Source: Methyloversatilis discipulorum
Lineage (GTDB): Bacteria; Pseudomonadota; Gammaproteobacteria; Burkholderiales; Rhodocyclaceae
Direction of reading: 5' to 3'
NCBI RefSeq assembly: GCF_000527135.1
Contig: NZ_AZUP01000001.1
Coordinates: 3,286,001 to 3,350,000, forward strand
Length of the DNA: 64,000 nucleotides
Position 1 is the stretch's first letter, and each line of letters begins with the position of its first letter. A program made the translations under genes and the position numbers. Positions 1-64,000 of this stretch are shown piece after piece. The notes under the pieces were generated by a model that was given only the letters and a program-made list of their open reading frames with translations, had not been told where the DNA came from and searched no databases.

Positions 1-1191
1 GCGGTGCTGGCGGTGCCGCCGCTCGCCGCGGCACTGGCGCGGGCGCTGCCCGAAGGCAGCCGCCTGCCGCTGACGCTGGCCGCGGCGCGGCTGCGCGCCG
101 AGCCGGGTTTCGCCTCGCGCAGCGCGGCCGGTGTGCTGGCGGCCAGCGCGCTCATCGTCGCGATGGCCGTCATGGTGTCGTCCTTCCGCGCGTCGGTCGA
201 TCGCTGGCTGGGCGACGTGCTGCCGGCCGAGCTCTACATCCGCGGCGACCGCGACCGGCCGTGGCCTGAGGACATCGAGCGGCGCCTGTCGACGGTGCCC
301 GGCGTCGCCCGCGTCGACGTACTGCGCCACCAGTCGCTGCTGCTGCGCGCCGACCTGCCGCCGGTGGCGCTGATCGCGCGCGCGCTGCCGGAGGACGCCG
401 GACGGACCTTGCCGCGCGTCGGACCGGTGGCGCCGCCGGGCGCCCTGCCGCGCGTGTGGGCGTCGGAGGCGATGGCCGATCTGTACGGCTGGCGTGCCGG
501 CAGCGAGGTCGAACTGCCGCTGGCCGGGCGCGCGCTGCGTGTGCAGGTGGCCGGCCTGTGGCGCGACTACGCGCGGCAGCACGGCGCGCTGGTGATCGAC
601 CTCGAACGCTATCGCGCGCTGACCGGCGACCGCCTGGCCGACGACTTCGGCCTCTGGCTGGCCGACGGCGCGGACCCGAGCGCGGTCGCCGCGGCACTGC
701 GCGACGCCAGCGGCGCCGGCGATGCGCTGGAACTCACGTCGAGCGAGGACATCCGCCGGCTGTCGCTGGGTGTGTTCGACCGCACTTTCGCCGCCACCTA
801 CGCACTGGAGGCGGCGTCGGCGCTGATCGGTCTGGCCGGCATCGCCGCCGCCTTCGCCGCGTCGGCCGCGGCGCGCGTGCGCGAATTCGGCCTGCTGCGC
901 CATGTCGGTTTCACGCGCCGGCAGATTGCTGCGCAGCTCGCCGCCGAGGGCCTGCTGTCGACCGTGCCTGGCCTGCTGCTCGGTCTGCTTGCCGGCTTCG
1001 CGATGAGCGCGCTGCTGATCGAAGTGGTGAACCGGCAGTCCTTCCACTGGAGCATGGACTGGGTGGTGCCCTGGAGTCTGCTCGCCGGCATCGTGCTGGC
1101 CATGCTGGCGGCCGCCACCGTCGCCGCACTGATCGGTGCCCGCCGCGCGCTCGCCATCGACGCCGTGCGCGCAGTGCGCATGGACGGGTGA
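1..1191 (+). CDS. FtsX-like ABC transporter permease, C-terminal part (5' truncated by window)
   Basis: The open frame runs in from the left edge, so the true start lies outside the window; the first in-frame start seen is a GTG at base 4. The visible 395 residues contain a hydrophobic segment near residues 42-62, an extracytoplasmic region of about 200 residues, and three further membrane segments near 270-295, 318-338 and 358-380. The frame ends in the arginine/alanine-rich tail typical of FtsX-fold permeases. This fits the second half of a long lipoprotein- or lipid-export permease (MacB/LolC/YbbP-like), which works with a separate ATPase at the inner membrane. The substrate cannot be told. 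No ATPase gene is visible; it could lie upstream. Family call is firm, subfamily is not. Confidence 0.8.
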   Translation, partial: AVLAVPPLAAALARALPEGSRLPLTLAAARLRAEPGFASRSAAGVLAASALIVAMAVMVSSFRASVDRWLGDVLPAELYIRGDRDRPWPEDIERRLSTVPGVARVDVLRHQSLLLRADLPPVALIARALPEDAGRTLPRVGPVAPPGALPRVWASEAMADLYGWRAGSEVELPLAGRALRVQVAGLWRDYARQHGALVIDLERYRALTGDRLADDFGLWLADGADPSAVAAALRDASGAGDALELTSSEDIRRLSLGVFDRTFAATYALEAASALIGLAGIAAAFAASAAARVREFGLLRHVGFTRRQIAAQLAAEGLLSTVPGLLLGLLAGFAMSALLIEVVNRQSFHWSMDWVVPWSLLAGIVLAMLAAATVAALIGARRALAIDAVRAVRMDG

Positions 1192-1204
1192 CGGCGACGC
1201 GCGA

Positions 1205-1930
1205 TTACGGCAGAGCGCTGCGCAGGTCGGCCACCGGATCGAGGCCGAAGCGCTCGGACAGCAGGTAGTCGACCAGGCGGCGCGCGCAGTCGGCCGGCGA
1301 CAGCAGTGCGCCGTCGCGCTGCAGTGCCTCGAAGCGGGCGCGGTTCGGGAAGTCCGCCAGCGGCGTGGCGCGGATCTGCGCCTGCATCGCGGTGTCGATG
1401 ACGCCCGGCGCCAGGCTGACGATGCGCGTGCCGGCCGGGGCGTCGAGCGCCGCCGCGCGGGCGTGCTGGTCCAGCGCGGCCTTGGTGGCGCAGTAGATGG
1501 ACCAGCCGGCATAGGGCGTGTGCGCGGCGCCGCTCGAAATGTGCACGATGCGCCGTTCGCTCGCGTGCGCCGCGACGGCGATCAGCGCGTCGGTCAGCGC
1601 CAGCGGGGCGGCGACATTGAGCGCCACCGCCTGCGCGATGGCCGCCGCGCCCTGGCGGCCGGCCGGCGCCACCGGTCCCAGCGTGCCGGCGTTGTTGATC
1701 AGCAGCACGCGGTCGGCCGCGGCGACGAAGCGCGCAAGCGCGTCACTCGCCAGCCAGCGCGCCAGCGCCGCCGCGTCGGCGAGGTCGAGCGCGACCTGGG
1801 TGAAGCCGTCGTCGTCGGGCTGCGGCGACCGGCCGCGTGCGAGACCGAGCAGCGGAATGCCGCGTGCGCGCAGCGTGGCGGCCAGCGCCTCGCCCAGTCC
1901 GTGGGTGTGACCGGTCAGTATGGCCTTCAT
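1205..1930 (-). CDS. Short-chain dehydrogenase/reductase (SDR) family oxidoreductase
   Basis: A 241-residue classical SDR. The N-terminal dinucleotide-binding glycine motif is TGHTHGLG (residues 6-13), followed by NNAG, a catalytic serine in HISSG, and the YxxxK pair in YCATK. The ATG at 1930 was chosen because the glycine motif begins a few residues later and an AGGA element lies upstream. The same frame stays open for more than 4 kb further, but only as an antisense shadow of the downstream kinase gene. It is convergent with the FtsX-type permease and divergent from the HD-GYP regulator. The short C-terminus and motif set resemble SDRs annotated as sepiapterin-reductase-like or YciK-like. 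The substrate is unknown. Confidence 0.9.
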   Translation of the reverse strand: MKAILTGHTHGLGEALAATLRARGIPLLGLARGRSPQPDDDGFTQVALDLADAAALARWLASDALARFVAAADRVLLINNAGTLGPVAPAGRQGAAAIAQAVALNVAAPLALTDALIAVAAHASERRIVHISSGAAHTPYAGWSIYCATKAALDQHARAAALDAPAGTRIVSLAPGVIDTAMQAQIRATPLADFPNRARFEALQRDGALLSPADCARRLVDYLLSERFGLDPVADLRSALP

Positions 1931-2080
1931 CGTCTTGTCCTCGTCGTCGTACGCGCCGCAAAGCCGCGCCGGCACACTGTTTTGCTGTCGGCCGCAGGGG
2001 GCCGGAGTAAGATCATCGGCAGAAGTGGCGCGGGCGTCCGACCGGTGCCTGCGCCCCGGACACAACACGGGAGACACCCA

Positions 2081-3223
2081 GTGAACCCACACCAGGGCGC
2101 GGCGACCACCCCGCAGAAGACCCTGCTTCTGGTCGACGACACGCCGGAAAATCTGACCGTGCTCGGCGAAATCCTGATGCCCCACTACCGCGTCCGCGTC
2201 GCCAGCTCGGGGGCACGTGCGCTGGCGGCCGCAATCACCGATCCGCGACCGGATCTGGTGCTGCTTGACGTGATGATGCCGGAGATGGACGGCTACGAGG
2301 TGATCAGCCGTCTCCATGAAGACCCACGCACACGCGACTTGCCGGTCATCTTCGTCACCGCGCTCGACAGTACCGAAGACGAGGCGCGCGGACTCGAACT
2401 GGGTGCCGTCGACTACATCACCAAGCCGGTGCGTCCGGCCATCGTGCTGGCGCGTGTGCGCGGCCAGCTCGAACTGAAAGAGGCGCGCGATCGCATGCGC
2501 GACCAGAACGCCTGGCTGGAAGCCGAGATCGCCCGCCGGATGCGGCAGAACCAGGTGGTGCAGGACGTGAGCATGCGCGCACTGGCGAGCATTGCAGAGG
2601 CGCGCGACGACGAGACGGGCAATCACATTCTGCGCACGCAGGCTTACGTGAACGTGTTGGCGTGCGCGCTGGCGACGATGCCGCGTTACGCCGGCGAACT
2701 GACGCCGGCGCTGGTCGACACCTATACGAAGGCGGCGCCGCTGCACGATATCGGCAAGGTGGCGATTCCCGACCACATCCTGCACAAGCCGGGCAAGCAC
2801 ACGCCCGACGAGTGGGAAATCATGAAGACCCACGCCAGGCAGGGGGCGGACGCGATCTGGCGCGCCATCTGCGACCAGGAGGAGCGCGAAGCGCTGGATT
2901 TCCTCTACATCGCGATGGACATCGCGCACTACCACCACGAGAAGTGGGATGGCAGCGGCTACCCGGAAGGTCTGGCCGGCGAGGCCATTCCGCTGCCGGC
3001 GCGCCTGATGGCACTGGCCGACGTGTTCGACGCGCTGATCAGCAAGCGCGCGTACAAGCCGGCCTTCCCGCTCGACCAGGCGACCGCCATCATCATCGAG
3101 GGGCGTGGCCGGCACTTCGATCCGGACGTCGTCGACGCCTATGTCGCCCACCTCGACGCGTTCGCCGCGATCGCCGCGCGCTACGCCGATCTGGCCGCAC
3201 CGACCCCGAATGCGATCGTCTGA
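2081..3223 (+). CDS. Two-component response regulator with HD-GYP phosphodiesterase output
   Basis: A 380-residue cytoplasmic regulator. Residues 13-130 form a receiver domain with acidic pair DD19-20, phospho-acceptor D63 (LLDVMMPEMDG) and the conserved lysine in YITKPV. A short coiled linker leads to an HD-GYP domain with HD at 222-223 (HDIGK) and the second signature HHEKWDGSGYP at 285-295, all intact. It is therefore predicted to hydrolyse cyclic-di-GMP. The start is a GTG at 2081, preceded by GGGAG; no in-frame ATG gives a complete receiver. Only 12 bases separate its stop from the ATG of the next gene, a giant hybrid kinase. The two are probably one operon and one phosphorelay, with phosphorylation of D63 controlling c-di-GMP breakdown. 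Confidence 0.95.
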   Translation: MNPHQGAATTPQKTLLLVDDTPENLTVLGEILMPHYRVRVASSGARALAAAITDPRPDLVLLDVMMPEMDGYEVISRLHEDPRTRDLPVIFVTALDSTEDEARGLELGAVDYITKPVRPAIVLARVRGQLELKEARDRMRDQNAWLEAEIARRMRQNQVVQDVSMRALASIAEARDDETGNHILRTQAYVNVLACALATMPRYAGELTPALVDTYTKAAPLHDIGKVAIPDHILHKPGKHTPDEWEIMKTHARQGADAIWRAICDQEEREALDFLYIAMDIAHYHHEKWDGSGYPEGLAGEAIPLPARLMALADVFDALISKRAYKPAFPLDQATAIIIEGRGRHFDPDVVDAYVAHLDAFAAIAARYADLAAPTPNAIV

Positions 3224-3235
3224 ACCTTGCCGAAG

Positions 3236-6200
3236 ATGATATCCGTCCTGAATCGCGCTGCCGCGCGTGTGCTGCGGTCGGCCACCCGGATCGCCTGTCT
3301 GTTGTCCTGCGCCGCGCCGGCAATCGCCCAGGACGAACCTGTCGCCGGGCTGTCCGGACTGTGGCGTGACCACCGTGTTCTGCTGCTGGTGCTCGGCATC
3401 AGCCTGCTGCTGGTGTGCGCGCTGCTGCTGTTGCAGCGGCGACACGCCGGGCGTCTGCGTCGCGCGCGCGAACTGGCCGACCGCCATGCGGCCGAACTTG
3501 AGCAGGAGCGCAGTCGCCTGCGCATGTTGCTGAACGCGATTCCCGACCTCGTCTGGCTGAAGGATGCGGACGGCGTCTATCGCTTCTGCAACCCCCGCTT
3601 CGGGCAACTGTACGGGGTGACCGAAGCGCAGTTGATCGGACACACCGATTACGACTTCGTCGAGCGCGAACTGGCCGACTTCTTCCGCGCCCACGACCGC
3701 GCGGCGATCGATGCCGGTCGGCCGCTGATCAACGAGGAATGGCTCACTTTCCGCACCGGCGGCCAGCAGGGTCTTTTCCAGACCACGAAGACGCCGGTCA
3801 CCGACAGCGCCGGACAGCTGGTCGGCGTGCTCGGTCTGGCGCGCGAAGTGACGTCGATGCGCGAGATCGAACGGGCGCTGGCCGAGCGGGTGAAGGAACA
3901 GCGCTGCCTGTACGCGGTGTTCCGCGCCACCGAGGACCTGCGCCGGCCGCTGCCCGACACGCTGCGCGAAGTGGTGGGCCTGCTGCCCGGCGGCTTCATG
4001 CATGTGGAGGAGGCGGAGGCCGCCATCGAATTCGATGGCGACACTGTCGCCACCGCCGGCTTCGATGGCACGGTGCAGTCCATCCACGCACGGCTGCTGC
4101 TGCGCGGCGAAGTGCGCGGGCGGATCTGCGTCGCCTACCGGACCGCCATGCCCCCGCGCGACGAAGGTCCCTTCCTGCACGAAGAGCGCATGCTGCTGGA
4201 GGCGCTGGCCGACCGCATCGCCAGCGTCATCGTCCGCCGCGAGGACGAGGCGCGGGCGACGCAGCGCGAGGACATCTACCGCGCCATCGTGTCTCAGGCG
4301 TCCGATTCGATCACGCTGATCGACGCCGAAACGCTGGCCTTCGTCGAATTCAACGACGCGGCCTGCAATGGTCTGGGTTACACGCGCGAAGAGTTCGCGT
4401 CGCTGACGCTGGCCGACATCAACGCCGACCTCGACCGCGATGCGCTGCTCGCGACCATGCGCCAGGTGGTCGCGCGTGGCGGGGCGCAGTTCGACACCCG
4501 CCGCCGGCGCAAGGACGGATCGCAGACCGATGTGCGGGTCAGCGTGCAGCCGGTGCGTGTGCAGGGGCGGGTCTATGTATCGGACATCTGGTGGGACGTG
4601 ACCGATCGTTCCAAGGTGCAGGCCCAGCTCGACCGCGAGCGGCAGCGGCTGCAGGACATCATCGACGGCGCCCACGCCGGCACCTGGGAATGGAATCTGC
4701 AGACCGGCGAGGCGGTGTTCAACGAGCGCTGGGCCGGCATGTTCGGGTACGCGCTGACCGAGCTTGAACCCTTCACCGTCGATAGCTGGGAACGCTTCGT
4801 TCATCCGGACGATCTGCGGCGGGCGAACGAAGCACTCGCACGGCATCTGGCGGGTGAAACCGACTATTACGAGTGTGACGTCCGGATGCGTCATCGCGAC
4901 GGCCACTGGGTGTGGATCGCCGATCGCGGGCGGGTGACGCAGCGCACGCTGGACGGGCGCCCGCTGGTGATCAGCGGCACCCATATCGACGTGACCGAGC
5001 GCCGGCAGTCGGAAGAACGCCTGCGCGAGAGCGAGGCACGCTTCCGCAAACTGTTCGAGGACACGCGCGAGGCCGTGGTGCTGATGGAAGCGGGGCGTTT
5101 CATCGACGTCAATCGCGCCGCCCTTGACCTGCTCGGCATGCAGGACGCGACGCAGCTGATCGGGCGCTCGCCGGTCGATGTCGCGCCCGAATTCCAGTCC
5201 GAAGGCGTCCGCTCGGCGCAGGCCTTCGAGCAGATCATGCACCGGCTGGACGCCGGTGGTTCGCACCAGTTCGAGTGGCTGATGCAGCGCGCCGACGGCG
5301 AAATGCTGGCGACCGAGGTGCTGGCCACCGCGATCGAGCACGACGGGCGCGCGCTGCTGCACGTCGTGCTGCGCGACGTCACCGACCGTCGCGAAGCGGA
5401 GCGGCGGCTGCGCGAGAGCGAGGAGCGTCACCGCCTGCTGTCGGAAAATTCGAGCGACGTGATCTGGCTGTACGACCTGCGCGCCGAGCGCTTCGTCTAT
5501 GTCAGCCAGGCGATCGAACGGCTGCGCGGCTATACCGTCGACGAGGTGCTCCGGCAGAGCATGCAGGACACCATGACGCCGGACAGCTACCGCCGCGTCA
5601 GCGAGGCGTTCGCAGCGCGACTTGCCGCCTTCAGGGCGGGCGACGAATCGATGCGCACGCAGACGCTGGAAATCGAGCAGCCCTGTCGCGACGGGCGCGT
5701 CGTGATGACCGAGGTGGTGACCACCTTGCGCACCGGCGCCGACGGACAGATCACCTTCCTGCAGGGCGTCACCCGCGACATCACGGCGAAGAAGGCGGCC
5801 GAGGCGGAACTCGATGCGCACCGCCACCACCTGGAGGAACTGGTGCGCAGCCGTACCGCCGAACTGGAGCGCGCCCGCATGGACGCCGAGGCGGCAAGCC
5901 GCTCGAAGAGCACCTTCCTCGCCAACATGAGCCACGAAATCCGCACGCCGATGAATGCCATCATCGGCTTCACCCACCTGCTGCGGCGCGAACTGACGGC
6001 GCCGTCACAGCTGGACAAGCTGGAGAAGATCGCCGGCTCGGCCAAGCATCTGCTCGGCATCATCAATGACGTGCTCGATCTGTCGAAGATCGAGGCCGAG
6101 CGCCTGCTGCTGGAGGAGGTACCGTTCAGCGTGCTGGCGACACTGGACCGCGTGCGCAGCATGATGGCCGACCGCATCGCCTCCCGCCGGCTGCTGCTGC

Positions 6201-7636
6201 AGGAGGACGTCGATCCGCGTCTGGCCGGTCTGTCCTTGCTCGGTGACCCGATGCGCATCGGTCAGATACTGATCAACTACCTGAGCAATGCGGTGAAGTT
6301 CACCGAACGCGGCAGCATTACGCTGCGCGTGCGGGTGCTGGCCGAGCAGCCGACCGCGGTCGTGCTGCGCTTCGAGGTCGAAGACACCGGCATCGGCATC
6401 GCGCCACAGAAGCAGGCACGGCTGTTCGAGGCCTTCGAACAGGCCGAGGCGGCGACCACGCGCAAGTACGGTGGTACCGGGCTGGGCCTGGTGATCAGCC
6501 GTCGCCTGGCACGGCTGATGGGCGGCGACGTCGGTGTGACCAGCGTGCCGGGTGAAGGCAGCACCTTCTGGTTCACCGTGCGCCTGCGGCGCGGCGATGC
6601 CGCGCAGCCGCCGGAACCGATCGCTCCCCGGCGTCGCGTGCGGACTGGCGCTCACGTGCTGCTGGTCGAGGACAACGCGATCAACCAGGAGGTGGCGCGC
6701 GAACTGCTCGAAGACGCGGGGCTGATGGTCGATGTCGCCGCCAATGGCGCCGAGGCGGTCGACAAGGTCGCCCGCTCGCATTACGACATCGTGCTGATGG
6801 ACATGCAGATGCCGGTGATGGACGGCGTCGAGGCGACACGCCGCATCCGCGCGACCGACGCCGGACGCATGCTGCCCATCGTGGCGATGACCGCCAATGC
6901 CTTCGAGGAGGACAGGCGTCGCTGCGAAGAGGTCGGCATGAACGGTCACCTGGTCAAGCCGGTCGATCCGGAGCGCATGTTCGCCGCGCTGGCGCAGTGG
7001 ATTCCGGAAGGCGAACATGCCGCCGCATCGCCAAGGACGCCGGCGGTGCCCGCCGTCATCGACCGCGACGTCGGCGTGCGCGCGCTCGGTGGCGATGCCG
7101 ACGGCTACCGTCAGATTCTGGACATGTTCCTGAAGAACCACAGCGGCGACATCGATCGGCTGCGACAGGCGATCGCGGACGGCGACAGGGTGCTCGCCGA
7201 ACGCGTCGCGCACACCCTGAAAGGCGTCGCGGCGACCATCGGTGCGCACGCATTGCGCGACCGTGCGCTCGCGCTCGAACAGGCCCTGCATGCCGGCGCG
7301 CCGGTGCAGACCATCGCCGACGACATCGCCGCCTGCGCGGTGCAGATAGGCGCGGTGTGCGACGAGATACGCGTGCTGCCGCGCGCCGCGGCGGATGCAG
7401 TCAGCCTGCCGGCCGCGCGCGTGCGCAGTCTGGTCAGCCAGCTCTGCCTGCTGCTCGAACACGACGACATGAAGTCGGGCGCCGTCTGGCGTGAACTCAA
7501 GCCGGCACTGGTGGCGCAGTTCGGCGAAGCGGCGGTGCATCCGCTGACCCGCCTGATCGAGGCCTTCGAGTTTCCCGAGGCGCTGACCATCCTGCGCGCC
7601 TTCGTGTCGGCCCACCCGGAACTCAAGGACGACTGA
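3236..7636 (+). CDS. Hybrid sensor histidine kinase with multiple PAS domains, GAF-like region, receiver and Hpt
   Basis: A 1466-residue membrane sensor kinase. An N-terminal signal-like segment (residues 1-29) and one transmembrane helix (about 42-63) precede a PAS domain (about 95-215), a GAF-like region (about 220-345), and four more PAS/PAC domains down to about residue 865, several ending in the DVTDR/DITxK motif. A coiled linker leads to HisKA with H900 (MSHEIRTP), HATPase_c with N and G boxes (NAVKF, DTGIGI, GGTGLGL), a receiver with D1189 (LMDMQMP), and an Hpt domain with H1326 (HTLKG). All phosphotransfer residues are present, so it can run a full internal His-Asp-His relay. The next acceptor is most simply the upstream HD-GYP regulator. 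I preferred ATG 3236; a TTG at 3227 would add three residues. The signal sensed is unknown. Confidence 0.93.
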
Positions 7637-7687
7637 GGCGCGGCGGCGCCGGCGAGGTCCGCCGTGCCGCCGCCGCTGCGGGAACCG

Positions 7688-8641
7688 TCAGGCGACCCCG
7701 GCCGCGTGCGCCTGGCGGTCGGCGTGGTAGCTGGAGCGCACCAGCGGGCCGCATGCGGCGTGGCTGAAGCCCATTGCCGTCGCTTCGCGTTCGAACATGG
7801 CGAAGGTGTCCGGATGCACGTAACGCAGCACCGGCAGGTGACCGCCCGAGGGTTGCAGGTACTGACCCAGCGTCAGCATCTGCACGTCGTGCGCGCGCAT
7901 GTCGCGCATCACTTCGAGGATTTCGTCGTCGGTTTCGCCCAGCCCCAGCATCAGGCCGCTCTTGGTCGGCACCTCCGGGTGGCGGGCGCGGAACTGGCGC
8001 AGCAGGTCGAGCGAGTGCGCGTAGTCGGAGCCGGGGCGTGCCATCTTGTACAGCCGTGGCACGGTTTCCAGGTTGTGGTTCATGACGTCCGGCGGCGCGG
8101 CGTCGAGTATCGACAGCGCGATGTCGAGGCGACCGCGGAAATCCGGCACCAGCACCTCGATCTGCGTGCGCGGCGAGTGTTCGCGCACCGCGCGGATGCA
8201 GTCGACGAAGTGCTGGGCGCCGCCGTCGCGCAGGTCGTCGCGGTCCACGCTGGTGATGACCACGTAATTCAGCTTCAGCGCGGCGATGGTCTTCGCCAGC
8301 TTTTCCGGCTCGCCGGCGTCCAGCGGGTCCGGCCGACCGTGGCCGACGTCGCAGAAGGGGCAGCGGCGGGTGCACTTGTCGCCCATGATCATGAAGGTGG
8401 CGGTGCCGCCGCCAAAACACTCGCCGATGTTCGGACAGCTGGCTTCCTCGCACACGGTGTGCAGGCCGCTGTCGCGCAGGATCTGCTTGATTTCGCCGAA
8501 GCGGCTGTCGTGGCGCGCGGCGCGCACGCGTATCCAGTCCGGCTTGCGCAGGGCTTCGGCCTGCACCACCTTGATCGGGATGCGGGCGGTTTTCAGCGAA
8601 CCTTTCTGTTTTTCGGTCGGGTCGTAGGCGGTGTCGCTCAT
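7688..8641 (-). CDS. lipA: Lipoyl synthase
   Basis: A 317-residue radical SAM enzyme that inserts two sulfurs into protein-bound octanoate to make lipoate. It shows the auxiliary cluster cysteines C64, C69 and C75 ([12 protein letters not shown]), the radical SAM cysteines C90, C94 and C97 (CTRRCPFC), and the C-terminal RSSYHAD motif near residues 302-308 whose serine ligates the auxiliary cluster. Length is normal. It lies directly downstream of lipB with 13 bases between them, so the two are likely co-transcribed. It ends 51 bases from the convergent hybrid kinase gene. Lipoate is needed by the glycine cleavage system encoded at the far end of this window as well as by 2-oxoacid dehydrogenases. 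Confidence 0.98.
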
Positions 8642-8654
8642 GGCTGCTGTTTAC

Positions 8655-9275
8655 CTATTCGTAGAGGGCGCGCTGTAACGCGCCGGTCAGTTGCAGGCAG
8701 ATCGCCTCCGGTGGGAGTGCGATGCCCAGATCGCGCGTCTGTGTGACGCGCAGCCCACTGTAACCGCAGGGGTTGATCGCGGTAAACGGTGTCAGGTCCA
8801 TATCGACGTTCAGCGAAACGCCGTGGTAGGTGCGACCGTTGCGGATGCGCAGGCCGAGCGCGGAAATCTTCGCTTCGTCGTCGCCCGCGCCGACATAGAC
8901 GCCGGGCGCGCCGGGGCGTCGCTGCGCGTCGACGCCGTGCGTCGCCAGCAGGTCGATCACCGCCTGTTCGATGCGGTTCACCACTTCGCGCACGCCGAGG
9001 CCGGCGCGCTTGAGGTCGATCAGCGTGTAGATGACGACCTGGCCCGGGCCGTGGTAGGTCACCTGGCCGCCGCGGTCGCTGTCGACCACCGGCACGCCGA
9101 CGTCGCGCAGCAGGTGTTCGCGCTTGCCGGCCAGGCCCAGCGTGAATACCGGCGGATGCTCGACCTGCCAGAACTCGTCCGCCGTGTCGGCGCCGCGCGC
9201 CGCCGTGAAGGCCTGCATGTCCTGCCAGACCGGCGTGTAGTCCACCCGGCCGAGCGCGCGGACGAGTGCGGTCAC
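8655..9275 (-). CDS. lipB: Octanoyltransferase (lipoyl-[acyl-carrier protein]-protein ligase)
   Basis: A 206-residue LipB transferring octanoyl from acyl-ACP to lipoyl domains. Family signatures are [12 protein letters not shown] in the first half, then the catalytic lysine in AKISALG and the catalytic cysteine in NPCG. The start is a GTG at 9275, which overlaps the TGA of the upstream DUF493 gene by four bases (GTGA), a clear sign of translational coupling. Longer in-frame extensions only antisense or overlap neighbouring coding sequence. Its product feeds lipA just downstream. Confidence 0.97.
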
Positions 9276-9547
9276 AGGACGACTTTCACCATCGGATGGC
9301 CGCTCAGCTCGCTGTACAGCGCGTCGAGCTGATCCTTCGAGGTCGCCCGTATCGTCGCGGTCAGACCGATGTAGCGGCCACCGGACGACGGGCGCATGCC
9401 CAGCGTCGCCGGATCGAAGTCGGGCGCGTGGCGCAGCACCACCTCGACCACCACCTGGGCGAAATCGTCGTGGCGCTCGCCCATGATCTTGAGCGGGAAG
9501 TCGCACGGAAACTCGAGCAGCGTGTCCTTACGTTGATCGGCGGCCAT
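9272..9547 (-). CDS. DUF493 (YbeD-like) small regulatory-fold protein
   Basis: A 91-residue protein with the DUF493/YbeD pattern: [14 protein letters not shown] near the start, followed by [15 protein letters not shown] and a C-terminal HPMVKVVL. The fold known for the family is an ACT-like alpha/beta sandwich, so a ligand-sensing or regulatory role is often suggested, but no activity is established. It begins the DUF493-lipB-lipA operon and overlaps lipB by four bases. In Escherichia coli ybeD sits between dacA and lipB, and the same order is seen here. Confidence 0.93.
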
Positions 9548-9608
9548 GTGATTCGTCCTTGGCGTGCATCATTTCAGTTTTCCAGTGCGCCACGCGCCAC
9601 CCGCCGGG

Positions 9609-9688
9609 CCACCCCAAGGGGTGGAGCGGGGATTTCAGCGAGCACCGCTCGCTGCCCGCGTAACCGGTCGGCTGTGCAAAGCCGACCG
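9609..9688. repeat. Three consecutive inverted repeats between dacA and the DUF493-lipB-lipA operon
   Basis: The 173-base gap between two co-oriented minus-strand genes holds three perfect stem-loops: arms 9609-9615 and 9618-9624 (7 bp, 2-base loop), arms 9636-9643 and 9647-9654 (8 bp, 3-base loop) and arms 9665-9673 and 9680-9688 (9 bp, 6-base loop). A smaller CCCC-GT-GGGG palindrome follows at 9702-9711. No U-tract follows on the minus strand, so these are not textbook intrinsic terminators. They could mark the dacA mRNA 3' end or be a small dispersed repeat. Confidence 0.6.
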
Positions 9689-9720
9689 CGGATGACGCAG
9701 TCCCCGTGGGGGCCTTTTCC

Positions 9721-10857
9721 TCAGAGACCCAGCCAGAGCCGGATCGTGTCCCAGATGCGGCGGAAGAAACCGCCTTCGTCGATAGCGACCTTGGCCACCA
9801 GCGGATATTCGCCGGCCGGCTTGCCGTCGATCGCCACCTTCAGCGTACCGAGCTGCTGGCCGACGGCGATTGGCGCGATCACCGGCGTGGTGATGACGAT
9901 CTCCCGCGTCACCTTGCCGGCCTGGCCGCGCGGCACGGTGACCACCGCGTCCTCGGCGGCGCCGACCTGCACGCTGGCGGCCGCGCCCTTGTAGACGGCA
10001 GGCGTGGCCAGCACTTCCTCGGCGCTGGCGAGACGGGCGTTCTCCCAGGCGTTGAAGCCGTAGTTCAGCAGTGTGGCCGACGATTCAATGCGGCCTTTTT
10101 CGTTCGGCGCGCCGAGCAGTACCGACACGACGCGGCGGTCTTCGCGCTTGGCCGACGACACCAGGCACCAGCCGGCCGCATCGGTGTGGCCGGTCTTCAT
10201 GCCGTCCACGCTGCGGTCCATCGTCAGCAGGCGGTTGCGGTTGCCTTGCTTGATACCGTTGTAGGTGTAGTCCAGCGTCGAGTACAGCGGGTAGTACTCG
10301 GGGAAGTCGTGGATCAGCGCGCGCGCCAGGATGGCCAGATCGCGTGCCGTCGTGTAGTGGCCGTCCTCGGTCAGGCCGGTCGAGTTACGGAACTGCGTGC
10401 CCGACATGCCCAGCCGCTTCGCCTCGGCATTCATCATCTGGGCGAAGGCGGCTTCCGAACCGGCGATCGCCTCGGCCAGTGCAACGCAGGCGTCATTGCC
10501 GGACTGGATGATCATGCCGCGGATCAGTTCGTCGACGGTGACCGGCTTGTCCGGAGCGATGAACATCTTGGAGCCGCCGGTCTTCCACGCGGCGACGCTG
10601 ACCGGCACCGCCTGGTTGGGCTTCAACTGCCCGCTCTTGAGCGACTTGAAGGTCAGGTAGGCGGTCATCAGCTTGGTCAGCGACGCTGGTTCGACCTTGT
10701 CGTCCGGGCGCGACTGCGCCAGCACGGCGCCCGATTCGTGGTCGATCAGCAGCCAGGCCTTGGCGTCGGGCTGGGGTGGCGGGATCAGGTCGGCGGAAGC
10801 GGCGAACGGAAGTGCGGCGGACACGAGAAGCGCGGTGCAGCGCAACAGCTTGAGCAT
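9721..10857 (-). CDS. dacA: D-alanyl-D-alanine carboxypeptidase (penicillin-binding protein 5/6 family)
   Basis: A 378-residue periplasmic serine peptidase that trims the terminal D-alanine from peptidoglycan stem peptides. A signal peptide covers residues 1-22. The catalytic motifs are SLTK at 59-62, SGN at 119-121 and KTG at 222-224. The C-terminus has the beta-rich stalk domain and an amphipathic anchor ending WDTIRLWLGL, typical of PBP5-type enzymes held on the outer face of the inner membrane. The symbol is given by family and by its position next to DUF493-lipB-lipA, as in enterobacteria; a dacC label would be equally defensible. It is divergent from the metal-efflux operon. Confidence 0.95.
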   Translation of the reverse strand: MLKLLRCTALLVSAALPFAASADLIPPPQPDAKAWLLIDHESGAVLAQSRPDDKVEPASLTKLMTAYLTFKSLKSGQLKPNQAVPVSVAAWKTGGSKMFIAPDKPVTVDELIRGMIIQSGNDACVALAEAIAGSEAAFAQMMNAEAKRLGMSGTQFRNSTGLTEDGHYTTARDLAILARALIHDFPEYYPLYSTLDYTYNGIKQGNRNRLLTMDRSVDGMKTGHTDAAGWCLVSSAKREDRRVVSVLLGAPNEKGRIESSATLLNYGFNAWENARLASAEEVLATPAVYKGAAASVQVGAAEDAVVTVPRGQAGKVTREIVITTPVIAPIAVGQQLGTLKVAIDGKPAGEYPLVAKVAIDEGGFFRRIWDTIRLWLGL

Positions 10858-11015
10858 GAAAGTTACCGGTGGTCAGAACAGCGTGCGCAGTCTACCAAAG
10901 CAGGGGCGGCCACCGGCATGGAAGCTGCTTCGTGATGTTTCATGTTGCACCGCGAGTTGAAACAGTGGTTTCATGAAAGGGAACTTAAATTCTGTGCCGC
11001 GCGTCCGAACGCCTC

Positions 11016-11339
11016 ATGAGTTCCGCCAGAGCCTTCCTGTTGATCGGTGTCCTGCTGTTTGCGCTGTCTGCCCTATGGGCCGGGCAGCGTGCGCTCGCCG
11101 ATGCACCGGAACAGTGCGTGAGCTGTGCGTCTTTCGAATTTCCCGACGCGACCCCGACCGATGCCTACGGTGCGCTGATGCACCGTCTGGACCTGGCGGG
11201 CGATCCGCCGGACCCCTTCGTCGCCGAAGTGCCGCAGCGCGCGCGCGGTCAGGCGCGCCCCGAACAGATCGCCTCTGCCCTCGTCCTGCAGGACCCCGAG
11301 CCCGACCGGGTTCCGTTGCGCCCGCCCAGGCTGGGCTGA
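11016..11339 (+). CDS. Small secreted or membrane-anchored protein with a CxxC motif, upstream of the metal-efflux genes
   Basis: A 107-residue protein I do not recognise. Residues 1-28 form a signal peptide or anchor (FLLIGVLLFALSALWA followed by ALADA). The mature part is short, proline-rich and acidic, with only two cysteines, in the pattern EQCVSCASF just after the predicted cleavage site. Leader-like small proteins in this position are common in czc/cus operons. It precedes the TolC-like gene by 118 bases in the same direction, so a periplasmic metal-binding or accessory role is plausible but unproven. Just upstream, GTTTCATG occurs at 10937-10944 and again at 10968-10975, the second inside the palindrome TTTCATGAAA, a possible operator. 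Confidence 0.65.
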   Translation: MSSARAFLLIGVLLFALSALWAGQRALADAPEQCVSCASFEFPDATPTDAYGALMHRLDLAGDPPDPFVAEVPQRARGQARPEQIASALVLQDPEPDRVPLRPPRLG

Positions 11340-11457
11340 GGCGCGGCCGCCCGTCATCGCGGGCGCCGTCCATATCCGTTTCTTCACGACCTGCGCGGCA
11401 TGCCGTGCGCGCAGGCGTGTTCGCCTGTTTCATCGTTCCCGTCAGGGCATCAGACTC

Positions 11458-12681
11458 ATGAAAACAAAAGCCATCGCCCTTCTGGCCGCCCTCGGCCTGT
11501 GTGCGCACGCGGCAGGGGCCGCCGAGCGCTACACCCTGGGCCAGCTGCAGACGCTGGCCCTGCAGTCCAACGCATCGCTCGGCGCCGCACGTGCCGACGT
11601 CGATGTCAGCCGCGCCGACACCTTGACCGCCCGCGCCTATCCGAATCCGGAACTCGAAGTGATGGGCGGTGACCGCAATTCGCGCGGTCCCAATCTGGCG
11701 CCGGGTTCGCTCGGTTCGATCACGCTGTCGCAGCGCTTCGACTACCCGTCGCAGCGCGACGCCCGCCTGCGCGTGGCCGAAGCGGGCATCTCGTCGGCCA
11801 TGTCGGGTGCCCAGGCATACGAGGTGGATCTGCTGACCCGCCTCAAGCAGAGCTTCTATGCAGTCATTCGCCACGAGCGCGAACTGGGCGCCGCTCGCGA
11901 GGACCTCGAACTGGCCAAGGCCATCCGCAACCGTGTCGAGGTGCGGGTCAATACCGGGGAAGCACCGCGCTACGAACTGATCCGCGCCGATACCGAACTG
12001 CTGAGCGCGCAGAAGAACGCCGACGCGGCTGAGCTGCGCATTGCGCAGTCCAAGGCGCGGCTGCGCGGACTGGTCGGCGGCGTGCTGCCGCTCGACTACG
12101 AACTGCAGGGCGACCTGGTGAACGACGTCGAGCTGCCGCCGCTGGAAAAGCTGCGCGAGGACATGCTGACGCGCAATCCGGAGATCGCCCGTCTGCGCGC
12201 CGAGATCGAGCGCGCGAAGGAACAGATCGAACTGGAGAAACTGCGCCGCATGCCGGAGCTGTCGTTCAAGCTCGGTCGTGATCAGGATCCGGAATACGAA
12301 GCCAACCGCATCGGCGTCGCCGTCAGCATTCCGCTGTTCGACCGCCGCCAGGGACAGATCGCCCAGGCCAGCGCGATCGGCGAACGCAATCGGATGGCAC
12401 TCGAAGGGCGCATGTTCGAACTGCAGCAGCAGCTTGACGCCGCCTACCGGCAGTACGACCTGTCGCGCACCCAGGTGTCGGCACTGGAGAGCGGCATCGT
12501 GCGCCAGGCCGAGGCGGCGCTGAAGGTGGCCGAGGCGGCTTACAAGTTCGGCGAGCGCGGCATCCTCGAAGTGCTGGATGCGCAGCGCACCTTCCGCGCC
12601 GTCCGCAACGAGCTGATCAGCGCCCGCTACGAACTGATCAATGCCGTCGCCGAAATCGAACGCCTTGGCGCCCTGCGCTGA
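11458..12681 (+). CDS. czcC: Outer membrane efflux channel, TolC/CzcC family
   Basis: A 407-residue TolC-type protein with a signal peptide (residues 1-22, cleavage after AAGA) and two outer-membrane-efflux repeats rich in long amphipathic helices. It would form the trimeric exit duct for the adaptor and pump encoded next. It is 42 bases upstream of the adaptor lipoprotein gene, and together they form a standard CBA-type heavy-metal efflux operon. The czc symbol follows the pump, which looks closer to CzcA than to CusA. The exact metal is not proven. Confidence 0.88.
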   Translation: MKTKAIALLAALGLCAHAAGAAERYTLGQLQTLALQSNASLGAARADVDVSRADTLTARAYPNPELEVMGGDRNSRGPNLAPGSLGSITLSQRFDYPSQRDARLRVAEAGISSAMSGAQAYEVDLLTRLKQSFYAVIRHERELGAAREDLELAKAIRNRVEVRVNTGEAPRYELIRADTELLSAQKNADAAELRIAQSKARLRGLVGGVLPLDYELQGDLVNDVELPPLEKLREDMLTRNPEIARLRAEIERAKEQIELEKLRRMPELSFKLGRDQDPEYEANRIGVAVSIPLFDRRQGQIAQASAIGERNRMALEGRMFELQQQLDAAYRQYDLSRTQVSALESGIVRQAEAALKVAEAAYKFGERGILEVLDAQRTFRAVRNELISARYELINAVAEIERLGALR

Positions 12682-12723
12682 TCCGGCTCACGCACAACGA
12701 ATTCATCCACATTCCGATCCGTC

Positions 12724-13881
12724 ATGAAACTTATCCAACGTCCCCTGCTGTGCGCCGGACTGCTCGGCGCTTCCCTTCTGCTCGGCGCCTGCTCCGAAGA
12801 ATCCGATACCGCGGCACCGACGGCCGCCGCGGCGCCGGTCGACCCCAATCTGGTCCAGGCCGGTGACAACCTCGGCAACATCATCAAGCTCGGCACGGTC
12901 AGCCGCATGGAGCTGTCGGACACGCTGCGCGTGGCCGGCCAGGTCGATTTCGACGAACAGCGCGTGACCCGCATCGGCGCCACGGTGACCGGCCGGGTGA
13001 CCGAACTGACCGCCATGCTGGGCCAGCAGGTGAAGGTGGGCGACACGCTGGCGGTGCTCAACAGCACCGAGCTGGGTGCCGCCCAGCTCGCCTACATGAA
13101 GGCGCGTGCGCAGGCGCAGCTGAACGAACGCAATGTCGAGCGCGCGCAGCAGCTGTTCGCCGCCGACGTGATCGGCAGCGCCGAACTGCAGCGCCGCGAG
13201 AGCGAACTGTCGATTTCGCGCGCCGAAATGCGCGCCGCCGCCGACCAGTTGCGCGTGCTCGGCGTGTCGTCGAAGTCGCTGGAGAAGCTCACGTCGACCG
13301 GGGCCATCAATTCGGTGTCGCCGGTGGTGGCGACGATGGCCGGCACCGTGGTCGAACGCCTGGTCGCCCAGGGTCAGGTGGTGCAGCCGAGCGAGGTCAT
13401 GTTCACGGTGGCCGACCTGTCGCGCGTCTGGGTCGAGGCGGAAGTGCCTGAACAGCAGGCCGCTGCGGTGCGGCCGGGCCAGACCATCCAGGTCGAGATC
13501 CCGGCGCTCGGCCAGCAGCTGACGGCCAAGCTCATCTTCATCGCCGACACCGTCAATCCGATGACGCGGACCATCATGGTGCGCAGCGAGCTGGACAACA
13601 GCGACCGTTCGCTGAAGCCGGCGATGCTGGCGACGGTGCTGATCCAGGGACGGCCGACCGCGCGTCTGGTCGTGCCCGACACCGCCATCGTGCGCGAGAA
13701 CAACAAGGACTATCTGTTCGTTGAGGTCGGTCCGCAGCAGTTCAAGCTGACCGAAGTCGCGCTCGGCCCGGCGATCGGCACCATGCGGCCGGTGCTGGGC
13801 GGCGTGGCCGAAGGCACGAAGGTGGTGACCGAGGGCGCCTTTCATCTGAACAACGAGCGCAAGCGCAAGGAACTCGAATGA
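12724..13881 (+). CDS. czcB: RND efflux periplasmic adaptor lipoprotein (CzcB/CusB-like)
   Basis: A 385-residue membrane fusion protein. The N-terminus has a lipobox LLGAC with C23 as the predicted lipidated residue. The body shows the usual lipoyl half-motifs flanking a helical hairpin (about 110-185), then the beta-barrel and membrane-proximal domains (LSRVWVEAEVPEQ, DTVNPMTRTIMVRSELDN). No histidine-rich N-terminal metal-binding stretch is seen. It bridges the inner-membrane pump and the TolC-like channel. It lies between them in the operon with 48 bases to the pump gene. Confidence 0.92.
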   Translation: MKLIQRPLLCAGLLGASLLLGACSEESDTAAPTAAAAPVDPNLVQAGDNLGNIIKLGTVSRMELSDTLRVAGQVDFDEQRVTRIGATVTGRVTELTAMLGQQVKVGDTLAVLNSTELGAAQLAYMKARAQAQLNERNVERAQQLFAADVIGSAELQRRESELSISRAEMRAAADQLRVLGVSSKSLEKLTSTGAINSVSPVVATMAGTVVERLVAQGQVVQPSEVMFTVADLSRVWVEAEVPEQQAAAVRPGQTIQVEIPALGQQLTAKLIFIADTVNPMTRTIMVRSELDNSDRSLKPAMLATVLIQGRPTARLVVPDTAIVRENNKDYLFVEVGPQQFKLTEVALGPAIGTMRPVLGGVAEGTKVVTEGAFHLNNERKRKELE

Positions 13882-13929
13882 GAACCGCACGACTTCGCGC
13901 CAACGCTGAACGGATGAACTGGAGACGCC

Positions 13930-16900
13930 ATGATTGAATCCCTCGTGCGCGGGGCGCTCAAACAGCGCCTCGTCATCGTCGTCGTCGCGCTGTGTCTGCT
14001 GGCCTTCGGCCTCGACGCGGCGCGCAAGCTGTCGGTGGATGCCTTCCCCGACGTGACCAACGTGCAGGTGCAGATCGCCACCGACGCCACCGGCCGTTCG
14101 CCGGAGGAGGTCGAGCGCTTCATCACCGTGCCGATCGAAATCGGCATGACCGGTCTGCCCGGCCTGACCGAAATGCGCTCGCTGAACAAGCCGGGCCTGT
14201 CGCTGATCACGCTCGTGTTCACCGACAAGACCGACGTCTATTTCGCGCGCCAGCTGGTGATGGAACGGCTGCTCGAAGTGCGTGACCGCATGCCGTCCGG
14301 CGTGGTGCCGGTGCTCGGCCCGGTGTCCACCGGTCTGGGCGAGGTCTATCAGTACACGCTGGTGCGTCCGGACGACGGCGAGCGCGAGCTGACGCAGGCC
14401 GAACTGACCGAGCGCCGCACCATCCAGGACTGGGTGGTGCGTCCGCTGCTGCGCTCGACGCGCGGCGTGGCGGAAATCAACTCGCAGGGCGGCTACCAGA
14501 AGCAGTACAAGGTGCTGGTCAATCCGGATCGTCTGCGTCACTACCAGCTCACGGTCAAGGACGTGTACGAGGCCCTGGCGCGCAACAACGCCAATGCCGG
14601 TGGCGGCGTGCTGCCGCAGAACGCGGAGCAGTACCTGATCCGCGGCGTTGGTCTGGTGAAGGATCTGGACGACATCCGCCTCATCGTCGTCAAGGAGATC
14701 AACGGTACGCCGGTGTTCATCCGCGACGTCGCCGAGGTGGCCTTCGGTCACGCGGTACGCGTCGGCGCGGTGGTGAAGAACGGCACCACCGAAGCGGTCG
14801 GCGGCGTCGTCATGATGATGGCCGGCGGCAACGCCAAGGCCGTGGTGTCGGACATCAAGAAGAAGGTGGCCGACATCAACGACAACAACATGCTGCCCGG
14901 CGGCCTGAAGATCGAGCCCTACTACGACCGCTCGGAACTGGTCGATGCGGCGCTGGCCACGGTGATCAAGGTGCTGATCGAAGGTGTCATCTTCGTCGTC
15001 ATCGTGCTCTACCTCTTCCTCGGCGACCTGCGTTCGTCGGTCATCGTGATCGCCACGCTGGTGGTGACGCCGCTGGTCACCTTCATGGCGATGAACCAGC
15101 TCGGGCTGTCGGCCAACCTGATGTCGCTGGGCGGTCTGGCCATCGCCATCGGTCTGATGGTGGACGGTTCGGTGGTGGTGGTCGAGAACGCCTTCGAGCG
15201 CCTCGGCCACGCGAAGGAGGAAGGCGAAAGCCGCATCCGCGTCATCCTGTCGGCGGTGATGGAGGTGGCGACACCGGTCATCTTCGGCATCGGCATCATC
15301 ATTCTGGTGTTCCTGCCGCTGATGACGCTGCAGGGCATGGAAGGCAAGATGTTCGCGCCGCTGGCCTATACCATCGCCATCGCGCTGTTCGTGTCGCTGG
15401 TGCTGTCGCTGACGCTGACGCCGGTGCTGTCCAGCTATCTGCTCAAGGGCGGTGCCGATCACGACACCTGGCTCATCCGCATGATGAAGAAGCCGTATGT
15501 GCCGATGCTCGAGTGGGCGGTCGCCAACAGCAAGAAGACGGTGTCGCTGGCAGTGGCGGCCTTCATCGGCGCAATCCTGCTGCTGCCCTTCCTCGGTACC
15601 GCCTTCATTCCGGAAATGAAGGAAGGTTCGGTGGTGCCGGCGATGGACCGCGTGCCCAACATTTCGCTGCAGGAATCGCTGCGCATGGAGCGCGAGGCGA
15701 TGCGCCTGGTGATGGAAGTGCCGGGTGTGAAGTCCGCGGTGTCCGGTGTCGGTCGCGGCGAGTCGCCGGCCGATCCGCAGTCGCAGAACGAGTCGACGCC
15801 CATCGTGTCGCTGAAGCCGCGTGACGAGTGGCCAGAGGGCTGGACGCAGGAAACCATCCAGGAGCAGATCCGCGAGAAGCTGAAGGCGCTGCCCGGGGTG
15901 AACATCATCATGGCGCAGCCGATTTCCGACCGCGTGGACGAGATGGTGACCGGCGTACGCGCCGACGTCGCGGTGAAGATTTTCGGTGACGACCTCGACC
16001 TGCTGAAGTCGAAGGCTGACGAGATCGCGCGCGTGGCGCGCGGTGTGCAGGGCGCGAGCGAAATCAAGATCGAACGCGTGACCGGCCAGCAGTATCTGAC
16101 GGTCGAGATCGACCGCCCGACCATCGCTCGCTACGGCCTCAATGTGGGCGACGTGAACGACCTGATCGAAGCGGCCATCGGCGGCCGTCACGTGACCGAC
16201 GTGTTCGAGGGCGAGCGGCGTTTTGCCGCGGTGGTGCGTCTGCCGGAGCGCTTCCGCGACAACATCGAGGCCATCCGCAACATGCTGGTGCCGACGCCGG
16301 AGGGCGCAGCCATCCCGCTGTCCAGCCTGGCGACCATCGACGTACGCGATGGCCCGGCGCAGATTTCGCGCGAAACCGGCAAGCGCCGCATTGTCATCGG
16401 CATCAACGTGGCCAACCGCGACCTCGGCGGTTTCGTGGCCGAACTGCAGCAGAAGGTGAAGGACCAGGTGCAGCTGCCGGAGGCCTACTACTTCGAATGG
16501 GGCGGCCAGTTCCAGAACATGGAACGCGCGCTCGGCCACCTGTCGGTCATCGTGCCGATCACCGTGGCGGCCATCTTCTTCCTGCTCTTCCTGCTGTTCG
16601 GGTCCTTGCGTTTCGCCACCCTCATCATCACCGTGCTGCCCTTTGCCTCGATCGGCGGCGTGATCGGCCTGTTCGTCAGCGGCGAGTACCTGTCGGTGCC
16701 GGCGTCGGTGGGCTTCATCGCGCTGTGGGGTATCGCGACGCTGAACGGCGTGGTACTGGTGTCCTACATCCGCGGTCTGCGCAACGAGGGCATGGAGCTG
16801 ATGCAGGCGGTGGTGCAGGGCGCCAAGATGCGCTTCCGGCCGGTCATGATGACGGCCACCGTTGCACTGCTTGGCCTGGTGCCCTTCCTGTTCGCCACCG

Positions 16901-17031
16901 GTCCCGGCTCCGAAGTCCAGCGTCCGCTGGCCATCGTGGTGATCGGCGGTCTGATCACCTGCACGCTGCTTACGCTGGTGGTGGTACCGGCGCTGTACAC
17001 CTGGTTCGACGACAAGCCGTTTGAAGCTTGA
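13930..17031 (+). CDS. czcA: Heavy-metal efflux RND pump, CzcA family
   Basis: A 1033-residue proton-driven inner-membrane pump with the RND 12-helix plan: one helix near residues 12-30, a large periplasmic loop, a bundle near 340-510, a second loop, and a final bundle near 860-1020. The TM4 region reads GLMVDGSVVVVENAFERL with the proton-relay aspartate present. The pattern QPISDRVDEMVTGVRADVAVKIFG in the second porter half resembles CzcA/CnrA proteins rather than CusA, whose copper-binding methionine at RIDM is not conserved. Divalent cation export (Zn, Co, Cd or Ni) is therefore more likely than copper, but this is inference. The next gene in the operon encodes a PII-like protein. Confidence 0.95.
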   Translation: MIESLVRGALKQRLVIVVVALCLLAFGLDAARKLSVDAFPDVTNVQVQIATDATGRSPEEVERFITVPIEIGMTGLPGLTEMRSLNKPGLSLITLVFTDKTDVYFARQLVMERLLEVRDRMPSGVVPVLGPVSTGLGEVYQYTLVRPDDGERELTQAELTERRTIQDWVVRPLLRSTRGVAEINSQGGYQKQYKVLVNPDRLRHYQLTVKDVYEALARNNANAGGGVLPQNAEQYLIRGVGLVKDLDDIRLIVVKEINGTPVFIRDVAEVAFGHAVRVGAVVKNGTTEAVGGVVMMMAGGNAKAVVSDIKKKVADINDNNMLPGGLKIEPYYDRSELVDAALATVIKVLIEGVIFVVIVLYLFLGDLRSSVIVIATLVVTPLVTFMAMNQLGLSANLMSLGGLAIAIGLMVDGSVVVVENAFERLGHAKEEGESRIRVILSAVMEVATPVIFGIGIIILVFLPLMTLQGMEGKMFAPLAYTIAIALFVSLVLSLTLTPVLSSYLLKGGADHDTWLIRMMKKPYVPMLEWAVANSKKTVSLAVAAFIGAILLLPFLGTAFIPEMKEGSVVPAMDRVPNISLQESLRMEREAMRLVMEVPGVKSAVSGVGRGESPADPQSQNESTPIVSLKPRDEWPEGWTQETIQEQIREKLKALPGVNIIMAQPISDRVDEMVTGVRADVAVKIFGDDLDLLKSKADEIARVARGVQGASEIKIERVTGQQYLTVEIDRPTIARYGLNVGDVNDLIEAAIGGRHVTDVFEGERRFAAVVRLPERFRDNIEAIRNMLVPTPEGAAIPLSSLATIDVRDGPAQISRETGKRRIVIGINVANRDLGGFVAELQQKVKDQVQLPEAYYFEWGGQFQNMERALGHLSVIVPITVAAIFFLLFLLFGSLRFATLIITVLPFASIGGVIGLFVSGEYLSVPASVGFIALWGIATLNGVVLVSYIRGLRNEGMELMQAVVQGAKMRFRPVMMTATVALLGLVPFLFATGPGSEVQRPLAIVVIGGLITCTLLTLVVVPALYTWFDDKPFEA

Positions 17032-17057
17032 GCGAACATCGAAGACGGAGAGACGAC

Positions 17058-17396
17058 ATGAAGGAAATTCGCGCCATCATCCGGCCGAACAAGCTGCCGA
17101 AACTGCGCACCGTATTGCGTGAAATGCCGGGCTTTCCGGGCATGACGGTGAGCAAGGTCGAGGGCTTCGGTGCGCCGAGCGAACACACGCCGCACAACAT
17201 CAAGGAGGAGCTGACGGACTACTCCGCCAAGGTGCGCATCGAAATCGTCGCGCCCGACGAGAAGGTCGACGACATCGTGCGTCGCATCATCAGCATTGCC
17301 TGCACCGGCCAGACCGGCGACGGTCTGGTCTGGGTGGTGCCGATCGACCGGGCGGTATTCATCAACAAGACCACCATCGGGTCGCCGCAGGGCTGA
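17058..17396 (+). CDS. PII-like signal protein linked to heavy-metal efflux (PII-NG type)
   Basis: A 112-residue PII superfamily protein. It keeps the family core: MKEIRAIIRPNKL, VSKVEGFG, the B-loop TGQTGDG at 83-89, and VVPIDRAVFI. The T-loop (about 38-55) differs strongly from GlnB/GlnK: position 51 is glutamate rather than the uridylylated tyrosine, and the loop contains HTPHN. The start is ATG 17058 after GGAGAG; the upstream in-frame TTG at 17028 overlaps the pump gene and adds a poor extension. A PII new-group found beside RND metal pumps has been described in the literature, and this gene fits that description. It may sense metal or nucleotide status for the pump rather than nitrogen. 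Confidence 0.9.
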   Translation: MKEIRAIIRPNKLPKLRTVLREMPGFPGMTVSKVEGFGAPSEHTPHNIKEELTDYSAKVRIEIVAPDEKVDDIVRRIISIACTGQTGDGLVWVVPIDRAVFINKTTIGSPQG

Positions 17397-17405
17397 TCCA
17401 ACCTG

Positions 17406-17437
17406 CGCCCGCGCCGCTTAAAGGCGCGGGCGTTCTT
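17406..17437 (+). terminator. Intrinsic terminator of the metal-efflux operon
   Basis: Perfect 10-bp GC stem (arms 17406-17415 and 17423-17432) with a 7-base loop, followed by TTCTT. It begins 9 bases after the PII-like gene and overlaps the last codons of the convergent oxidoreductase-like gene. Confidence 0.75.
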
Positions 17438-17615
17438 CCGGATGCCGCTGCAGCCAGGCTGCGTAGCGGCGTTCGTACTCCAGCTTTTCTTCCTGATAGA
17501 CGGTCCATACGCAGCGCTCGCAACCGGATTCGCAGCACTCGGAGTCCATCGGCATGGTGGGCGGAACGGGGGCGACATCCTCGTCGAGCGATGCAGCCGA
17601 CAGCATTTCGGTCAT
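17418..17615 (-). CDS. Small oxidoreductase-like domain protein
   Basis: A 65-residue protein whose centre reads SECCESGCERCVWTVYQEE, the cysteine-rich signature of the oxidoreductase-like family (CC-x2-GC-x2-CVW). The real function of the family is unknown. The four cysteines suggest metal or redox chemistry. ATG 17615 was chosen because it overlaps the stop of the upstream Hpt gene by four bases (ATGA), whereas the longer in-frame extension only re-reads the Hpt gene in another frame. It is probably translated with the Hpt protein. Confidence 0.85.
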   Translation of the reverse strand: MTEMLSAASLDEDVAPVPPTMPMDSECCESGCERCVWTVYQEEKLEYERRYAAWLQRHPEERPRL

Positions 17616-17974
17616 AGGCGGAAACGGGCGGTGATGAGACGGGCCGCATTGTCGTACTCGCTGTCGAGCTGCGCCAGTGCGATCGTTGCTGCGCTGCAAT
17701 CGGCGCCGCCCTCTCGCAGCGCGCATTCCAGCGCCTGGGCGCTCGCCGACAGGCTGGCCGCACCCACATTGCTGCAACTGCCTTTCAGCGCATGCGCGGC
17801 GCAGATGGCGTTACCGAGTTCGCCGTCGTGCATTGCCCGGCGCACGGTCTGCAGCGTGCGCGGCGTGTCGTTCAGCCAGGCACGCAGTACTTCGCCGATG
17901 ACTGGTCCGAGCATGTCCTGCAATTCGGCCAATCGTGCGTCGTCGAGTACCGGGGGGGCTGTGGTGGTCGGCAT
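17612..17974 (-). CDS. Stand-alone histidine phosphotransfer (Hpt) domain protein
   Basis: A 120-residue single-domain phosphorelay protein. The phospho-acceptor is H61 in AAHALKGSCSNVGA, with the glycine and lysine of the HxxKG motif conserved. It lacks any kinase or receiver domain and no partner kinase is adjacent. The start is placed at ATG 17974 (MPTTTAPPVL); an upstream start at 18016 adds 14 residues without a better ribosome-binding site. It overlaps the oxidoreductase-like gene by four bases. Partners must be encoded elsewhere; the hybrid kinase at 3236 already has its own Hpt. Confidence 0.88.
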   Translation of the reverse strand: MPTTTAPPVLDDARLAELQDMLGPVIGEVLRAWLNDTPRTLQTVRRAMHDGELGNAICAAHALKGSCSNVGAASLSASAQALECALREGGADCSAATIALAQLDSEYDNAARLITARFRL

Positions 17975-18052
17975 GATGTGCTGAGGGTGTCGTCGGGTGA
18001 ACAGTCGGTATCGCACACATCAACGACCGGCGCCGCCGCGCCTTGAGTGTCC

Positions 18053-18379
18053 TCAGCTTTCCCAGATCACCGGCTGTTTCGCCTTCAGCGAACGTTCGAG
18101 CTGTTCGATCAGCGGTGCGGCGCGTTGCGCCAGCGACACCGGCATCACCATGGCCGGCGGCTTTTCGTCGGCGCCGTCGTCGTCCTGCGGCTGGGCGCGC
18201 TCGGCGTCCCGGCTCGCGGCGGCGGCCTGTTTCAGCGCATCGATCGCGGCCGGCAGCTGCTCCAGCGTGATAATGCCCTTGGTGTCGAATGACTTGCCCA
18301 TCAGCGACAGCAGCTGCTTTGCGTTGTCGCCGAACATGAGGGTGTCGGCGGTTGCACGTGACTTGAAAGTGATGATCAT
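18053..18379 (-). CDS. DUF1840 family protein
   Basis: A 108-residue protein beginning MIITFKSRATADTLMFGDNA, the characteristic opening of DUF1840. It continues with a leucine-rich helix (LLSLMGKSFDTKGIITLEQL), an acidic and charged linker, and a C-terminal helix ending in KQPVIWES. The family is widespread in beta- and gammaproteobacteria and has no known function. It is divergent from the ROK kinase with 60 bases between starts, so the two share a promoter region. The same frame remains open far upstream only as antisense to the kinase. Confidence 0.88.
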   Translation of the reverse strand: MIITFKSRATADTLMFGDNAKQLLSLMGKSFDTKGIITLEQLPAAIDALKQAAAASRDAERAQPQDDDGADEKPPAMVMPVSLAQRAAPLIEQLERSLKAKQPVIWES

Positions 18380-18439
18380 GAGAGCGGGAATCCTGTTGAA
18401 GGCGAACGCGATTGTCGCGCGGAAAGCGGTGGCGGCGCC

Positions 18440-19330
18440 ATGCGCATAGGCGTCGATCTCGGCGGTACCAAGACCGAGCTGATCGCCATCGACGATGACG
18501 GCGCCGTGTGCCTGCGCCGGCGCGCGCCCACACCTGCCGGCGACTACGCGGCGACGGTGGCGCTGATAGCCGGGATGGTGACGCAGGCCGAGCGCGAACT
18601 GGGCGTGCGCGCCAGCGTCGGCATCGGCACACCGGGTTCGCAGTCGCCAGTCGACGGCCGCATGCGCAACGCCAATTCGACCTGTCTCAACGGCCAGCCG
18701 CTGAAGCAGGACGTCGAAGCGGCGCTCGGTCGTGAGGTGCGGCTGGCGAACGACGCCAACTGTTTCGCGCTGTCCGAGGCGGTCGATGGCGCTGGCCGTG
18801 GTGCCGACGTCGTGTTCGGCGTCATCCTCGGTACCGGCGTCGGGGGCGGCGTCGTGGTCCACGGTCGCGTGCTGCAGGGTGCCAATGGCGTGGCCGGCGA
18901 GTGGGGGCACAACCCGCTGCCGCCGGGCGACGACACCGGTGGTCTGGCGCCGGCCTGCTATTGCGGCCGCCACGGTTGCGTCGAAACCTGGTTGTCCGGT
19001 CCGGCGCTGGCGGCCGATCATCTGCGGATCAGCGGCGACACGGCAACGCCGGAGAACATCGTCGCCCGCGCGGCAGACGGCGACGCCGCCTGCGAGGCGA
19101 CGCTGCAGCGCTACGAAGCGCGGCTGGCGAGGGCGCTGGCGGGTCTCATCAATCTGCTCGATCCGGACGTGATTGTGCTGGGCGGTGGCCTGTCCTCGAT
19201 CGGGCGGCTGTACGAACAGGTGCCGCGGATGTGGGTGCCGCATGTGTTTTCCGACCGCTTCGTCACCCGTCTGCGGCCGCCGCTGCACGGCGATTCGTCG
19301 GGCGTGCGCGGTGCTGCCTGGCTGTGGTGA
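18440..19330 (+). CDS. ROK family sugar kinase (fructokinase or N-acetylglucosamine kinase type)
   Basis: A 296-residue ROK kinase with the ATP-binding start IGVDLGGTKTELIAID, the second phosphate motif GVILGTGVGGGVVV, sugar-contacting residues in GEWGHNPL, and a zinc-site cluster CYCGRHGCVETW where histidine and three cysteines match the ROK consensus. It phosphorylates a hexose in the cytoplasm. The GEWGHNPLP and CGRxGCxE combination is shared by fructokinase Mak and glucokinase/NagK-like members, so the sugar is not fixed. It is followed by the bufferin operon, which appears unrelated. Confidence 0.9.
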   Translation: MRIGVDLGGTKTELIAIDDDGAVCLRRRAPTPAGDYAATVALIAGMVTQAERELGVRASVGIGTPGSQSPVDGRMRNANSTCLNGQPLKQDVEAALGREVRLANDANCFALSEAVDGAGRGADVVFGVILGTGVGGGVVVHGRVLQGANGVAGEWGHNPLPPGDDTGGLAPACYCGRHGCVETWLSGPALAADHLRISGDTATPENIVARAADGDAACEATLQRYEARLARALAGLINLLDPDVIVLGGGLSSIGRLYEQVPRMWVPHVFSDRFVTRLRPPLHGDSSGVRGAAWLW

Positions 19331-19445
19331 GCGCACCGCGAAATATTTCACGACGGCGGCGGTAAGGTTGTCGCCGGCCGCAGGTCTACTGCCGTGCAAA
19401 GCCATTCAGGCGGCTTAAAGCCTGTCACTTCAGAGGAGTACATCA

Positions 19446-19712
19446 ATGAGCAAATCCGTCGCACTGCATGCCGCACTCGCTTCCGTCCTCGCACTGGGCG
19501 TGGTCGCCAACCCGGCTTTCGCCGCCGATGACAAGGGCAAGGAGAAGTGCTACGGCGTCGCCAAGAAGGGCGCCAACGATTGCGCGTCGGCCAACGGCAG
19601 CCACAGCTGCGCCGGACAGGCCAAGATGGACAACGACCCGAACGAATGGAAGTTCGTCGCCGCCGGCACCTGCGAGAAGATGGGCGGCAAGACGATGGCG
19701 CCGGGCAAGTAA
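19446..19712 (+). CDS. bufA1: DUF2282 bufferin-type precursor peptide (BufA1-like)
   Basis: An 88-residue exported peptide precursor. The signal peptide covers residues 1-26 (cleavage after PAFA). The mature part holds four cysteines, C35, C46, C55 and C76, spaced as in DUF2282 proteins ([30 protein letters not shown]). In the bufferin systems described for Caulobacter, an MNIO enzyme oxidises such cysteines to thiooxazole-type copper-binding groups. A good ribosome-binding site (AGAGGAG) precedes the ATG. It is the first gene of a four-gene cassette. Peptide identity is strong; the modification here is inferred. Confidence 0.92.
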
Positions 19713-19753
19713 TCGGAGCGCAGCCGGCGCGCCCGCCGCGCCGGCAGTCGATC

Positions 19754-20593
19754 ATGATCATGTCCTCCCCAACCGGCATCGGCCTGCGCCAGCCGCACTA
19801 TGCACGTGTGCTCGAAGAGCGCCCACCGCTGGGCTTCGTCGAAGTGCACAGCGAGAACTTCTTTCACGACGGCGGCGCTGCGCTGCAGGTGCTGCAGCGA
19901 GCGCGCGAGTGCTACCCGCTGAGCCTGCACGGCGTCGGTCTGGCGCTGGCGTCGGCCGACGGCGGCGGCGATGCGCACGTCGAGCGGCTGGCCGCGCTGG
20001 TGGATCGCTTCGAGCCGGCGCTGGTGTCGGAACACCTGTGCTGGGGGCGCATCGACGGCCGTCACTACAACGACCTGCTGCCCTTTCCCTACACCAGCGA
20101 GGCGCTGGCGCTGGTTGCCGTCCGCGTATCCGCGCTGCAGGACAGGCTGAAGCGGCAGGTGCTGCTCGAAAACCTGTCCGCCTACGTGCAGTTCCGTGAC
20201 AGCACGATGAGCGAAGCCGACTTCCTGGCCGAGCTGGTCTGCCTGACCGGCTGCGGTCTGCTGCTCGATCTGAACAATCTGTACGTGAATGCGCGCAACT
20301 TCGGCGGCGACCCTCTGGACGCGCTCGACCGCCTGCCGATGAACGCGGTCGGCGAAATCCATCTGGCCGGTCACGCAGTGACCGAACACGGCCTGATCGA
20401 CACCCACGGCAGCCGCGTCTGCGATGACGTATGGGCGCTGCTGCGCGACGTGCGGGCGCGCGGCGTTATCGCGCCGGCGCTGATCGAGTGGGACACCGAC
20501 CTGCCCGATCTCGACGTGCTGCTGGCCGAGGCGGCACAGGCCGACCTCATCGGTGGCCATCATGCGGAGCACCCTCGTGCCCGCGCTGCTTGA
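19754..20593 (+). CDS. bufB: MNIO/DUF692 family peptide-modifying enzyme (BufB)
   Basis: A 279-residue multinuclear non-heme iron enzyme of the DUF692 family. Metal-ligand motifs are in place: HSENFF, SLHGVGLAL, VSEHLCW, LLENLSAY, LLDLNNLYVN, GEIHLAGH, IDTHG and ALIEWDTDLP. Known members oxidise cysteines in small precursor peptides, here most likely the DUF2282 peptide encoded 41 bases upstream. ATG 19754 or 19760 starts the conserved domain; the longer frame re-reads the peptide gene out of frame. It overlaps the next gene, its usual partner. Confidence 0.94.
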   Translation: MIMSSPTGIGLRQPHYARVLEERPPLGFVEVHSENFFHDGGAALQVLQRARECYPLSLHGVGLALASADGGGDAHVERLAALVDRFEPALVSEHLCWGRIDGRHYNDLLPFPYTSEALALVAVRVSALQDRLKRQVLLENLSAYVQFRDSTMSEADFLAELVCLTGCGLLLDLNNLYVNARNFGGDPLDALDRLPMNAVGEIHLAGHAVTEHGLIDTHGSRVCDDVWALLRDVRARGVIAPALIEWDTDLPDLDVLLAEAAQADLIGGHHAEHPRARAA

Positions 20594-21362
20594 AGTCCAG
20601 CGCCGCTTCGGCGCCGCGCTGTCTTCGGTCGATGGCGAGCACGATGCGCTGCCGCTGCTGGCGGGCAACGACGTTCGCAATCTCGCGCTGCTGTCAATCT
20701 ACCGCGCCACCTCGATCGCCAACGTCACGGCGGCGCTGCGGCTGGCCTATCCGGTCTGCCGACTGATCACCGGCGACGACTATTTCGACGCGCTGGCGCG
20801 CCGCTATCGCGACGATCAGCCGTCGCGTGACGGCGATCTGAACCGTTACGGCGAGCGCTTCGCTGACTTTCTCGATGATTTCGAACCGGTGCGCGAACTG
20901 CCTTATCTGCCCGACGTCGCCCGCCTCGAATGGCTGGTGCACCAGGCGACGATGGCCGCCGATGTGCGGCCGGCCGGCGGCGAACTGTTCGCCGGACTGG
21001 CGACTGAGGCACTGGCCGACCTGCGCCTGCACATGACGCCGGGTTTCGCGCTGCAGGCCAGCCGCTGGCCGGTGGCCGACATCTGGCTGCAGCACCAGGC
21101 GGACGCCGGCGACACCTTCGACATCGATCTCGGCCGGCCGCAGTGCGCTGCCGTCTGGCGCGACGGCTACCGCGTGCGCGTCTGTGCACTGGACCCGGCC
21201 ACGCATGCGCTCTGGCAGGCCGTGCTCGATGACATGCCCTTCGGCGAAGCCTGGGCTGCTGCCAGCGCAAGCGACTTTCGATTCAACCTCGCCGCCGCCG
21301 TGTCGCAGGCCATCGCCTGTGGCTGGCTGCGCGCACCCGACGCTCAGGGAGAGCCCACATGA
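20562..21362 (+). CDS. bufC: DUF2063 partner protein of MNIO enzyme (BufC)
   Basis: A 266-residue protein with the N-terminal DUF2063 helical domain (LLEVQRRFGAAL, LSIYRATSIANVTAALRLAYPVCRLITGDDYF) and a C-terminal region that in known systems acts as the peptide-recognition partner of the MNIO enzyme. The start is given as ATG 20562, preceded by GGTGG; GTG 20553 is an alternative. It overlaps bufB by 32 bases and its stop overlaps the DoxX start by four bases (ATGA), so the cassette is translationally coupled. Confidence 0.92.
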   Translation: MRSTLVPALLEVQRRFGAALSSVDGEHDALPLLAGNDVRNLALLSIYRATSIANVTAALRLAYPVCRLITGDDYFDALARRYRDDQPSRDGDLNRYGERFADFLDDFEPVRELPYLPDVARLEWLVHQATMAADVRPAGGELFAGLATEALADLRLHMTPGFALQASRWPVADIWLQHQADAGDTFDIDLGRPQCAAVWRDGYRVRVCALDPATHALWQAVLDDMPFGEAWAAASASDFRFNLAAAVSQAIACGWLRAPDAQGEPT

Positions 21363-21823
21363 ATGCCGTCATCCGCCTCTACGACTTTGCCGCGCCGTTC
21401 GCACGTCTGGCCGATTTCGGGCGCCCACTGCTGCTGCTCGCGTTGCGGCTCTACATTGCGTCGATCTTCTTCAAGGCAGGTCTGACCAAGATCGAGGACT
21501 GGGACACCACGCTCTTCCTGTTCACCGAGGAGTATTCGGTGCCGTTGCTGCCGCCGGCGCTGGCCGCTTTCCTCGGTACGGCCGGCGAACTGCTGCTGCC
21601 GCCGCTGCTCGCCATCGGACTGGCCGGACGCTTCGCCGCGCTCGGCCTCACCGTGGTGAACGCGATGGCGCTGCTGGCATACCCTGCGCTGTGGGCCTTC
21701 GACTGCCCGGCCGCGGTGCAATCGCACCTGTGGTGGGGTGCCGGCCTGCTGGCGGTGCTCGCCTTCGGACCGGGCATGCTGTCGGTTGATCACTGGATCG
21801 GCCGTCGGCGCGACGCGCGGTGA
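21359..21823 (+). CDS. bufD: DoxX-like membrane protein of the bufferin cassette (BufD)
   Basis: A 154-residue DoxX family protein with four predicted helices, near residues 22-42, 62-85, 88-112 and 121-140. The DoxX pattern LLLLALRLYIASIFFKAGLTKIEDW is present. It is the last gene of the cassette, coupled to bufC by an ATGA overlap. DoxX proteins accompany many DUF2282/MNIO operons; an electron-transfer or membrane redox role is only suggested. Confidence 0.92.
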   Translation: MNAVIRLYDFAAPFARLADFGRPLLLLALRLYIASIFFKAGLTKIEDWDTTLFLFTEEYSVPLLPPALAAFLGTAGELLLPPLLAIGLAGRFAALGLTVVNAMALLAYPALWAFDCPAAVQSHLWWGAGLLAVLAFGPGMLSVDHWIGRRRDAR

Positions 21824-21911
21824 AACATCCGGCAACATTGCGTTCATCGTTTGCGGGAACATGACCGGCACCATGCCTGCCCCATTCATATTCCATCCAG
21901 GGCAAGGCATC

Positions 21912-22406
21912 GTGCAATCGAAAAAAAATACGCGGTACGCGCTGCTCGCCAGCGCCTGTCTGATCGTTGCCGCACCGGCTTTCGCCGACGAGGGCAACCA
22001 TGTGCTGAGCCTGCAGCTCGGTCCCTACGTTCACCACTGGGACCACGATCCGGACCACAAGAACACGCCCGGCCTGATCGGCCTCGAATACATGGCGCCG
22101 TCGCAGTGGCTGGCCGGCGCCTCCTTCCTGCGCAACTCCTTCGACCAGCCGACCGAGTACTACTACGCCGGCAAGCGCTGGGATCTGGATTCGATCAGCT
22201 CCAATCTCTATGTGAAGGTGACCGCCGGTGCACTGCTCGGCTACACCGGCCGTTACGAGGACAAGATTCCGTTCAACCACAATGGCGTTGCCTTCGCCGT
22301 CATTCCGGCGCTCGGCTATCAGGTCGACCGTTTCAATGCACAGGTGGCGCTGCTCGGCACCGCCGGCGTCATGTTCACCTTCGGCATTGATCTGGCGAAG
22401 TGGTGA
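21912..22406 (+). CDS. Small outer-membrane beta-barrel-like exported protein
   Basis: About 164 residues. The GTG at 21912 is preferred because it follows AGGGCAAGG and puts a signal peptide at the very start (YALLASACLIVAAPAFA). An ATG at 21861 would add 17 residues that do not look coded. The mature part alternates aromatic and polar residues (SLQLGPYVHHWDHDPDH, GLIGLEYMAPSQWLAGASFL, YVKVTAGALLGYTGRY) and ends in a terminal tryptophan. This suggests an eight-stranded outer-membrane barrel comparable to proteins labelled PagL/PagP-like or sn-glycerol-3-phosphate transporter. Function unknown. It follows the bufferin cassette by 88 bases and could be read through from it. Confidence 0.75.
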   Translation: MQSKKNTRYALLASACLIVAAPAFADEGNHVLSLQLGPYVHHWDHDPDHKNTPGLIGLEYMAPSQWLAGASFLRNSFDQPTEYYYAGKRWDLDSISSNLYVKVTAGALLGYTGRYEDKIPFNHNGVAFAVIPALGYQVDRFNAQVALLGTAGVMFTFGIDLAKW

Positions 22407-22445
22407 ACGTAGGCTGACGCTCCAGCTATCCGTCGAGGTCCATCC

Positions 22446-22823
22446 ATGTCCATCAGTCTGCTCGGCGCCGTCAAGGCGGTCCCCTGGGGCGACGTCATTG
22501 CCGCCGCACCGTCTGTCGTACAGGGCGCCAACGCGCTGTGGGAGCGTGTCGCGAAGAAGCGGAAGAAGGGTGAGGAGCCATCCGTCGTCGCGCCGCCCGG
22601 CGCCAGCGACGACGTGCGCATCGCTGCGCTGGAACAGGCGGTGACGGAGTTGCAGAAGGAGGCGCTCGCCTCGTCCCAGCTCATCCGCACGCTGGCCGAA
22701 CAGAACGCGCAACTGGTGGGCGAGATCGGTGCGCTCAGGTTGCGCGTCAGCGTCATCACCATCGCCGGGACAGGGCTGCTGGTGTTCGTCGTCATCGCGC
22801 TGGCGACCATGCTGTCGCGTTGA
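22446..22823 (+). CDS. Hypothetical tail-anchored coiled-coil protein
   Basis: A 125-residue protein I do not recognise. It has a short N-terminal amphipathic region, a lysine-rich patch (AKKRKKGEE), a predicted coiled coil (about 53-95) and one C-terminal transmembrane helix (about 100-121) ending in SR. This layout is that of a tail-anchored inner-membrane protein facing the cytoplasm. It lies 39 bases after the barrel-like gene in the same orientation, so the two may be co-transcribed. Confidence 0.65.
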   Translation: MSISLLGAVKAVPWGDVIAAAPSVVQGANALWERVAKKRKKGEEPSVVAPPGASDDVRIAALEQAVTELQKEALASSQLIRTLAEQNAQLVGEIGALRLRVSVITIAGTGLLVFVVIALATMLSR

Positions 22824-22891
22824 GAACCGCTACGCCGCGGTCGATGCTGAAGCGCTGACTGCTGCGGAAGGGGATGGAAGAGGTGGTAAGC

Positions 22892-22913
22892 GGGACCGCC
22901 CGCAGGCGGTCCC
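22892..22913. terminator. Hairpin between convergent genes
   Basis: Perfect 9-bp stem (arms 22892-22900 and 22905-22913) with a CGCA loop, between the ends of the tail-anchored protein gene and the four-helix protein gene. It lacks a T-run, so it may be a weak bidirectional terminator or an mRNA-stabilising end. Confidence 0.5.
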
Positions 22914-22934
22914 CGTTGCGGGGGACGCGGCCGG

Positions 22935-23387
22935 TCAGGCCACGGCGCGGTACTGATCGCGCAGCATGCGGATCTGGTCGTGGTTGCGCTGCACACCGGC
23001 CAGCTGGCGCTGCACCACGATGCGCACGTCGGACGGCAGCGGCTGGAACAGCGCTTCGCGGTAGCGCTGCAGCGCTTTGTCCTCGCCGCGTTCGGCCTCG
23101 TTCAGCATGGCGACGTTGTCGTCGCCTGGCAATGCGCTGCGCAGCGACACCCAGCCACGATGCAGGGCGCCACTCACGGTGCCGCTGGTATCGGGTTCGC
23201 CGCCGGACGCGGCAACGATCTGCTGAAGTTCGAGTGCGGCCGCACGGCATTCCAGCGCGCGGTTGCTGAACAGCGCCTTGAGCTGTCCGGCCTGGGCGTG
23301 TTCGGCGCATTCGTTGAAGCCGTACTCGCCGTCCTTGCAGGTTTCGATCAGGGTGTTCAGGACTTCGATGACAGTGCGATTGCTCAT
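22935..23387 (-). CDS. PA2169/DUF2383 family four-helix-bundle protein
   Basis: A 150-residue all-helical, ferritin-like protein. Family marks are LNTLIETCKDGEYGFNECAEHA near the start, FSNRALECRAAALEL, and a C-terminal helix with RNHDQIRMLRDQYRA. It carries paired helices with acidic and histidine residues like small ferritin-like folds, but no metal site is demonstrated for the family. Members are often stress-induced. It lies downstream of the chemoreceptor gene in the same direction, with a hairpin between them. Confidence 0.88.
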   Translation of the reverse strand: MSNRTVIEVLNTLIETCKDGEYGFNECAEHAQAGQLKALFSNRALECRAAALELQQIVAASGGEPDTSGTVSGALHRGWVSLRSALPGDDNVAMLNEAERGEDKALQRYREALFQPLPSDVRIVVQRQLAGVQRNHDQIRMLRDQYRAVA

Positions 23388-23500
23388 GACGTCTCCTCGG
23401 TAATGAGTGCGGCGACTTGCCGCCGAGTCCTCATCCTAGGTGTGCGCTGCCATGAGGGCTGTGGGTGTCCGGCGTAGGACAGCGTAGTCCTGCGCCGACC

Positions 23501-23523
23501 CGGGCGGGATATCTTCCCGCCCG
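23501..23523 (-). terminator. Terminator-like hairpin after the chemoreceptor gene
   Basis: Perfect 9-bp GC stem (arms 23501-23509 and 23515-23523) with a 5-base loop, 10 bases beyond the chemoreceptor stop. No U-tract follows on the minus strand. Confidence 0.5.
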
Positions 23524-23532
23524 CGCCGTGGA

Positions 23533-25536
23533 TTACAGCTTGAAGCGCCCGACCAGTTCGCCCAGGTGATCGGAGGCGCGGCCGATCTGCGACAACGTGG
23601 CCGAGGTGCGCTGTATCGCCTCGTCGGTGTTCTGCACCACTTCGGACGCCTGTTCCGCCGACTGCGCCAGCGCGGTGGTGGCGGCCGACTGTTCCTGCGT
23701 CGCTTCAGCGATCTCGCGTACCCGTTCGGCGGCGCGCTGCATGCCGGTTTCGATGCCGCCGATTTCCTCGGCCACGCGGGCGGCGCGTTCGACGCCCGAT
23801 TCGACCGCCTCGCGCGTGCTGTTCATGCTCTCCACCGCGCGGTCGGTTTCGCTGTGCATGGCAGCGATCATGTCGCGGATTTCGGTGGTGGCGTTGCTGG
23901 TGCGCTCGGCCAGCTTGCGTACCTCGTCGGCCACCACGGCGAAGCCACGGCCCTGTTCGCCGGCGCGGGCGGCTTCGATCGCGGCGTTGAGCGCGAGCAG
24001 ATTTGTCTGGTCGGCGATCTCGCGGATCACCTGCACGATGCCGTTGATCTGCACCGAACGTTCGGCCAGGCCGGTCAGCGAGCCGGCCAACGTTTCCATG
24101 CTGCCGGCGATGTCGCGCATATGCGTCTGCATGCCGCGCACTGCCTCGCCGCTGCGTTGCGACGCGGTGTGCGTGTCCAGCATGACGCCATTGGCGTCAT
24201 TGGCGTGACTGGCGATATGGCCGATCGACACGGTGATTTCCTCGATCGTTGCCGCGTTGTCGCCGGTGGTGCCGGCCAGTGAGCGCGAGCTGCCGGCGAT
24301 GTGGCTGGTGGCGTCCGACACTTCGCGGATGCCGCCGACCAGCGTGTGGCTCTGGTCGCGCACTTCGATGAACATGCGCTGCAGGCTGCCGAGGAAGGCG
24401 TTGACCGAGGTGGCGACACGACCCAGCTCGTCGCGGCTACCGGTCTCCGGCAGGCGGCGCGTCAGGTCGCCTTCACCGCTGGCCAGCGCCTGCATCGCGT
24501 CGGCCAGGGTTTCCAGCGGCCGCGTCATCGCGCCGAGCAGCGCGAACAGCACGCCGGCGGTCAGCAGCACGCTGACGATGCCCATGACGATGGCGGTGTT
24601 GCGCAGTGCGTTGGCCGATGCGGTGATCACGTCTTCCGGCACTGACACCACGCTGCCCCACCAGGCGTCGCCGTCGCTCAGCGACACGCGCTGCAGGAAA
24701 TGACGCACGCCGGCGGCGTCGCGCCACTGCAGGCTGCGACCTTCGCCCAGTGCGGCCAGTGCGTCGGCCGGCAGATCGGCGGCCGGTTTGCCGATGCGGG
24801 CGGCGTCGGCGTGTGCGACGACGAGGCCGGACGGCGCATACAGCGCAACGGTACCGACGTCGAAGGGCTTGATGCGACCGAGATCCTCGGCCAGCTGGCC
24901 GAGCGCCATATCGACGCCGGCGATGCCGGCGAAGCGCCCGTTGACGGCCAGCGGCTTGACCAGCGAAGTGATCAGCATTTTCTTGCCGCCGACCACGTAT
25001 TCGTACGGTTCGGCGAGATAGGCGCGACCGGTCTTCTTCGGCTGCTGGTAGTAGTCGCCGGCGCCCGGCTTGTCGTAATCGACCAGCGGTTCGACCGACA
25101 GCTTGTCGCCGCTGCGGCTCCAGTAGGGCACGAAGCGGCCGCTGGCGTCATGACCGGGGCTGCTGGCAAAGTCGGCGTCGCGACCGTCGAAGGTGTTGGC
25201 TTCCCAGCCGGTGTAGACGCCCAGCAATGCCGGGCGGCCTTCCAGCGTGCGACGCAGCAGACGGCTGACCGCGTCGCGGTCGGGCGTGCCCTTGGCGTGC
25301 AGGCCTTCGAGCGACAGCGCCAGCGTGGACGACACCGCCATCGCTTCGTCCAGATCGGCGCCGACGTCGTGGGCGACCGAGGCCGCCACGCTTTCGGCGC
25401 GCGCCAGACCCTGTTCCAGCACCGCCTGGTGACTGCGCCAGGCGAGCACACCCAGCGTGACCGAGAAGCAGAGCAGGACGGTGATGACGGTGGATGCCAG
25501 CAGCTTGGTGCGCAGACTCAGGGCGTGCAGATTCAT
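23533..25536 (-). CDS. Methyl-accepting chemotaxis protein with dCache sensor
   Basis: A 667-residue transmembrane chemoreceptor. A first helix (about 10-32) leads to a periplasmic double-Cache sensor (about 38-285, with [15 protein letters not shown] and a [17 protein letters not shown] segment). A second helix (about 290-315), a HAMP domain, and the long cytoplasmic signalling helices follow. The conserved hairpin tip reads [41 protein letters not shown] in pieces around residues 515-555. Cache sensors of this type often bind amino acids or organic acids; the ligand is unknown here. No CheR/CheB pentapeptide is seen at the C-terminus. Confidence 0.95.
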
Positions 25537-25695
25537 GATCGACCTCGTTCTGGAGTGAGAAGGGGTTGACGACGATCAAGAAAGTTTCTTTAGGGGAAAA
25601 ATTTGTGAACGCAATGCACCATTTCCAGTCGGGCTGGAAGGGCGTCGTCAGACCGGCTATCTTCTTCGCCCCGTAACGTCCGATGCTGCCCGACC

Positions 25696-26262
25696 GTGGA
25701 TATCCTGACCCCGAGACTGTTGCTGCGACCGATGAGCGCGGATTTCCTGCAGGCGTCGGCCGACGGCTGCGGGGTGCCGCACCTGTCGGCGCTGATCGGT
25801 CTGACGGTGGCCGAGGACTGGCTCGCCGAGGCCGATCTGGCGGCACTGCGCCTGGCCGACCTGCAAGCCGACCCGGACTACGCGCCGTGGTCGGTGCGCG
25901 CCATCGCCCTGCGCGACAGCGGTGAAATGATCGGTCACGCCGGCTTCCACACGCGGCCGGCGCCGGAATATCTGCTGCCCTATGCGCCGGATGGCGTCGA
26001 GACCGGCTACACCATCTATCCGCCGCACCGCCGCCGCGGTCACGGGCGCGAGGCGCTGGTCGCGCTGCTGCGCTGGACACATCTCGATCAGGGCGTGCCG
26101 CGCTTCATCGCCTCGGTGCGGCCGGACAATCTCGCCTCGTGCTCGCTGCTGGCCAGCACCGGTTTCCGCCGCATCGCCTCCTTCATCGACGAGGTCGACG
26201 GGCTGGAGTACGTGATGCGGCTTGATCCACCGGCGCTCAGGCGTCTGCTCAAGACGTCCTGA
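25696..26262 (+). CDS. GNAT family N-acetyltransferase (RimJ/RimL type)
   Basis: A 188-residue acetyltransferase starting at GTG 25696 (MDILTPRLLLRPMSADF). The opening TPRLLLRPM and the acetyl-CoA motif HRRRGHGREALVALL are typical of the RimJ/RimL branch, which acetylates protein N-termini or small amines. Substrate unknown. It stands alone between a chemoreceptor gene (divergent) and a PQQ-type dehydrogenase gene (convergent, 15 bases apart). Confidence 0.88.
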   Translation: MDILTPRLLLRPMSADFLQASADGCGVPHLSALIGLTVAEDWLAEADLAALRLADLQADPDYAPWSVRAIALRDSGEMIGHAGFHTRPAPEYLLPYAPDGVETGYTIYPPHRRRGHGREALVALLRWTHLDQGVPRFIASVRPDNLASCSLLASTGFRRIASFIDEVDGLEYVMRLDPPALRRLLKTS

Positions 26263-26277
26263 GCCTGCGCGGCGCGG

Positions 26278-28023
26278 TCAGTCGGGCAGCCCGAACACGA
26301 CGACCGCGTCGCCCTGGCGGTAGCCCCAGATCGCGCTGCCGCCAGCGGCCACCGCGACGTAGGGCTTGCCGTCGAGCACGTAGGCGATCGGCGGCGCGTT
26401 GACGCCGGCGCCGGTCTGGAAGCGCCACAGCCGCTTGCCCGAGAGGCTGTCGAAGGCCGACAGATGTCCGTCGCCTTCGCCGGTGAACACGACGCCGGAC
26501 TTCAGCGCCAGCACGCCGCCGATCAGCGGCTGACCGGTCTTCACCGTCCACTTGAGCCGGCCGCGCTTCTTCAGGTCGATCGCCGCCAGCACGCCCCATT
26601 GCGCCTCGTCCGCCGGTTCCATGCTGTCGTAGCGTTGCGCCGGCTTGTCGGCGGTGGCCGCACTTTCCTTGATCCAGTAGCGCATCGGCATGTGCATGGC
26701 GGCGACGAAGGCCAGACCGCGCTGCGTGTCCAGCGCGGCCGGTGACCAGTTCACGCCGCCGGCCACGCCCGGTGTGATGCGTGTGCCTTCGCGGCTGGCG
26801 GCGGCGAACAGATTGTCCTGCGGCACGAAGGCGTCGGACTTGTAGAGCAGGGCTCCGCTGGCCCGGTCGTGCACGTAGAACCAGCCCAGCTTGGACGCCT
26901 GGCCGACCGCCGGCACGACGCGGCCGTCCGCCTCGCGGTGCTCGAACAGCAGCGGCGGGCTGGCCACGTCGTAGCCCCACTTGTCGTGCGGAATCTGCTG
27001 GAAGTGCCAGGCGTGGCGGCCCGTTTTCGCGTCGATGGCGACCAGCGAGGCGGTATAGAGATTGTCGCCCGGGCGAGTGCTGTCATTGATCTGCGGGCTC
27101 GGGTTGCCAGTGCCGAAGTAGAGCAGGCCGGTCTTCGCGTCGTAGGCCGGCGCGTTCCACACCGAGCCGCCGCCGTATTCCCAGGCGTCGGCGTACTTGC
27201 CGGCATTGGCGCGTTCCTCGGCGATATTGCGGTTCAGCGGCAGGCCATCGGCGGTGCGCTCGACGAAATCGCCCTCCCAGCCGCCGTCCTGAGGTTTGCG
27301 CACGGTGTCGAACTGCCACACGCGCTTGCCGGTCTTCGCGTCGAAGGCGGCGAGGAAGCCGATGCCGCCGTACTTGCCGGCGATGCCCACCACCGCCGCC
27401 AGCTGGCCGGCGCGTCCCTGGGCGTCGATGTGCAGGCCGTAGCCGACGCCGTTGATGCCGACGATCACCTTGCCGTCCACCACCAGCGGCGCCGCGGCCG
27501 CACCGACGCCTGAACCGCCGCCGACTTCGCCCTTGATGCCTTCGCCGCTTTCGGTGATGGCTTCGTCCGGCCGCGCCAGTTCGATGTCCCAGACCGGTTT
27601 GCCGGTGGCCGCGTCGAGCGCCACCAGGCGGGCATCGACAGTGGCGACGAACACGCGGCCGTCGTCCACCGCGACGCCGCGATTGGCCGGGCCGCAGCAC
27701 AGCTTCTCCGTGCGCTTTCGGTGCGTATAGCGCCACAGCTCGGCGCCGCTGCGCGCATCCAGCGCGACCACGTGCGAACCGGGCAGCGACACATACATCC
27801 TGCCGCCGGTGACGATAGGCGTCGCCTGGAAGGTGGCGGCGACGCCGCTCTGGTAGATCCACTTCGGCAACAGCTTTTTCACCGTCTTCGGCGTGATGGC
27901 CGGCACGTCGGCCAGTCGCGTGTTGGCGTGGTCGAGGCCGAAGGTGGGCCAGTCGCGGTCCTTCTGTGCGGCGGCGGGCAGGGCGAGCGCGAGCAGCGCG
28001 AGGGTCAGGAGGTGGCGGCGCAT
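26278..28023 (-). CDS. PQQ-dependent dehydrogenase-type periplasmic beta-propeller protein
   Basis: A 581-residue exported protein (signal peptide 1-19, ending PAAA). Eight tryptophan-docking-type repeats (LDARSGAELWRYTH, LDAATGKPVWDIEL, FDAKTGKRVWQFDT and others) form the quinoprotein propeller. The vicinal pair C109-C110 (LCCGPANRG) and the segment GNPSPQ followed by RPGDN, which carries the catalytic aspartate in quinoprotein alcohol dehydrogenases, argue for a real PQQ enzyme rather than a BamB-like scaffold. There is no C-terminal cytochrome domain, so an external electron acceptor would be needed. The substrate, probably an alcohol or polyol, is not readable. No pqq biosynthesis genes lie in the window. 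Confidence 0.9.
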   Translation of the reverse strand: MRRHLLTLALLALALPAAAQKDRDWPTFGLDHANTRLADVPAITPKTVKKLLPKWIYQSGVAATFQATPIVTGGRMYVSLPGSHVVALDARSGAELWRYTHRKRTEKLCCGPANRGVAVDDGRVFVATVDARLVALDAATGKPVWDIELARPDEAITESGEGIKGEVGGGSGVGAAAAPLVVDGKVIVGINGVGYGLHIDAQGRAGQLAAVVGIAGKYGGIGFLAAFDAKTGKRVWQFDTVRKPQDGGWEGDFVERTADGLPLNRNIAEERANAGKYADAWEYGGGSVWNAPAYDAKTGLLYFGTGNPSPQINDSTRPGDNLYTASLVAIDAKTGRHAWHFQQIPHDKWGYDVASPPLLFEHREADGRVVPAVGQASKLGWFYVHDRASGALLYKSDAFVPQDNLFAAASREGTRITPGVAGGVNWSPAALDTQRGLAFVAAMHMPMRYWIKESAATADKPAQRYDSMEPADEAQWGVLAAIDLKKRGRLKWTVKTGQPLIGGVLALKSGVVFTGEGDGHLSAFDSLSGKRLWRFQTGAGVNAPPIAYVLDGKPYVAVAAGGSAIWGYRQGDAVVVFGLPD

Positions 28024-28109
28024 GGTGTCCGGCGGTGACGGAAAGCGACGATGCTAGCGCAGTCACCCCTGCAGTCGTTACGTTCGGCGTGGCCGAGTAA
28101 AATCGCGGG

Positions 28110-31100
28110 ATGAGCTCCGACAGCACCACCCTCTCCCCGGCCGCCGAGGCCCCCACACCTTTCGTCCACCTGCGCATCCACAGCGAGTACTCGGTGGTCG
28201 ATGGCATCGTCACCGTCGATGCAGCGGTCAAGGCCGCCGCGAAGGACGGCATGCCGGCGATCGCCATTTCCGATCTCGCCAACGTGTTCGGCCTGGTCAA
28301 GCTGTACAAGGCGGCGCGCGGCAAGGGCGTGAAGCCGATCTGCGCGGTCGATGTCTATGTCAGCAACGACGCCGAGCGCGACAAGCCGCATCGCCTGCTG
28401 CTGCTGGCGCGCAACCGCGAGGGCTACGGCACCTTGTGCCGGCTGCTCACCCGTGCCTACCTGGAAAACAAGTACCGCGGCCGCGCCGAGCTGCGCCGCG
28501 AGTGGCTGGAGCGCGACGGCGAGGGCACGGCCGGCCTGATCGCGCTGTCCGGCGGCATGCTGGGCGACGTCGGCATGGCGCTGCTGGCCGGCAATATGGA
28601 TTCGGCACGCCGTGCGGCGGCCGAATGGCTGCGGCTGTTCGATGGCGACTTCCATATCGAACTGCAGCGCGCCGGCCACCCGAACACCGAAACCTATATT
28701 GCCGACGCCTGCGCGCTGGCGTCCGAAATGGACATTCCGGTGGTGGCCACGCATCCGGTGCAGTTCATGTCGCCGGACGACTTCAAGGCGCACGAGGCGC
28801 GCGTCTGCATTGCCCAGGGTTATGTACTGAGCGACAAGCGCCGGCCGCGTGATTTCACCGAGCAGCAGTACTTCAAGACCTCGGCCGAAATGGCGGCGCT
28901 GTTCGCCGACATTCCGGAAGCGCTGCACAACGCGGTCGAACTGGCGCGCCGCTGCAATCTGACGCTGACCCTGGGCAAGAACTACCTGCCGCAGTTCCCG
29001 ACGCCGCCCGGCATGACCATCGACGAGTTCATGATCGCCGAGGCGAAGGCGGGCCTGGAAATGCGGCTGGCCCAGCTCTATCCGGACGAGACGCTGCGCG
29101 AACAGAAGCGGCCGGAATACGAGGCGCGGCTCAAGTTCGAGTGCGACACCATCATCCAGATGGGCTTCCCCGGCTACTTCCTGATCGTGGCCGACTTCAT
29201 CAACTGGGCGAAGAAGAACGGCGTGCCGGTCGGCCCCGGACGGGGGTCGGGCGCCGGTTCGCTGGTCGCCTATTCGCTCGGCATCACCGATCTCGATCCG
29301 CTGGCCTACGCGCTGCTGTTCGAGCGCTTCCTGAATCCGGAGCGGGTGTCCATGCCCGACTTCGACGTCGACTTCTGCCAGGACAACCGCTGGAAGGTGA
29401 TCGAGTACGTGCGCCAGAAGTACGGCGCCGACGCGGTGAGCCAGATCGCCACCTACGGCACCATGGCCTCGCGCGCGGTCATCCGCGACGTCGGCCGCGT
29501 GCTCGACATGGGCTACAACTTCTGCGACCAGCTGTCCAAGCTGATCCCGGTGGTGCAGAACAAGCCGCTGTCGCTGGCCGAGGCGCGCGAACAGGCGCCG
29601 CAGCTGGCCGAGCGCGAACAGGCGGAAGAGGAGGTGCGCGAACTGCTGCGCCTGGCCGAACCGCTGGAAGGCCTCACCCGCGGTGTCGGCATGCACGCCG
29701 GCGGCGTGCTGATCGCGCCGGGCAAGCTGACCGACTTCTGCCCGCTCTACCAACAGGACGGCGACGACGCCTCGCCGGTGAGCCAGTTCGACAAGGACGA
29801 CGTCGAAGCCATCGGCCTGGTGAAGTTCGACTTTCTCGGCCTGCGCAACCTGACCATTATCGAGCTGGCGGTCGACTACATCGAGCGCATGACCGGCAAA
29901 CGGCCCGACCTGCTGAGCCTGCCCTTCACCGATCCGGCCGCCTACCAGATCCTGAAGGACGCCAATACCACCGCCATCTTCCAGCTTGAATCGGAAGGCA
30001 TGAAGAAGCTGCTCGGCAAGCTCGCGCCCGACCGCTTCGAAGACATCATCGCCGTGCTGGCCCTCTACCGCCCGGGGCCGCTCGGCTCGGGCATGGTGGA
30101 TGACTTCATCCTGCGCAAGAAGGGCCAGCAGGCGATCGACTATTTTCACCCGGACCTGGAAGCCTGCCTGTCGCCGACCTACGGCGTCATCGTGTACCAG
30201 GAACAGGTGATGCAGATTTCGCAGATCATCGGCGGCTACACGCTCGGTGGCGCGGACATGCTGCGCCGGGCCATGGGCAAGAAGAAGCCCGAGGAGATGG
30301 CCAAGCACCGCGAAACCATCGCCGCCGGTGCGAAGGAGAAGGGCTACGACCCGGCACTGGCCGAACAGCTGTTCGACCTGATGACCAAGTTCGCGGAATA
30401 CGGCTTCAACAAGTCGCACACCGCCGCCTATGCCGTCGTCACCTACCACACCGCCTGGCTGAAGGCCCACCACTGCGCCGCCTTCATGGCCGCGTCGCTG
30501 TCGTCCGACATGGACAACACCGACACGGTGAACATCTTCTACCTCGACGCGAAGAAGAACCGGCTCACCATCCTGCCGCCGGACGTCAACGAGTCTGAAT
30601 ACCGCTTCGTGCCGGTGTCGCGCAGCGAAATCCGCTACGGCCTCGGCGCGGTCAAGGGCACCGGCGAACAGGCGGTGAACTGCATCCTCGAAGCGCGCAA
30701 GTCGGGCGGGCCGTTCAAGGACATTTTCGATTTCTGCCTGCGCGTAGACCGTCGCATGGTGAACCGCCGCACCATCGAGGCGCTGATCCGCGCCGGCGCC
30801 TTCGACGCGACCATCGCCGGCACGCCGCACGACCGCAACACGCTGATGAGCAGCGTCGCGCTGGCGATGGAAGCGGCCGAACAGGCGGCGGCCAACGCGC
30901 ACCAGGGCGGCCTGTTCGACGACGCCCCAAGCGGCACCGGCGCGCGCGCGCCGGAGTATGTGCAGGTCAAGCCGTGGAGCGAGCGCGAAAAACTGGCCAA
31001 CGAAAAGCAGGCACTCGGCTTCTATCTGTCCGGCCACCCGTACAACAGCTACGCGCAGGAATTCTCGCGCTTCGCCCGGCGCAAGCTGGCCCAACTCGAA

Positions 31101-31628
31101 TCGTCGCGCGACCCGACCGTGGTCGCCGGCCTGGTCGTCAGTTCGCGCGTGCAGATGACGCGTCGCGGCAAGATGGCCTTCGTGGCGCTCGACGATGGCA
31201 CGGCGCAGATCGAGGTGTCGGTGTTCAACGAACTGTACGAAGCCTCGCGCAACAAGCTGCGCGAGGACGAGGTGCTGGTGGTCGAGGGTAGGGCGCAGTT
31301 CGATGAATATTCGAATTCGATGCGCGTGGTGGCCGACAGCCTGCTCAGTGCCGGCGAGGCGCGTGCCCGCTTCGCGCGCCGGCTCGAACTGAAGCTGAAC
31401 GGCGAAGTGGCCGCGCTCGGCGCGCACGCCGCCTGCGCGCGGCTGCGCAGTCTGCTCGAACCTTTCCGCGCCGAAAGCGGTTGCGCTGTTCGCCTGCACT
31501 ACCGCAGCGACGACGCCGTCGCGCCGCTCGATTTCGGCGATCCGTGGCGGGTTAGGCTCGACGACGCGCTGTTCGACGGTCTGCGCGACTGGCTGCCGGC
31601 CGACGCGGTATCGGTGGCCTACGCATGA
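28110..31628 (+). CDS. dnaE: DNA polymerase III subunit alpha
   Basis: The 1172-residue replicative polymerase. The N-terminal PHP domain reads HLRIHSEYSVVDG. The palm carries the catalytic aspartates in PDFDVDF at 416-422 (D417, D419, D421), preceded by GPGRGSGAGSLVAYSLGITDLDPL. The finger region has RPGPLGSGMVDDFILRK and YQEQVMQISQIIGGYTLGGADMLRRAMGKKK. A helix-hairpin-helix segment and an OB-fold (VAGLVVSSRVQMTRRGKMAFVALDDGTAQIEVSVF) follow near the C-terminus. Length and motifs are those of an intact DnaE1. It is divergent from the PQQ-type gene with 86 bases between starts. Confidence 0.99.
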   Translation: MSSDSTTLSPAAEAPTPFVHLRIHSEYSVVDGIVTVDAAVKAAAKDGMPAIAISDLANVFGLVKLYKAARGKGVKPICAVDVYVSNDAERDKPHRLLLLARNREGYGTLCRLLTRAYLENKYRGRAELRREWLERDGEGTAGLIALSGGMLGDVGMALLAGNMDSARRAAAEWLRLFDGDFHIELQRAGHPNTETYIADACALASEMDIPVVATHPVQFMSPDDFKAHEARVCIAQGYVLSDKRRPRDFTEQQYFKTSAEMAALFADIPEALHNAVELARRCNLTLTLGKNYLPQFPTPPGMTIDEFMIAEAKAGLEMRLAQLYPDETLREQKRPEYEARLKFECDTIIQMGFPGYFLIVADFINWAKKNGVPVGPGRGSGAGSLVAYSLGITDLDPLAYALLFERFLNPERVSMPDFDVDFCQDNRWKVIEYVRQKYGADAVSQIATYGTMASRAVIRDVGRVLDMGYNFCDQLSKLIPVVQNKPLSLAEAREQAPQLAEREQAEEEVRELLRLAEPLEGLTRGVGMHAGGVLIAPGKLTDFCPLYQQDGDDASPVSQFDKDDVEAIGLVKFDFLGLRNLTIIELAVDYIERMTGKRPDLLSLPFTDPAAYQILKDANTTAIFQLESEGMKKLLGKLAPDRFEDIIAVLALYRPGPLGSGMVDDFILRKKGQQAIDYFHPDLEACLSPTYGVIVYQEQVMQISQIIGGYTLGGADMLRRAMGKKKPEEMAKHRETIAAGAKEKGYDPALAEQLFDLMTKFAEYGFNKSHTAAYAVVTYHTAWLKAHHCAAFMAASLSSDMDNTDTVNIFYLDAKKNRLTILPPDVNESEYRFVPVSRSEIRYGLGAVKGTGEQAVNCILEARKSGGPFKDIFDFCLRVDRRMVNRRTIEALIRAGAFDATIAGTPHDRNTLMSSVALAMEAAEQAAANAHQGGLFDDAPSGTGARAPEYVQVKPWSEREKLANEKQALGFYLSGHPYNSYAQEFSRFARRKLAQLESSRDPTVVAGLVVSSRVQMTRRGKMAFVALDDGTAQIEVSVFNELYEASRNKLREDEVLVVEGRAQFDEYSNSMRVVADSLLSAGEARARFARRLELKLNGEVAALGAHAACARLRSLLEPFRAESGCAVRLHYRSDDAVAPLDFGDPWRVRLDDALFDGLRDWLPADAVSVAYA

Positions 31629-31641
31629 GTGCCGGTTTATG

Positions 31642-31676
31642 AGCGCCCTCGCCCGGCCGCCCGAAGAGGGCGCTCG
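31642..31676 (+). terminator. Stem-loop after dnaE
   Basis: Perfect 10-bp stem (arms 31642-31651 and 31667-31676) with a 15-base GC-rich loop, just after the dnaE stop. It is followed by two smaller inverted repeats (CCTCCCTCGGGGAGG near 31679-31693 and GTCACGCAGTGAC near 31696-31708) that reach almost to the next start codon. There is no T-run, so termination may be partial and the structures could also affect translation of the next gene. Confidence 0.55.
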
Positions 31677-31721
31677 TCCTCCCTCGGGGAGGTGGTCACG
31701 CAGTGACCGGAGGGCCGTCGC

Positions 31722-32207
31722 ATGAGCGCGCGCTGGCTCGACCGGGCACTGCTCGACGCCGTGGTAGCCGAGGCGCAGCGCAGCCCGCGCCGGCGGATGA
31801 ACCGCAACTTCCATCCACACGACGATCATCCGGCGCACCGCCTGCTCAATGCGATCGAACCCGATAGCTATGTCAGACCCCACCGACATCTCGATCCGCT
31901 GAAGGATGAAACCATCCTGTGCGTGAAGGGTCGATTGGGCTGCATCCTTTTCGACGACAGCGGTGCCGTGCAGGAAACCTGCGTGCTGGCGCCCGATGGC
32001 GAGCGCTTCGGTGTCGATATCGCGCACGGTCAATTTCACAGTCTGGTGGCACTCGAACCCGGTTCTGTCATGTTCGAGGCGAAAGCCGGACCCTACCGTG
32101 CGCTGACCGAGGCGGAATTCGCGACCTGGGCACCGGCGGAGGGCGAGCCGGCGCGGCGCTGGCTGGACTGGATGCACAGTCTGTTCGATGGCGAACGGAT
32201 GCGCTGA
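31722..32207 (+). CDS. WbuC family cupin-fold metalloprotein
   Basis: A 161-residue protein with the WbuC pattern: RRRMNRNFHPHDDHPAHRLLNAIEPDSYVRPHRHLDP followed by ETILCVKGRLGCILFDD and GVDIAHGQFHSLVALEPGSVMFEAKAGPY. The three histidines (HRH and the later FH) are the likely metal ligands of a cupin. WbuC proteins are known from polysaccharide loci without a settled activity. There are no glycan genes nearby, so the role here is open. Confidence 0.88.
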   Translation: MSARWLDRALLDAVVAEAQRSPRRRMNRNFHPHDDHPAHRLLNAIEPDSYVRPHRHLDPLKDETILCVKGRLGCILFDDSGAVQETCVLAPDGERFGVDIAHGQFHSLVALEPGSVMFEAKAGPYRALTEAEFATWAPAEGEPARRWLDWMHSLFDGERMR

Positions 32208-32334
32208 CCCGCGTACTGGGGCATACTGCCCTGCAGGCCGGAGGTCACGAAATTACACAGTCACCCTTCAGTCCGCGTTGCGCGTGCCGTGAACGCTTTC
32301 TGAACCGGTTATTTCCTACGGATACAGAATCGCC

Positions 32335-33063
32335 GTGCAGACCGCCCGAATAGCATTGCTCGAAGACGACCCGGTACAGGTCGAAATCCTTGGCAGCTGG
32401 CTGCGTGCCGCCGGCCATGACATCCACACCTTCATGCGCTCGCGCGACCTGATGCGCGAAGCCGTGCGGGAAAGTTACGACCTGCTGCTGATCGACTGGG
32501 AGCTGCCCGATCTGCCTGGCGCAGATGTCCTGCGCTGGCTGCGCAACGAGCGCGGGCTGACGACCCCGGTCATCTTCGTCACCGCGCGGCAGGACGAGAA
32601 CGACATCGTGACCGCGCTGGCAGCCGGCGCCGACGACTACATCGTCAAGCCGGCCCGGCGCATGGAACTGCTCACCCGCATCGAAGCCGTGCTGCGACGC
32701 AGCCGTCCGCCGGCCGATCAGCCGGTGATCGACGCCGCGCCCTACCAGTTCGACATGAATTCGCACACCGCCCGCCTCAACGGCGAGGTGATAGACCTGA
32801 CCGAGCGCGAGTTCGAACTGGCCGTTTTCCTGTTCCGCAACGTCGGTCGCCTGGTGTCGCGCGGCCACCTGCTTGAATCGCTGTGGGGCCGCAAGGGCGA
32901 CGTGCCGACGCGCACCGTAGACACCCACATGTCGCGCGTGCGCTCCAAGCTCGCGCTGCGGCCGGAGAATGGCTACCGCCTCGCCTCCACCTACAACTAC
33001 GGTTATCGGCTGGAGCGCGTCGCCGACGACGGCAAGCGGGCGGAAGAACAGCCGGCTGCCTGA
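32335..33063 (+). CDS. OmpR/PhoB-type response regulator transcription factor
   Basis: A 242-residue DNA-binding response regulator. The receiver has EDD at 10-12, phospho-acceptor D54 (LLLIDWELPD) and the lysine in YIVKPAR. The C-terminal winged helix has ERE FELAVFLFRN and RTVDTHMSRVRSKL with YGYRL at the end. The start is GTG 32335. No kinase gene is adjacent, so it is an orphan. A strong intrinsic terminator follows directly. Confidence 0.94.
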   Translation: MQTARIALLEDDPVQVEILGSWLRAAGHDIHTFMRSRDLMREAVRESYDLLLIDWELPDLPGADVLRWLRNERGLTTPVIFVTARQDENDIVTALAAGADDYIVKPARRMELLTRIEAVLRRSRPPADQPVIDAAPYQFDMNSHTARLNGEVIDLTEREFELAVFLFRNVGRLVSRGHLLESLWGRKGDVPTRTVDTHMSRVRSKLALRPENGYRLASTYNYGYRLERVADDGKRAEEQPAA

Positions 33064-33080
33064 GCCCTAGGCGCACCAAA

Positions 33081-33115
33081 GAAAAAAAGGAGCCTCGCGG
33101 CTCCTTTTTTCTTTT
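33081..33115. terminator. Bidirectional intrinsic terminator
   Basis: Arms 33082-33094 and 33099-33110 form a GGAGCC/GGCTCC stem with a TCGC loop. The stem is flanked by an A-run on the left and TTTTTTCTTTTT on the right, so it works on both strands for the convergent regulator gene and mscL. Confidence 0.92.
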
Positions 33116-33128
33116 TGATGACCGCCTG

Positions 33129-33557
33129 TTACTTCTGCAGCGAGTCGCGGATCTGGCGCAGCAGCACGACCTCTTCCGGCGGCTCGGCCAGCGCCGCCGG
33201 CGCGGCGGGCTCCTCGCGCTTCAGCCGGTTGATCTGCTTCACCATGATGAAGATGATGAAGGCGAGGATGACGAAATTCAGTGCGACGGTGAGAAAGCTG
33301 CCCCAGGCGAACACCGGCACGCCAGCTTTCTTCAGCTCGGCCAGTGTTTCCGGCACGCCCGGCGGCACGTCCTTCAGCACGATGAAGAACTGACTGAAAT
33401 CGAGGCCGCCGAACAGGGCGCCGACGATGGGCATGATCAGGTCCGCGACCACCGAATCGACGATCTTGCCGAAGGCTGCGCCGATGATGACGCCGACCGC
33501 CAGGTCGACCACATTGCCCTTCATGGCGAAGGCTTTGAATTCGGACATGAAGCTCAT
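33129..33557 (-). CDS. mscL: Large-conductance mechanosensitive channel
   Basis: A 142-residue MscL, a homopentameric inner-membrane channel that opens at high membrane tension to release solutes. The N-terminal helix [32 protein letters not shown], the periplasmic loop, the second membrane helix ([23 protein letters not shown]) and the charged C-terminal helix are all present. It shares a strong terminator with the convergent regulator and is divergent from the AsmA gene across about 300 bases. Nothing coding is visible in that gap. Confidence 0.98.
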
Positions 33558-33854
33558 GCGGTTCTCCTCTTTCGGTGGGGATGTCTGACGTATGCAGCCA
33601 GCGCGAAGATAGCACAGGCGACTGTGTGCGCTGCGCCCCGGCCGGCGCGCAGGCTTCTCTGTTACGCTCGCGGACCATCGTGCTCATCGAGTGTCCGCTC
33701 GGGCGCTGTCATCCTGAACGGTCGCCATCGCGCGCCGCGGTTCGTCGTTACCTGATTCGCCTGCCATGTCCTGAAGTGCGCCCGCCTGGCGGCGCGCGCC
33801 GCGGCGTGGCCGGAGGTCGGCGACCCCGGTCCGCCTGTTTCGCATGGAGAAGGC

Positions 33855-36086
33855 ATGAAAGTACTGAAATACGCAGCATTCGCGCTGGGCGGTATTGCAG
33901 CGCTGCTGGCCGCCGTCGTGCTCTACGTCGCCATCACGTTCGATGCGGCGAAGCTCAAGGACGAACTGAAGCGCGTCGTACAGGAGCAGAAGCAGCGCAC
34001 GCTGGACATCGAAGGTGATGTCGACCTGTCCTTCTACCCCAATCTCGGTCTACGTCTGGGTCGCACCACGCTGTCAGAGCACAGCAATACCGAACGTTTC
34101 GCACAGGTCGACGCTGCACGCGTGTCGGTCGCGGTGATGCCGCTGCTGTCGGGCTCACTGGTGGTGGACGAAATCCGCATCGAAGGGGCCTACATCCAGA
34201 TCACGCGGCACAAGGACGGCAGCTTCAACTTCAGCGACCTGCTGTCCGACGACAGCGATGACAGTTCGCCGGTCAGGTTCGACGTCGCCGGACTGAAACT
34301 GTCGCGTTCCGCGCTGGCCTTCCGCGATGAGGCCTCGGGTGCCGCGCACCAGCTGGAAGAGATCGAACTGTCGCTCGGCAAGCTGGCCAATGCCGCGCGC
34401 GGAAAACTCGATCTGGCGGCGCACCTGAAGTCCACGCAACCGGCCATCGACAGCCGCATCGTGCTGGCCGCCACCTACGATTACGATCTGCCGGCCCAGC
34501 GCTATGCGCTCGACGATCTGAGCGCGAGGGTCGATGGCGAAGCGCTCGATCTGCAGGCGCTGAAGGCGACGCTGGGTGCTTCCCGCATCGCGCTGGCGGG
34601 CGAAGGACAGCTGGAGCTGCAGAAGCTGCAGCTCGACGCCGTGGCGACCCGCGATGGCGAGGCGCTGAGCGCCAAGCTTGCGGCGCCGGCGGTTCAGCTG
34701 GCGGACGGCACACTGCGCGGCGGCGATGTCAGCTTCAGCGCGCGGCTCGAATCGAAGGCGCGCGCCGCGGATCTGGCGCTGCAGTTCAAGGGGCTTGAGG
34801 GCAGCGCGGAGGCGGTCAGCGCCAGCGGTCTGCTGCTGAACGTCGATGCGCGCATGAACGACGCCACCGTCAAGGCCTCGCTGCAGACGCCTCTGAACGT
34901 GCGCATCGATGGCCCGGCCATCGATCTGCCGGCGCTGGACGGCACCGTCGATGTCGCCCACCCGGCGCTGCCGATGAAGACGGTGAAGCTGCCGGTCAAG
35001 GGCGCGCTGCAGGCCGACGTCGGCAAGCAGATCGCGGCGCTCGACCTCGCCACCCGGCTCGACGACAGCCAGATCAAGCTGAAGCTCGGCGCCACCCGGT
35101 TCGATCCGCTGGCGCTGAACTTCGATGTCGACATCGATCGCCTCGATGTCGACCGCTACCTGCCGCCGGCGAAGGCGGACGCCAAGCCGGCCGGCAATGC
35201 CGACGACACGCCGGTCGACCTGTCGGCGCTGCGCGACCTCAACGCCAGCGGCAGCGTCAAGGTGGGCGAACTGCAGGTGTCCGGCGTTCGGATGACGAAT
35301 GTGCGGCTGACCGTGAAGGCGGCCAATGGCAAGGTCGATGTCGCACCGCTGTCGGCGGCGCTCTACCGCGGCACCGCCAGCGGCGCGCTGAGCCTGAACG
35401 CCGACGGCAACCGCATTGCGCTGAAGCAGACCCTGGCCGACATCGACATCCATCCGCTGCTCAAGGATGCGGCGGACAAGGACCTGCTGGAAGGCCGCGG
35501 CAACGTGTCGCTCGATCTGGTGACGGCCGGCGGCACGGTCGGTGCGCTGAAGAAGGCGCTCGACGGCAGCGCCTCGCTGAAGTTGCGCGATGGCGCCATC
35601 CGCGGCATCAATCTGGCGAAAAGTCTGCGCGAGGCGAAGGCGGCGCTGGGCGGCGGCACGTCGGCGGCGCAGAAGGCGAACACGACCGAAAAGACCGATT
35701 TTTCGGAAATGAGCGCCAGCTTCCGCATCAAGGACGGCATCGCACGCAATGACGATCTGACGGCCAGCTCGCCCTTCCTGCGCCTGGCCGGTGCCGGCAC
35801 CATCGACCTGCCGAAGTCCAGTCTCGACTACCTTGCGAAGGTGACGCTTGCGGCAACCAGCAAGGGTCAGGACGGCAAGGCGGCGGCCGACCTCAGGGGC
35901 GTCACCGTGCCGGTGCGCCTGTACGGGCCGTTCGCCAGCCTGGACTACAAGATCGAGTTCGGCGATCTGGTCAAGGACGCCGCGCGCGCCAAGGTTGAGG
36001 AACAGACGCAGAAGCTGCAGGAAAAGGCGAAGGAGAAGGTCCAGCAGCAGGTCGGCGACAAGCTGAAGGGCCTGCTCGGGCGCTGA
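33855..36086 (+). CDS. AsmA family protein
   Basis: A 743-residue AsmA-like protein. A single N-terminal membrane helix (about 5-27) anchors a long periplasmic beta-rich body. The start LKRVVQEQKQRTLDIEGDVDLSFYPNLGLRLGRTTLSE is the AsmA signature (a chorein-like start). The C-terminal portion has the conserved AsmA_2 segment (LDGSASLKLRDGAIRGINLAKSLREAKAAL) followed by a helical, glutamine/lysine-rich tail. AsmA-clan proteins are thought to shuttle phospholipids between the membranes. ATG 33855 follows GGAGAAGG. It converges on the HbpS-like gene. Confidence 0.92.
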   Translation: MKVLKYAAFALGGIAALLAAVVLYVAITFDAAKLKDELKRVVQEQKQRTLDIEGDVDLSFYPNLGLRLGRTTLSEHSNTERFAQVDAARVSVAVMPLLSGSLVVDEIRIEGAYIQITRHKDGSFNFSDLLSDDSDDSSPVRFDVAGLKLSRSALAFRDEASGAAHQLEEIELSLGKLANAARGKLDLAAHLKSTQPAIDSRIVLAATYDYDLPAQRYALDDLSARVDGEALDLQALKATLGASRIALAGEGQLELQKLQLDAVATRDGEALSAKLAAPAVQLADGTLRGGDVSFSARLESKARAADLALQFKGLEGSAEAVSASGLLLNVDARMNDATVKASLQTPLNVRIDGPAIDLPALDGTVDVAHPALPMKTVKLPVKGALQADVGKQIAALDLATRLDDSQIKLKLGATRFDPLALNFDVDIDRLDVDRYLPPAKADAKPAGNADDTPVDLSALRDLNASGSVKVGELQVSGVRMTNVRLTVKAANGKVDVAPLSAALYRGTASGALSLNADGNRIALKQTLADIDIHPLLKDAADKDLLEGRGNVSLDLVTAGGTVGALKKALDGSASLKLRDGAIRGINLAKSLREAKAALGGGTSAAQKANTTEKTDFSEMSASFRIKDGIARNDDLTASSPFLRLAGAGTIDLPKSSLDYLAKVTLAATSKGQDGKAAADLRGVTVPVRLYGPFASLDYKIEFGDLVKDAARAKVEEQTQKLQEKAKEKVQQQVGDKLKGLLGR

Positions 36087-36123
36087 CGCCCGGCCGTGGG
36101 GCCGGCGGGCCAGCGCCCGGTGG

Positions 36124-36543
36124 TCAGAGCGGAATTTCCCAGCTGGCGCCGATGGCGGCGATGCCGGCGCGGGCGACGATGGCGTCCTCGCTCGACTTGA
36201 CGCCGGATACGCCGACGCCGCCGACGCATTCCCCATCGACAATGATCATTTCGCCGCCTTCCAGCGGCAGTACCGGCATGCGCAGCGCGGCCAGACGGCC
36301 GCTGTTCACGACGTCCTCGATTGCCTTGCTCGGCTTGCGCGCCAGCGCGCAGGTGCGGGCCTTCTCGGGGGCGATCTGGGTGCTCATCGGCGGTGCGCCG
36401 TCGAGCCGTTGCAGCCACATCAGGTTGCCGCCGTCGTCGACGATGGCAATGGTGACCGGCCAGTTGCGTTTCAGTGCTTCGGCCTCGGCGGCGGCAGCGA
36501 TCTGCTTCGCGTCGTCGAGCGTGAGGGTGAGGCGGCTCTTCAT
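36124..36543 (-). CDS. GlcG/HbpS family haem-binding-like protein
   Basis: A 139-residue protein of the GlcG/HbpS (DUF336) family: LTLDDAKQIAAAAEAEAL, VTIAIVDDGGNLMWLQRLDGA, then GGEMIIVDGECVGGVGVSGVKSSEDAIVARAG. The fold is known to bind haem in the HbpS member, and others are accessory to glycolate or aldehyde metabolism. No signal peptide is seen. ATG 36543 was chosen because of the ACGGAGA element upstream; the longer frame adds an unlikely N-terminus. Confidence 0.9.
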   Translation of the reverse strand: MKSRLTLTLDDAKQIAAAAEAEALKRNWPVTIAIVDDGGNLMWLQRLDGAPPMSTQIAPEKARTCALARKPSKAIEDVVNSGRLAALRMPVLPLEGGEMIIVDGECVGGVGVSGVKSSEDAIVARAGIAAIGASWEIPL

Positions 36544-36840
36544 TCGGTTGTCTCCGTCAGGTTCTTGGGCTGACGAGGAATCCCGGTGCGTGCGCACGCG
36601 GTATTGCGATTCCCCGGCGACGCTTGGCCGTGACGGGTGGTCCGGCGGGGCGCAGGCGCGGAAGGTTGTTCGCGCGCACTGTGCGTCAGGCTGATTCGGC
36701 TGGAGGGTGTTCCGCTCGCGGTACAGACGGGCTGTCCACGACTGCCGGCTCTACCGGCAGCAAGGACCACATCCTACACTGTCGGCTGCCCGCAGGAGAC
36801 GGGTCAGAACGCACAGAGAACAACAGAGAGGAGCATCCGC

Positions 36841-37662
36841 ATGGCCAGCAATCTGGGTATCGATCTGTACTCGCCGAAGGAGATCGCGGAAAAGGTCGAG
36901 AACATCGGCGTCGTCAAGGCCAATCTGCCGCTGCGCACGATGGCCATGCTGGGCATCCTGGCCGGCGCCTTCATCAGCTTCGGCGCGCTCTATTTCACGC
37001 TGGTCGCCAGCGACGCCTCGCTCGGCTTCGCGCTGACCCGGCTGCTCGGCGGCCTGGCTTTCTCGCTCGGCCTGATACTGGTGGCGGTGGCTGGCGCCGA
37101 ACTGTTCACCGGCAACAATTTCCTGGTCATGGCCTGGGCCGAGGGGCGCATTCCGTTCAGCCTGCTGGCGCGCAACTGGGCCATCGTCTACGTGACGAAC
37201 GCGGTCGGTGCGCTGGGCATGGTGGCGCTGGTGATGCTGTCGCACCACACCGACATGAATGGCGGCGCGGTGGCCGAAGCCTATGTGAAGGTGGCGGCCG
37301 GCAAGACCGGCAGTTCCTTCACCACCGTGTTCATGAAGGGCGTCCTGTGCAACGCGCTGGTCTGCCTCGCCGTGTGGCTCGCTACCGCAGGGCGCAGCGT
37401 GACCGACAAGGTGCTGGCCATCGTCTTTCCGGTGTCGGCCTTCGTTGCCGCCGGTTTCGAGCACTGCATCGCCAATATGTATTTCATCCCGATGGGCATG
37501 CTGCTGCATGCCGGCGGCGTTGCGCCGGCGGGTGTCGACCTGTCCGGCCTCACCGTGGATGGCATGCTGTCCAACCTGCTAGCCGCCACGCTGGGCAACA
37601 TCGTCGGCGGCAGCATCCTGGTGGCCGGCGTCTATTACGTCACCTTCCGCCAGCGCGGCTGA
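36841..37662 (+). CDS. Formate/nitrite transporter (FNT) family channel
   Basis: A 273-residue FNT channel with six predicted helices and the family signature GAELFTGNNFLVMAW. The second half has the matching repeat FPVSAFVAAGFEHCIANMYFIPMG with the gating-region histidine and asparagine. FNT proteins form pentamers passing formate, nitrite or other small monovalent acids such as acetate and lactate. ATG 36841 follows GAGAGGAGC. It lies convergent with ackA, so formate or acetate is the best guess. The 297-base gap upstream (36544-36840) shows no further gene and must hold the two divergent promoters. Confidence 0.93.
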   Translation: MASNLGIDLYSPKEIAEKVENIGVVKANLPLRTMAMLGILAGAFISFGALYFTLVASDASLGFALTRLLGGLAFSLGLILVAVAGAELFTGNNFLVMAWAEGRIPFSLLARNWAIVYVTNAVGALGMVALVMLSHHTDMNGGAVAEAYVKVAAGKTGSSFTTVFMKGVLCNALVCLAVWLATAGRSVTDKVLAIVFPVSAFVAAGFEHCIANMYFIPMGMLLHAGGVAPAGVDLSGLTVDGMLSNLLAATLGNIVGGSILVAGVYYVTFRQRG

Positions 37663-37691
37663 GCGCCCCCAGACCTGCCGCTTCGCGTCAG

Positions 37692-37740
37692 GCCCCCCGA
37701 GGGGGGCAAGAAAACTCGGGAGCGGCCCAGCGTTTTCTTG
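37692..37740. terminator. Double hairpin between the FNT channel gene and ackA
   Basis: Two perfect inverted repeats in tandem: arms 37692-37698 and 37701-37707 (GCCCCCC/GGGGGGC), then arms 37707-37715 and 37732-37740 (CAAGAAAAC/GTTTTCTTG). The second has T-rich and A-rich arms and could terminate transcription from both sides of this convergent pair. Confidence 0.7.
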
Positions 37741-37742
37741 AG

Positions 37743-38927
37743 TCAGCGCGCCGCGATCAGGGCCGCAGCCGCCTGTGCGGCGACGCGGCCTTCGTCGGTC
37801 GGCACGACCCACACTTCGATGCCGCCGTCGCCGGTGTCGATGCGCCTTACCGCGTCGCCGGTGGCCGCGGCGTTGCGTCCGTCATCCACGCGTACGCCCA
37901 TCCACGCGAGCGCGGCGCACACGTCGGCGCGCAGCGTCGCGTCGTGTTCGCCGATGCCGCCGCTGAAGGCGATCAGGTCGAGGCCGCCAATGCAGGCGGC
38001 CATCGCGCCCGCTTCCCGCACGATGCGGTAGGTGAACAGCTCGACCGCCTCGCGCGAAGCCGTGCCGCCGTCGGCGCGCAGCCGGCGCATGTCGGCCGAC
38101 AGGCCGGACACGCCGAGCAGGCCGCTCTGCCGGTACAGCAGTGACTGCAGCCGGTCGTGGTCCCAGCCCTGTTCCATCAGATAGAGCAGCACGCCGGCAT
38201 CGAGCGCGCCGCTGCGTGTGCCCATCATCAGACCGTCCAGTGCAGAGAAGCCCATGGTCGTGGCCTGGCTGCGGCCGCCGACGGCGGCGCACAGACTGGC
38301 ACCGTTGCCGAGGTGGGCCATCAGCACGCGGCCGCTTGCGCGTGGCGAGTGCCGCTGCAGCGTGCCCATGATGTACTGGTAGGACAGGCCGTGAAAGCCG
38401 TAGCGGCGCACGCCGTCGTCGTGCAGTGCGCGCGGCAGCGCGAAGCGGCTGGCCACCTCGGGCAGGTCGGCGTGGAAGGCGGTATCGAAGCAGGCGATCT
38501 GCGGCAGCGTCGGGAAGGCCTCACGGAAAGCGCGGATGCCGGCGACATTGTGCGGCTGGTGCAGCGGCGCCAGCGAATCGAGCCGGCTCAGCCGGGCCAG
38601 GATGTCGTCGGTGACGACGACGCTGTCGCGGAAATCGCGCCCGCCATGAACCACACGGTGCGACACCGCTTCGATCGCCGGGAGGCCGGCTTCGCCGTCC
38701 AGCAGCTCGCGCAGCCCGGCCAGCGCGGCGGTGAAGGGCGCGTCGCTGGCCTCAAGCGAACGCCGGTCGCGCTGACCGTTCAGCGTCCAGCCCATGTCCG
38801 GCGTGCCGCCAGGCTCCAGACCCTGGATGCTGCCGGTGAGCAGGCTGGCCTGCACCTCGCCGTCGCGCAGCGGGTGGATGGAGAACTTCAGCGTGGACGA
38901 GCCGGCGTTGACCGACAGTATGGCCAT
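37743..38927 (-). CDS. ackA: Acetate kinase
   Basis: A 394-residue acetate/propionate kinase interconverting acetyl phosphate plus ADP with acetate plus ATP. Signatures: AILSVNAGSSTLKFSI at the start, SHRVVHGG, CFDTAFHADLPEVASRFALP, RRYGFHGLSYQYI, MAHLGNGASLCAAVGGRS and MGFSALDGLMMGTRSGALD. ATG 38927 lies 14 bases after the stop of the MaoC-Pta fusion gene, preceded by GAGG, so the two are one operon. Together they make a Pta-AckA pathway for acetate excretion or uptake, next to an FNT channel and an acetate-type symporter. Confidence 0.97.
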   Translation of the reverse strand: MAILSVNAGSSTLKFSIHPLRDGEVQASLLTGSIQGLEPGGTPDMGWTLNGQRDRRSLEASDAPFTAALAGLRELLDGEAGLPAIEAVSHRVVHGGRDFRDSVVVTDDILARLSRLDSLAPLHQPHNVAGIRAFREAFPTLPQIACFDTAFHADLPEVASRFALPRALHDDGVRRYGFHGLSYQYIMGTLQRHSPRASGRVLMAHLGNGASLCAAVGGRSQATTMGFSALDGLMMGTRSGALDAGVLLYLMEQGWDHDRLQSLLYRQSGLLGVSGLSADMRRLRADGGTASREAVELFTYRIVREAGAMAACIGGLDLIAFSGGIGEHDATLRADVCAALAWMGVRVDDGRNAAATGDAVRRIDTGDGGIEVWVVPTDEGRVAAQAAAALIAAR

Positions 38928-38941
38928 CGTGCTTGCCTCGC

Positions 38942-40384
38942 TCAGTGTTGCGACCACGCTTCGCGCGGATGGTCGCGACGCGCGTTGTGGGCGGCGAGCA
39001 GCGCCAGCAGTGCTGAGGCGACGCGGGTCATCGGCCCGTCGGCGCGGCTGGTCAGCGCGATCGGCACGCGGGCGCCGAGCACCAGGCCCGAGCCGCTGGC
39101 GCCGCCGAGGTATTCCAGCTGCTTGGCCAGCATGTTGCCGCTCTCCAGATCCGGCACCGCGAGGATGTCGGCATCACCGGCGACCGGCGACTGGATGTGC
39201 TTCACCTGCGCCGCGCGCGCGGAGATGGCGTTGTCGAAAGCCAGCGGACCGTCGAGCAGACCGCCAGTGATCTGGCCGCGGTCGGCCATCTTGCACAGCG
39301 CGGCGGCGTCCAGCGTCGACGGGATGTTCGGATTGACTGTTTCGACCGCCGACAGCACGGCCACCTTGGGCTGCTTCACGCCGAGGATGCGCGCGAAGTC
39401 GATCGCGTTCTGCACGATGTCGACCTTCTCGATCAGCGACGGCCGGATGTTCAGTGCGGCGTCGGTGATCAGCAGCGGCTTGCTGTACAGCGGCACATCG
39501 AAGCGGAACACATGCGACATGCGGCGACCGGTGCGCAGCGCCGGGCGCGACAGCACGGCGTGGATCATTTCGTCGGTGTGCAGGCTGCCCTTCATCAGGA
39601 TGTCGACCTCGCCCGCCGCCGCCATGTCGGCGGCCTTGTCGGCGGCCGCGTGGCTGTGCGGCACGCCAACGATCTCGGCGGCATTGAGGTCGATGCCTGC
39701 TTCGGCCGCGATGTGGCGGATGCGCGCCTCCGGCCCGATCAGTACCGGAATGATCAGGCCGTGGCGGGCGGAGTCCATCGCGCCGCTCAGCGACTCGACG
39801 TCACAGGGATGCACCACGCCGCAGCGCACCGGCGGAATGCCGTCGCCGAGCGCCAGCAGTTCGCGGAAGCGCGCTTCCGGATCGAAAAGCCGGATCTGCG
39901 GTGCGCGCACATGCTCCAGCCGAACCTTCTGCGTCGGCGCCAGCACGCGGGCGGTGCCATGCAGCACACGGTCACCCTTCTGATTAACCACCTGGCAGTC
40001 AAGCTCGACCCGCTTCTTTGCGTCGTCCTTGCTGATCACGGTGGCGGTCACCGCCAGCGTGTCGCCGATGCGCACCGGCTTGGTGAAATGCAGCACCTGT
40101 TCGAGGTAGATGGTGCCGGGGCCGGGGAACTGCGTGCCGAGCAGCGCCGAAATCAGCGCGCCGCCCCACATGCCGTGCGCGATCACGCCGTGGAACAGCG
40201 TTTCCTCGGCGTATTCCGGATTCATGTGGGCCGGGTTGGTGTCGCCGGACACCGCGGCGAAGGCCTGGATGTCGGCCAGCGTCAGCGTGCGCAGCAGGCG
40301 CGCGCTCTGGCCTATCGTCAGTTCGTCGTAGGTGATGTTCTCGATCCACTCGGGTTGCGGCGTGTCGTGCTGTGCGGTGTCCAT
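38942..40384 (-). CDS. Bifunctional MaoC-type enoyl-CoA hydratase / phosphate acetyltransferase
   Basis: A 480-residue fusion. Residues 1-150 are a MaoC hotdog domain with the hydratase signature (FAAVSGDTNPAHMNPEYAEETLFHGVIAHGMWGGALISALLG, with D, H and the downstream serine/glycine positions intact). Residues about 165-475 are a phosphotransacetylase (PTA_PTB) domain with ADKAADMAAAGEVDILMKGSLHTDEMIHAVL and ALAFDNAISARAA-like segments. It would link (R)-3-hydroxyacyl-CoA and enoyl-CoA interconversion with acetyl-CoA/acetyl phosphate exchange. This fusion with downstream ackA and upstream fabI is known from betaproteobacteria, often near polyhydroxyalkanoate genes, though none is in this window. 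Confidence 0.93.
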   Translation of the reverse strand: MDTAQHDTPQPEWIENITYDELTIGQSARLLRTLTLADIQAFAAVSGDTNPAHMNPEYAEETLFHGVIAHGMWGGALISALLGTQFPGPGTIYLEQVLHFTKPVRIGDTLAVTATVISKDDAKKRVELDCQVVNQKGDRVLHGTARVLAPTQKVRLEHVRAPQIRLFDPEARFRELLALGDGIPPVRCGVVHPCDVESLSGAMDSARHGLIIPVLIGPEARIRHIAAEAGIDLNAAEIVGVPHSHAAADKAADMAAAGEVDILMKGSLHTDEMIHAVLSRPALRTGRRMSHVFRFDVPLYSKPLLITDAALNIRPSLIEKVDIVQNAIDFARILGVKQPKVAVLSAVETVNPNIPSTLDAAALCKMADRGQITGGLLDGPLAFDNAISARAAQVKHIQSPVAGDADILAVPDLESGNMLAKQLEYLGGASGSGLVLGARVPIALTSRADGPMTRVASALLALLAAHNARRDHPREAWSQH

Positions 40385-40408
40385 GCGGAAGCCCTGTCGG
40401 ATGGCGGT

Positions 40409-41182
40409 TCAGTCGACGGCGTGATAGCCGGCATCGACGTAGAGAGTCTGCCCGGTCATGCCGGAGGCGGCGTCCGAACACAGGAAGGTGGTCAGCCCGG
40501 CGATTTCTTCCAGCGTGACCAGGCGGCCGAGCGGCGACTTGCGCACGGCGCTGTCCATCAGTTCGTCGAAGTCGGCGATGCCCGAGGCGGCGCGCGTCAG
40601 GATCGGGCCGGGCGACACCGCATGCACGCGGATACCGGCCGGGCCGAGTTCCATCGCCATGTAGCGCACCATGGATTCCAGCGCGGCCTTGACCGGCCCC
40701 ATCAGGCCGTAGTTCGGCACCGCCTCGTCGGCGCCGAGATAGGACATCGTGACCAGGCTGCCGCCAGCGCCCATGTGCGGTGCGCACAGGCGGGCCAGGG
40801 CGGCGAAGCTGTGGCAGGAAATATCCATCGCCCGCGCGAAGCCGGCGCTCGAACTGTCGATCACGCGGCCGTGCAGGTCCTGCAGCGGCGCCCAGGCGAT
40901 CGAGTGGATGACGAAATCGAGGCGACCGAGGTGGTCGATCGTGGCGGCGACCAATGCTTCCAGGTCACCGTCCTTCTCCACGTCGCAGGTAAAGAGCGGC
41001 GACGCGATCCGGTCGGCCAACGGCGCAACGTAGTGCGCCGCCTTGTCATTGAGGCAGGACAGCACCAGATCGGCGCCCTGGGCGTGCGCCGCCTGGGCGC
41101 AGCCCCAGGCAATGCTGCGATCGTTGGCGAGACCGACGACGAGGCCTTTCTTGCCGTAGAGCGGAGGGATGTATGCGGTCAT
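40409..41182 (-). CDS. fabI: Enoyl-ACP reductase (NADH), FabI type
   Basis: A 257-residue SDR-fold enoyl reductase completing each cycle of fatty-acid elongation. Signatures: GKKGLVVGLANDRSIAWGCA at the cofactor site, FVIHSIAWAP, and the catalytic SYLGADEAVPNYGLMGPVKAAL with the Y-x6-K spacing specific to FabI. It ends 24 bases before the MaoC-Pta fusion start, so the three genes (fabI, maoC-pta, ackA) form one operon. Because of this context it may be a second, pathway-specific copy rather than the housekeeping FabI. Confidence 0.93.
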   Translation of the reverse strand: MTAYIPPLYGKKGLVVGLANDRSIAWGCAQAAHAQGADLVLSCLNDKAAHYVAPLADRIASPLFTCDVEKDGDLEALVAATIDHLGRLDFVIHSIAWAPLQDLHGRVIDSSSAGFARAMDISCHSFAALARLCAPHMGAGGSLVTMSYLGADEAVPNYGLMGPVKAALESMVRYMAMELGPAGIRVHAVSPGPILTRAASGIADFDELMDSAVRKSPLGRLVTLEEIAGLTTFLCSDAASGMTGQTLYVDAGYHAVD

Positions 41183-41624
41183 GGCCTTGCCGGAAGCACT
41201 TCGGGTGAACGGGAAACCTTACGCGACCAATCTTACGGCGTTCCTGTTGCACTGCACATGACTTCGGACAAGTGCGCGCGCGGTCGTTCCGTCGGCACGC
41301 CGGACATCTTCGCGGCCGCAAGGTCGCCGTCGCCTCGTCGCATCGATAACAGCGGCCTGCCTGAGGGGAAGAGGGCTGCCTTGATGACGTGCGTATTCCG
41401 CGGCGTATTCGAGGGGTGGCGCGGAACCCAGCGCCGACGCGGCTCGCAGGTTGCGGTGCACAAAAAATAAGCGGCTGCGGGCGGTGCATTTATAAGCTTG
41501 CCGTAAGGTTCGCTCCCTAGCATCCGCCACGCTGCACTCAAGGCGCCCGGGCGCGGGGCTGCCGGACACCATCCGGCAGGCTGGATAAACCGGGTTGTTC
41601 ATAAACACAGGAGGAGGAGTACCC
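41183..41624. other. Divergent intergenic region between fabI and the symporter operon
   Basis: A 442-base gap. Short open frames exist on both strands, but none has a ribosome-binding site or recognisable protein, so I see no gene. An AT-richer patch at about 41460-41515 includes TTTATAAG, a possible -10 element. The last 20 bases carry GGAGGAGGAG, the ribosome-binding site of the DUF4212 gene. Promoters for both divergent operons must lie here. Confidence 0.6.
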
Positions 41625-41879
41625 ATGGACAGTAACAGCCAAGGCTACTGGAAAGCCACGCTGGGACTGCTGACCAGGATCCTGATCATCTGGTTCGCAG
41701 TCTCGTTCGGCGCAGGCATCCTGTTCGCTGACGCACTCAACGGCATCCACCTGGGCGGCTACCCGCTCGGCTTCTGGTTCGCCCAACAGGGTTCGATCTA
41801 CATCTTCATCGCGCTGATTTTCTACTACGCGAAAAAGATGGGTGACATCGACCGCCAGTTCGACGTTCACGAGGATTGA
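41625..41879 (+). CDS. DUF4212 small subunit of a sodium/substrate symporter
   Basis: An 84-residue protein with two membrane helices (about 14-34 and 50-68) and the DUF4212 pattern: YWKATLGLLTRILIIWFAVSFGAGILFAD, then LGGYPLGFWFAQQGSIYIFIALIFYYAKKMGDID. Such proteins always precede a sodium:solute symporter, here 4 bases downstream, and are regarded as its small subunit. ATG 41625 follows an excellent GGAGGAGGAG site; the 10-codon upstream extension is unlikely. Confidence 0.95.
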   Translation: MDSNSQGYWKATLGLLTRILIIWFAVSFGAGILFADALNGIHLGGYPLGFWFAQQGSIYIFIALIFYYAKKMGDIDRQFDVHED

Positions 41880-41883
41880 TCAC

Positions 41884-43689
41884 ATGGACCTTCAAACAAC
41901 CATCTACATCGTTGTCGGTCTGAGCTTCGCGCTCTACATCGGCATCGCCATCTGGGCGCGTGCCGGTTCGACCAGCGAGTTCTACGCCGCCGGCGGCAGC
42001 GTGCATCCGATCACCAACGGCATGGCAACCGCCGCCGACTGGATGTCGGCTGCGTCCTTCATCTCGATGGCCGGCCTGATCGCCAACATGGGTTACGGCG
42101 GCGGCCTCTTCCTGATGGGCTGGACCGGCGGATACGTGCTGCTGGCCATGCTGCTGGCGCCGTACCTGCGCAAGTTCGGCAAGTTCACGGTGCCGCAGTT
42201 CATCGGCGACCGCTTCTACTCGAAGTCGGCCTCGACCGTGGCCGTGATCTGCCTGTTGACCGCCTCGACCACCTACATCATCGGTCAGATGACCGGCGTC
42301 GGTGTGGCGTTCTCGCGCTTCCTGAACGTGTCCAGCGACACCGGTATCTACGTTGGCCAGGCCATCGTGTTCCTGTACGCGGTGTTCGGCGGCATGAAGG
42401 GCATCACCTACACCCAGGTGGCGCAGTACATCGTGCTCATCCTGGCCTACACCATCCCGGCAATCTTCATCTCGCTGCAGTTCACCGGCAACCCGCTCCC
42501 GCAACTGGGTCTGGGCAGCACGCTGAGCGGCACCGACGTGTCGCTGCTGGCCAAGCTCGACCAGGTGGTGACCGAACTGGGCTTCGGCCAATACACGACG
42601 ACCACAGCGGGCTCGACGCTCAACATGTTCGTCTACACCCTGTCGCTGATGATCGGTACCGCCGGTCTGCCGCACGTGATCATGCGCTTCTTCACCGTTC
42701 CGACGGTCAAGGACGCACGCTCGTCGGCCGGCTGGGCGCTGGTGTTCATCGCCATCCTCTACACGACCGCTCCGGCCGTTGCCGCGATGGCCAAGATGAA
42801 CCTGCACGGCACGGTCAATACCGCGGTGAAGACCAATGGCGACCTGTACGCCGTCGAGTCCAGCATCAAGAACGAGGACCGTCCGGACTGGATGAAGCGC
42901 TGGGAAAAGACCGGTCTTCTGAAGTGGGAAGACAAGAACGGCGACGGCCGCATCCAGTACTACGACGACAAGACCAAGAGCGACCAGGCGAAGGCCAAGG
43001 CCGAAGCCGCCGGCTGGAAGGGCAACGAGCTGACGGTGAACGCCGACATCATCGTGCTGGCCAATCCGGAAATCGCGCTGCTGCCGAACTGGGTGATCGC
43101 GCTGGTGGCTGCCGGTGGTCTGGCTGCCGCACTGTCGACCGCTGCCGGTCTGCTGATGGCGATTTCGTCCGCCGTGTCGCATGACCTGGTCAAGGGCGTG
43201 TTCAATCCCAACATCAGTGAGAAGGGCGAACTGCTGGCGGGCAAGATCGCCATGGCGGTGGCCATCGTGATTTCGGGCTATCTCGGTCTGAATCCGCCGG
43301 GCTTCGCGGCAGGTACCGTGGCGCTGGCCTTCGGTATCGCGGCATCGTCGCTGTTCCCGGCCATCATGATGGGCATCTTCTCGAAGAAGATGAACAAGGA
43401 AGGCGCCATCGCCGGCATGCTGGCGGGTCTCGCGGTCACGCTGTTCTATGTGTTCGCGCACAAGGGCATCTTCTTCATCAAGGGCACGGACTTCGTCGAC
43501 ATGATCGGTGGCGCGAATGCCTTCTTCGGCATCACGCCGGAAGCCTTCGGTGCGGTCGGTGCGCTGGTGAACTTCATCGTCGCCTTCCTGGTCGACAAGG
43601 TGACCAAGGAGCCGCCGGAGCACATCCAGCACATGGTCGAATCCGTGCGCATCCCGCGCGGTTCGAAGGTGGTGGACGGCGCTCACTGA
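41884..43689 (+). CDS. Sodium:solute symporter, acetate-type (VC_2705 family), with an EF-hand-like insert
   Basis: A 601-residue SSF transporter with about 13 membrane helices. The first half carries ATAADWMSAASFISMAGLIANMGYGGGLFLMGWTGGYVLLAML, and the core carries GLPHVIMRFFTVPTVKDARSS. Between helices near residues 320-390 there is a polar insert of about 70 residues. It contains DKNGDGRIQYYD at 350-361, an exact match to a 12-residue EF-hand calcium loop. The DUF4212 partner and the adjacent regulatory genes mark it as the acetate or short-carboxylate uptake system of the cluster. ATG 41884 is used because the preceding frame overlaps the DUF4212 gene. A clear terminator follows. Confidence 0.93.
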   Translation: MDLQTTIYIVVGLSFALYIGIAIWARAGSTSEFYAAGGSVHPITNGMATAADWMSAASFISMAGLIANMGYGGGLFLMGWTGGYVLLAMLLAPYLRKFGKFTVPQFIGDRFYSKSASTVAVICLLTASTTYIIGQMTGVGVAFSRFLNVSSDTGIYVGQAIVFLYAVFGGMKGITYTQVAQYIVLILAYTIPAIFISLQFTGNPLPQLGLGSTLSGTDVSLLAKLDQVVTELGFGQYTTTTAGSTLNMFVYTLSLMIGTAGLPHVIMRFFTVPTVKDARSSAGWALVFIAILYTTAPAVAAMAKMNLHGTVNTAVKTNGDLYAVESSIKNEDRPDWMKRWEKTGLLKWEDKNGDGRIQYYDDKTKSDQAKAKAEAAGWKGNELTVNADIIVLANPEIALLPNWVIALVAAGGLAAALSTAAGLLMAISSAVSHDLVKGVFNPNISEKGELLAGKIAMAVAIVISGYLGLNPPGFAAGTVALAFGIAASSLFPAIMMGIFSKKMNKEGAIAGMLAGLAVTLFYVFAHKGIFFIKGTDFVDMIGGANAFFGITPEAFGAVGALVNFIVAFLVDKVTKEPPEHIQHMVESVRIPRGSKVVDGAH

Positions 43690-43748
43690 GTTCCGACCAC
43701 TCGCAGCACAAACCGGCGCGGCGCCGCCGCGCCGGTGGTTTAATGAGA

Positions 43749-43779
43749 GGCCCTGCCAGCCGTTCTGGCGGGGCCTTTT
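43749..43779 (+). terminator. Intrinsic terminator after the symporter gene
   Basis: Arms 43749-43759 and 43765-43775 form an 11-bp stem with one G-T pair and a 5-base loop, followed by TTTT. It separates the symporter operon from the downstream regulatory genes. Confidence 0.88.
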
Positions 43780-43835
43780 CACTGATACACCCGTCGTGCC
43801 GTTGCGCGCGGCAGAGGCGGGGGAGGAGACACAGC

Positions 43836-44189
43836 ATGGTGTTCGACATCGGCGTCGCAATGACGTGGATACTTTTTCTCGCGCTGTTCCCGATCGCTTT
43901 CTTCTGGCTGCGCCGCTGCTGGCGCATCCTGGTCAAGCGGGATTTTTCAGAGGTCGCGCTCAAGCGCGGCGAACCGCCGCCCGACGCAGCCCGCTGGGCG
44001 CCCTATGAGCTGACGATCAACGGCATCGGCGGCATCGTCATCCTGTTCGTCATCGGCGGCGTCGTCACCGGCACGCTGAGCTATGAACAGTGGAGCGCCA
44101 TCGCTGGCACGACCATCTGGTGCAAGTTCTTCACGAGTTTCGCACTGGGCCGGCACGCACACATGAACGGCACCAAAAAGGCGGTCTGA
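43836..44189 (+). CDS. Hypothetical small membrane protein upstream of the symporter-kinase
   Basis: A 117-residue protein with at least two membrane helices (about 7-27 and 63-85). It has a basic, aromatic segment after helix 1 (RRCWRILVKRDFSEVALKRGEPPP) and ends GRHAHMNGTKKAV. ATG 43836 follows GGGAGGAGAC. I do not recognise the family. It is the first gene after the terminator and reads into the two-helix protein and symporter-kinase genes (11-base and 2-base gaps), so it is likely part of the sensory operon. Confidence 0.78.
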   Translation: MVFDIGVAMTWILFLALFPIAFFWLRRCWRILVKRDFSEVALKRGEPPPDAARWAPYELTINGIGGIVILFVIGGVVTGTLSYEQWSAIAGTTIWCKFFTSFALGRHAHMNGTKKAV

Positions 44190-44200
44190 GCCGCTCTGCC

Positions 44201-44398
44201 ATGAACACGCCGATCCGTTCGCAGCGACTGATCGGGCTGTTCGCCGCGGCCCTGCTGCTGTTCAACTTCCCGCTGCTGGCACTGTGGGACCGGCACGCGC
44301 TGCTGTTCGGCCTGCCGCTGTTCCCGACCGCGCTGTTCCTGGTGTGGGGTGCGCTGATCGCGCTGCTCGCGCTGGTGATCGAGCGCACGGAGCGCTAG
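44201..44398 (+). CDS. Small two-helix membrane protein, DUF3311-like, paired with symporter-kinase
   Basis: A 65-residue protein with two membrane helices (about 9-29 and 34-58) in a pattern close to DUF3311 (LFNFPLLALWDRHALLFGLPLFPTALFLVWG). DUF3311-type subunits precede SSF transporters. Here the next gene, 2 bases downstream, is an SSF-histidine kinase fusion. By position it resembles CbrX, the small membrane protein encoded just before CbrA in Pseudomonas. ATG 44201 is the natural start; the longer frame overlaps the previous gene. Confidence 0.82.
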   Translation: MNTPIRSQRLIGLFAAALLLFNFPLLALWDRHALLFGLPLFPTALFLVWGALIALLALVIERTER

Positions 44399-44400
44399 CC

Positions 44401-47199
44401 GTGCTGTCTGCGCCGCTGCTGGTCGGTGCGTCCTTCGCCTACCTGCTGCTGCTGTTCGCGGTCGCCTGGTACGGCGACCACCGCGCGCAACAGGGGCGCT
44501 CGGTCATCGACAACGCTTGGGTGTATGCCGCCTCGATGGCGGTCTATTGCACCGCGTGGACCTATTTCGGCAGCGTCGGCCGCGCGTCGACCTCAGGCGT
44601 GTGGTTCCTGCCCATCTATCTCGGCCCGACGCTGGCGATGATTCTGGCCTGGATGGTGGTGCGCAAGATGATCCGCATCGCGCGCAGCTACCGCATCACG
44701 TCGATCGCCGACTTCGTTGCCAGTCGCTACGGCAAGAGCCCGACGTTGGCCGGACTGGTGACGCTGATCACCGTGGTCGGCATCGTTCCGTATATCGCGC
44801 TGCAGCTGAAGGCCATCGCAAGCGGCTACGCGGTGATGACCACGGTGCCGGGCGAGGCGGTCGGCAGCCCGTCCGACTGGTGGCGCGACAGCACGCTCTA
44901 CGTCGCGCTCGCGCTGGCCGGTTTCACCATGGTGTTCGGTACCCGCCACCTCGACACCACCGAACGTCACGAGGGCATGGTGGCGGCCATTGCCTTCGAA
45001 TCGGTGGTGAAGCTGATCGCCTTCATCGCCGTCGGCAGCTTCGTCTGCTGGTCGCTGTTCGACGGCCCGGCCGACCTGTTCGGGCGCGCACTCGACAACC
45101 CGGACCTCGCGCCGCTGCTCGGTCTGGAGCAGCAGGGCCGCCCCTTCGCCTACGAACAGTGGTTCGCGCTGACCGTGCTGTCGATGCTGTCGGTCGTGTT
45201 CCTGCCGCGCCAGTTCCAGGTGATGGTGGTCGAGAATGTGAACGAGCGCCACCTGCGCCGCGCCGTGTGGGTATTCCCGCTCTACCTGCTGCTGATCAAT
45301 GTGTTCGTGCTGCCGATCGCGCTCGGCGGCCTGCTGCACTTCGGCGCCGGCAACATGAATGCGGAGAGCTTCGTGCTGTCGCTGCCGCTCGACCGCGGCT
45401 GGCACGCGCTCGCACTGTTCGCCTTCATCGGCGGGCTGTCGGCGGCGACCGGCATGGTCATCGTCGAAACCACCGCGGTGTCGACCATGGTGTGCAACGA
45501 CCTGGTGATGCCGCTGCTGCTGCGCACCCGTCGCTTCGGCGCCCGCGCCGCCGGTGACCTCACCGGCATCCTGCTCGGCATCCGGCGCGCAGCCATCGTC
45601 GGCGTCATGCTGCTCGGCTACATCTACTTCCACGTCGCCGGCGAGGCCTACGCACTGGTGAGCATCGGCCTGATCAGCTTCGCCGCGGTGGCGCAGTTCG
45701 CGCCGGCCGCGCTCGGTGGCATGTACTGGAAGGGCGGCACTCGCGGCGGCGCGCTCGCCGGGCTGACCGCCGGTTTCGCGCTGTGGGCATGGACGCTGAT
45801 GCTGCCGTCCATCGCCAAGTCCGGCTGGATGGATGCAGGGTTCATCGCGCACGGTCCGTGGGACATCGAGCTGCTGAAGCCGGAACAGCTGTTCGGCCTG
45901 GCCGGCCTCGACAACCTGACGCATTCGCTGTTCTGGAGCCTTCTCGCCAATATCGGCGCCTATGTCGGCGTGTCGCTGTGGCGCACGCCGTCGGCGGCGG
46001 AAACCAGCCAGGCGCTGCTGTTCGTCGATGTGTTCGAACGGACCGAAGGCAGCCGGCCGGTGTTCTGGCGCGGGCGCGCGCAGGTGGCCGACCTGTTGCC
46101 GCTGGTCGCGCGCTTTCTTGGTGCGGCGCGCGCGCAGAAGCTGTTCGAGGACTACGCCGCCGCCAGCGGCGTGGCCGGCGTGGACGAGATCAAGCCGGAT
46201 GCGCGCCTCGTGCAGTTCGTCGAAACCCAGCTCGCCGGCGCCATCGGCAGCGCCTCTGCGCGCGTGATGGTCGCGTCGGTGGTGGAGGAAGAGGCGCTGG
46301 ACCTCGACGACGTGATGCGCATCCTCGACGAAGCGTCGCAGCTTCGCGCGTATTCGCATGCGCTGGAGGAGAAGTCGCAGTCGCTGGAGCGCGCTACCGC
46401 CGAACTGCGCGCCGCCAACGAGCAGCTGAAGAGCCTGGACCGGTTGAAGGACGACTTCATGTCCTCGGTCACGCACGAACTGCGCACGCCGCTGACCTCG
46501 ATCCGCGCACTGTCCGAACTGATGGTGGACGACCCGCAGATGGACACCGCGCAGCGCCAGCACTTCCTCGGCATCGTGGTGGCCGAGACCGAGCGCCTGA
46601 GCCGTCTGGTGAACCAGGTGCTGGACATGGCCAAGATCGAATCCGGCCACGCCGAATGGCATACCGCCGACGTCGATCTGCGGGCGCTGGTGGTGAAGGC
46701 GATCGAAACGACGCACGAGGTGTTCCGCGAGCGCGGCGCCGAAGTGACGCTGGAGGCACCAGCCGCCGTGGCGACGCTGCGGGCCGACCCCGATCGACTC
46801 ACCCAGGTGTTGCTGAACCTGCTGTCCAACGCCGCCAAGTTCGTGCCGCGCGGCAGCGGTCGCATCCACGTGCGCATGCGCAGCGACGAGAGCGGTATCA
46901 CGGTCGAAGTGCGCGACAACGGTCCGGGTGTGCCGGTGGCCGAGCACGCGCTGGTGTTCGAGAAGTTCCGTCAGGGCGGCGACGGGGTGAACCGGCCGCA
47001 GGGCACCGGGCTCGGCCTGCCGATCAGCCGGCAGATCGTCGAGCACTTCGGCGGCAGAATGTGGCTGGAATCTGATGCAGGCCAAGGCGCCTGCTTCGCC
47101 TTCCATCTACCGTGGCAGATACAAGAGGGCCCGAAGGCACCCGACAATCCGACCGCAAACCCCGTGCAGGGCGGACAGCAAGGAGGAGCTCCCCAGTGA
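44401..47199 (+). CDS. Sodium:solute symporter fused to a sensor histidine kinase (CbrA-like)
   Basis: A 932-residue protein. Residues 1-535 form an SSF transporter with about 13 helices (YAASMAVYCTAWTYFGSVG, SIADFVASRYGKS, VFLPRQFQVMVVENVNE, GLSAATGMVIVETTAVSTMVCNDL). A STAC-like linker (about 555-600) and a coiled coil lead to HisKA with H692 (SSVTHELRTPLTSI) and HATPase_c with NLLSNAAKFV, VRDNGPGVPV and GTGLGLPIS. All catalytic boxes are intact. No PAS domain is visible, unlike Pseudomonas CbrA. It starts at GTG 44401, and its stop overlaps the response regulator start by four bases. It probably senses the transported carboxylate and phosphorylates that regulator. Confidence 0.95.
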   Translation: MLSAPLLVGASFAYLLLLFAVAWYGDHRAQQGRSVIDNAWVYAASMAVYCTAWTYFGSVGRASTSGVWFLPIYLGPTLAMILAWMVVRKMIRIARSYRITSIADFVASRYGKSPTLAGLVTLITVVGIVPYIALQLKAIASGYAVMTTVPGEAVGSPSDWWRDSTLYVALALAGFTMVFGTRHLDTTERHEGMVAAIAFESVVKLIAFIAVGSFVCWSLFDGPADLFGRALDNPDLAPLLGLEQQGRPFAYEQWFALTVLSMLSVVFLPRQFQVMVVENVNERHLRRAVWVFPLYLLLINVFVLPIALGGLLHFGAGNMNAESFVLSLPLDRGWHALALFAFIGGLSAATGMVIVETTAVSTMVCNDLVMPLLLRTRRFGARAAGDLTGILLGIRRAAIVGVMLLGYIYFHVAGEAYALVSIGLISFAAVAQFAPAALGGMYWKGGTRGGALAGLTAGFALWAWTLMLPSIAKSGWMDAGFIAHGPWDIELLKPEQLFGLAGLDNLTHSLFWSLLANIGAYVGVSLWRTPSAAETSQALLFVDVFERTEGSRPVFWRGRAQVADLLPLVARFLGAARAQKLFEDYAAASGVAGVDEIKPDARLVQFVETQLAGAIGSASARVMVASVVEEEALDLDDVMRILDEASQLRAYSHALEEKSQSLERATAELRAANEQLKSLDRLKDDFMSSVTHELRTPLTSIRALSELMVDDPQMDTAQRQHFLGIVVAETERLSRLVNQVLDMAKIESGHAEWHTADVDLRALVVKAIETTHEVFRERGAEVTLEAPAAVATLRADPDRLTQVLLNLLSNAAKFVPRGSGRIHVRMRSDESGITVEVRDNGPGVPVAEHALVFEKFRQGGDGVNRPQGTGLGLPISRQIVEHFGGRMWLESDAGQGACFAFHLPWQIQEGPKAPDNPTANPVQGGQQGGAPQ

Positions 47200-47561
47200 G
47201 CAGCAAGATACTGATTGCCGACGACGAGCCGAACATCCTCGTCTCTCTCGAATTCCTGATGAAGCGCGAAGGCTTCGACGTCAGCGTGGCGCGCGACGGC
47301 GTCGAGGCGCTGGCCGCCATCCGCGAACAGCAGCCCGAACTGGTACTGCTCGACGTGATGATGCCCGGCAAGAGCGGCTTCGAAGTGTGTCAGGAAGTGC
47401 GCGCCGACGACGCGCTGCGCGGCGTGCGCATCCTGATGCTGACGGCCAAGGGGCGCGACACCGACGTCGCCAAGGGCCTCGCGCTCGGCGCCGACGCCTA
47501 CATGACCAAACCCTTCTCCACGCGGGAACTGGTGCAGAAGGTGCGCGAGATGCTCGGATGA
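47196..47561 (+). CDS. Single-domain response regulator
   Basis: A 121-residue receiver-only protein with acidic DDE at 9-11, phospho-acceptor D53 (LLDVMMPGKSGF), T84 and K105 (YMTKPFS). No output domain, so it works by protein contact or as a phosphate shuttle. GTG 47196 overlaps the stop of the symporter-kinase gene, with AAGGAGGAG upstream, and its own stop overlaps the next start (ATGA). This coupling binds it to the kinase above and to the pseudokinase-exonuclease below. Confidence 0.95.
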   Translation: MSSKILIADDEPNILVSLEFLMKREGFDVSVARDGVEALAAIREQQPELVLLDVMMPGKSGFEVCQEVRADDALRGVRILMLTAKGRDTDVAKGLALGADAYMTKPFSTRELVQKVREMLG

Positions 47562-49735
47562 ATCCGAACCGCCGTCCCGACCGCCGCTTCTGGCAGGTGC
47601 TGGCGGCGCTGGCCGGCCTGCTGCTGCTGTGGGCGGTGGTGACCTGTCTGCTGCTGCTGTCCACGCTGGACGCCGCCGAACGCGACACCGTGCTGGCCCT
47701 GCTCGGCGGGCGCATGCCGCTGGCGCTGATGACGCTGCTGTTCGTGCTGATGCTGGCCGCGGCCGGGCTGAACCAGCTCTACCGCCGCTACATCGTCGCG
47801 CCGGCGCGGCTGGTGGACGAGGCGCGCATCGTGCTCGGCACCGATGCCGAACGCACGCTGACGCCGCAGGGCGACGCCGAGAATCGTGCGCTGGCCGACG
47901 TCATCGCCGGCTTTGTCGAGCAGCGTGCGCGGCTGCGCGCCGACATCGCCGAACAGGTGCGCGCCGCCAGCCGCAACGTCGAACAGGAACGCAGCCGGCT
48001 CGCCGCGCTGATGTCGGAGCTGACGCAGTCGGTCGTCGTGTGCAATCTCGACGGTCGCATCCTGCTCTACAACAACCGCGCGCGGCTGCAGTTCCGTGCG
48101 CTGTCCGATGCGCCGCGCCTGGCCGACGGCGCCGAACTGATCGGCCTCGGCCGCTCGATCTACACCGTGTTCGACCGCAAACTGGTGGCCCACGCGCTGG
48201 AGAACATCGGCCAGCGCATGCAGCGCGGGGTGGCCAGTCCGTCGGCGCAGTTCGTCACCACCACGCGTGCCGGCCAGCTGCTGCGCGCGCAGATGACGCC
48301 GGTGCGCAGCGGCGACGACGGCGACAGTGCGATCAGCGGCTTCGTGCTGATGCTGGACAACATCACGCGCGACTTCGAGGAGGATTCCGTGCGCGACCGC
48401 CTGCTGCTCGGGCTGACCGAAGGCAGTCGCGCCTCGCTCGCCAATATGCAGGCGGCGATCGACATGCTGGACTACCCCGACCTAGAGCCGTCCATGCGCG
48501 AGCGCTTCCACGGCGTCATCCGCGACGAGGTCGGTGCGATGAGCCAGCGCATCCGCGATCTGGCCGACGAAGCGACGCGCGGTCTGAAGGCGCGCTGGCC
48601 GCTGGAGGACATGCTGGGCGCCGATCTGCTGTCGGCGGCAATGCGCCGCATCGAGGCGGTGAAGGGTCCGCGCGTGCAACTGGACGACATCGACACGACG
48701 CTGTGGCTCAAGGTCGACAGCTTTTCACTGCTGCAGGCGCTGGCCTGTCTGGCCGAGCGGCTGGCCGACGAGTACGACATCCGCGTCGTCATGCTCAGGC
48801 TGGCCGCCGCGCCGCAGGACAACCGCGCCCACCTCGACCTGATCTGGCAGGGTCAGACCATGAGTACCGAAACCGTCATGAGCTGGCAGATGGATGCGAT
48901 GACGGCCGGCGGCGAGCGCTCGCCGCTGTCGGTGCGCGACGTGGTCGAGCGGCACGGCGGCGAGTTCTGGCTGGAACGCGAACGGGTGCGCCACCGCGCC
49001 TTCTTCCGCTTCCTGCTGCCGCTGGCCAGCGAACGCGAACAGCTCGACGTTGCGACCTTCGTGCCGCAGGGCAGCCGGCCCGAGTACTACGACTTCGACC
49101 TGTTCCGCGCCACCGAATCGAGCCGCGAACTGGCCGACCGTCCGCTGACCGAACTGGCCTACACCGTGTTCGACACCGAAACCACCGGCCTGAACCCGGG
49201 CGAGGGCGACGAAATCATCCAGATCGGCGCCGCCCGCGTGGTGAACGGCAAGCTGCTGCGACAGGAAAGTTTCGAACAGCTGGTGGATCCGCAGCGCGGC
49301 ATTCCGGCGGCATCGATCCCGATCCACGGCATCACGCCCGACATGGTGGCCGGCCAGCCGACGATAGACCGCGTGCTGCCCGCCTTCCACACCTTCGCCC
49401 AGGACACCGTGCTGGTCGCCCACAACGCCGCCTTCGACATGCGTTTCCTGCAGCTGAAGGAGGCGCGCACCGGCGTGCGCTTCGAGCAGCCGGTGCTCGA
49501 CACGCTGCTGCTGTCGGCGCTGGTGCACCCGAACCAGGAGTCGCACCGGCTTGAGGCCATCGCCGAGCGCTTCAACATCACCGTGATCGGCCGCCACACC
49601 GCGCTCGGTGACGCCATCGTCACCGCCGAAGTCTTCCTGAAGCTGATACCGCTGCTCGCCGAGAAGGGCATCCACACGCTGGGGCAGGCGATGGAGGCGG
49701 CGCAGGAAACGTATTACGCGCGGATCAAGTACTGA
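47558..49735 (+). CDS. Membrane pseudokinase fused to a DEDDh 3'-5' exonuclease domain
   Basis: A 725-residue fusion. Two membrane helices (about 13-35 and 51-73) are followed by a HAMP-like/coiled segment, a PAS domain (about 145-275) and a kinase-like region (about 282-500). The helix that should carry the HisKA histidine (LLLGLTEGSRASLANM, from residue 282) has none, and the ATPase N and G boxes are not recognisable, so it is probably catalytically dead. Residues 530-720 form an intact DEDDh nuclease related to DNA polymerase III epsilon: D539 and E541 (FDTETTGLNPGEGDEIIQIGA), D627 (AHNAAFDMRFL), H680 and D685 (GRHTALGDAIVTAEVF). It is translationally coupled to the receiver gene. The substrate could be RNA, DNA or a nucleotide signal. 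Confidence 0.93.
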   Translation: MNPNRRPDRRFWQVLAALAGLLLLWAVVTCLLLLSTLDAAERDTVLALLGGRMPLALMTLLFVLMLAAAGLNQLYRRYIVAPARLVDEARIVLGTDAERTLTPQGDAENRALADVIAGFVEQRARLRADIAEQVRAASRNVEQERSRLAALMSELTQSVVVCNLDGRILLYNNRARLQFRALSDAPRLADGAELIGLGRSIYTVFDRKLVAHALENIGQRMQRGVASPSAQFVTTTRAGQLLRAQMTPVRSGDDGDSAISGFVLMLDNITRDFEEDSVRDRLLLGLTEGSRASLANMQAAIDMLDYPDLEPSMRERFHGVIRDEVGAMSQRIRDLADEATRGLKARWPLEDMLGADLLSAAMRRIEAVKGPRVQLDDIDTTLWLKVDSFSLLQALACLAERLADEYDIRVVMLRLAAAPQDNRAHLDLIWQGQTMSTETVMSWQMDAMTAGGERSPLSVRDVVERHGGEFWLERERVRHRAFFRFLLPLASEREQLDVATFVPQGSRPEYYDFDLFRATESSRELADRPLTELAYTVFDTETTGLNPGEGDEIIQIGAARVVNGKLLRQESFEQLVDPQRGIPAASIPIHGITPDMVAGQPTIDRVLPAFHTFAQDTVLVAHNAAFDMRFLQLKEARTGVRFEQPVLDTLLLSALVHPNQESHRLEAIAERFNITVIGRHTALGDAIVTAEVFLKLIPLLAEKGIHTLGQAMEAAQETYYARIKY

Positions 49736-49763
49736 TCATTTAAGCGAAGCAGGGACATAGACA

Positions 49764-50222
49764 TTGAACATTAAGATCGTTGAAGCTAGGAAAGAGCATC
49801 TTGCGGAAGTACTAGATTGGCTCCGGGCCGAGGAGGAGCGGTTCGGTGAAGGCTTTTACTGTCACCGAGATGTAATCGCCTCATCATTTCAGGATGGGGA
49901 AGTCTACTGCGCGCTCAGTGAGGGCGAGGTTGCCGGGTTCGTTGTGCACAACCGAAAACAGATCGGCTCTGCAATAGATCTTCTCGAAGTCAGGCCCGAT
50001 CTGCGTGGGCGCCGCTTTGGCAAGTTGCTAGCCGACGATGTCACCCAACGGTTGTTTGCGATGGGCGCCGAATTCATTGAGGTCAAGTGCGCTCCACGCA
50101 GTTCGGAGGGGTTCTGGCGTACTCGTGGCTTTACGTTGGTCGCAAGTAAATGCAGTTCGTCGTTGGACGCGCCGCTGCTGATCCTTCGTCGCCCCGCGGA
50201 TAGCGGACCTAACCTCGAGTAA
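49764..50222 (+). CDS. GNAT family N-acetyltransferase, low-GC probable insertion
   Basis: A 152-residue acetyltransferase beginning at TTG 49764 (MNIKIVEARKEHLAEVLDWLRAEEERFGEGF) after AGGGAC. The acetyl-CoA motif is VRPDLRGRRFGKLLADDV, and the C-terminal part has APRSSEGFWRTRGFTLV. Base composition differs from its neighbours: two sampled 60-base lines inside it hold 34 and 32 G/C, against 42 and 39 in lines just outside. Codons such as AAG/ATT/CTA are used freely. It separates the exonuclease fusion from the DUF294 gene and is probably a transferred gene. Substrate unknown. Confidence 0.85.
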   Translation: MNIKIVEARKEHLAEVLDWLRAEEERFGEGFYCHRDVIASSFQDGEVYCALSEGEVAGFVVHNRKQIGSAIDLLEVRPDLRGRRFGKLLADDVTQRLFAMGAEFIEVKCAPRSSEGFWRTRGFTLVASKCSSSLDAPLLILRRPADSGPNLE

Positions 50223-50225
50223 CGT

Positions 50226-52061
50226 TCAGAATCGCCCCGCCTGATAGCGCTGCCCGAGCACGTTCTGCAGTGACTGCACGACGCTGAAGGCGTCCTTCAG
50301 CTGGCTGCGTTCGAAGTTCGACAGCTCGTCCGGGCGCAGGAAGTTGTCGGCGTTCAGGCCCGCGGCCAACTGGCGGGCCTGGTGCTGGATGCGCAGCGTG
50401 GCGATGAATTCGAGTGCGTCGCGCAGGTCGCGTGCGGCCTGTTCGCTGATTTCGCCGCTGGCGGCGGCGATGGCCAGACGGTCGTGCGTGTTGACCGCGT
50501 CGTGGCCGCCGGCCAGCGCATAGACGCGCGCGAGGTCGACCACAGGCACGATGCCGTTGTGCTTGAGGTCCAGCGTGCCCTTGTTGTCGCCGCTGCGTAT
50601 CGTCGACAGGCTGCGGAACAGACCCAGCGGTGGCGTGTGGCTCAGCGCATTGCCCACCATGTAGGCGAGGAAGATGCGGTTGTCGCGTGTGTGCGCCAGC
50701 ACGTCGCGGCGCAGTTCGTCGAGCAGCGCGCTCTTGCCGTAGATGGCGCGCAGGTCGAAGAACACGCAGGTGAGCATGAGCGCCTTCGGCTCCGGCTGGT
50801 CCACCCATTTGCGGAAGTACTGCATCCAGCGCGCCTTCGGCTGCCGCCACTGGTCGGTCATCGCCATCATTTCGCCCGGGCAGTGGATGTAGCCGCAGGC
50901 GTCGAGGCCGTCGCATACCCAGGTGGCGAAGGCCTTGAAGTAGTCGCCGTGCAGTGCCGCGTCGTAGCGGTCGTCGATCACCAGGCAGTTGTCCTGATCC
51001 GACTTCGCGGTCTGTTCGCTGCGCGCCTGCGAGCCGGCGGCGACCCACACGTAGTCCACCGGCGCCGGGCCGAATTTCGCCTCGGCCAGCTGCACCAGCC
51101 GGCAGGTGATGGCATCGGTCACCGCGGTGATGATGTGGCCGGTGCTGTAGGCGGTGGCGCCGGCGGCGGCGAGGTTCTGCTGCAGCTGGCGCACGCGCGA
51201 GGCGGCGGCGGCCAGTCCTTCGACGGTGGTCTGCTTGTAGATGTCGCCGGCCAGATAGACGGCCGAGGTGCTGTGCTGTTCGGTCAGGTCGGTGGCGGTG
51301 ATCATGCCGGCCACGCGATCACCGTCCACCACCGGCACGTGGTGGATGTTGTGGCGCGCCATCAGCAGCAGCGCGTCGAAGGCGGGCTTGCGCACGTCCA
51401 TCGTCATCGGTGCGACGGTGGCGATGTCGATCACCGGGCGCTCGATGTCCAGCCCCTGGGCGACGGCGCGGTTGCGCAGGTCGCGGTCGGTCACCAGGCC
51501 GTAAAGATGGCCGGCTTCGTCGACGATGAGCACCGAGGACACGCGCTGTTCGCGCATCAGTTGCGCCGCCGCGCGTATGGTGGTGTCCGGTGCCAGCGTG
51601 ATCGGCGCGCGCTTGACCAGTGCCCGCACCGGTGTTGTCATCAGGTTCAGGTGCGGGTCGCTGCTGCGCGGCGCGGCGCCGGGGCTGCCGCCCGGCACGA
51701 TGAAGGCGCGCAGCGCCGGGTGGGCGGCGCAGGCGGCGTCGATGTCGGCGGCGGCGAAGCGGGCGACCGTGGCACCGCGGTCGGCGCGCACAGTCCACGG
51801 CTCCGGTACGCGGGCGGCGGTGCCGTAACCGAACAGTTCGCCCGGCGCGAGCGCGACGCGCCCACCGTGGTCGGCATCGATCAGGTCGATGTGGCCGTCG
51901 AGCAGCAGGTAGAGCGCGTCGGCATCGACCGCCGCCTCGCCGTCGAGGGCGACGACACGGGCAGCAGCGGCCAGCGCGTCGCGGGCGCTGTCGTCCAGCA
52001 AGGCAAGGGCGCGCTGCGTCGGCAGTGCGTTACGCAGGCGCATCTCGTAGGAATCGGTCAT
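50226..52061 (-). CDS. cNMP-binding/CBS/DUF294 nucleotidyltransferase-like protein
   Basis: A 611-residue cytoplasmic protein. Residues 10-130 are a cyclic-nucleotide-binding-like fold, about 145-265 hold two CBS domains (MREQRVSSVLIVDEAGHLYGLVTDRDLRNR; ARHNIHHVPVVDGDRVAGMITATDL), and from about 290 there is a DUF294 domain. Its motif GSQARSEQTAKSDQDN at 343-358 matches GlnD-type nucleotidyltransferases, with D355 and D357 as metal-binding aspartates. A C-terminal helical substrate-binding DUF294_C follows. Such proteins commonly accompany acetate-type symporters and DEDDh exonucleases. It converges on the low-GC acetyltransferase. CBS and cNMP domains suggest control by adenine nucleotides. 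The nucleotide acceptor is unknown. Confidence 0.92.
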   Translation of the reverse strand: MTDSYEMRLRNALPTQRALALLDDSARDALAAAARVVALDGEAAVDADALYLLLDGHIDLIDADHGGRVALAPGELFGYGTAARVPEPWTVRADRGATVARFAAADIDAACAAHPALRAFIVPGGSPGAAPRSSDPHLNLMTTPVRALVKRAPITLAPDTTIRAAAQLMREQRVSSVLIVDEAGHLYGLVTDRDLRNRAVAQGLDIERPVIDIATVAPMTMDVRKPAFDALLLMARHNIHHVPVVDGDRVAGMITATDLTEQHSTSAVYLAGDIYKQTTVEGLAAAASRVRQLQQNLAAAGATAYSTGHIITAVTDAITCRLVQLAEAKFGPAPVDYVWVAAGSQARSEQTAKSDQDNCLVIDDRYDAALHGDYFKAFATWVCDGLDACGYIHCPGEMMAMTDQWRQPKARWMQYFRKWVDQPEPKALMLTCVFFDLRAIYGKSALLDELRRDVLAHTRDNRIFLAYMVGNALSHTPPLGLFRSLSTIRSGDNKGTLDLKHNGIVPVVDLARVYALAGGHDAVNTHDRLAIAAASGEISEQAARDLRDALEFIATLRIQHQARQLAAGLNADNFLRPDELSNFERSQLKDAFSVVQSLQNVLGQRYQAGRF

Positions 52062-52158
52062 CGCGTCCGGGGCTCCGCAGGCAGGGCAGATAACGCAAGC
52101 ATGCCTGCAATCGTCGCCGCCGCCTTGACCGGACGCAAGCCCCGTGGCTCTGGCGCCG

Positions 52159-52932
52159 CTACGGCACGATCAGCTCCGCACCGGGCGCCAGCGTTCCGCC
52201 CGCCACGACCTCCAGATACACGCCGAGGTCGCGGTGCCCGTAGCGCTCCATCATGGTCGCCGGAATGGTCATGTCCCGGATGGCCGTCAGCGGGTTCACG
52301 CCGGTGGCGGCGCAGCGCGGCGTGCGCATGACCGCCTTCAGGCGCACGTTGCCGATGGTCAGTTCGCGATCCAGCCAGCCGGCTTCCGCCCAGGGCTCGG
52401 CGCCGTCGATATAGAGGTTGGCGCGAAAGCGCATAGGGTCGATGTCCACGCCCCATTCCTCGCTCATCCGGCGCACCGTGGCCAGGTTGATCAGTGATAC
52501 CGCGTTCATCATGCCGTGCGACAGCACGCTCACGTCGGTGAAGCGGAAGCCCTCGCCTGCGACGAAGGCAGGCGGGCCCTCGAAACGGGCGTCGAGGTGG
52601 CGGGCGACGAAGTCGGCGAAGCAGCCGCAGGCATCGCCGTCGTCGAGGTCGATGCGCAGCGTGCGGCCATCCGGCGTGCGCACGGTGAGGCGACGCGCAT
52701 CGTCGTCGAGGTGAGTGGTGAGGGCGGCCAGCGCCGGGTGGTCCATCAGCGCGATGAAGTCGGTTTTCGGGCGGGGCTGGTAGCTGCCGGCATCGAAGTC
52801 CCAGCTGCCGTTGGTGAGCGCGTACAGGCGGTCCAGCGGCATGCCCTCGCCGGCGCGCAGCTCGACGCGCTCGAGCGGTTCGGCGGAAAGGCCCTTTACG
52901 GGGTAGCGGTAGAGCTGACGGAGCGTGATCAT
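52159..52932 (-). CDS. MOSC domain protein (YcbX-type)
   Basis: A 257-residue protein with an N-terminal MOSC beta-barrel (LRQLYRYPVKGLSAEPLERVEL) and a C-terminal MOSC domain with the molybdenum-coordinating cysteine in MRTPRCAATGVNP. YcbX-like proteins carry molybdenum cofactor and reduce N-hydroxylated compounds. The E. coli form has a C-terminal ferredoxin domain, which is missing here. ATG 52932 is chosen because it starts the domain directly; the ribosome-binding site is weak. Confidence 0.9.
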   Translation of the reverse strand: MITLRQLYRYPVKGLSAEPLERVELRAGEGMPLDRLYALTNGSWDFDAGSYQPRPKTDFIALMDHPALAALTTHLDDDARRLTVRTPDGRTLRIDLDDGDACGCFADFVARHLDARFEGPPAFVAGEGFRFTDVSVLSHGMMNAVSLINLATVRRMSEEWGVDIDPMRFRANLYIDGAEPWAEAGWLDRELTIGNVRLKAVMRTPRCAATGVNPLTAIRDMTIPATMMERYGHRDLGVYLEVVAGGTLAPGAELIVP

Positions 52933-53090
52933 GGTGGCGCCCGGGGAAGTGAGGAATGAGCGGATGCTCGGCGCGCCGGCCGACGCCGGCAATAAGTCGT
53001 TCACCGGATGCGCCGGCGTTGTCGATTCCTGCGCGGCTGCTTCGTCGTCCCGACAGACCCCTCAATCACCCACTTGAAGGAGAGACCGAC

Positions 53091-53525
53091 ATGCGATTCA
53101 TGGTGCTGATCAAGGCCGACGCGAACAGCGAGGCGGGCGTGATGCCGGACGAGGCGCTGCTGACCGAGATGGGCCGCTTCAACGAAGAACTGGTCAAGGC
53201 CGGCGTCATGCTGGGCGGCGAAGGGCTGCACCCGAGTTCGCGCGGGGCCCGCGTGCGGTTCTCCGGCACCGCGCGCGAGGTGACCGACGGCCCGTTCGCC
53301 GAGACCAAGGAGCTGATCGCCGGCTACTGGGTGTGGCAATGCGCATCGCTGCAGGAGGCCATCGACTGGGTGAAACGCTGTCCCAACCCGATGCCGGGCG
53401 AGTCGGAAATCGAGATCCGGCAGATTTTCGAATCCGACGACTTCGGCGATGCGATGACGCCCGAACTGCGCGCGCAGGAGGACCGGCTGCGCGAGCAGAT
53501 CGAGCGCAACCTGCCCGGCGGCTGA
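53091..53525 (+). CDS. YciI/DGPF domain protein
   Basis: A 144-residue protein with the DGPF signature TDGPFAETKELIAGYWVWQCASLQEAIDWVKRCP and the start MRFMVLIKADANSEAG. The family has a dimeric alpha/beta fold and is often fused to or located beside ECF sigma factors, none of which is seen here. No established enzymatic role. ATG 53091 follows AAGGAGAG; the longer frame is not supported. Confidence 0.92.
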   Translation: MRFMVLIKADANSEAGVMPDEALLTEMGRFNEELVKAGVMLGGEGLHPSSRGARVRFSGTAREVTDGPFAETKELIAGYWVWQCASLQEAIDWVKRCPNPMPGESEIEIRQIFESDDFGDAMTPELRAQEDRLREQIERNLPGG

Positions 53526-53563
53526 GTACCCCGCGCAGGGTCGACGCTGACGTTCTATTGAAA

Positions 53564-53589
53564 AACAATATATCAAAGGATATATTGTT
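53564..53589. promoter_or_regulatory. Perfect AT-rich inverted repeat, likely operator of the BigR-like repressor
   Basis: Arms 53564-53574 and 53579-53589 (AACAATATATC and GATATATTGTT) are perfect reverse complements separated by AAAG. The site ends 4 bases before the repressor ATG and stands out as AT-rich in GC-rich surroundings. It is placed to autoregulate the repressor-YeeE operon. Confidence 0.85.
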
Positions 53590-53593
53590 AGCC

Positions 53594-53917
53594 ATGGACA
53601 CACCCACGCTCGACGACCTGCGTATCTCTGCCTCGCGTGCCTGCGCGCTGTTGCGCGTGCTGGCGCACGAAGACCGGCTGGTGCTGCTGTGCCGGCTGGC
53701 CGAGCGCGAGCACACGGTGGGCGAGCTGGCGCAGGCGCTGGACATCGTCCAGCCCACGCTGTCGCAGCAGCTGGGCGTGCTGCGCCGCGAAGGGCTGGTC
53801 GATACGCGGCGCGACGGCAAGTACATCCACTACCGCATTGCCAGTGACGACGCGCTGGCGGTCATGCAGACCCTGCACGCGCGCTTCTGCGCCCACCCTG
53901 ACGGAGAAACACGATGA
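53594..53917 (+). CDS. bigR: ArsR-family repressor, BigR/YgaV-like sulfane-sulfur sensor
   Basis: A 107-residue winged-helix repressor. The recognition helix is [30 protein letters not shown]. The cysteines C33 (LVLLCRLAE) and C99 (LHARFC) fall where BigR and YgaV carry the two cysteines that form a disulfide or polysulfide bridge, and metal-binding ArsR motifs such as ELCVCDL are absent. This points to sensing of sulfide or persulfides rather than metals. It overlaps the first YeeE gene by four bases and has a perfect operator-like palindrome just before its start. Confidence 0.9.
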
Positions 53918-54348
53918 GCATCGCCTGGGACGCCTTCACGCCCTGGAGCTCGCTGGCCGGTGGCGTACTGATCGGCCTGTCGGCCGCCCTGCTGATACTG
54001 GGCAGCGGGCGGGTGGCTGGCATAAGCGGCATCGTCGGCGGCCTGCTCAAGCCGGGTGGTCCAGATACGACCTGGCGACTGGCTTTCCTCGGCGGATTGC
54101 TGGTCGCGCCCTTGCTGTGGCGCCTGTTCGCCGCATTGCCCGAGGCGCAGCCGGTGGCCGGCGGCGGCATGCTGGTCGTCGCCGGACTGCTGGTCGGCAT
54201 CGGTACGCGCTACGGTTCGGGCTGTACCAGCGGCCACGGTGTGTGCGGCCTGTCGCGCCTGTCGCCGCGCTCGCTGGTGGCGACGCTGGCTTTCATGGGC
54301 GCCGGTTTCGCCACGGTCTACGTCGTTCGCCACCTGCTGGGAGCCTGA
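53914..54348 (+). CDS. YeeE/YedE family membrane protein, half 1
   Basis: A 144-residue inner-membrane protein with about four helices and the YeeE signature [29 protein letters not shown], whose cysteine is part of the thiosulfate/sulfur path in characterised YeeE. It starts inside the stop codon of the repressor gene (ATGA). Two-gene YeeE halves behind a BigR regulator resemble the PmpA-PmpB pair. They are thought to move sulfur-containing ions. Confidence 0.93.
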
Positions 54349-54350
54349 TC

Positions 54351-54773
54351 ATGCAAGCGCTGATCGCACTCGTCGCCGGGCTGTTGTTCGGCATCGGCCT
54401 GCTGATGTCCGGCATGGCCAACCCGACCAAGGTGGTCGGCTTTCTCGACCTGGCCGGCAACTGGGATCCGTCGCTGGCGCTGGTCATGGCCGGGGCGATC
54501 GGTGCCGCGTTGCCGGCATTCACGCTGGCAAAGGCGCGCCGGCAGTGCTGGGCCGGCTGCGATGTGGCGCTGCCGACAGCGACGCGCATCGACGCGCCGC
54601 TGCTACTGGGCAGCCTCGCATTCGGCGTCGGCTGGGGGCTGGCCGGCTACTGTCCGGGGCCGGCGCTGGTGTCGCTGACGATGGGGTCGATGACGGCGGT
54701 GGTGTTCGTGGCCGCGATGATCGCCGGCATGGCGATCCACGCGCTGCTTACGCGGCCGCGGTCGCCGGCGTAA
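54351..54773 (+). CDS. YeeE/YedE family membrane protein, half 2 (DUF6691-like)
   Basis: A 140-residue membrane protein with about four helices, the start ALVAGLLFGIGLLMSGMANPTKVVGFLDL and the cysteine motif WGLAGYCPGPALVSL. It complements the previous gene, 2 bases away, to make the full two-repeat YeeE fold. Its last 26 bases overlap the 3' end of the convergent flavoprotein gene. Confidence 0.93.
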   Translation: MQALIALVAGLLFGIGLLMSGMANPTKVVGFLDLAGNWDPSLALVMAGAIGAALPAFTLAKARRQCWAGCDVALPTATRIDAPLLLGSLAFGVGWGLAGYCPGPALVSLTMGSMTAVVFVAAMIAGMAIHALLTRPRSPA

Positions 54774-55974
54774 GCAGGTAGTCGAACAGCGCGCGCACGC
54801 TGCGGATCTGGTTGCCGAAGGGCAGGGTGCCGCGGCCGCGGAAGAAAAGACCGGTCTTCAGGTCACCCTTCAGCGCGGCCGCCAGCTGGTGGTCGATGCA
54901 GAACTGGCCCCATCCGATCAGGCCGTCGCGCAGCCCGCACTGGGCGAGGCAGTCAAAGCTCTTGGCGCAGCGCGACTTGGCGTGTGCCACCGCCTGCGTC
55001 CTGTCGATCAGCGACAGGTATTTCTGCAGCCAGGGCGTGCGCACCGCGCGCGCCGGCAGACCGGCCACGCTGGTGAATTCGACCAGATCCTCGTCGCGCG
55101 CCTCGGCCAGTACGCGTTTGAAGGCGTCGTCGGCGTCACATTCCTCGGTCACCGCGAACGAGGTGCCGAACTGCACGGCCGAGGCGCCGAGCGCCTGCAT
55201 GCGTCGGATGTCCTCGTGGGTGCGCAGACCGCCGGCGACGATGACCGGCACCTGTCCGCCGAGACCGGCCTTGTGCAGCACTTCCAGCGTTTCCGGCACC
55301 ACGCGTTCGAAATCGAAGCGCGGGTCGCTGGTGTCTTCGACCTTGGCGGCGCCGAGGTGGCCGGCCGCCCAGCCCGGATGTTCGAGCACCACGGCGTCCG
55401 GTGCGCGCTGCTTGCGCTCCCACTTGCGCACGATGAGTTGCACGCCGCGCGCGTCGGACAGGATGGGGATGAGCGCCGCTTTCGGGTGTTCGCGCGCCAG
55501 CTCGGGAAGGTCCAGCGGCAGGCCGGCGCCGACGACGATGGCGTCGATGCCGGCCTGCAGTGCGGTCTTCACATGTTCGGCGTAGGCGCTGACGGCACGC
55601 ATCACGTTCACCGCCAGCATGCCGCGACCACCCGAAATTTCCTTTGCTGCGGCGATCTCGCGCTGCAGGGCTTCGACGTTGGCGGCGTTGATCTGCTGTT
55701 TGGCGTCTTCACCGCGCAGGCCGCGCGTGCGTTCCATCAGGTCCGGGTGATGACGGCGCAGGTCGACCGATGAAATGGTGCCGACGCCGCCGTGCTGGGC
55801 CACGGTGCCTGCCAGCCGGTGTGCCGACACGCCGACGCCCATGCCGCCCTGCACGATGGGCAGCAGCGTACGGCCGCCCAGCTTCAACGGCTGCAGGCCG
55901 CTGCGGGCGAACTGCTCGGCGTGCGGAGAGGCCGCCGACGTGACGGCGGAAACTTCGGAAGGGGACTGCATCAT
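54748..55974 (-). CDS. Nitronate monooxygenase-like NAD(P)H-dependent flavin oxidoreductase
   Basis: A 408-residue TIM-barrel flavoprotein of the 2-nitropropane dioxygenase family. Marks: LPIVQGGMGVGVSAHRLAGTVAQHGGVGTIS at the N-terminus, VGAGLPLDLPEL, VPVIVAGGLRTHEDIRRMQALGASAVQFGTSFAVTEEC at the FMN phosphate site. The C-terminal extension with CAKSFDCLAQCGLRDG is cysteine-containing and longer than in the simplest members. It oxidises alkyl nitronates or acts as an enoyl or quinone reductase. ATG 55974 (MMQSP) is the start; the long upstream frame lies in repeat DNA. Confidence 0.88.
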   Translation of the reverse strand: MMQSPSEVSAVTSAASPHAEQFARSGLQPLKLGGRTLLPIVQGGMGVGVSAHRLAGTVAQHGGVGTISSVDLRRHHPDLMERTRGLRGEDAKQQINAANVEALQREIAAAKEISGGRGMLAVNVMRAVSAYAEHVKTALQAGIDAIVVGAGLPLDLPELAREHPKAALIPILSDARGVQLIVRKWERKQRAPDAVVLEHPGWAAGHLGAAKVEDTSDPRFDFERVVPETLEVLHKAGLGGQVPVIVAGGLRTHEDIRRMQALGASAVQFGTSFAVTEECDADDAFKRVLAEARDEDLVEFTSVAGLPARAVRTPWLQKYLSLIDRTQAVAHAKSRCAKSFDCLAQCGLRDGLIGWGQFCIDHQLAAALKGDLKTGLFFRGRGTLPFGNQIRSVRALFDYLLTPATAAA

Positions 55975-56070
55975 GGTGTACGGACCGGCGGAGTGTGGGC
56001 GACACCATAGCCGCCCGCCGGCGGAGCCGGCTTGAGCAAGGTCAAGCCGGTCACCGGATGACGACGCTCG

Positions 56071-56340
56071 CGTCGCGGCCGAGACCGCTCCCATCCGTAA
56101 AGTGCGCCAGACCCACGGCCCGGGCTCGGGTGAGGGTTCTGTGGGAGGGGTCTTCTGACCCCGACTGCAGCCTGAATCGAAGCCTGCGGATTGCAGCGGC
56201 CGCGTCGCGGCCAAGGCCGCTCCCACAGGGATCGCGCCAGATCCGCGGCCAGAGCCGGGGTTTTGTGGGAGGGGTCTTGACCCCGACCGCGGCCTGACTG
56301 CGGACTGCAGCGGCCGAGTCGCGGTCGAGGCCGCGACTCG
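56071..56340. repeat. Tandem degenerate palindromic repeats in an intergenic region
   Basis: The 379-base gap between two minus-strand genes contains two and a part copies of a unit about 115-132 bases long. Copies begin at 56071, 56203 and 56317 with YGTCGCGGCC/TCGAGGCCG-like cores. The first two end with GTGGGAGGGGTCTT...GACCCCGAC. Paired GGCCGAGACCGCTCCCA elements resemble the REP-type sequences (CGCGGCC-GGCCGCTCCCACA) common in proteobacterial intergenic DNA. No gene is seen here. Confidence 0.7.
56315..56340 (-). terminator. Perfect stem-loop downstream of the PEP-CTERM protein gene
   Basis: A 10-bp perfect stem (arms 56315-56324 and 56331-56340) with a 6-base loop, 13 bases after the stop of the minus-strand gene. 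It is formed from the last repeat copy and lacks a T-run on the minus strand. Confidence 0.5.
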
Positions 56341-56353
56341 GGGCGCCAGGCGA

Positions 56354-57931
56354 TCAGCGCATGCGGCGCTTCGCGGCGAGGCCGATCATGCCGAGGCCGG
56401 CCAGCAGCATGGCGTAGGTTTCGGGTTCCGGCACGGCACTGATCGAGAACATGGACGTGGTGCCCGACACTTCGTTGGCAACGGCGAGGAAGAGCTTGCC
56501 GTCGTATTCGAAAGCGCTCAGGCCTTCCGGCGACAGAGAGTCGGCGTCGACGATGAAGTCGAGGAAGGTGGCGGCGGTCGGGTCGGTCACGTCGTAGATC
56601 GCGATCACGCTCTGCAGCGAACGTTCGAAGCCGATGAAGGCCAGCGTGCGCTCGCCGACTTCGAGCAGCGTCACGCCTTCCGGTTCGATGCCCTTGTTGT
56701 CGCTGCGACCGTCGTCGATCAGCGCCGGGAACTGGGCCAGCAACAGCGCTTCGAGCTGGTTGCCGCTGTCGAACACCAGGTTGCCGTTGTCGTCCAGGAT
56801 GGAGAAGGAGCGACCGCCGAAGGTGTGGATTTCGTCGTAATCGCCGTCGCCGTCGAGGTCGCCACCTGAGGTGGTGACGGTCAGGCGGCCGAGGTTGGCG
56901 TTCTTCTTCAGGTCGACTGCGTCCGGGAAGACGGTCGGATCGAGCACATAGCTGCCGGAACCGACGCGCACTTCCTCGTTGAAGGCGCCATCGACGAAGT
57001 CGGCGAGGTTGCGCGAGTCGCCTTCGTTGGCGGTGACGTAATAGGTCTTGCCGCCGCTGCTGTAGGCGGCGATGGCGTCCGGCATGTACAGGCCCTTGAC
57101 CGGCACCGTGCGGTAGTTGCCGGTCAGTGCCGTATTGCCGGCACCGTCGCGATCCGAGGTGTCGATCGCGTTCTGCGGCAGGCTGAAGTCCTTCAGGCCG
57201 AGCGATTTCACCTGGGTGATCGAATTCGTCGTCAGGTCGACCATCGCCACCGCATTCGCCTCCTGCAGCGTCACCATGGCGCTCTTGCCGTCCTTCGCCA
57301 CCGCGATGTATTCAGGCTCCCAGTCGAGCGAGGGCTTGCTGCCCGGCGTGACGATGCGGCCGAGACCGGTGGTGCCGTCGTAGGCGCTGAAGCCCAGCGT
57401 GGTGACGGCATCGCGCGTGGTGTCGATGATGCTGATCGAGCCGCGTGCTTCCTGCGTGGTGGAGGCGGTCAGCGCCAGCGGTTCGCCTTCGTTGGCGGTC
57501 ATGATGCGACCGTCGGGCGTGAAGGTGACCATGTCCGGCAGGGCGCCGACCGAGTAGCTGTTGAGCATGCTGCGGCTGGTCGTGTCGAAGGTGAGCACGG
57601 TGCCGGCGGCGGTCTTGACCGGTGCCGCGATGGCGAAGGCGGCCACGCCGTTACGGACGGCGACGCTGTTCAGCTCACCCCATGCGGTGGTGTCGATGTG
57701 CTGCACGAAGCTGCCGGTCGCTGCGCTCAGGATGTCGATGCCTTTCAGGCCCGCCACCCACAGTTCGTTGTTGAGGCTGTCGAAGGCAACGATTTCCGAG
57801 GTCTGCCCGGCGACGCTGGTAGCGGCGCCGTGGGTGAAGGTCCACAGCTTTTCCCAGCTGACGGCATCGGCTGCCTGGGCGACCGGAACGAACAGCGCGG
57901 CGATGGCCGCGGCGGTGATTTTTCTGACCAT
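56354..57931 (-). CDS. Choice-of-anchor I domain protein with PEP-CTERM sorting signal
   Basis: A 525-residue exported protein. The signal peptide covers residues 1-21 (VRKITAAAIAALFVPVAQA). The body is a beta-propeller-like choice-of-anchor I region (TPDGRIMTANEGEP, YVTANEGDSRNLADFVDG, DKGIEPEGVTLLEVGERTLAFIGFER) with a calcium-type DLDGDGDYDE loop. The C-terminus VPEPETYAMLLAGLGMIGLAAKRRMR is a textbook PEP-CTERM signal: motif, membrane helix, basic tail. It will be cut by an exosortase (EpsH/XrtA type) encoded elsewhere. ATG 57931 follows AGGAG. Role unknown; members are surface or biofilm-associated. Confidence 0.93.
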   Translation of the reverse strand: MVRKITAAAIAALFVPVAQAADAVSWEKLWTFTHGAATSVAGQTSEIVAFDSLNNELWVAGLKGIDILSAATGSFVQHIDTTAWGELNSVAVRNGVAAFAIAAPVKTAAGTVLTFDTTSRSMLNSYSVGALPDMVTFTPDGRIMTANEGEPLALTASTTQEARGSISIIDTTRDAVTTLGFSAYDGTTGLGRIVTPGSKPSLDWEPEYIAVAKDGKSAMVTLQEANAVAMVDLTTNSITQVKSLGLKDFSLPQNAIDTSDRDGAGNTALTGNYRTVPVKGLYMPDAIAAYSSGGKTYYVTANEGDSRNLADFVDGAFNEEVRVGSGSYVLDPTVFPDAVDLKKNANLGRLTVTTSGGDLDGDGDYDEIHTFGGRSFSILDDNGNLVFDSGNQLEALLLAQFPALIDDGRSDNKGIEPEGVTLLEVGERTLAFIGFERSLQSVIAIYDVTDPTAATFLDFIVDADSLSPEGLSAFEYDGKLFLAVANEVSGTTSMFSISAVPEPETYAMLLAGLGMIGLAAKRRMR

Positions 57932-58103
57932 GACGAACTCCTGTTGTTGTTGGGCGAAACGCGTCTTGCGGACGCGCAATCACAGCAACAGGATGTTTCG
58001 ACAAGGTTACGCCGCGATGACATGACACAGTTTTGCAATCGGGCGCCGCCCTGCAGGCAGGGTGGCGCCCGATCGACCGCCCCGTCGCGGACGCAGCCCG
58101 CGC

Positions 58104-61004
<2,901 letters not shown>

Positions 61005-61133
61005 GGTTCAACAGTCCTTTCCGGGCCGCTTCTGGCGGTCCTTTGGTGAAGGTACCGGTCTCGCGTCATGTCGACGTCTGACCGGAGTCGAGGTTCAGCA
61101 GAAAAAAGAAGCGTCGCTGTGTGCGGTCGGGCG

Positions 61134-62252
61134 TCAGCGCCTGTAACGGTTCGGTACGAAGGGCATGGTGGCGGGTGCGGCCGGCACCTTCTGCCCGCGT
61201 GATTCGATGAACAGCGGCGTGCCGGCCAGTTTCGCGGCACGCTCGATATAGGCCATCGCGATCGGCCGGCCCAGCGTCGGGCTGTGATTGCCACTGCTGA
61301 TGACGCCGATCTGGCGACCGTCGGCATCGACCACTACGGCGCCTGCGCGCTGCGGCGCGCGGCCTTCCGGCAGCAGGCCGACGCGCACCCGCGCCGGCGG
61401 CGCGGCGAATTCGCCGAGGATGACCGCCGCCCCCGGGAAGCCGCCAGCGCGTACGCCACCGGCCCGCCGCGCCAGCGCGACCGCCCAGCCTATGGCCGCC
61501 GACACCGGCGTCGTCGTCGCGTCGATGTCGTTGCCGTACAGGCACATGCCGGCTTCCAGCCGCAGCGTGTCGCGCGCGCCGAGACCGATCCAGCGCACGT
61601 GCGGATGTTCGAGCAGGCGTTCGGCGAAGGCGGGACCGGTTTCGGCCGGCAGCGAAATCTCGAAGCCGTCCTCGCCGGTATAGCCGCTGCGGCTGACCCG
61701 CGCGCCGTCGTTGAATTCGCGCACGTCGAGGAAGCGCATGCCGGTCAGGTCGCCGTAGGGTTGCAGCACCGCTTCGGCGTCCGGGCCCTGCAGCGCCAGC
61801 AGCACACGGTCGTCGCGCAGGCGCCAGCTGCAGTCGTTGCCGGGCGGGTGGGCATCGAACTGGGCGAGCACGTCGGCCAGGCGCGAGGCGTTGCAGACCA
61901 CGTGGAAGGTGTCGCCCATGCGCTGGATCATCAGATCGTCGATCAGCCCGCCGGCGGTGTTGGGCAGCAGCGAGTAGGTCTGACGGCCGTCCGGCAGCGC
62001 CACCAGGTCGGCGGTGGTGAGCGATTCCAGCCAGGCGCAGGCGCCGGGGCCGCTGACTTCGATCTGCCCCATGTGGGACACGTCGAACAGGCCGGCGTGG
62101 GCGCGCGTATGGAGGTGTTCCTGCAGGATGCCCGGGGCGTACTGGATGGGCATGTCCCAGCCGGCGAAGGCGACCATCTTCGCGCCCGCGGCCAGGTGCA
62201 GCGGATGAAACTGGGTGCGGCGCAGGGCCGCGGTGTTCGGGGTGTCCATCAT
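61134..62252 (-). CDS. gcvT: Aminomethyltransferase, glycine cleavage T-protein
   Basis: A 372-residue T-protein releasing ammonia and transferring the methylene to tetrahydrofolate. Signatures: LAAGAKMVAFAGWDMPIQY, AGLFDVSHMGQIEVSGPGACAWLESL, LLPNTAGGLIDDLMI, RSGYTGEDGFEISLP, and LGARDTLRLEAGMCLYGNDIDATTTPVSAAIGWAV. ATG 62252 (MMDTP) was chosen for the AGGAAAGG site before it. It opens the gcvT-gcvP operon. No glycine riboswitch pattern was recognised in the 238 bases upstream. Confidence 0.97.
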   Translation of the reverse strand: MMDTPNTAALRRTQFHPLHLAAGAKMVAFAGWDMPIQYAPGILQEHLHTRAHAGLFDVSHMGQIEVSGPGACAWLESLTTADLVALPDGRQTYSLLPNTAGGLIDDLMIQRMGDTFHVVCNASRLADVLAQFDAHPPGNDCSWRLRDDRVLLALQGPDAEAVLQPYGDLTGMRFLDVREFNDGARVSRSGYTGEDGFEISLPAETGPAFAERLLEHPHVRWIGLGARDTLRLEAGMCLYGNDIDATTTPVSAAIGWAVALARRAGGVRAGGFPGAAVILGEFAAPPARVRVGLLPEGRAPQRAGAVVVDADGRQIGVISSGNHSPTLGRPIAMAYIERAAKLAGTPLFIESRGQKVPAAPATMPFVPNRYRR

Positions 62253-62345
62253 TGGATCCTTTCCTGCCGTGCGGTCGGAGGGTGACCGGCGCATGGCGCG
62301 TGTCCGGCCCGCCGGGTGGGCGGGCAAGGGCGCGCATGATGCCAT

Positions 62346-62385
62346 GCAACAACAGCGGTCGACGCGTCGACGACACCGATGTTGC
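62346..62385. promoter_or_regulatory. Nested palindrome between gcvT and the TetR gene
   Basis: A perfect 14-base palindrome GTCGACGCGTCGAC (62358-62371) sits inside an outer pair GCAACA (62346-62351) and TGTTGC (62380-62385). An AT-rich imperfect repeat (TTAACTGA ... TGGTCATTAA, about 62407-62430) follows nearer the TetR gene. Either could be an operator in this divergent promoter region. Confidence 0.5.
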
Positions 62386-62490
62386 GCCTTGACGACGGAA
62401 AGTTATTAACTGAACATCTGGTCATTAAAAACTGCATGTCCTGTCTGCCGTGACAGTGAGCCTTTCCGCCCCTGACAGGATGACCGCACG

Positions 62491-63117
62491 ATGAACGCTC
62501 CGGTTCGCCGCGGGCGTCCCGCGCTGGTCGATCCGGCCGCGCTGATCCGCTGCGCGCTCGATCTTTTCGTCGAGCACGGCTACGCCGCCACCCGGCTGGA
62601 GGACGTGGCGCACGCGGCCGGCGTGTCCAAGGGCACGCTCTACCTCTACTTCGATTCCAAGCAGGCGCTGTTTGCCGCCGTCGTACGCGAAGGTCTGGTG
62701 CCGGCGCTGGCCGAAGGCGAGACGCTGGTGGCCGGCTGGACTGGCAGCGGTCCCGATCTGATGCGCCAGCTGCTGGCCGGCTGGTGGCAGCTGATCGGCG
62801 AGACGCCGCTCGGCGGCCTGCCCAAGCTGATGATCGCCGAGGCGCGCAATTTTCCCGACATCGCCGAGCTCTACCACCGCGAAGTGATGCAGCGCGGCTG
62901 CGCGCTGGTCGCGCGGGCGATCGACTACGGTCACGCGCGCGGCGAATTCCGCTCGCCCGGCGACGCGCGCACCGTCGACGCGGTGATGGCACCGCTGCTG
63001 CTTTACGTGTTGATGAAACATTCCTTCGGTTCGATTGCCGACGCCTGTCGTGGCGGCTCCGAAGCCGACGACATCCGTTTCCGCATCGAATTCTCCATTC
63101 AGGCCCTGCTCCCATGA
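62491..63117 (+). CDS. TetR/AcrR-family transcriptional regulator
   Basis: A 208-residue repressor. The helix-turn-helix is LEDVAHAAGVSKGTLYLYFDSKQALFAAVVREG, and the C-terminal half is a helical ligand-binding domain resembling the AcrR C-terminal type. Its stop overlaps the adaptor gene start by four bases (ATGA), so it is co-transcribed with, and most likely controls, the efflux operon that continues beyond the window. It is divergent from gcvT. Confidence 0.93.
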   Translation: MNAPVRRGRPALVDPAALIRCALDLFVEHGYAATRLEDVAHAAGVSKGTLYLYFDSKQALFAAVVREGLVPALAEGETLVAGWTGSGPDLMRQLLAGWWQLIGETPLGGLPKLMIAEARNFPDIAELYHREVMQRGCALVARAIDYGHARGEFRSPGDARTVDAVMAPLLLYVLMKHSFGSIADACRGGSEADDIRFRIEFSIQALLP

Positions 63118-64000
63118 TCAAGCTGTTCGCGTTCTGCTTCGCCGCGCTGCTGCCGGTCCTGCCGGCATCGGCGCAGACGCCGCCCGCCGTCGGCTTCAAG
63201 CCGCTGTCCGAAATCGCCATCTATCCGCAGCGCGATGCACCGGCGCAGGCGGTGGCGCTCAACCGCACCCAGCTTGCCGCCGAACTGAGTGCGCGCGTCG
63301 CGTCCACGCACGCCGAACCGGGCGAGTACGTGAAGAAGGGGCAGGTGCTGGTTCGCCTCGATGCGCGCGACTACCAGCTCGCGCTGGAGCGTGCGCAGGC
63401 GCAGCTCGCCGCGGCGCAGGCGCGGCTGGCGCAGGCCGACGCGCAGTTGCATCGCACGCGTGCCCTGCGTGACCAGAACTTCGTTTCGCCGGAAGCGCTG
63501 ACGCAGCGCGAGACCGAAGTCGAGGTGGTCCGCGCCGATGTGGCCGTCGCCGCCAACGCGGTGGATCTGGCTCGGCGCAATGTCGACAAGTGCGTGCTGC
63601 GCGCGCCCTATGACGCAGTGGTGCGCACGCGCGAGGCTTCGGCCGGCTCGCTGGCCGGCGTCGGTACGCTGCTGATGACGCTGGACGACGCACGCAAGGT
63701 GGAGGTGTCGGCGCGCGTGGCGCCGCGCGATCTCGACGCGCTGCGCGCCGCCCGCGAACTTGCCTTCGTGTCGCCGGCCGGCCGCCAGCCGCTGCGCATC
63801 GCCCGCGTCTCGCCGGCGATCGACGACGCCACCCGTACGCACGAGGTGCGCGCCGTGTTCACCGGAGAGCGTGCGCCCTCGGGCGCCGAGGGGCGGCTGG
63901 TGTGGCAGGACCCGGCGCCGCACGTGCCGGGCGAACTGCTGGTGCGCCGCGGTCCTGCGCTCGGCGTGTTCGTCGTACGCGAAGGCAGCGCCCGCTTCAT
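63114..64000 (+). CDS. RND efflux periplasmic adaptor protein (3' truncated by window)
   Basis: Open to the right edge with 295 complete codons visible. A signal peptide (residues 1-20, ending PASA) is followed by the lipoyl half-motif (EPGEYVKKGQVLVRLD), a coiled hairpin of alanine/glutamine-rich helices (about 83-140), the second lipoyl half (NVDKCVLRAPYDAVVRTREASAGSLA) and the start of the beta-barrel domain. No lipobox cysteine is present. It probably pairs with an RND pump gene just beyond 64000. The ATG at 63114 overlaps the TetR stop. Substrate class (drugs, solvents) cannot be told. Confidence 0.9.
   Translation, partial: MIKLFAFCFAALLPVLPASAQTPPAVGFKPLSEIAIYPQRDAPAQAVALNRTQLAAELSARVASTHAEPGEYVKKGQVLVRLDARDYQLALERAQAQLAAAQARLAQADAQLHRTRALRDQNFVSPEALTQRETEVEVVRADVAVAANAVDLARRNVDKCVLRAPYDAVVRTREASAGSLAGVGTLLMTLDDARKVEVSARVAPRDLDALRAARELAFVSPAGRQPLRIARVSPAIDDATRTHEVRAVFTGERAPSGAEGRLVWQDPAPHVPGELLVRRGPALGVFVVREGSARF

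Follow-up and report, generated by a model that had tools for sequence, protein, structure and literature searches.

The window, that is the whole stretch of 64,000 nucleotides that was analysed, contains three consecutive forward-strand genes in the order kinase, receiver and PK-Exo (pseudokinase-nuclease), with a 4-nt overlap at each junction. The GTG start of the receiver overlaps the kinase stop and the receiver stop overlaps the PK-Exo start (ATGA). On the opposite strand, a DUF294 gene ends about 0.5 kb downstream of PK-Exo. The features are the following.

44401..47199 (start approximate), + strand: SLC5-STAC histidine kinase (CbrA/CrbS-type transceptor), with HisKA and HATPase_c and intact boxes
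47196..47561, + strand: single-domain response regulator, 121 aa, with the phosphorylation site Asp53 (PF00072, 100.1 bits)
47558..49735, + strand: PK-Exo, 725 aa, stop-free translation; membrane helices, PAS, pseudo-DHp, pseudo-CA and DEDDh nuclease
47591..47776, + strand: two predicted membrane helices of PK-Exo, residues ~12-36 and 51-73, from hydrophobic segments in the sequence
48008..48373, + strand: PAS domain of PK-Exo, residues ~151-272 (PAS_4 at E 0.01, sub-threshold)
48374..48592, + strand: pseudo-DHp of PK-Exo, residues ~273-345, placed by hhalign to the partner kinase
48419-48421, + strand: codon of Glu288, which replaces the phospho-acceptor His
48593..49033, + strand: pseudo-CA of PK-Exo, residues ~346-492, with the N-box Asn and G1 Asp replaced and the GxG lid motif absent
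49145..49657, + strand: DEDDh nuclease domain of PK-Exo, residues ~530-700 (D539, E541, D627, H680, D685)
50226..52061, - strand: CBS-DUF294 nucleotidyltransferase, 611 aa (PF03445, PF10335, CBS), proposed functional partner

Two other nearby genes were considered and set aside. Of 84 loci, the window's own (L001) is the sole one where the GNAT gene at 49764-50222 was found, and the SSF gene at 41842-43689, a candidate for ActP, scores above the cut-off for the VC_2705-family symporters and below those for ActP.

An initial annotation read 47558-49735 as one 725-residue protein while allowing that a frameshift might yield two. The stop-free translation, and the finding that 77 of 81 extracted homologues (80 genome-contig loci plus the window's own copy) run uninterrupted for 700 aa or more, point to one gene. 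Of the other four, L068 has masked bases, the frame of L079 ends after 381 aa, and L083 and L084 are short with their matches starting at or near a contig end. The architecture listed above is close to certain. An AlphaFold model (mean pLDDT 81, pTM 0.38) has, in order, two long N-terminal helices (9-36 and 39-94), PAS, two DHp helices, the CA domain and the nuclease. PAS_4 is matched at E ≤ 0.01 by 33 of 64 family members, and 34% of columns 151-275 are at least 97% conserved in 77 homologues, while the only Pfam families above cut-off in PK-Exo are the nuclease families PF00929 and PF13482.

Neither HisKA nor HATPase_c is among the 12 Pfam families matched by any of the 64 family members, and as Pfam is blind to the kinase core, profile-profile comparison was used. 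Residues 275-492 match the neighbouring kinase with a probability of 97.4% (E 1.2e-11), whereas shuffled and reversed controls reach 0.2%. Because nucleases were the only matches to the whole model among the best 50 listed, the kinase region was also folded and compared alone; the CA fold has a block pLDDT of 83-96 over residues 346-490. The region is a histidine-kinase (DHp-CA) fold from which the catalytic residues have been lost. Among 119 relatives the acceptor position, 288, is Glu in 101, Asp in 6, Gln in 5, Arg in 4, Ala in 2, Val in 1 and His in none, and with positions taken from the hhalign alignment to the partner kinase the N-box Asn (401) is Arg in 100 and the G1 Asp (430) is Trp in all 119, with no GxG between residues 440 and 470 in any. 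R291 is fixed in 118 of them, and D427, H466 and R484 are also conserved. The degenerate residues are thus themselves conserved in the family, and so reflect more than chance. The H, N, G1 and G2 boxes of the partner kinase, by comparison, are intact in 64 of 64 homologues. The initial annotation had proposed a membrane pseudokinase, to be abandoned if profiles disclosed a kinase that was diverged yet intact; it is diverged and not intact, with its H, N and G boxes replaced or absent, and the membrane part is predicted from the hydrophobic segments and from helices in the model. Both the fusion to the nuclease and the degeneration of the kinase are conserved in the family.

At the other end of the protein, the five DEDDh residues named earlier (D539, E541, D627, H680, D685) are where they had been placed, and all are present in 116 of the 119 relatives. 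With a score of 129.9 bits against PF00929 (cut-off 24) and its motifs intact, the domain is a predicted nuclease. The three relatives in which it is broken belong to one genus, and their genomes have no DUF294. A role in anti-phage defence was set aside, as PADLOC matched PK-Exo in the DEDDh domain only and gave weak matches for the receiver and DUF294.

The main new result, from comparison of genomes, is a probable link between the PK-Exo nuclease and DUF294. The receiver recognized in the initial annotation is conserved, but DUF294, the tightest comparative link of the nuclease, was overlooked there. Besides the domains listed, the DUF294 protein of the window has a sub-threshold cNMP-binding match at its N-terminus and the motif GSQARSEQTAKSDQD at residue 343. 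In a class sample of 276 genomes DUF294 is present in all 13 with an intact-nuclease PK-Exo and in 65 of the 263 others (Fisher 3e-8), the co-occurrence tests taking no account of shared ancestry and the PK-Exo genomes numbering only 13, with the nuclease-dead three from a single genus. In an order sample of 399 genomes it is present in 29 of 31 matched at E ≤ 1e-60, three of these matches (G347, G373 and G375) covering the nuclease domain only, versus 153 of 368. The two exceptions, G347 and G396, are 85-87% complete, and when the count is limited to genomes of ≥ 90% completeness and ≤ 5% contamination the proportions are 27/27 and 137/319 (5e-10).

What DUF294 otherwise usually has beside it, or fused to it, is a small DEDDh nuclease. 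Of the 105 DUF294 frames in the class sample, 70 are fused to such a domain or lie within 500 nt of one when PK-Exo is left aside, and 72 when it is included. A separate nuclease adjacent to DUF294 occurs in only one of the 13 PK-Exo genomes, against 62 of the 65 that have DUF294 without PK-Exo (1.3e-10); that one, G128, has both forms. Counting against the link, 20 of the 57 genome-contig loci flanked by 3.5 kb or more on either side have no DUF294 within 8 kb in the available stretch. In a tree of nucleases the PK-Exo domains group with four DUF294-fused nuclease domains and one PAS-nuclease (93/93). The eight dnaQ-type controls come next (97/71) and, of the 66 simple adjacent nucleases, 63 lie farther off, so the simple nucleases are not one lineage with PK-Exo. 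In the DUF294 tree the proteins from PK-Exo genomes are scattered among those with simple nucleases, with 12 label changes of which at least 9 are forced by well-supported branches, and the sister of the DUF294 in the window (100/94) has a simple nuclease next to it. The trees suggest that replacement of the simple nuclease happened repeatedly, and it is very probable that PK-Exo takes the place of the partner nuclease of DUF294.

Upstream, the SLC5 domain of the kinase has no Pfam match, and a PDB search was used instead; the transporter-STAC part matches 10ed_A (CbrXA SLC5-STAC) at E 9.9e-77. The receiver has nothing above Pfam cut-offs beyond PF00072, and no DNA-binding domain, and its D9, D10, D53 and K105 are at least 97% conserved in 101 homologues. 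The favored reading, with a probability of about 50% for the model as a whole, is that PK-Exo is a membrane-anchored, two-component-controlled form of DUF294's DEDDh nuclease. Judging from gene order and intact motifs, the SLC5-STAC kinase would sense a solute and phosphorylate the single-domain receiver. The receiver would bind the pseudo-DHp which, making no phosphate, would read the state of the receiver as in DivL/DivK. Together with a signal from PAS, this would alter how the attached nuclease is posed or dimerised. The predicted nuclease would then strip from a target the nucleotides that DUF294 had attached, so that writer and eraser would form a reversible mark, and through PK-Exo the pair may come under a nutrient-sensing circuit. 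That the nuclease erases the product of DUF294 at all has about even odds.

The more specific proposal of reversible protein nucleotidylation, with DUF294 as writer and the DEDDh domain de-nucleotidylating under membrane gating by a receiver-reading dead kinase, is doubtful. Epsilon is said to cleave p-nitrophenyl-TMP, reportedly in work of Hamdan from 2002. Oligoribonuclease, also DEDDh, cleaves it too (PMC6390093), and as this 5′-nucleotide phenol ester resembles nucleotidyl-tyrosine, cleavage of it by DEDDh enzymes makes the chemistry plausible. Counting against the favored reading, a P. fluorescens mutant in the DUF294-type gene pflu5625 is reported to show no phenotype (PMC5715377). The same DUF294-nuclease partnership could act on another substrate, with DUF294 extending RNA 3′ ends or making an oligonucleotide signal and the nuclease, under membrane control, trimming. 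The P. fluorescens DUF294-type protein is, however, predicted to regulate proteins by nucleotidylation (PMC5715377), DUF294_C is placed with GlnD/GlnE-type domains (PMC3710099), and a membrane anchor is in our judgement unusual for general RNA trimming; tailing and trimming is a rather unlikely alternative.

For the two-component side of the favored reading, the initial annotation pointed to a single-domain receiver encoded just before PK-Exo and suggested that the dead kinase was kept as a docking or conformational module for it. The receiver is conserved, adjoining PK-Exo in 101 of 119 relatives with the 4-nt overlap in 60 of these. The module idea is compatible with this adjacency and overlap, with DivL/DivK as precedent and with a trend in the DHp: of six regions it alone shows lower conservation in relatives without an adjacent receiver than in receiver-bearing ones matched for divergence, a comparison of 8 columns that is small and mixed, R331 running the opposite way. 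Covariation between receiver and pseudo-DHp, from 96-101 pairs with an effective number of 44-61, is about equalled by the PAS control, and the kinase-receiver positive control did not recover the expected interface. Of 17 genomes with an intact PK-Exo, 5 gave no hit for the particular SLC5 kinase, and in 18 of the 119 relatives the pseudokinase is retained with neither a receiver nor a kinase adjoining it in the available stretch. The latter would suit a pseudokinase that is a passive dimerisation linker, with PAS alone regulating the nuclease and the receiver acting elsewhere, as would L097/L194, which from its sequence has membrane helices, PAS and nuclease and lacks the kinase part. Against this unlikely explanation stand the fixed pseudokinase columns (W430 in 119/119, R291 in 118/119), the DHp trend and the overlap, and docking of the receiver on the pseudokinase is somewhat favored.

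Public annotations name PK-Exo DNA polymerase III epsilon, and the nuclease domain has likeness to epsilon and PolC. Together with the position of the dnaQ-type controls in the tree, this gives some substance to a DNA repair or proofreading nuclease tethered to a membrane sensor, with DUF294 merely a co-regulated neighbor. Epsilon identity was nevertheless rejected, since the score against the epsilon family TIGR01406 is 111.6 bits, under the cut-off of 222.7, and the host genome has a separate dnaQ elsewhere (297.6 bits). A DNA nuclease would also leave unexplained both the complementary distribution and the nuclease decay in genomes without DUF294, and is improbable. That the kinase core is alive, with an unconventional nucleotide site or acceptor (Glu288, for instance, or a site built around Trp430), is highly improbable: the CA fold is well predicted and W430, D427, H466 and R484 are kept, yet the family has lost the Asn, DxG and GxG boxes, by replacement or outright absence, while its partner kinase retains them.

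Both a widespread protein whose annotation goes no further than exonuclease and the DUF294 nucleotidyltransferases, themselves little characterised, gain a likely partner. If the favored reading holds, the end point of this two-component signaling is an enzyme editing a nucleotide mark and not transcription, a dead kinase joins DivL as a kinase shell converted to a receiver sensor, and the simple nuclease and PK-Exo would partly complement each other solely when DUF294 is present.

The upstream kinase shares its SLC5-STAC architecture, as the PDB 10ED match indicates, with CrbS/CrbR and CbrA/CbrB. While CrbS/CrbR has a DNA-binding response regulator, the receiver here lacks such a domain and PK-Exo comes next. 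From partial text, CrbS/R controls Pflu5625, a cNMP-CBS-nucleotidyltransferase protein, in P. fluorescens (PMC5715377), and the CBS-domain gene PP_0354 of P. putida is up on acetate (PMC8402216). Three papers on CrbS/CbrA systems, searched by word, gave no mention of nuclease, exonuclease or 'polymerase III', and PMC5436829 none of 'nuclease'. A table footnote records a DUF294-dnaQ operon in Bacilli (PMC3412718, in part). The literature passages gave no established function for the DUF294-nuclease pair and, that footnote excepted, the open-licence matches listed contained, in the parts available, no description of PK-Exo or its DUF294 partnership. The ordinary partner of DUF294 is a small separate DEDDh nuclease, whereas in PK-Exo the nuclease forms the C-terminal end of a membrane pseudokinase.

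With DnaQ/epsilon PK-Exo has in common the DEDDh fold and active-site residues, while scoring below the epsilon family cut-off. DivL/DivK of Caulobacter is likewise a pseudo-histidine kinase with a single-domain receiver, a likeness of the histidine-kinase fold; the acceptor position is Tyr in DivL and mostly Glu in PK-Exo. Having the receiver gene alongside (101/119) is a PK-Exo trait that does not define DivL. The target of DivL is the kinase CckA, and DivL, to our knowledge, carries no enzymatic output domain, whereas the output of PK-Exo is its own predicted nuclease domain.

In the 4.3 Mb, single-contig host genome, translation of 47558-49735 gives one uninterrupted 725-residue protein, here PK-Exo, with a dead histidine kinase core followed by a DEDDh nuclease. 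The single frame and the five nuclease residues assigned by the initial annotation (D539, E541, D627, H680 and D685) were borne out by translation and homologue comparison. The first three genes listed here overlap by 4 nt at both junctions (GTGA first, ATGA second), and the protein features are from an AlphaFold model with mean pLDDT 81 and pTM 0.38.

44401-47199, + strand: SLC5-STAC histidine kinase
47196-47561, + strand: single-domain receiver
47558-49735, + strand: PK-Exo
50226-52061, - strand: CBS-DUF294 nucleotidyltransferase (DUF294)
PK-Exo residues 9-36 and 39-94: N-terminal helices
PK-Exo residues 107-153: long helix running into the PAS fold
PK-Exo residues 270-304 and 311-339: two DHp helices
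PK-Exo residues about 350-489: CA-like domain
PK-Exo residues 493-509: low-confidence segment, with the nuclease beyond

A GNAT acetyltransferase gene at 49764-50222, between PK-Exo and DUF294, has a third-position GC of 0.61, below that of its neighbours, and adjoins PK-Exo in 1 of 84 loci, the window's own. Genes upstream, at 37743-43689, code for an acetate kinase, a phosphate acetyltransferase-like protein and a VC_2705-family sodium/solute symporter, a hint that the setting involves acetate or short acids.

At least 577 stretches with a PK-Exo relative were found in a scan of genome_contigs, and the best 80 of these, the ones analyzed, are mostly from betaproteobacteria with Colwellia and Thiothrix-type gammaproteobacteria in addition. 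Among the matches listed the closest named relatives are from Methyloversatilis, a protein from an M. discipulorum MAG being 98% identical. PAS-to-nuclease matches occur in 16 of 276 genomes sampled evenly from the class, and matches at E <= 1e-60, some partial, in 31 of 399 genomes of the order. Two genomes (G060 and G178) have two PK-Exo paralogues each (L087, L088 and second matches), and the second adjoins an SLC5 kinase gene.

Six of the eight next listed nuclease matches outside the PK-Exo family in the class sample (loci L097, L098, L102, L103, L104 and L106) are adjacent or fused to DUF294 and the other two (L105 and L107) are neither, and DUF294 places were therefore surveyed in the same 276 genomes. 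Strong places were scanned with purpose-built profiles for nuclease, DUF294, receiver and SLC5 kinase, weak places (E about 1e-9) being excluded at a cost of 3 of 81 genomes, which gave 105 DUF294 frames from 78 genomes. For 72 of the 105, a DEDDh domain either shares the frame or lies no more than 500 nt away; it is PK-Exo itself for 2, and of the 70 with another nuclease 4 are fused and 69 on the same strand. DUF294 genomes lacking PK-Exo have an adjacent or fused nuclease in 62 of 65 cases (exceptions G030, G099 and G124). All 13 class-sample genomes with an intact-nuclease PK-Exo have DUF294, and a separate DUF294-adjacent nuclease is missing from 12 of them (exception G128). By presence counts only, DUF294 is in 29 of the 31 PK-Exo-match genomes of the order sample versus 153 of the 368 others, the two without it (G347 and G396) being 85-87% complete; the co-occurrence tests for class and order alike treat genomes as independent and ignore shared ancestry. 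Tight physical linkage is argued against by the 20 of 57 genome_contigs loci where DUF294 is not within 8 kb of PK-Exo in the fetched stretch. The window genome has a second DUF294 gene (L252, G000:C1:530606-543010) with weak kinase- and receiver-profile matches nearby, and profile scanning of the stretch fetched around it found no nuclease.

In a midpoint-rooted tree of 106 nuclease domains, those of PK-Exo, four DUF294-fused domains and a kinase-less PAS-nuclease form one group (support 93/93). Inside it is a stand-alone nuclease adjoining DUF294 (L098/L244; 99/92), a placement that fits a loss of the receptor part. Because eight dnaQ-type controls form the next group to PK-Exo (97/71) and 63 of 66 simple nucleases, the small separate ones beside DUF294, are placed elsewhere, simple nuclease and PK-Exo are, by this tree, different DEDDh lineages. 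Taken together with a tree of the 105 DUF294 frames, this suggests that PK-Exo, or its spread, repeatedly took the place of a simple nuclease from a different lineage. With frames labeled as coming from a PK-Exo genome without an adjacent simple nuclease, the DUF294 tree requires 12 changes of label, and well-supported branches force 9 or more of these. As some changes fall on second DUF294 copies, 9 is not the number of displacements. The window's DUF294 is sister (100/94) to that of L207, where a simple nuclease lies alongside.

The favored reading is that the PK-Exo nuclease would undo the product of DUF294. The window's DUF294 protein carries the motif of its family. A P. fluorescens relative, in the available part of PMC5715377, is a predicted regulator of proteins via nucleotidylation that belongs to the CrbS/R regulon, and its mutant is without phenotype; an excerpt of PMC6390093 has pNP-TMP cleaved by a DEDD-family oligoribonuclease.

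Natural variants include single frames with the nuclease domain N-terminal to CBS-DUF294 (L248, the same gene as L104; L259, the same gene as L102; L262; L263), and one of these four fused nucleases fails a simple nuclease motif test. L097/L194, with membrane helices, PAS and nuclease, no kinase part and a DUF294 gene nearby, is a natural kinase-less version. Three relatives of about 27% identity (L099, L100 and L101, from G170, G259 and G047) keep the PK-Exo layout and have lost the nuclease residues, and both their kinase and nuclease units look dead. None of these genomes is among the 81 DUF294-positive ones, and none gave a DUF294 match at E <= 1e-8.

For 119 relatives of 600-800 aa drawn from loci L001-L142, a receiver gene is within 600 nt of PK-Exo in 101, with a 4-nt overlap in 60 of these, and an SLC5 kinase gene is within the fetched stretch in 96. 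The kinase is also missing from all 18 stretches without a receiver, a contig end being the cause in some. Genome-wide, at E <= 1e-100, the kinase is present in 12 of 17 searched genomes with intact-nuclease PK-Exo and in none of the remaining 5 of the 22 searched (the three broken-nuclease genomes, G236 and G109). The N-terminal part of the window's kinase matches PDB 10ed_A (E 9.9e-77), which is, in the accessible text of PMC13022988, the SLC5-STAC part of CbrA together with CbrX. A small hydrophobic frame (44201-44398, about 65 aa) stops where the kinase starts, a placement resembling that of CbrX before CbrA.

When 15 receiver-less relatives, the broken-nuclease ones excluded, were compared with 15 divergence-matched receiver-bearing ones, DHp was the only region less conserved in the former (0.73 versus 0.80); the N-terminus, PAS, CA and nuclease were more conserved, and the linker equal. 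A299 is kept in 9 receiver-less versus 14 receiver-bearing relatives and A300 in 11 versus 15, the CA residue W471 also falls (5 versus 14), and R331 has the opposite trend (13 versus 7). The lower DHp conservation, in a small post hoc comparison, is suggestive of receiver docking on DHp.

Pseudokinases with a receiver and SLC5-STAC kinases are already known, and a DUF294-dnaQ neighborhood is on record as a footnote in the available part of PMC3412718; a search of open-licence literature, partial in its texts, found no description of the combined protein or the replacement pattern. In Caulobacter the dead kinase core of DivL reads the phosphorylation state of a receiver (excerpts of PMC4211667 and PMC9430884), and in Rhodobacterales that lack the receiver DivK, DivL is short and has no kinase part (PMC9430884, same excerpt). 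PK-Exo has the same ingredients as DivL/DivK, a dead kinase core and a receiver, and by analogy its core would probably sense the receiver as DivL does.
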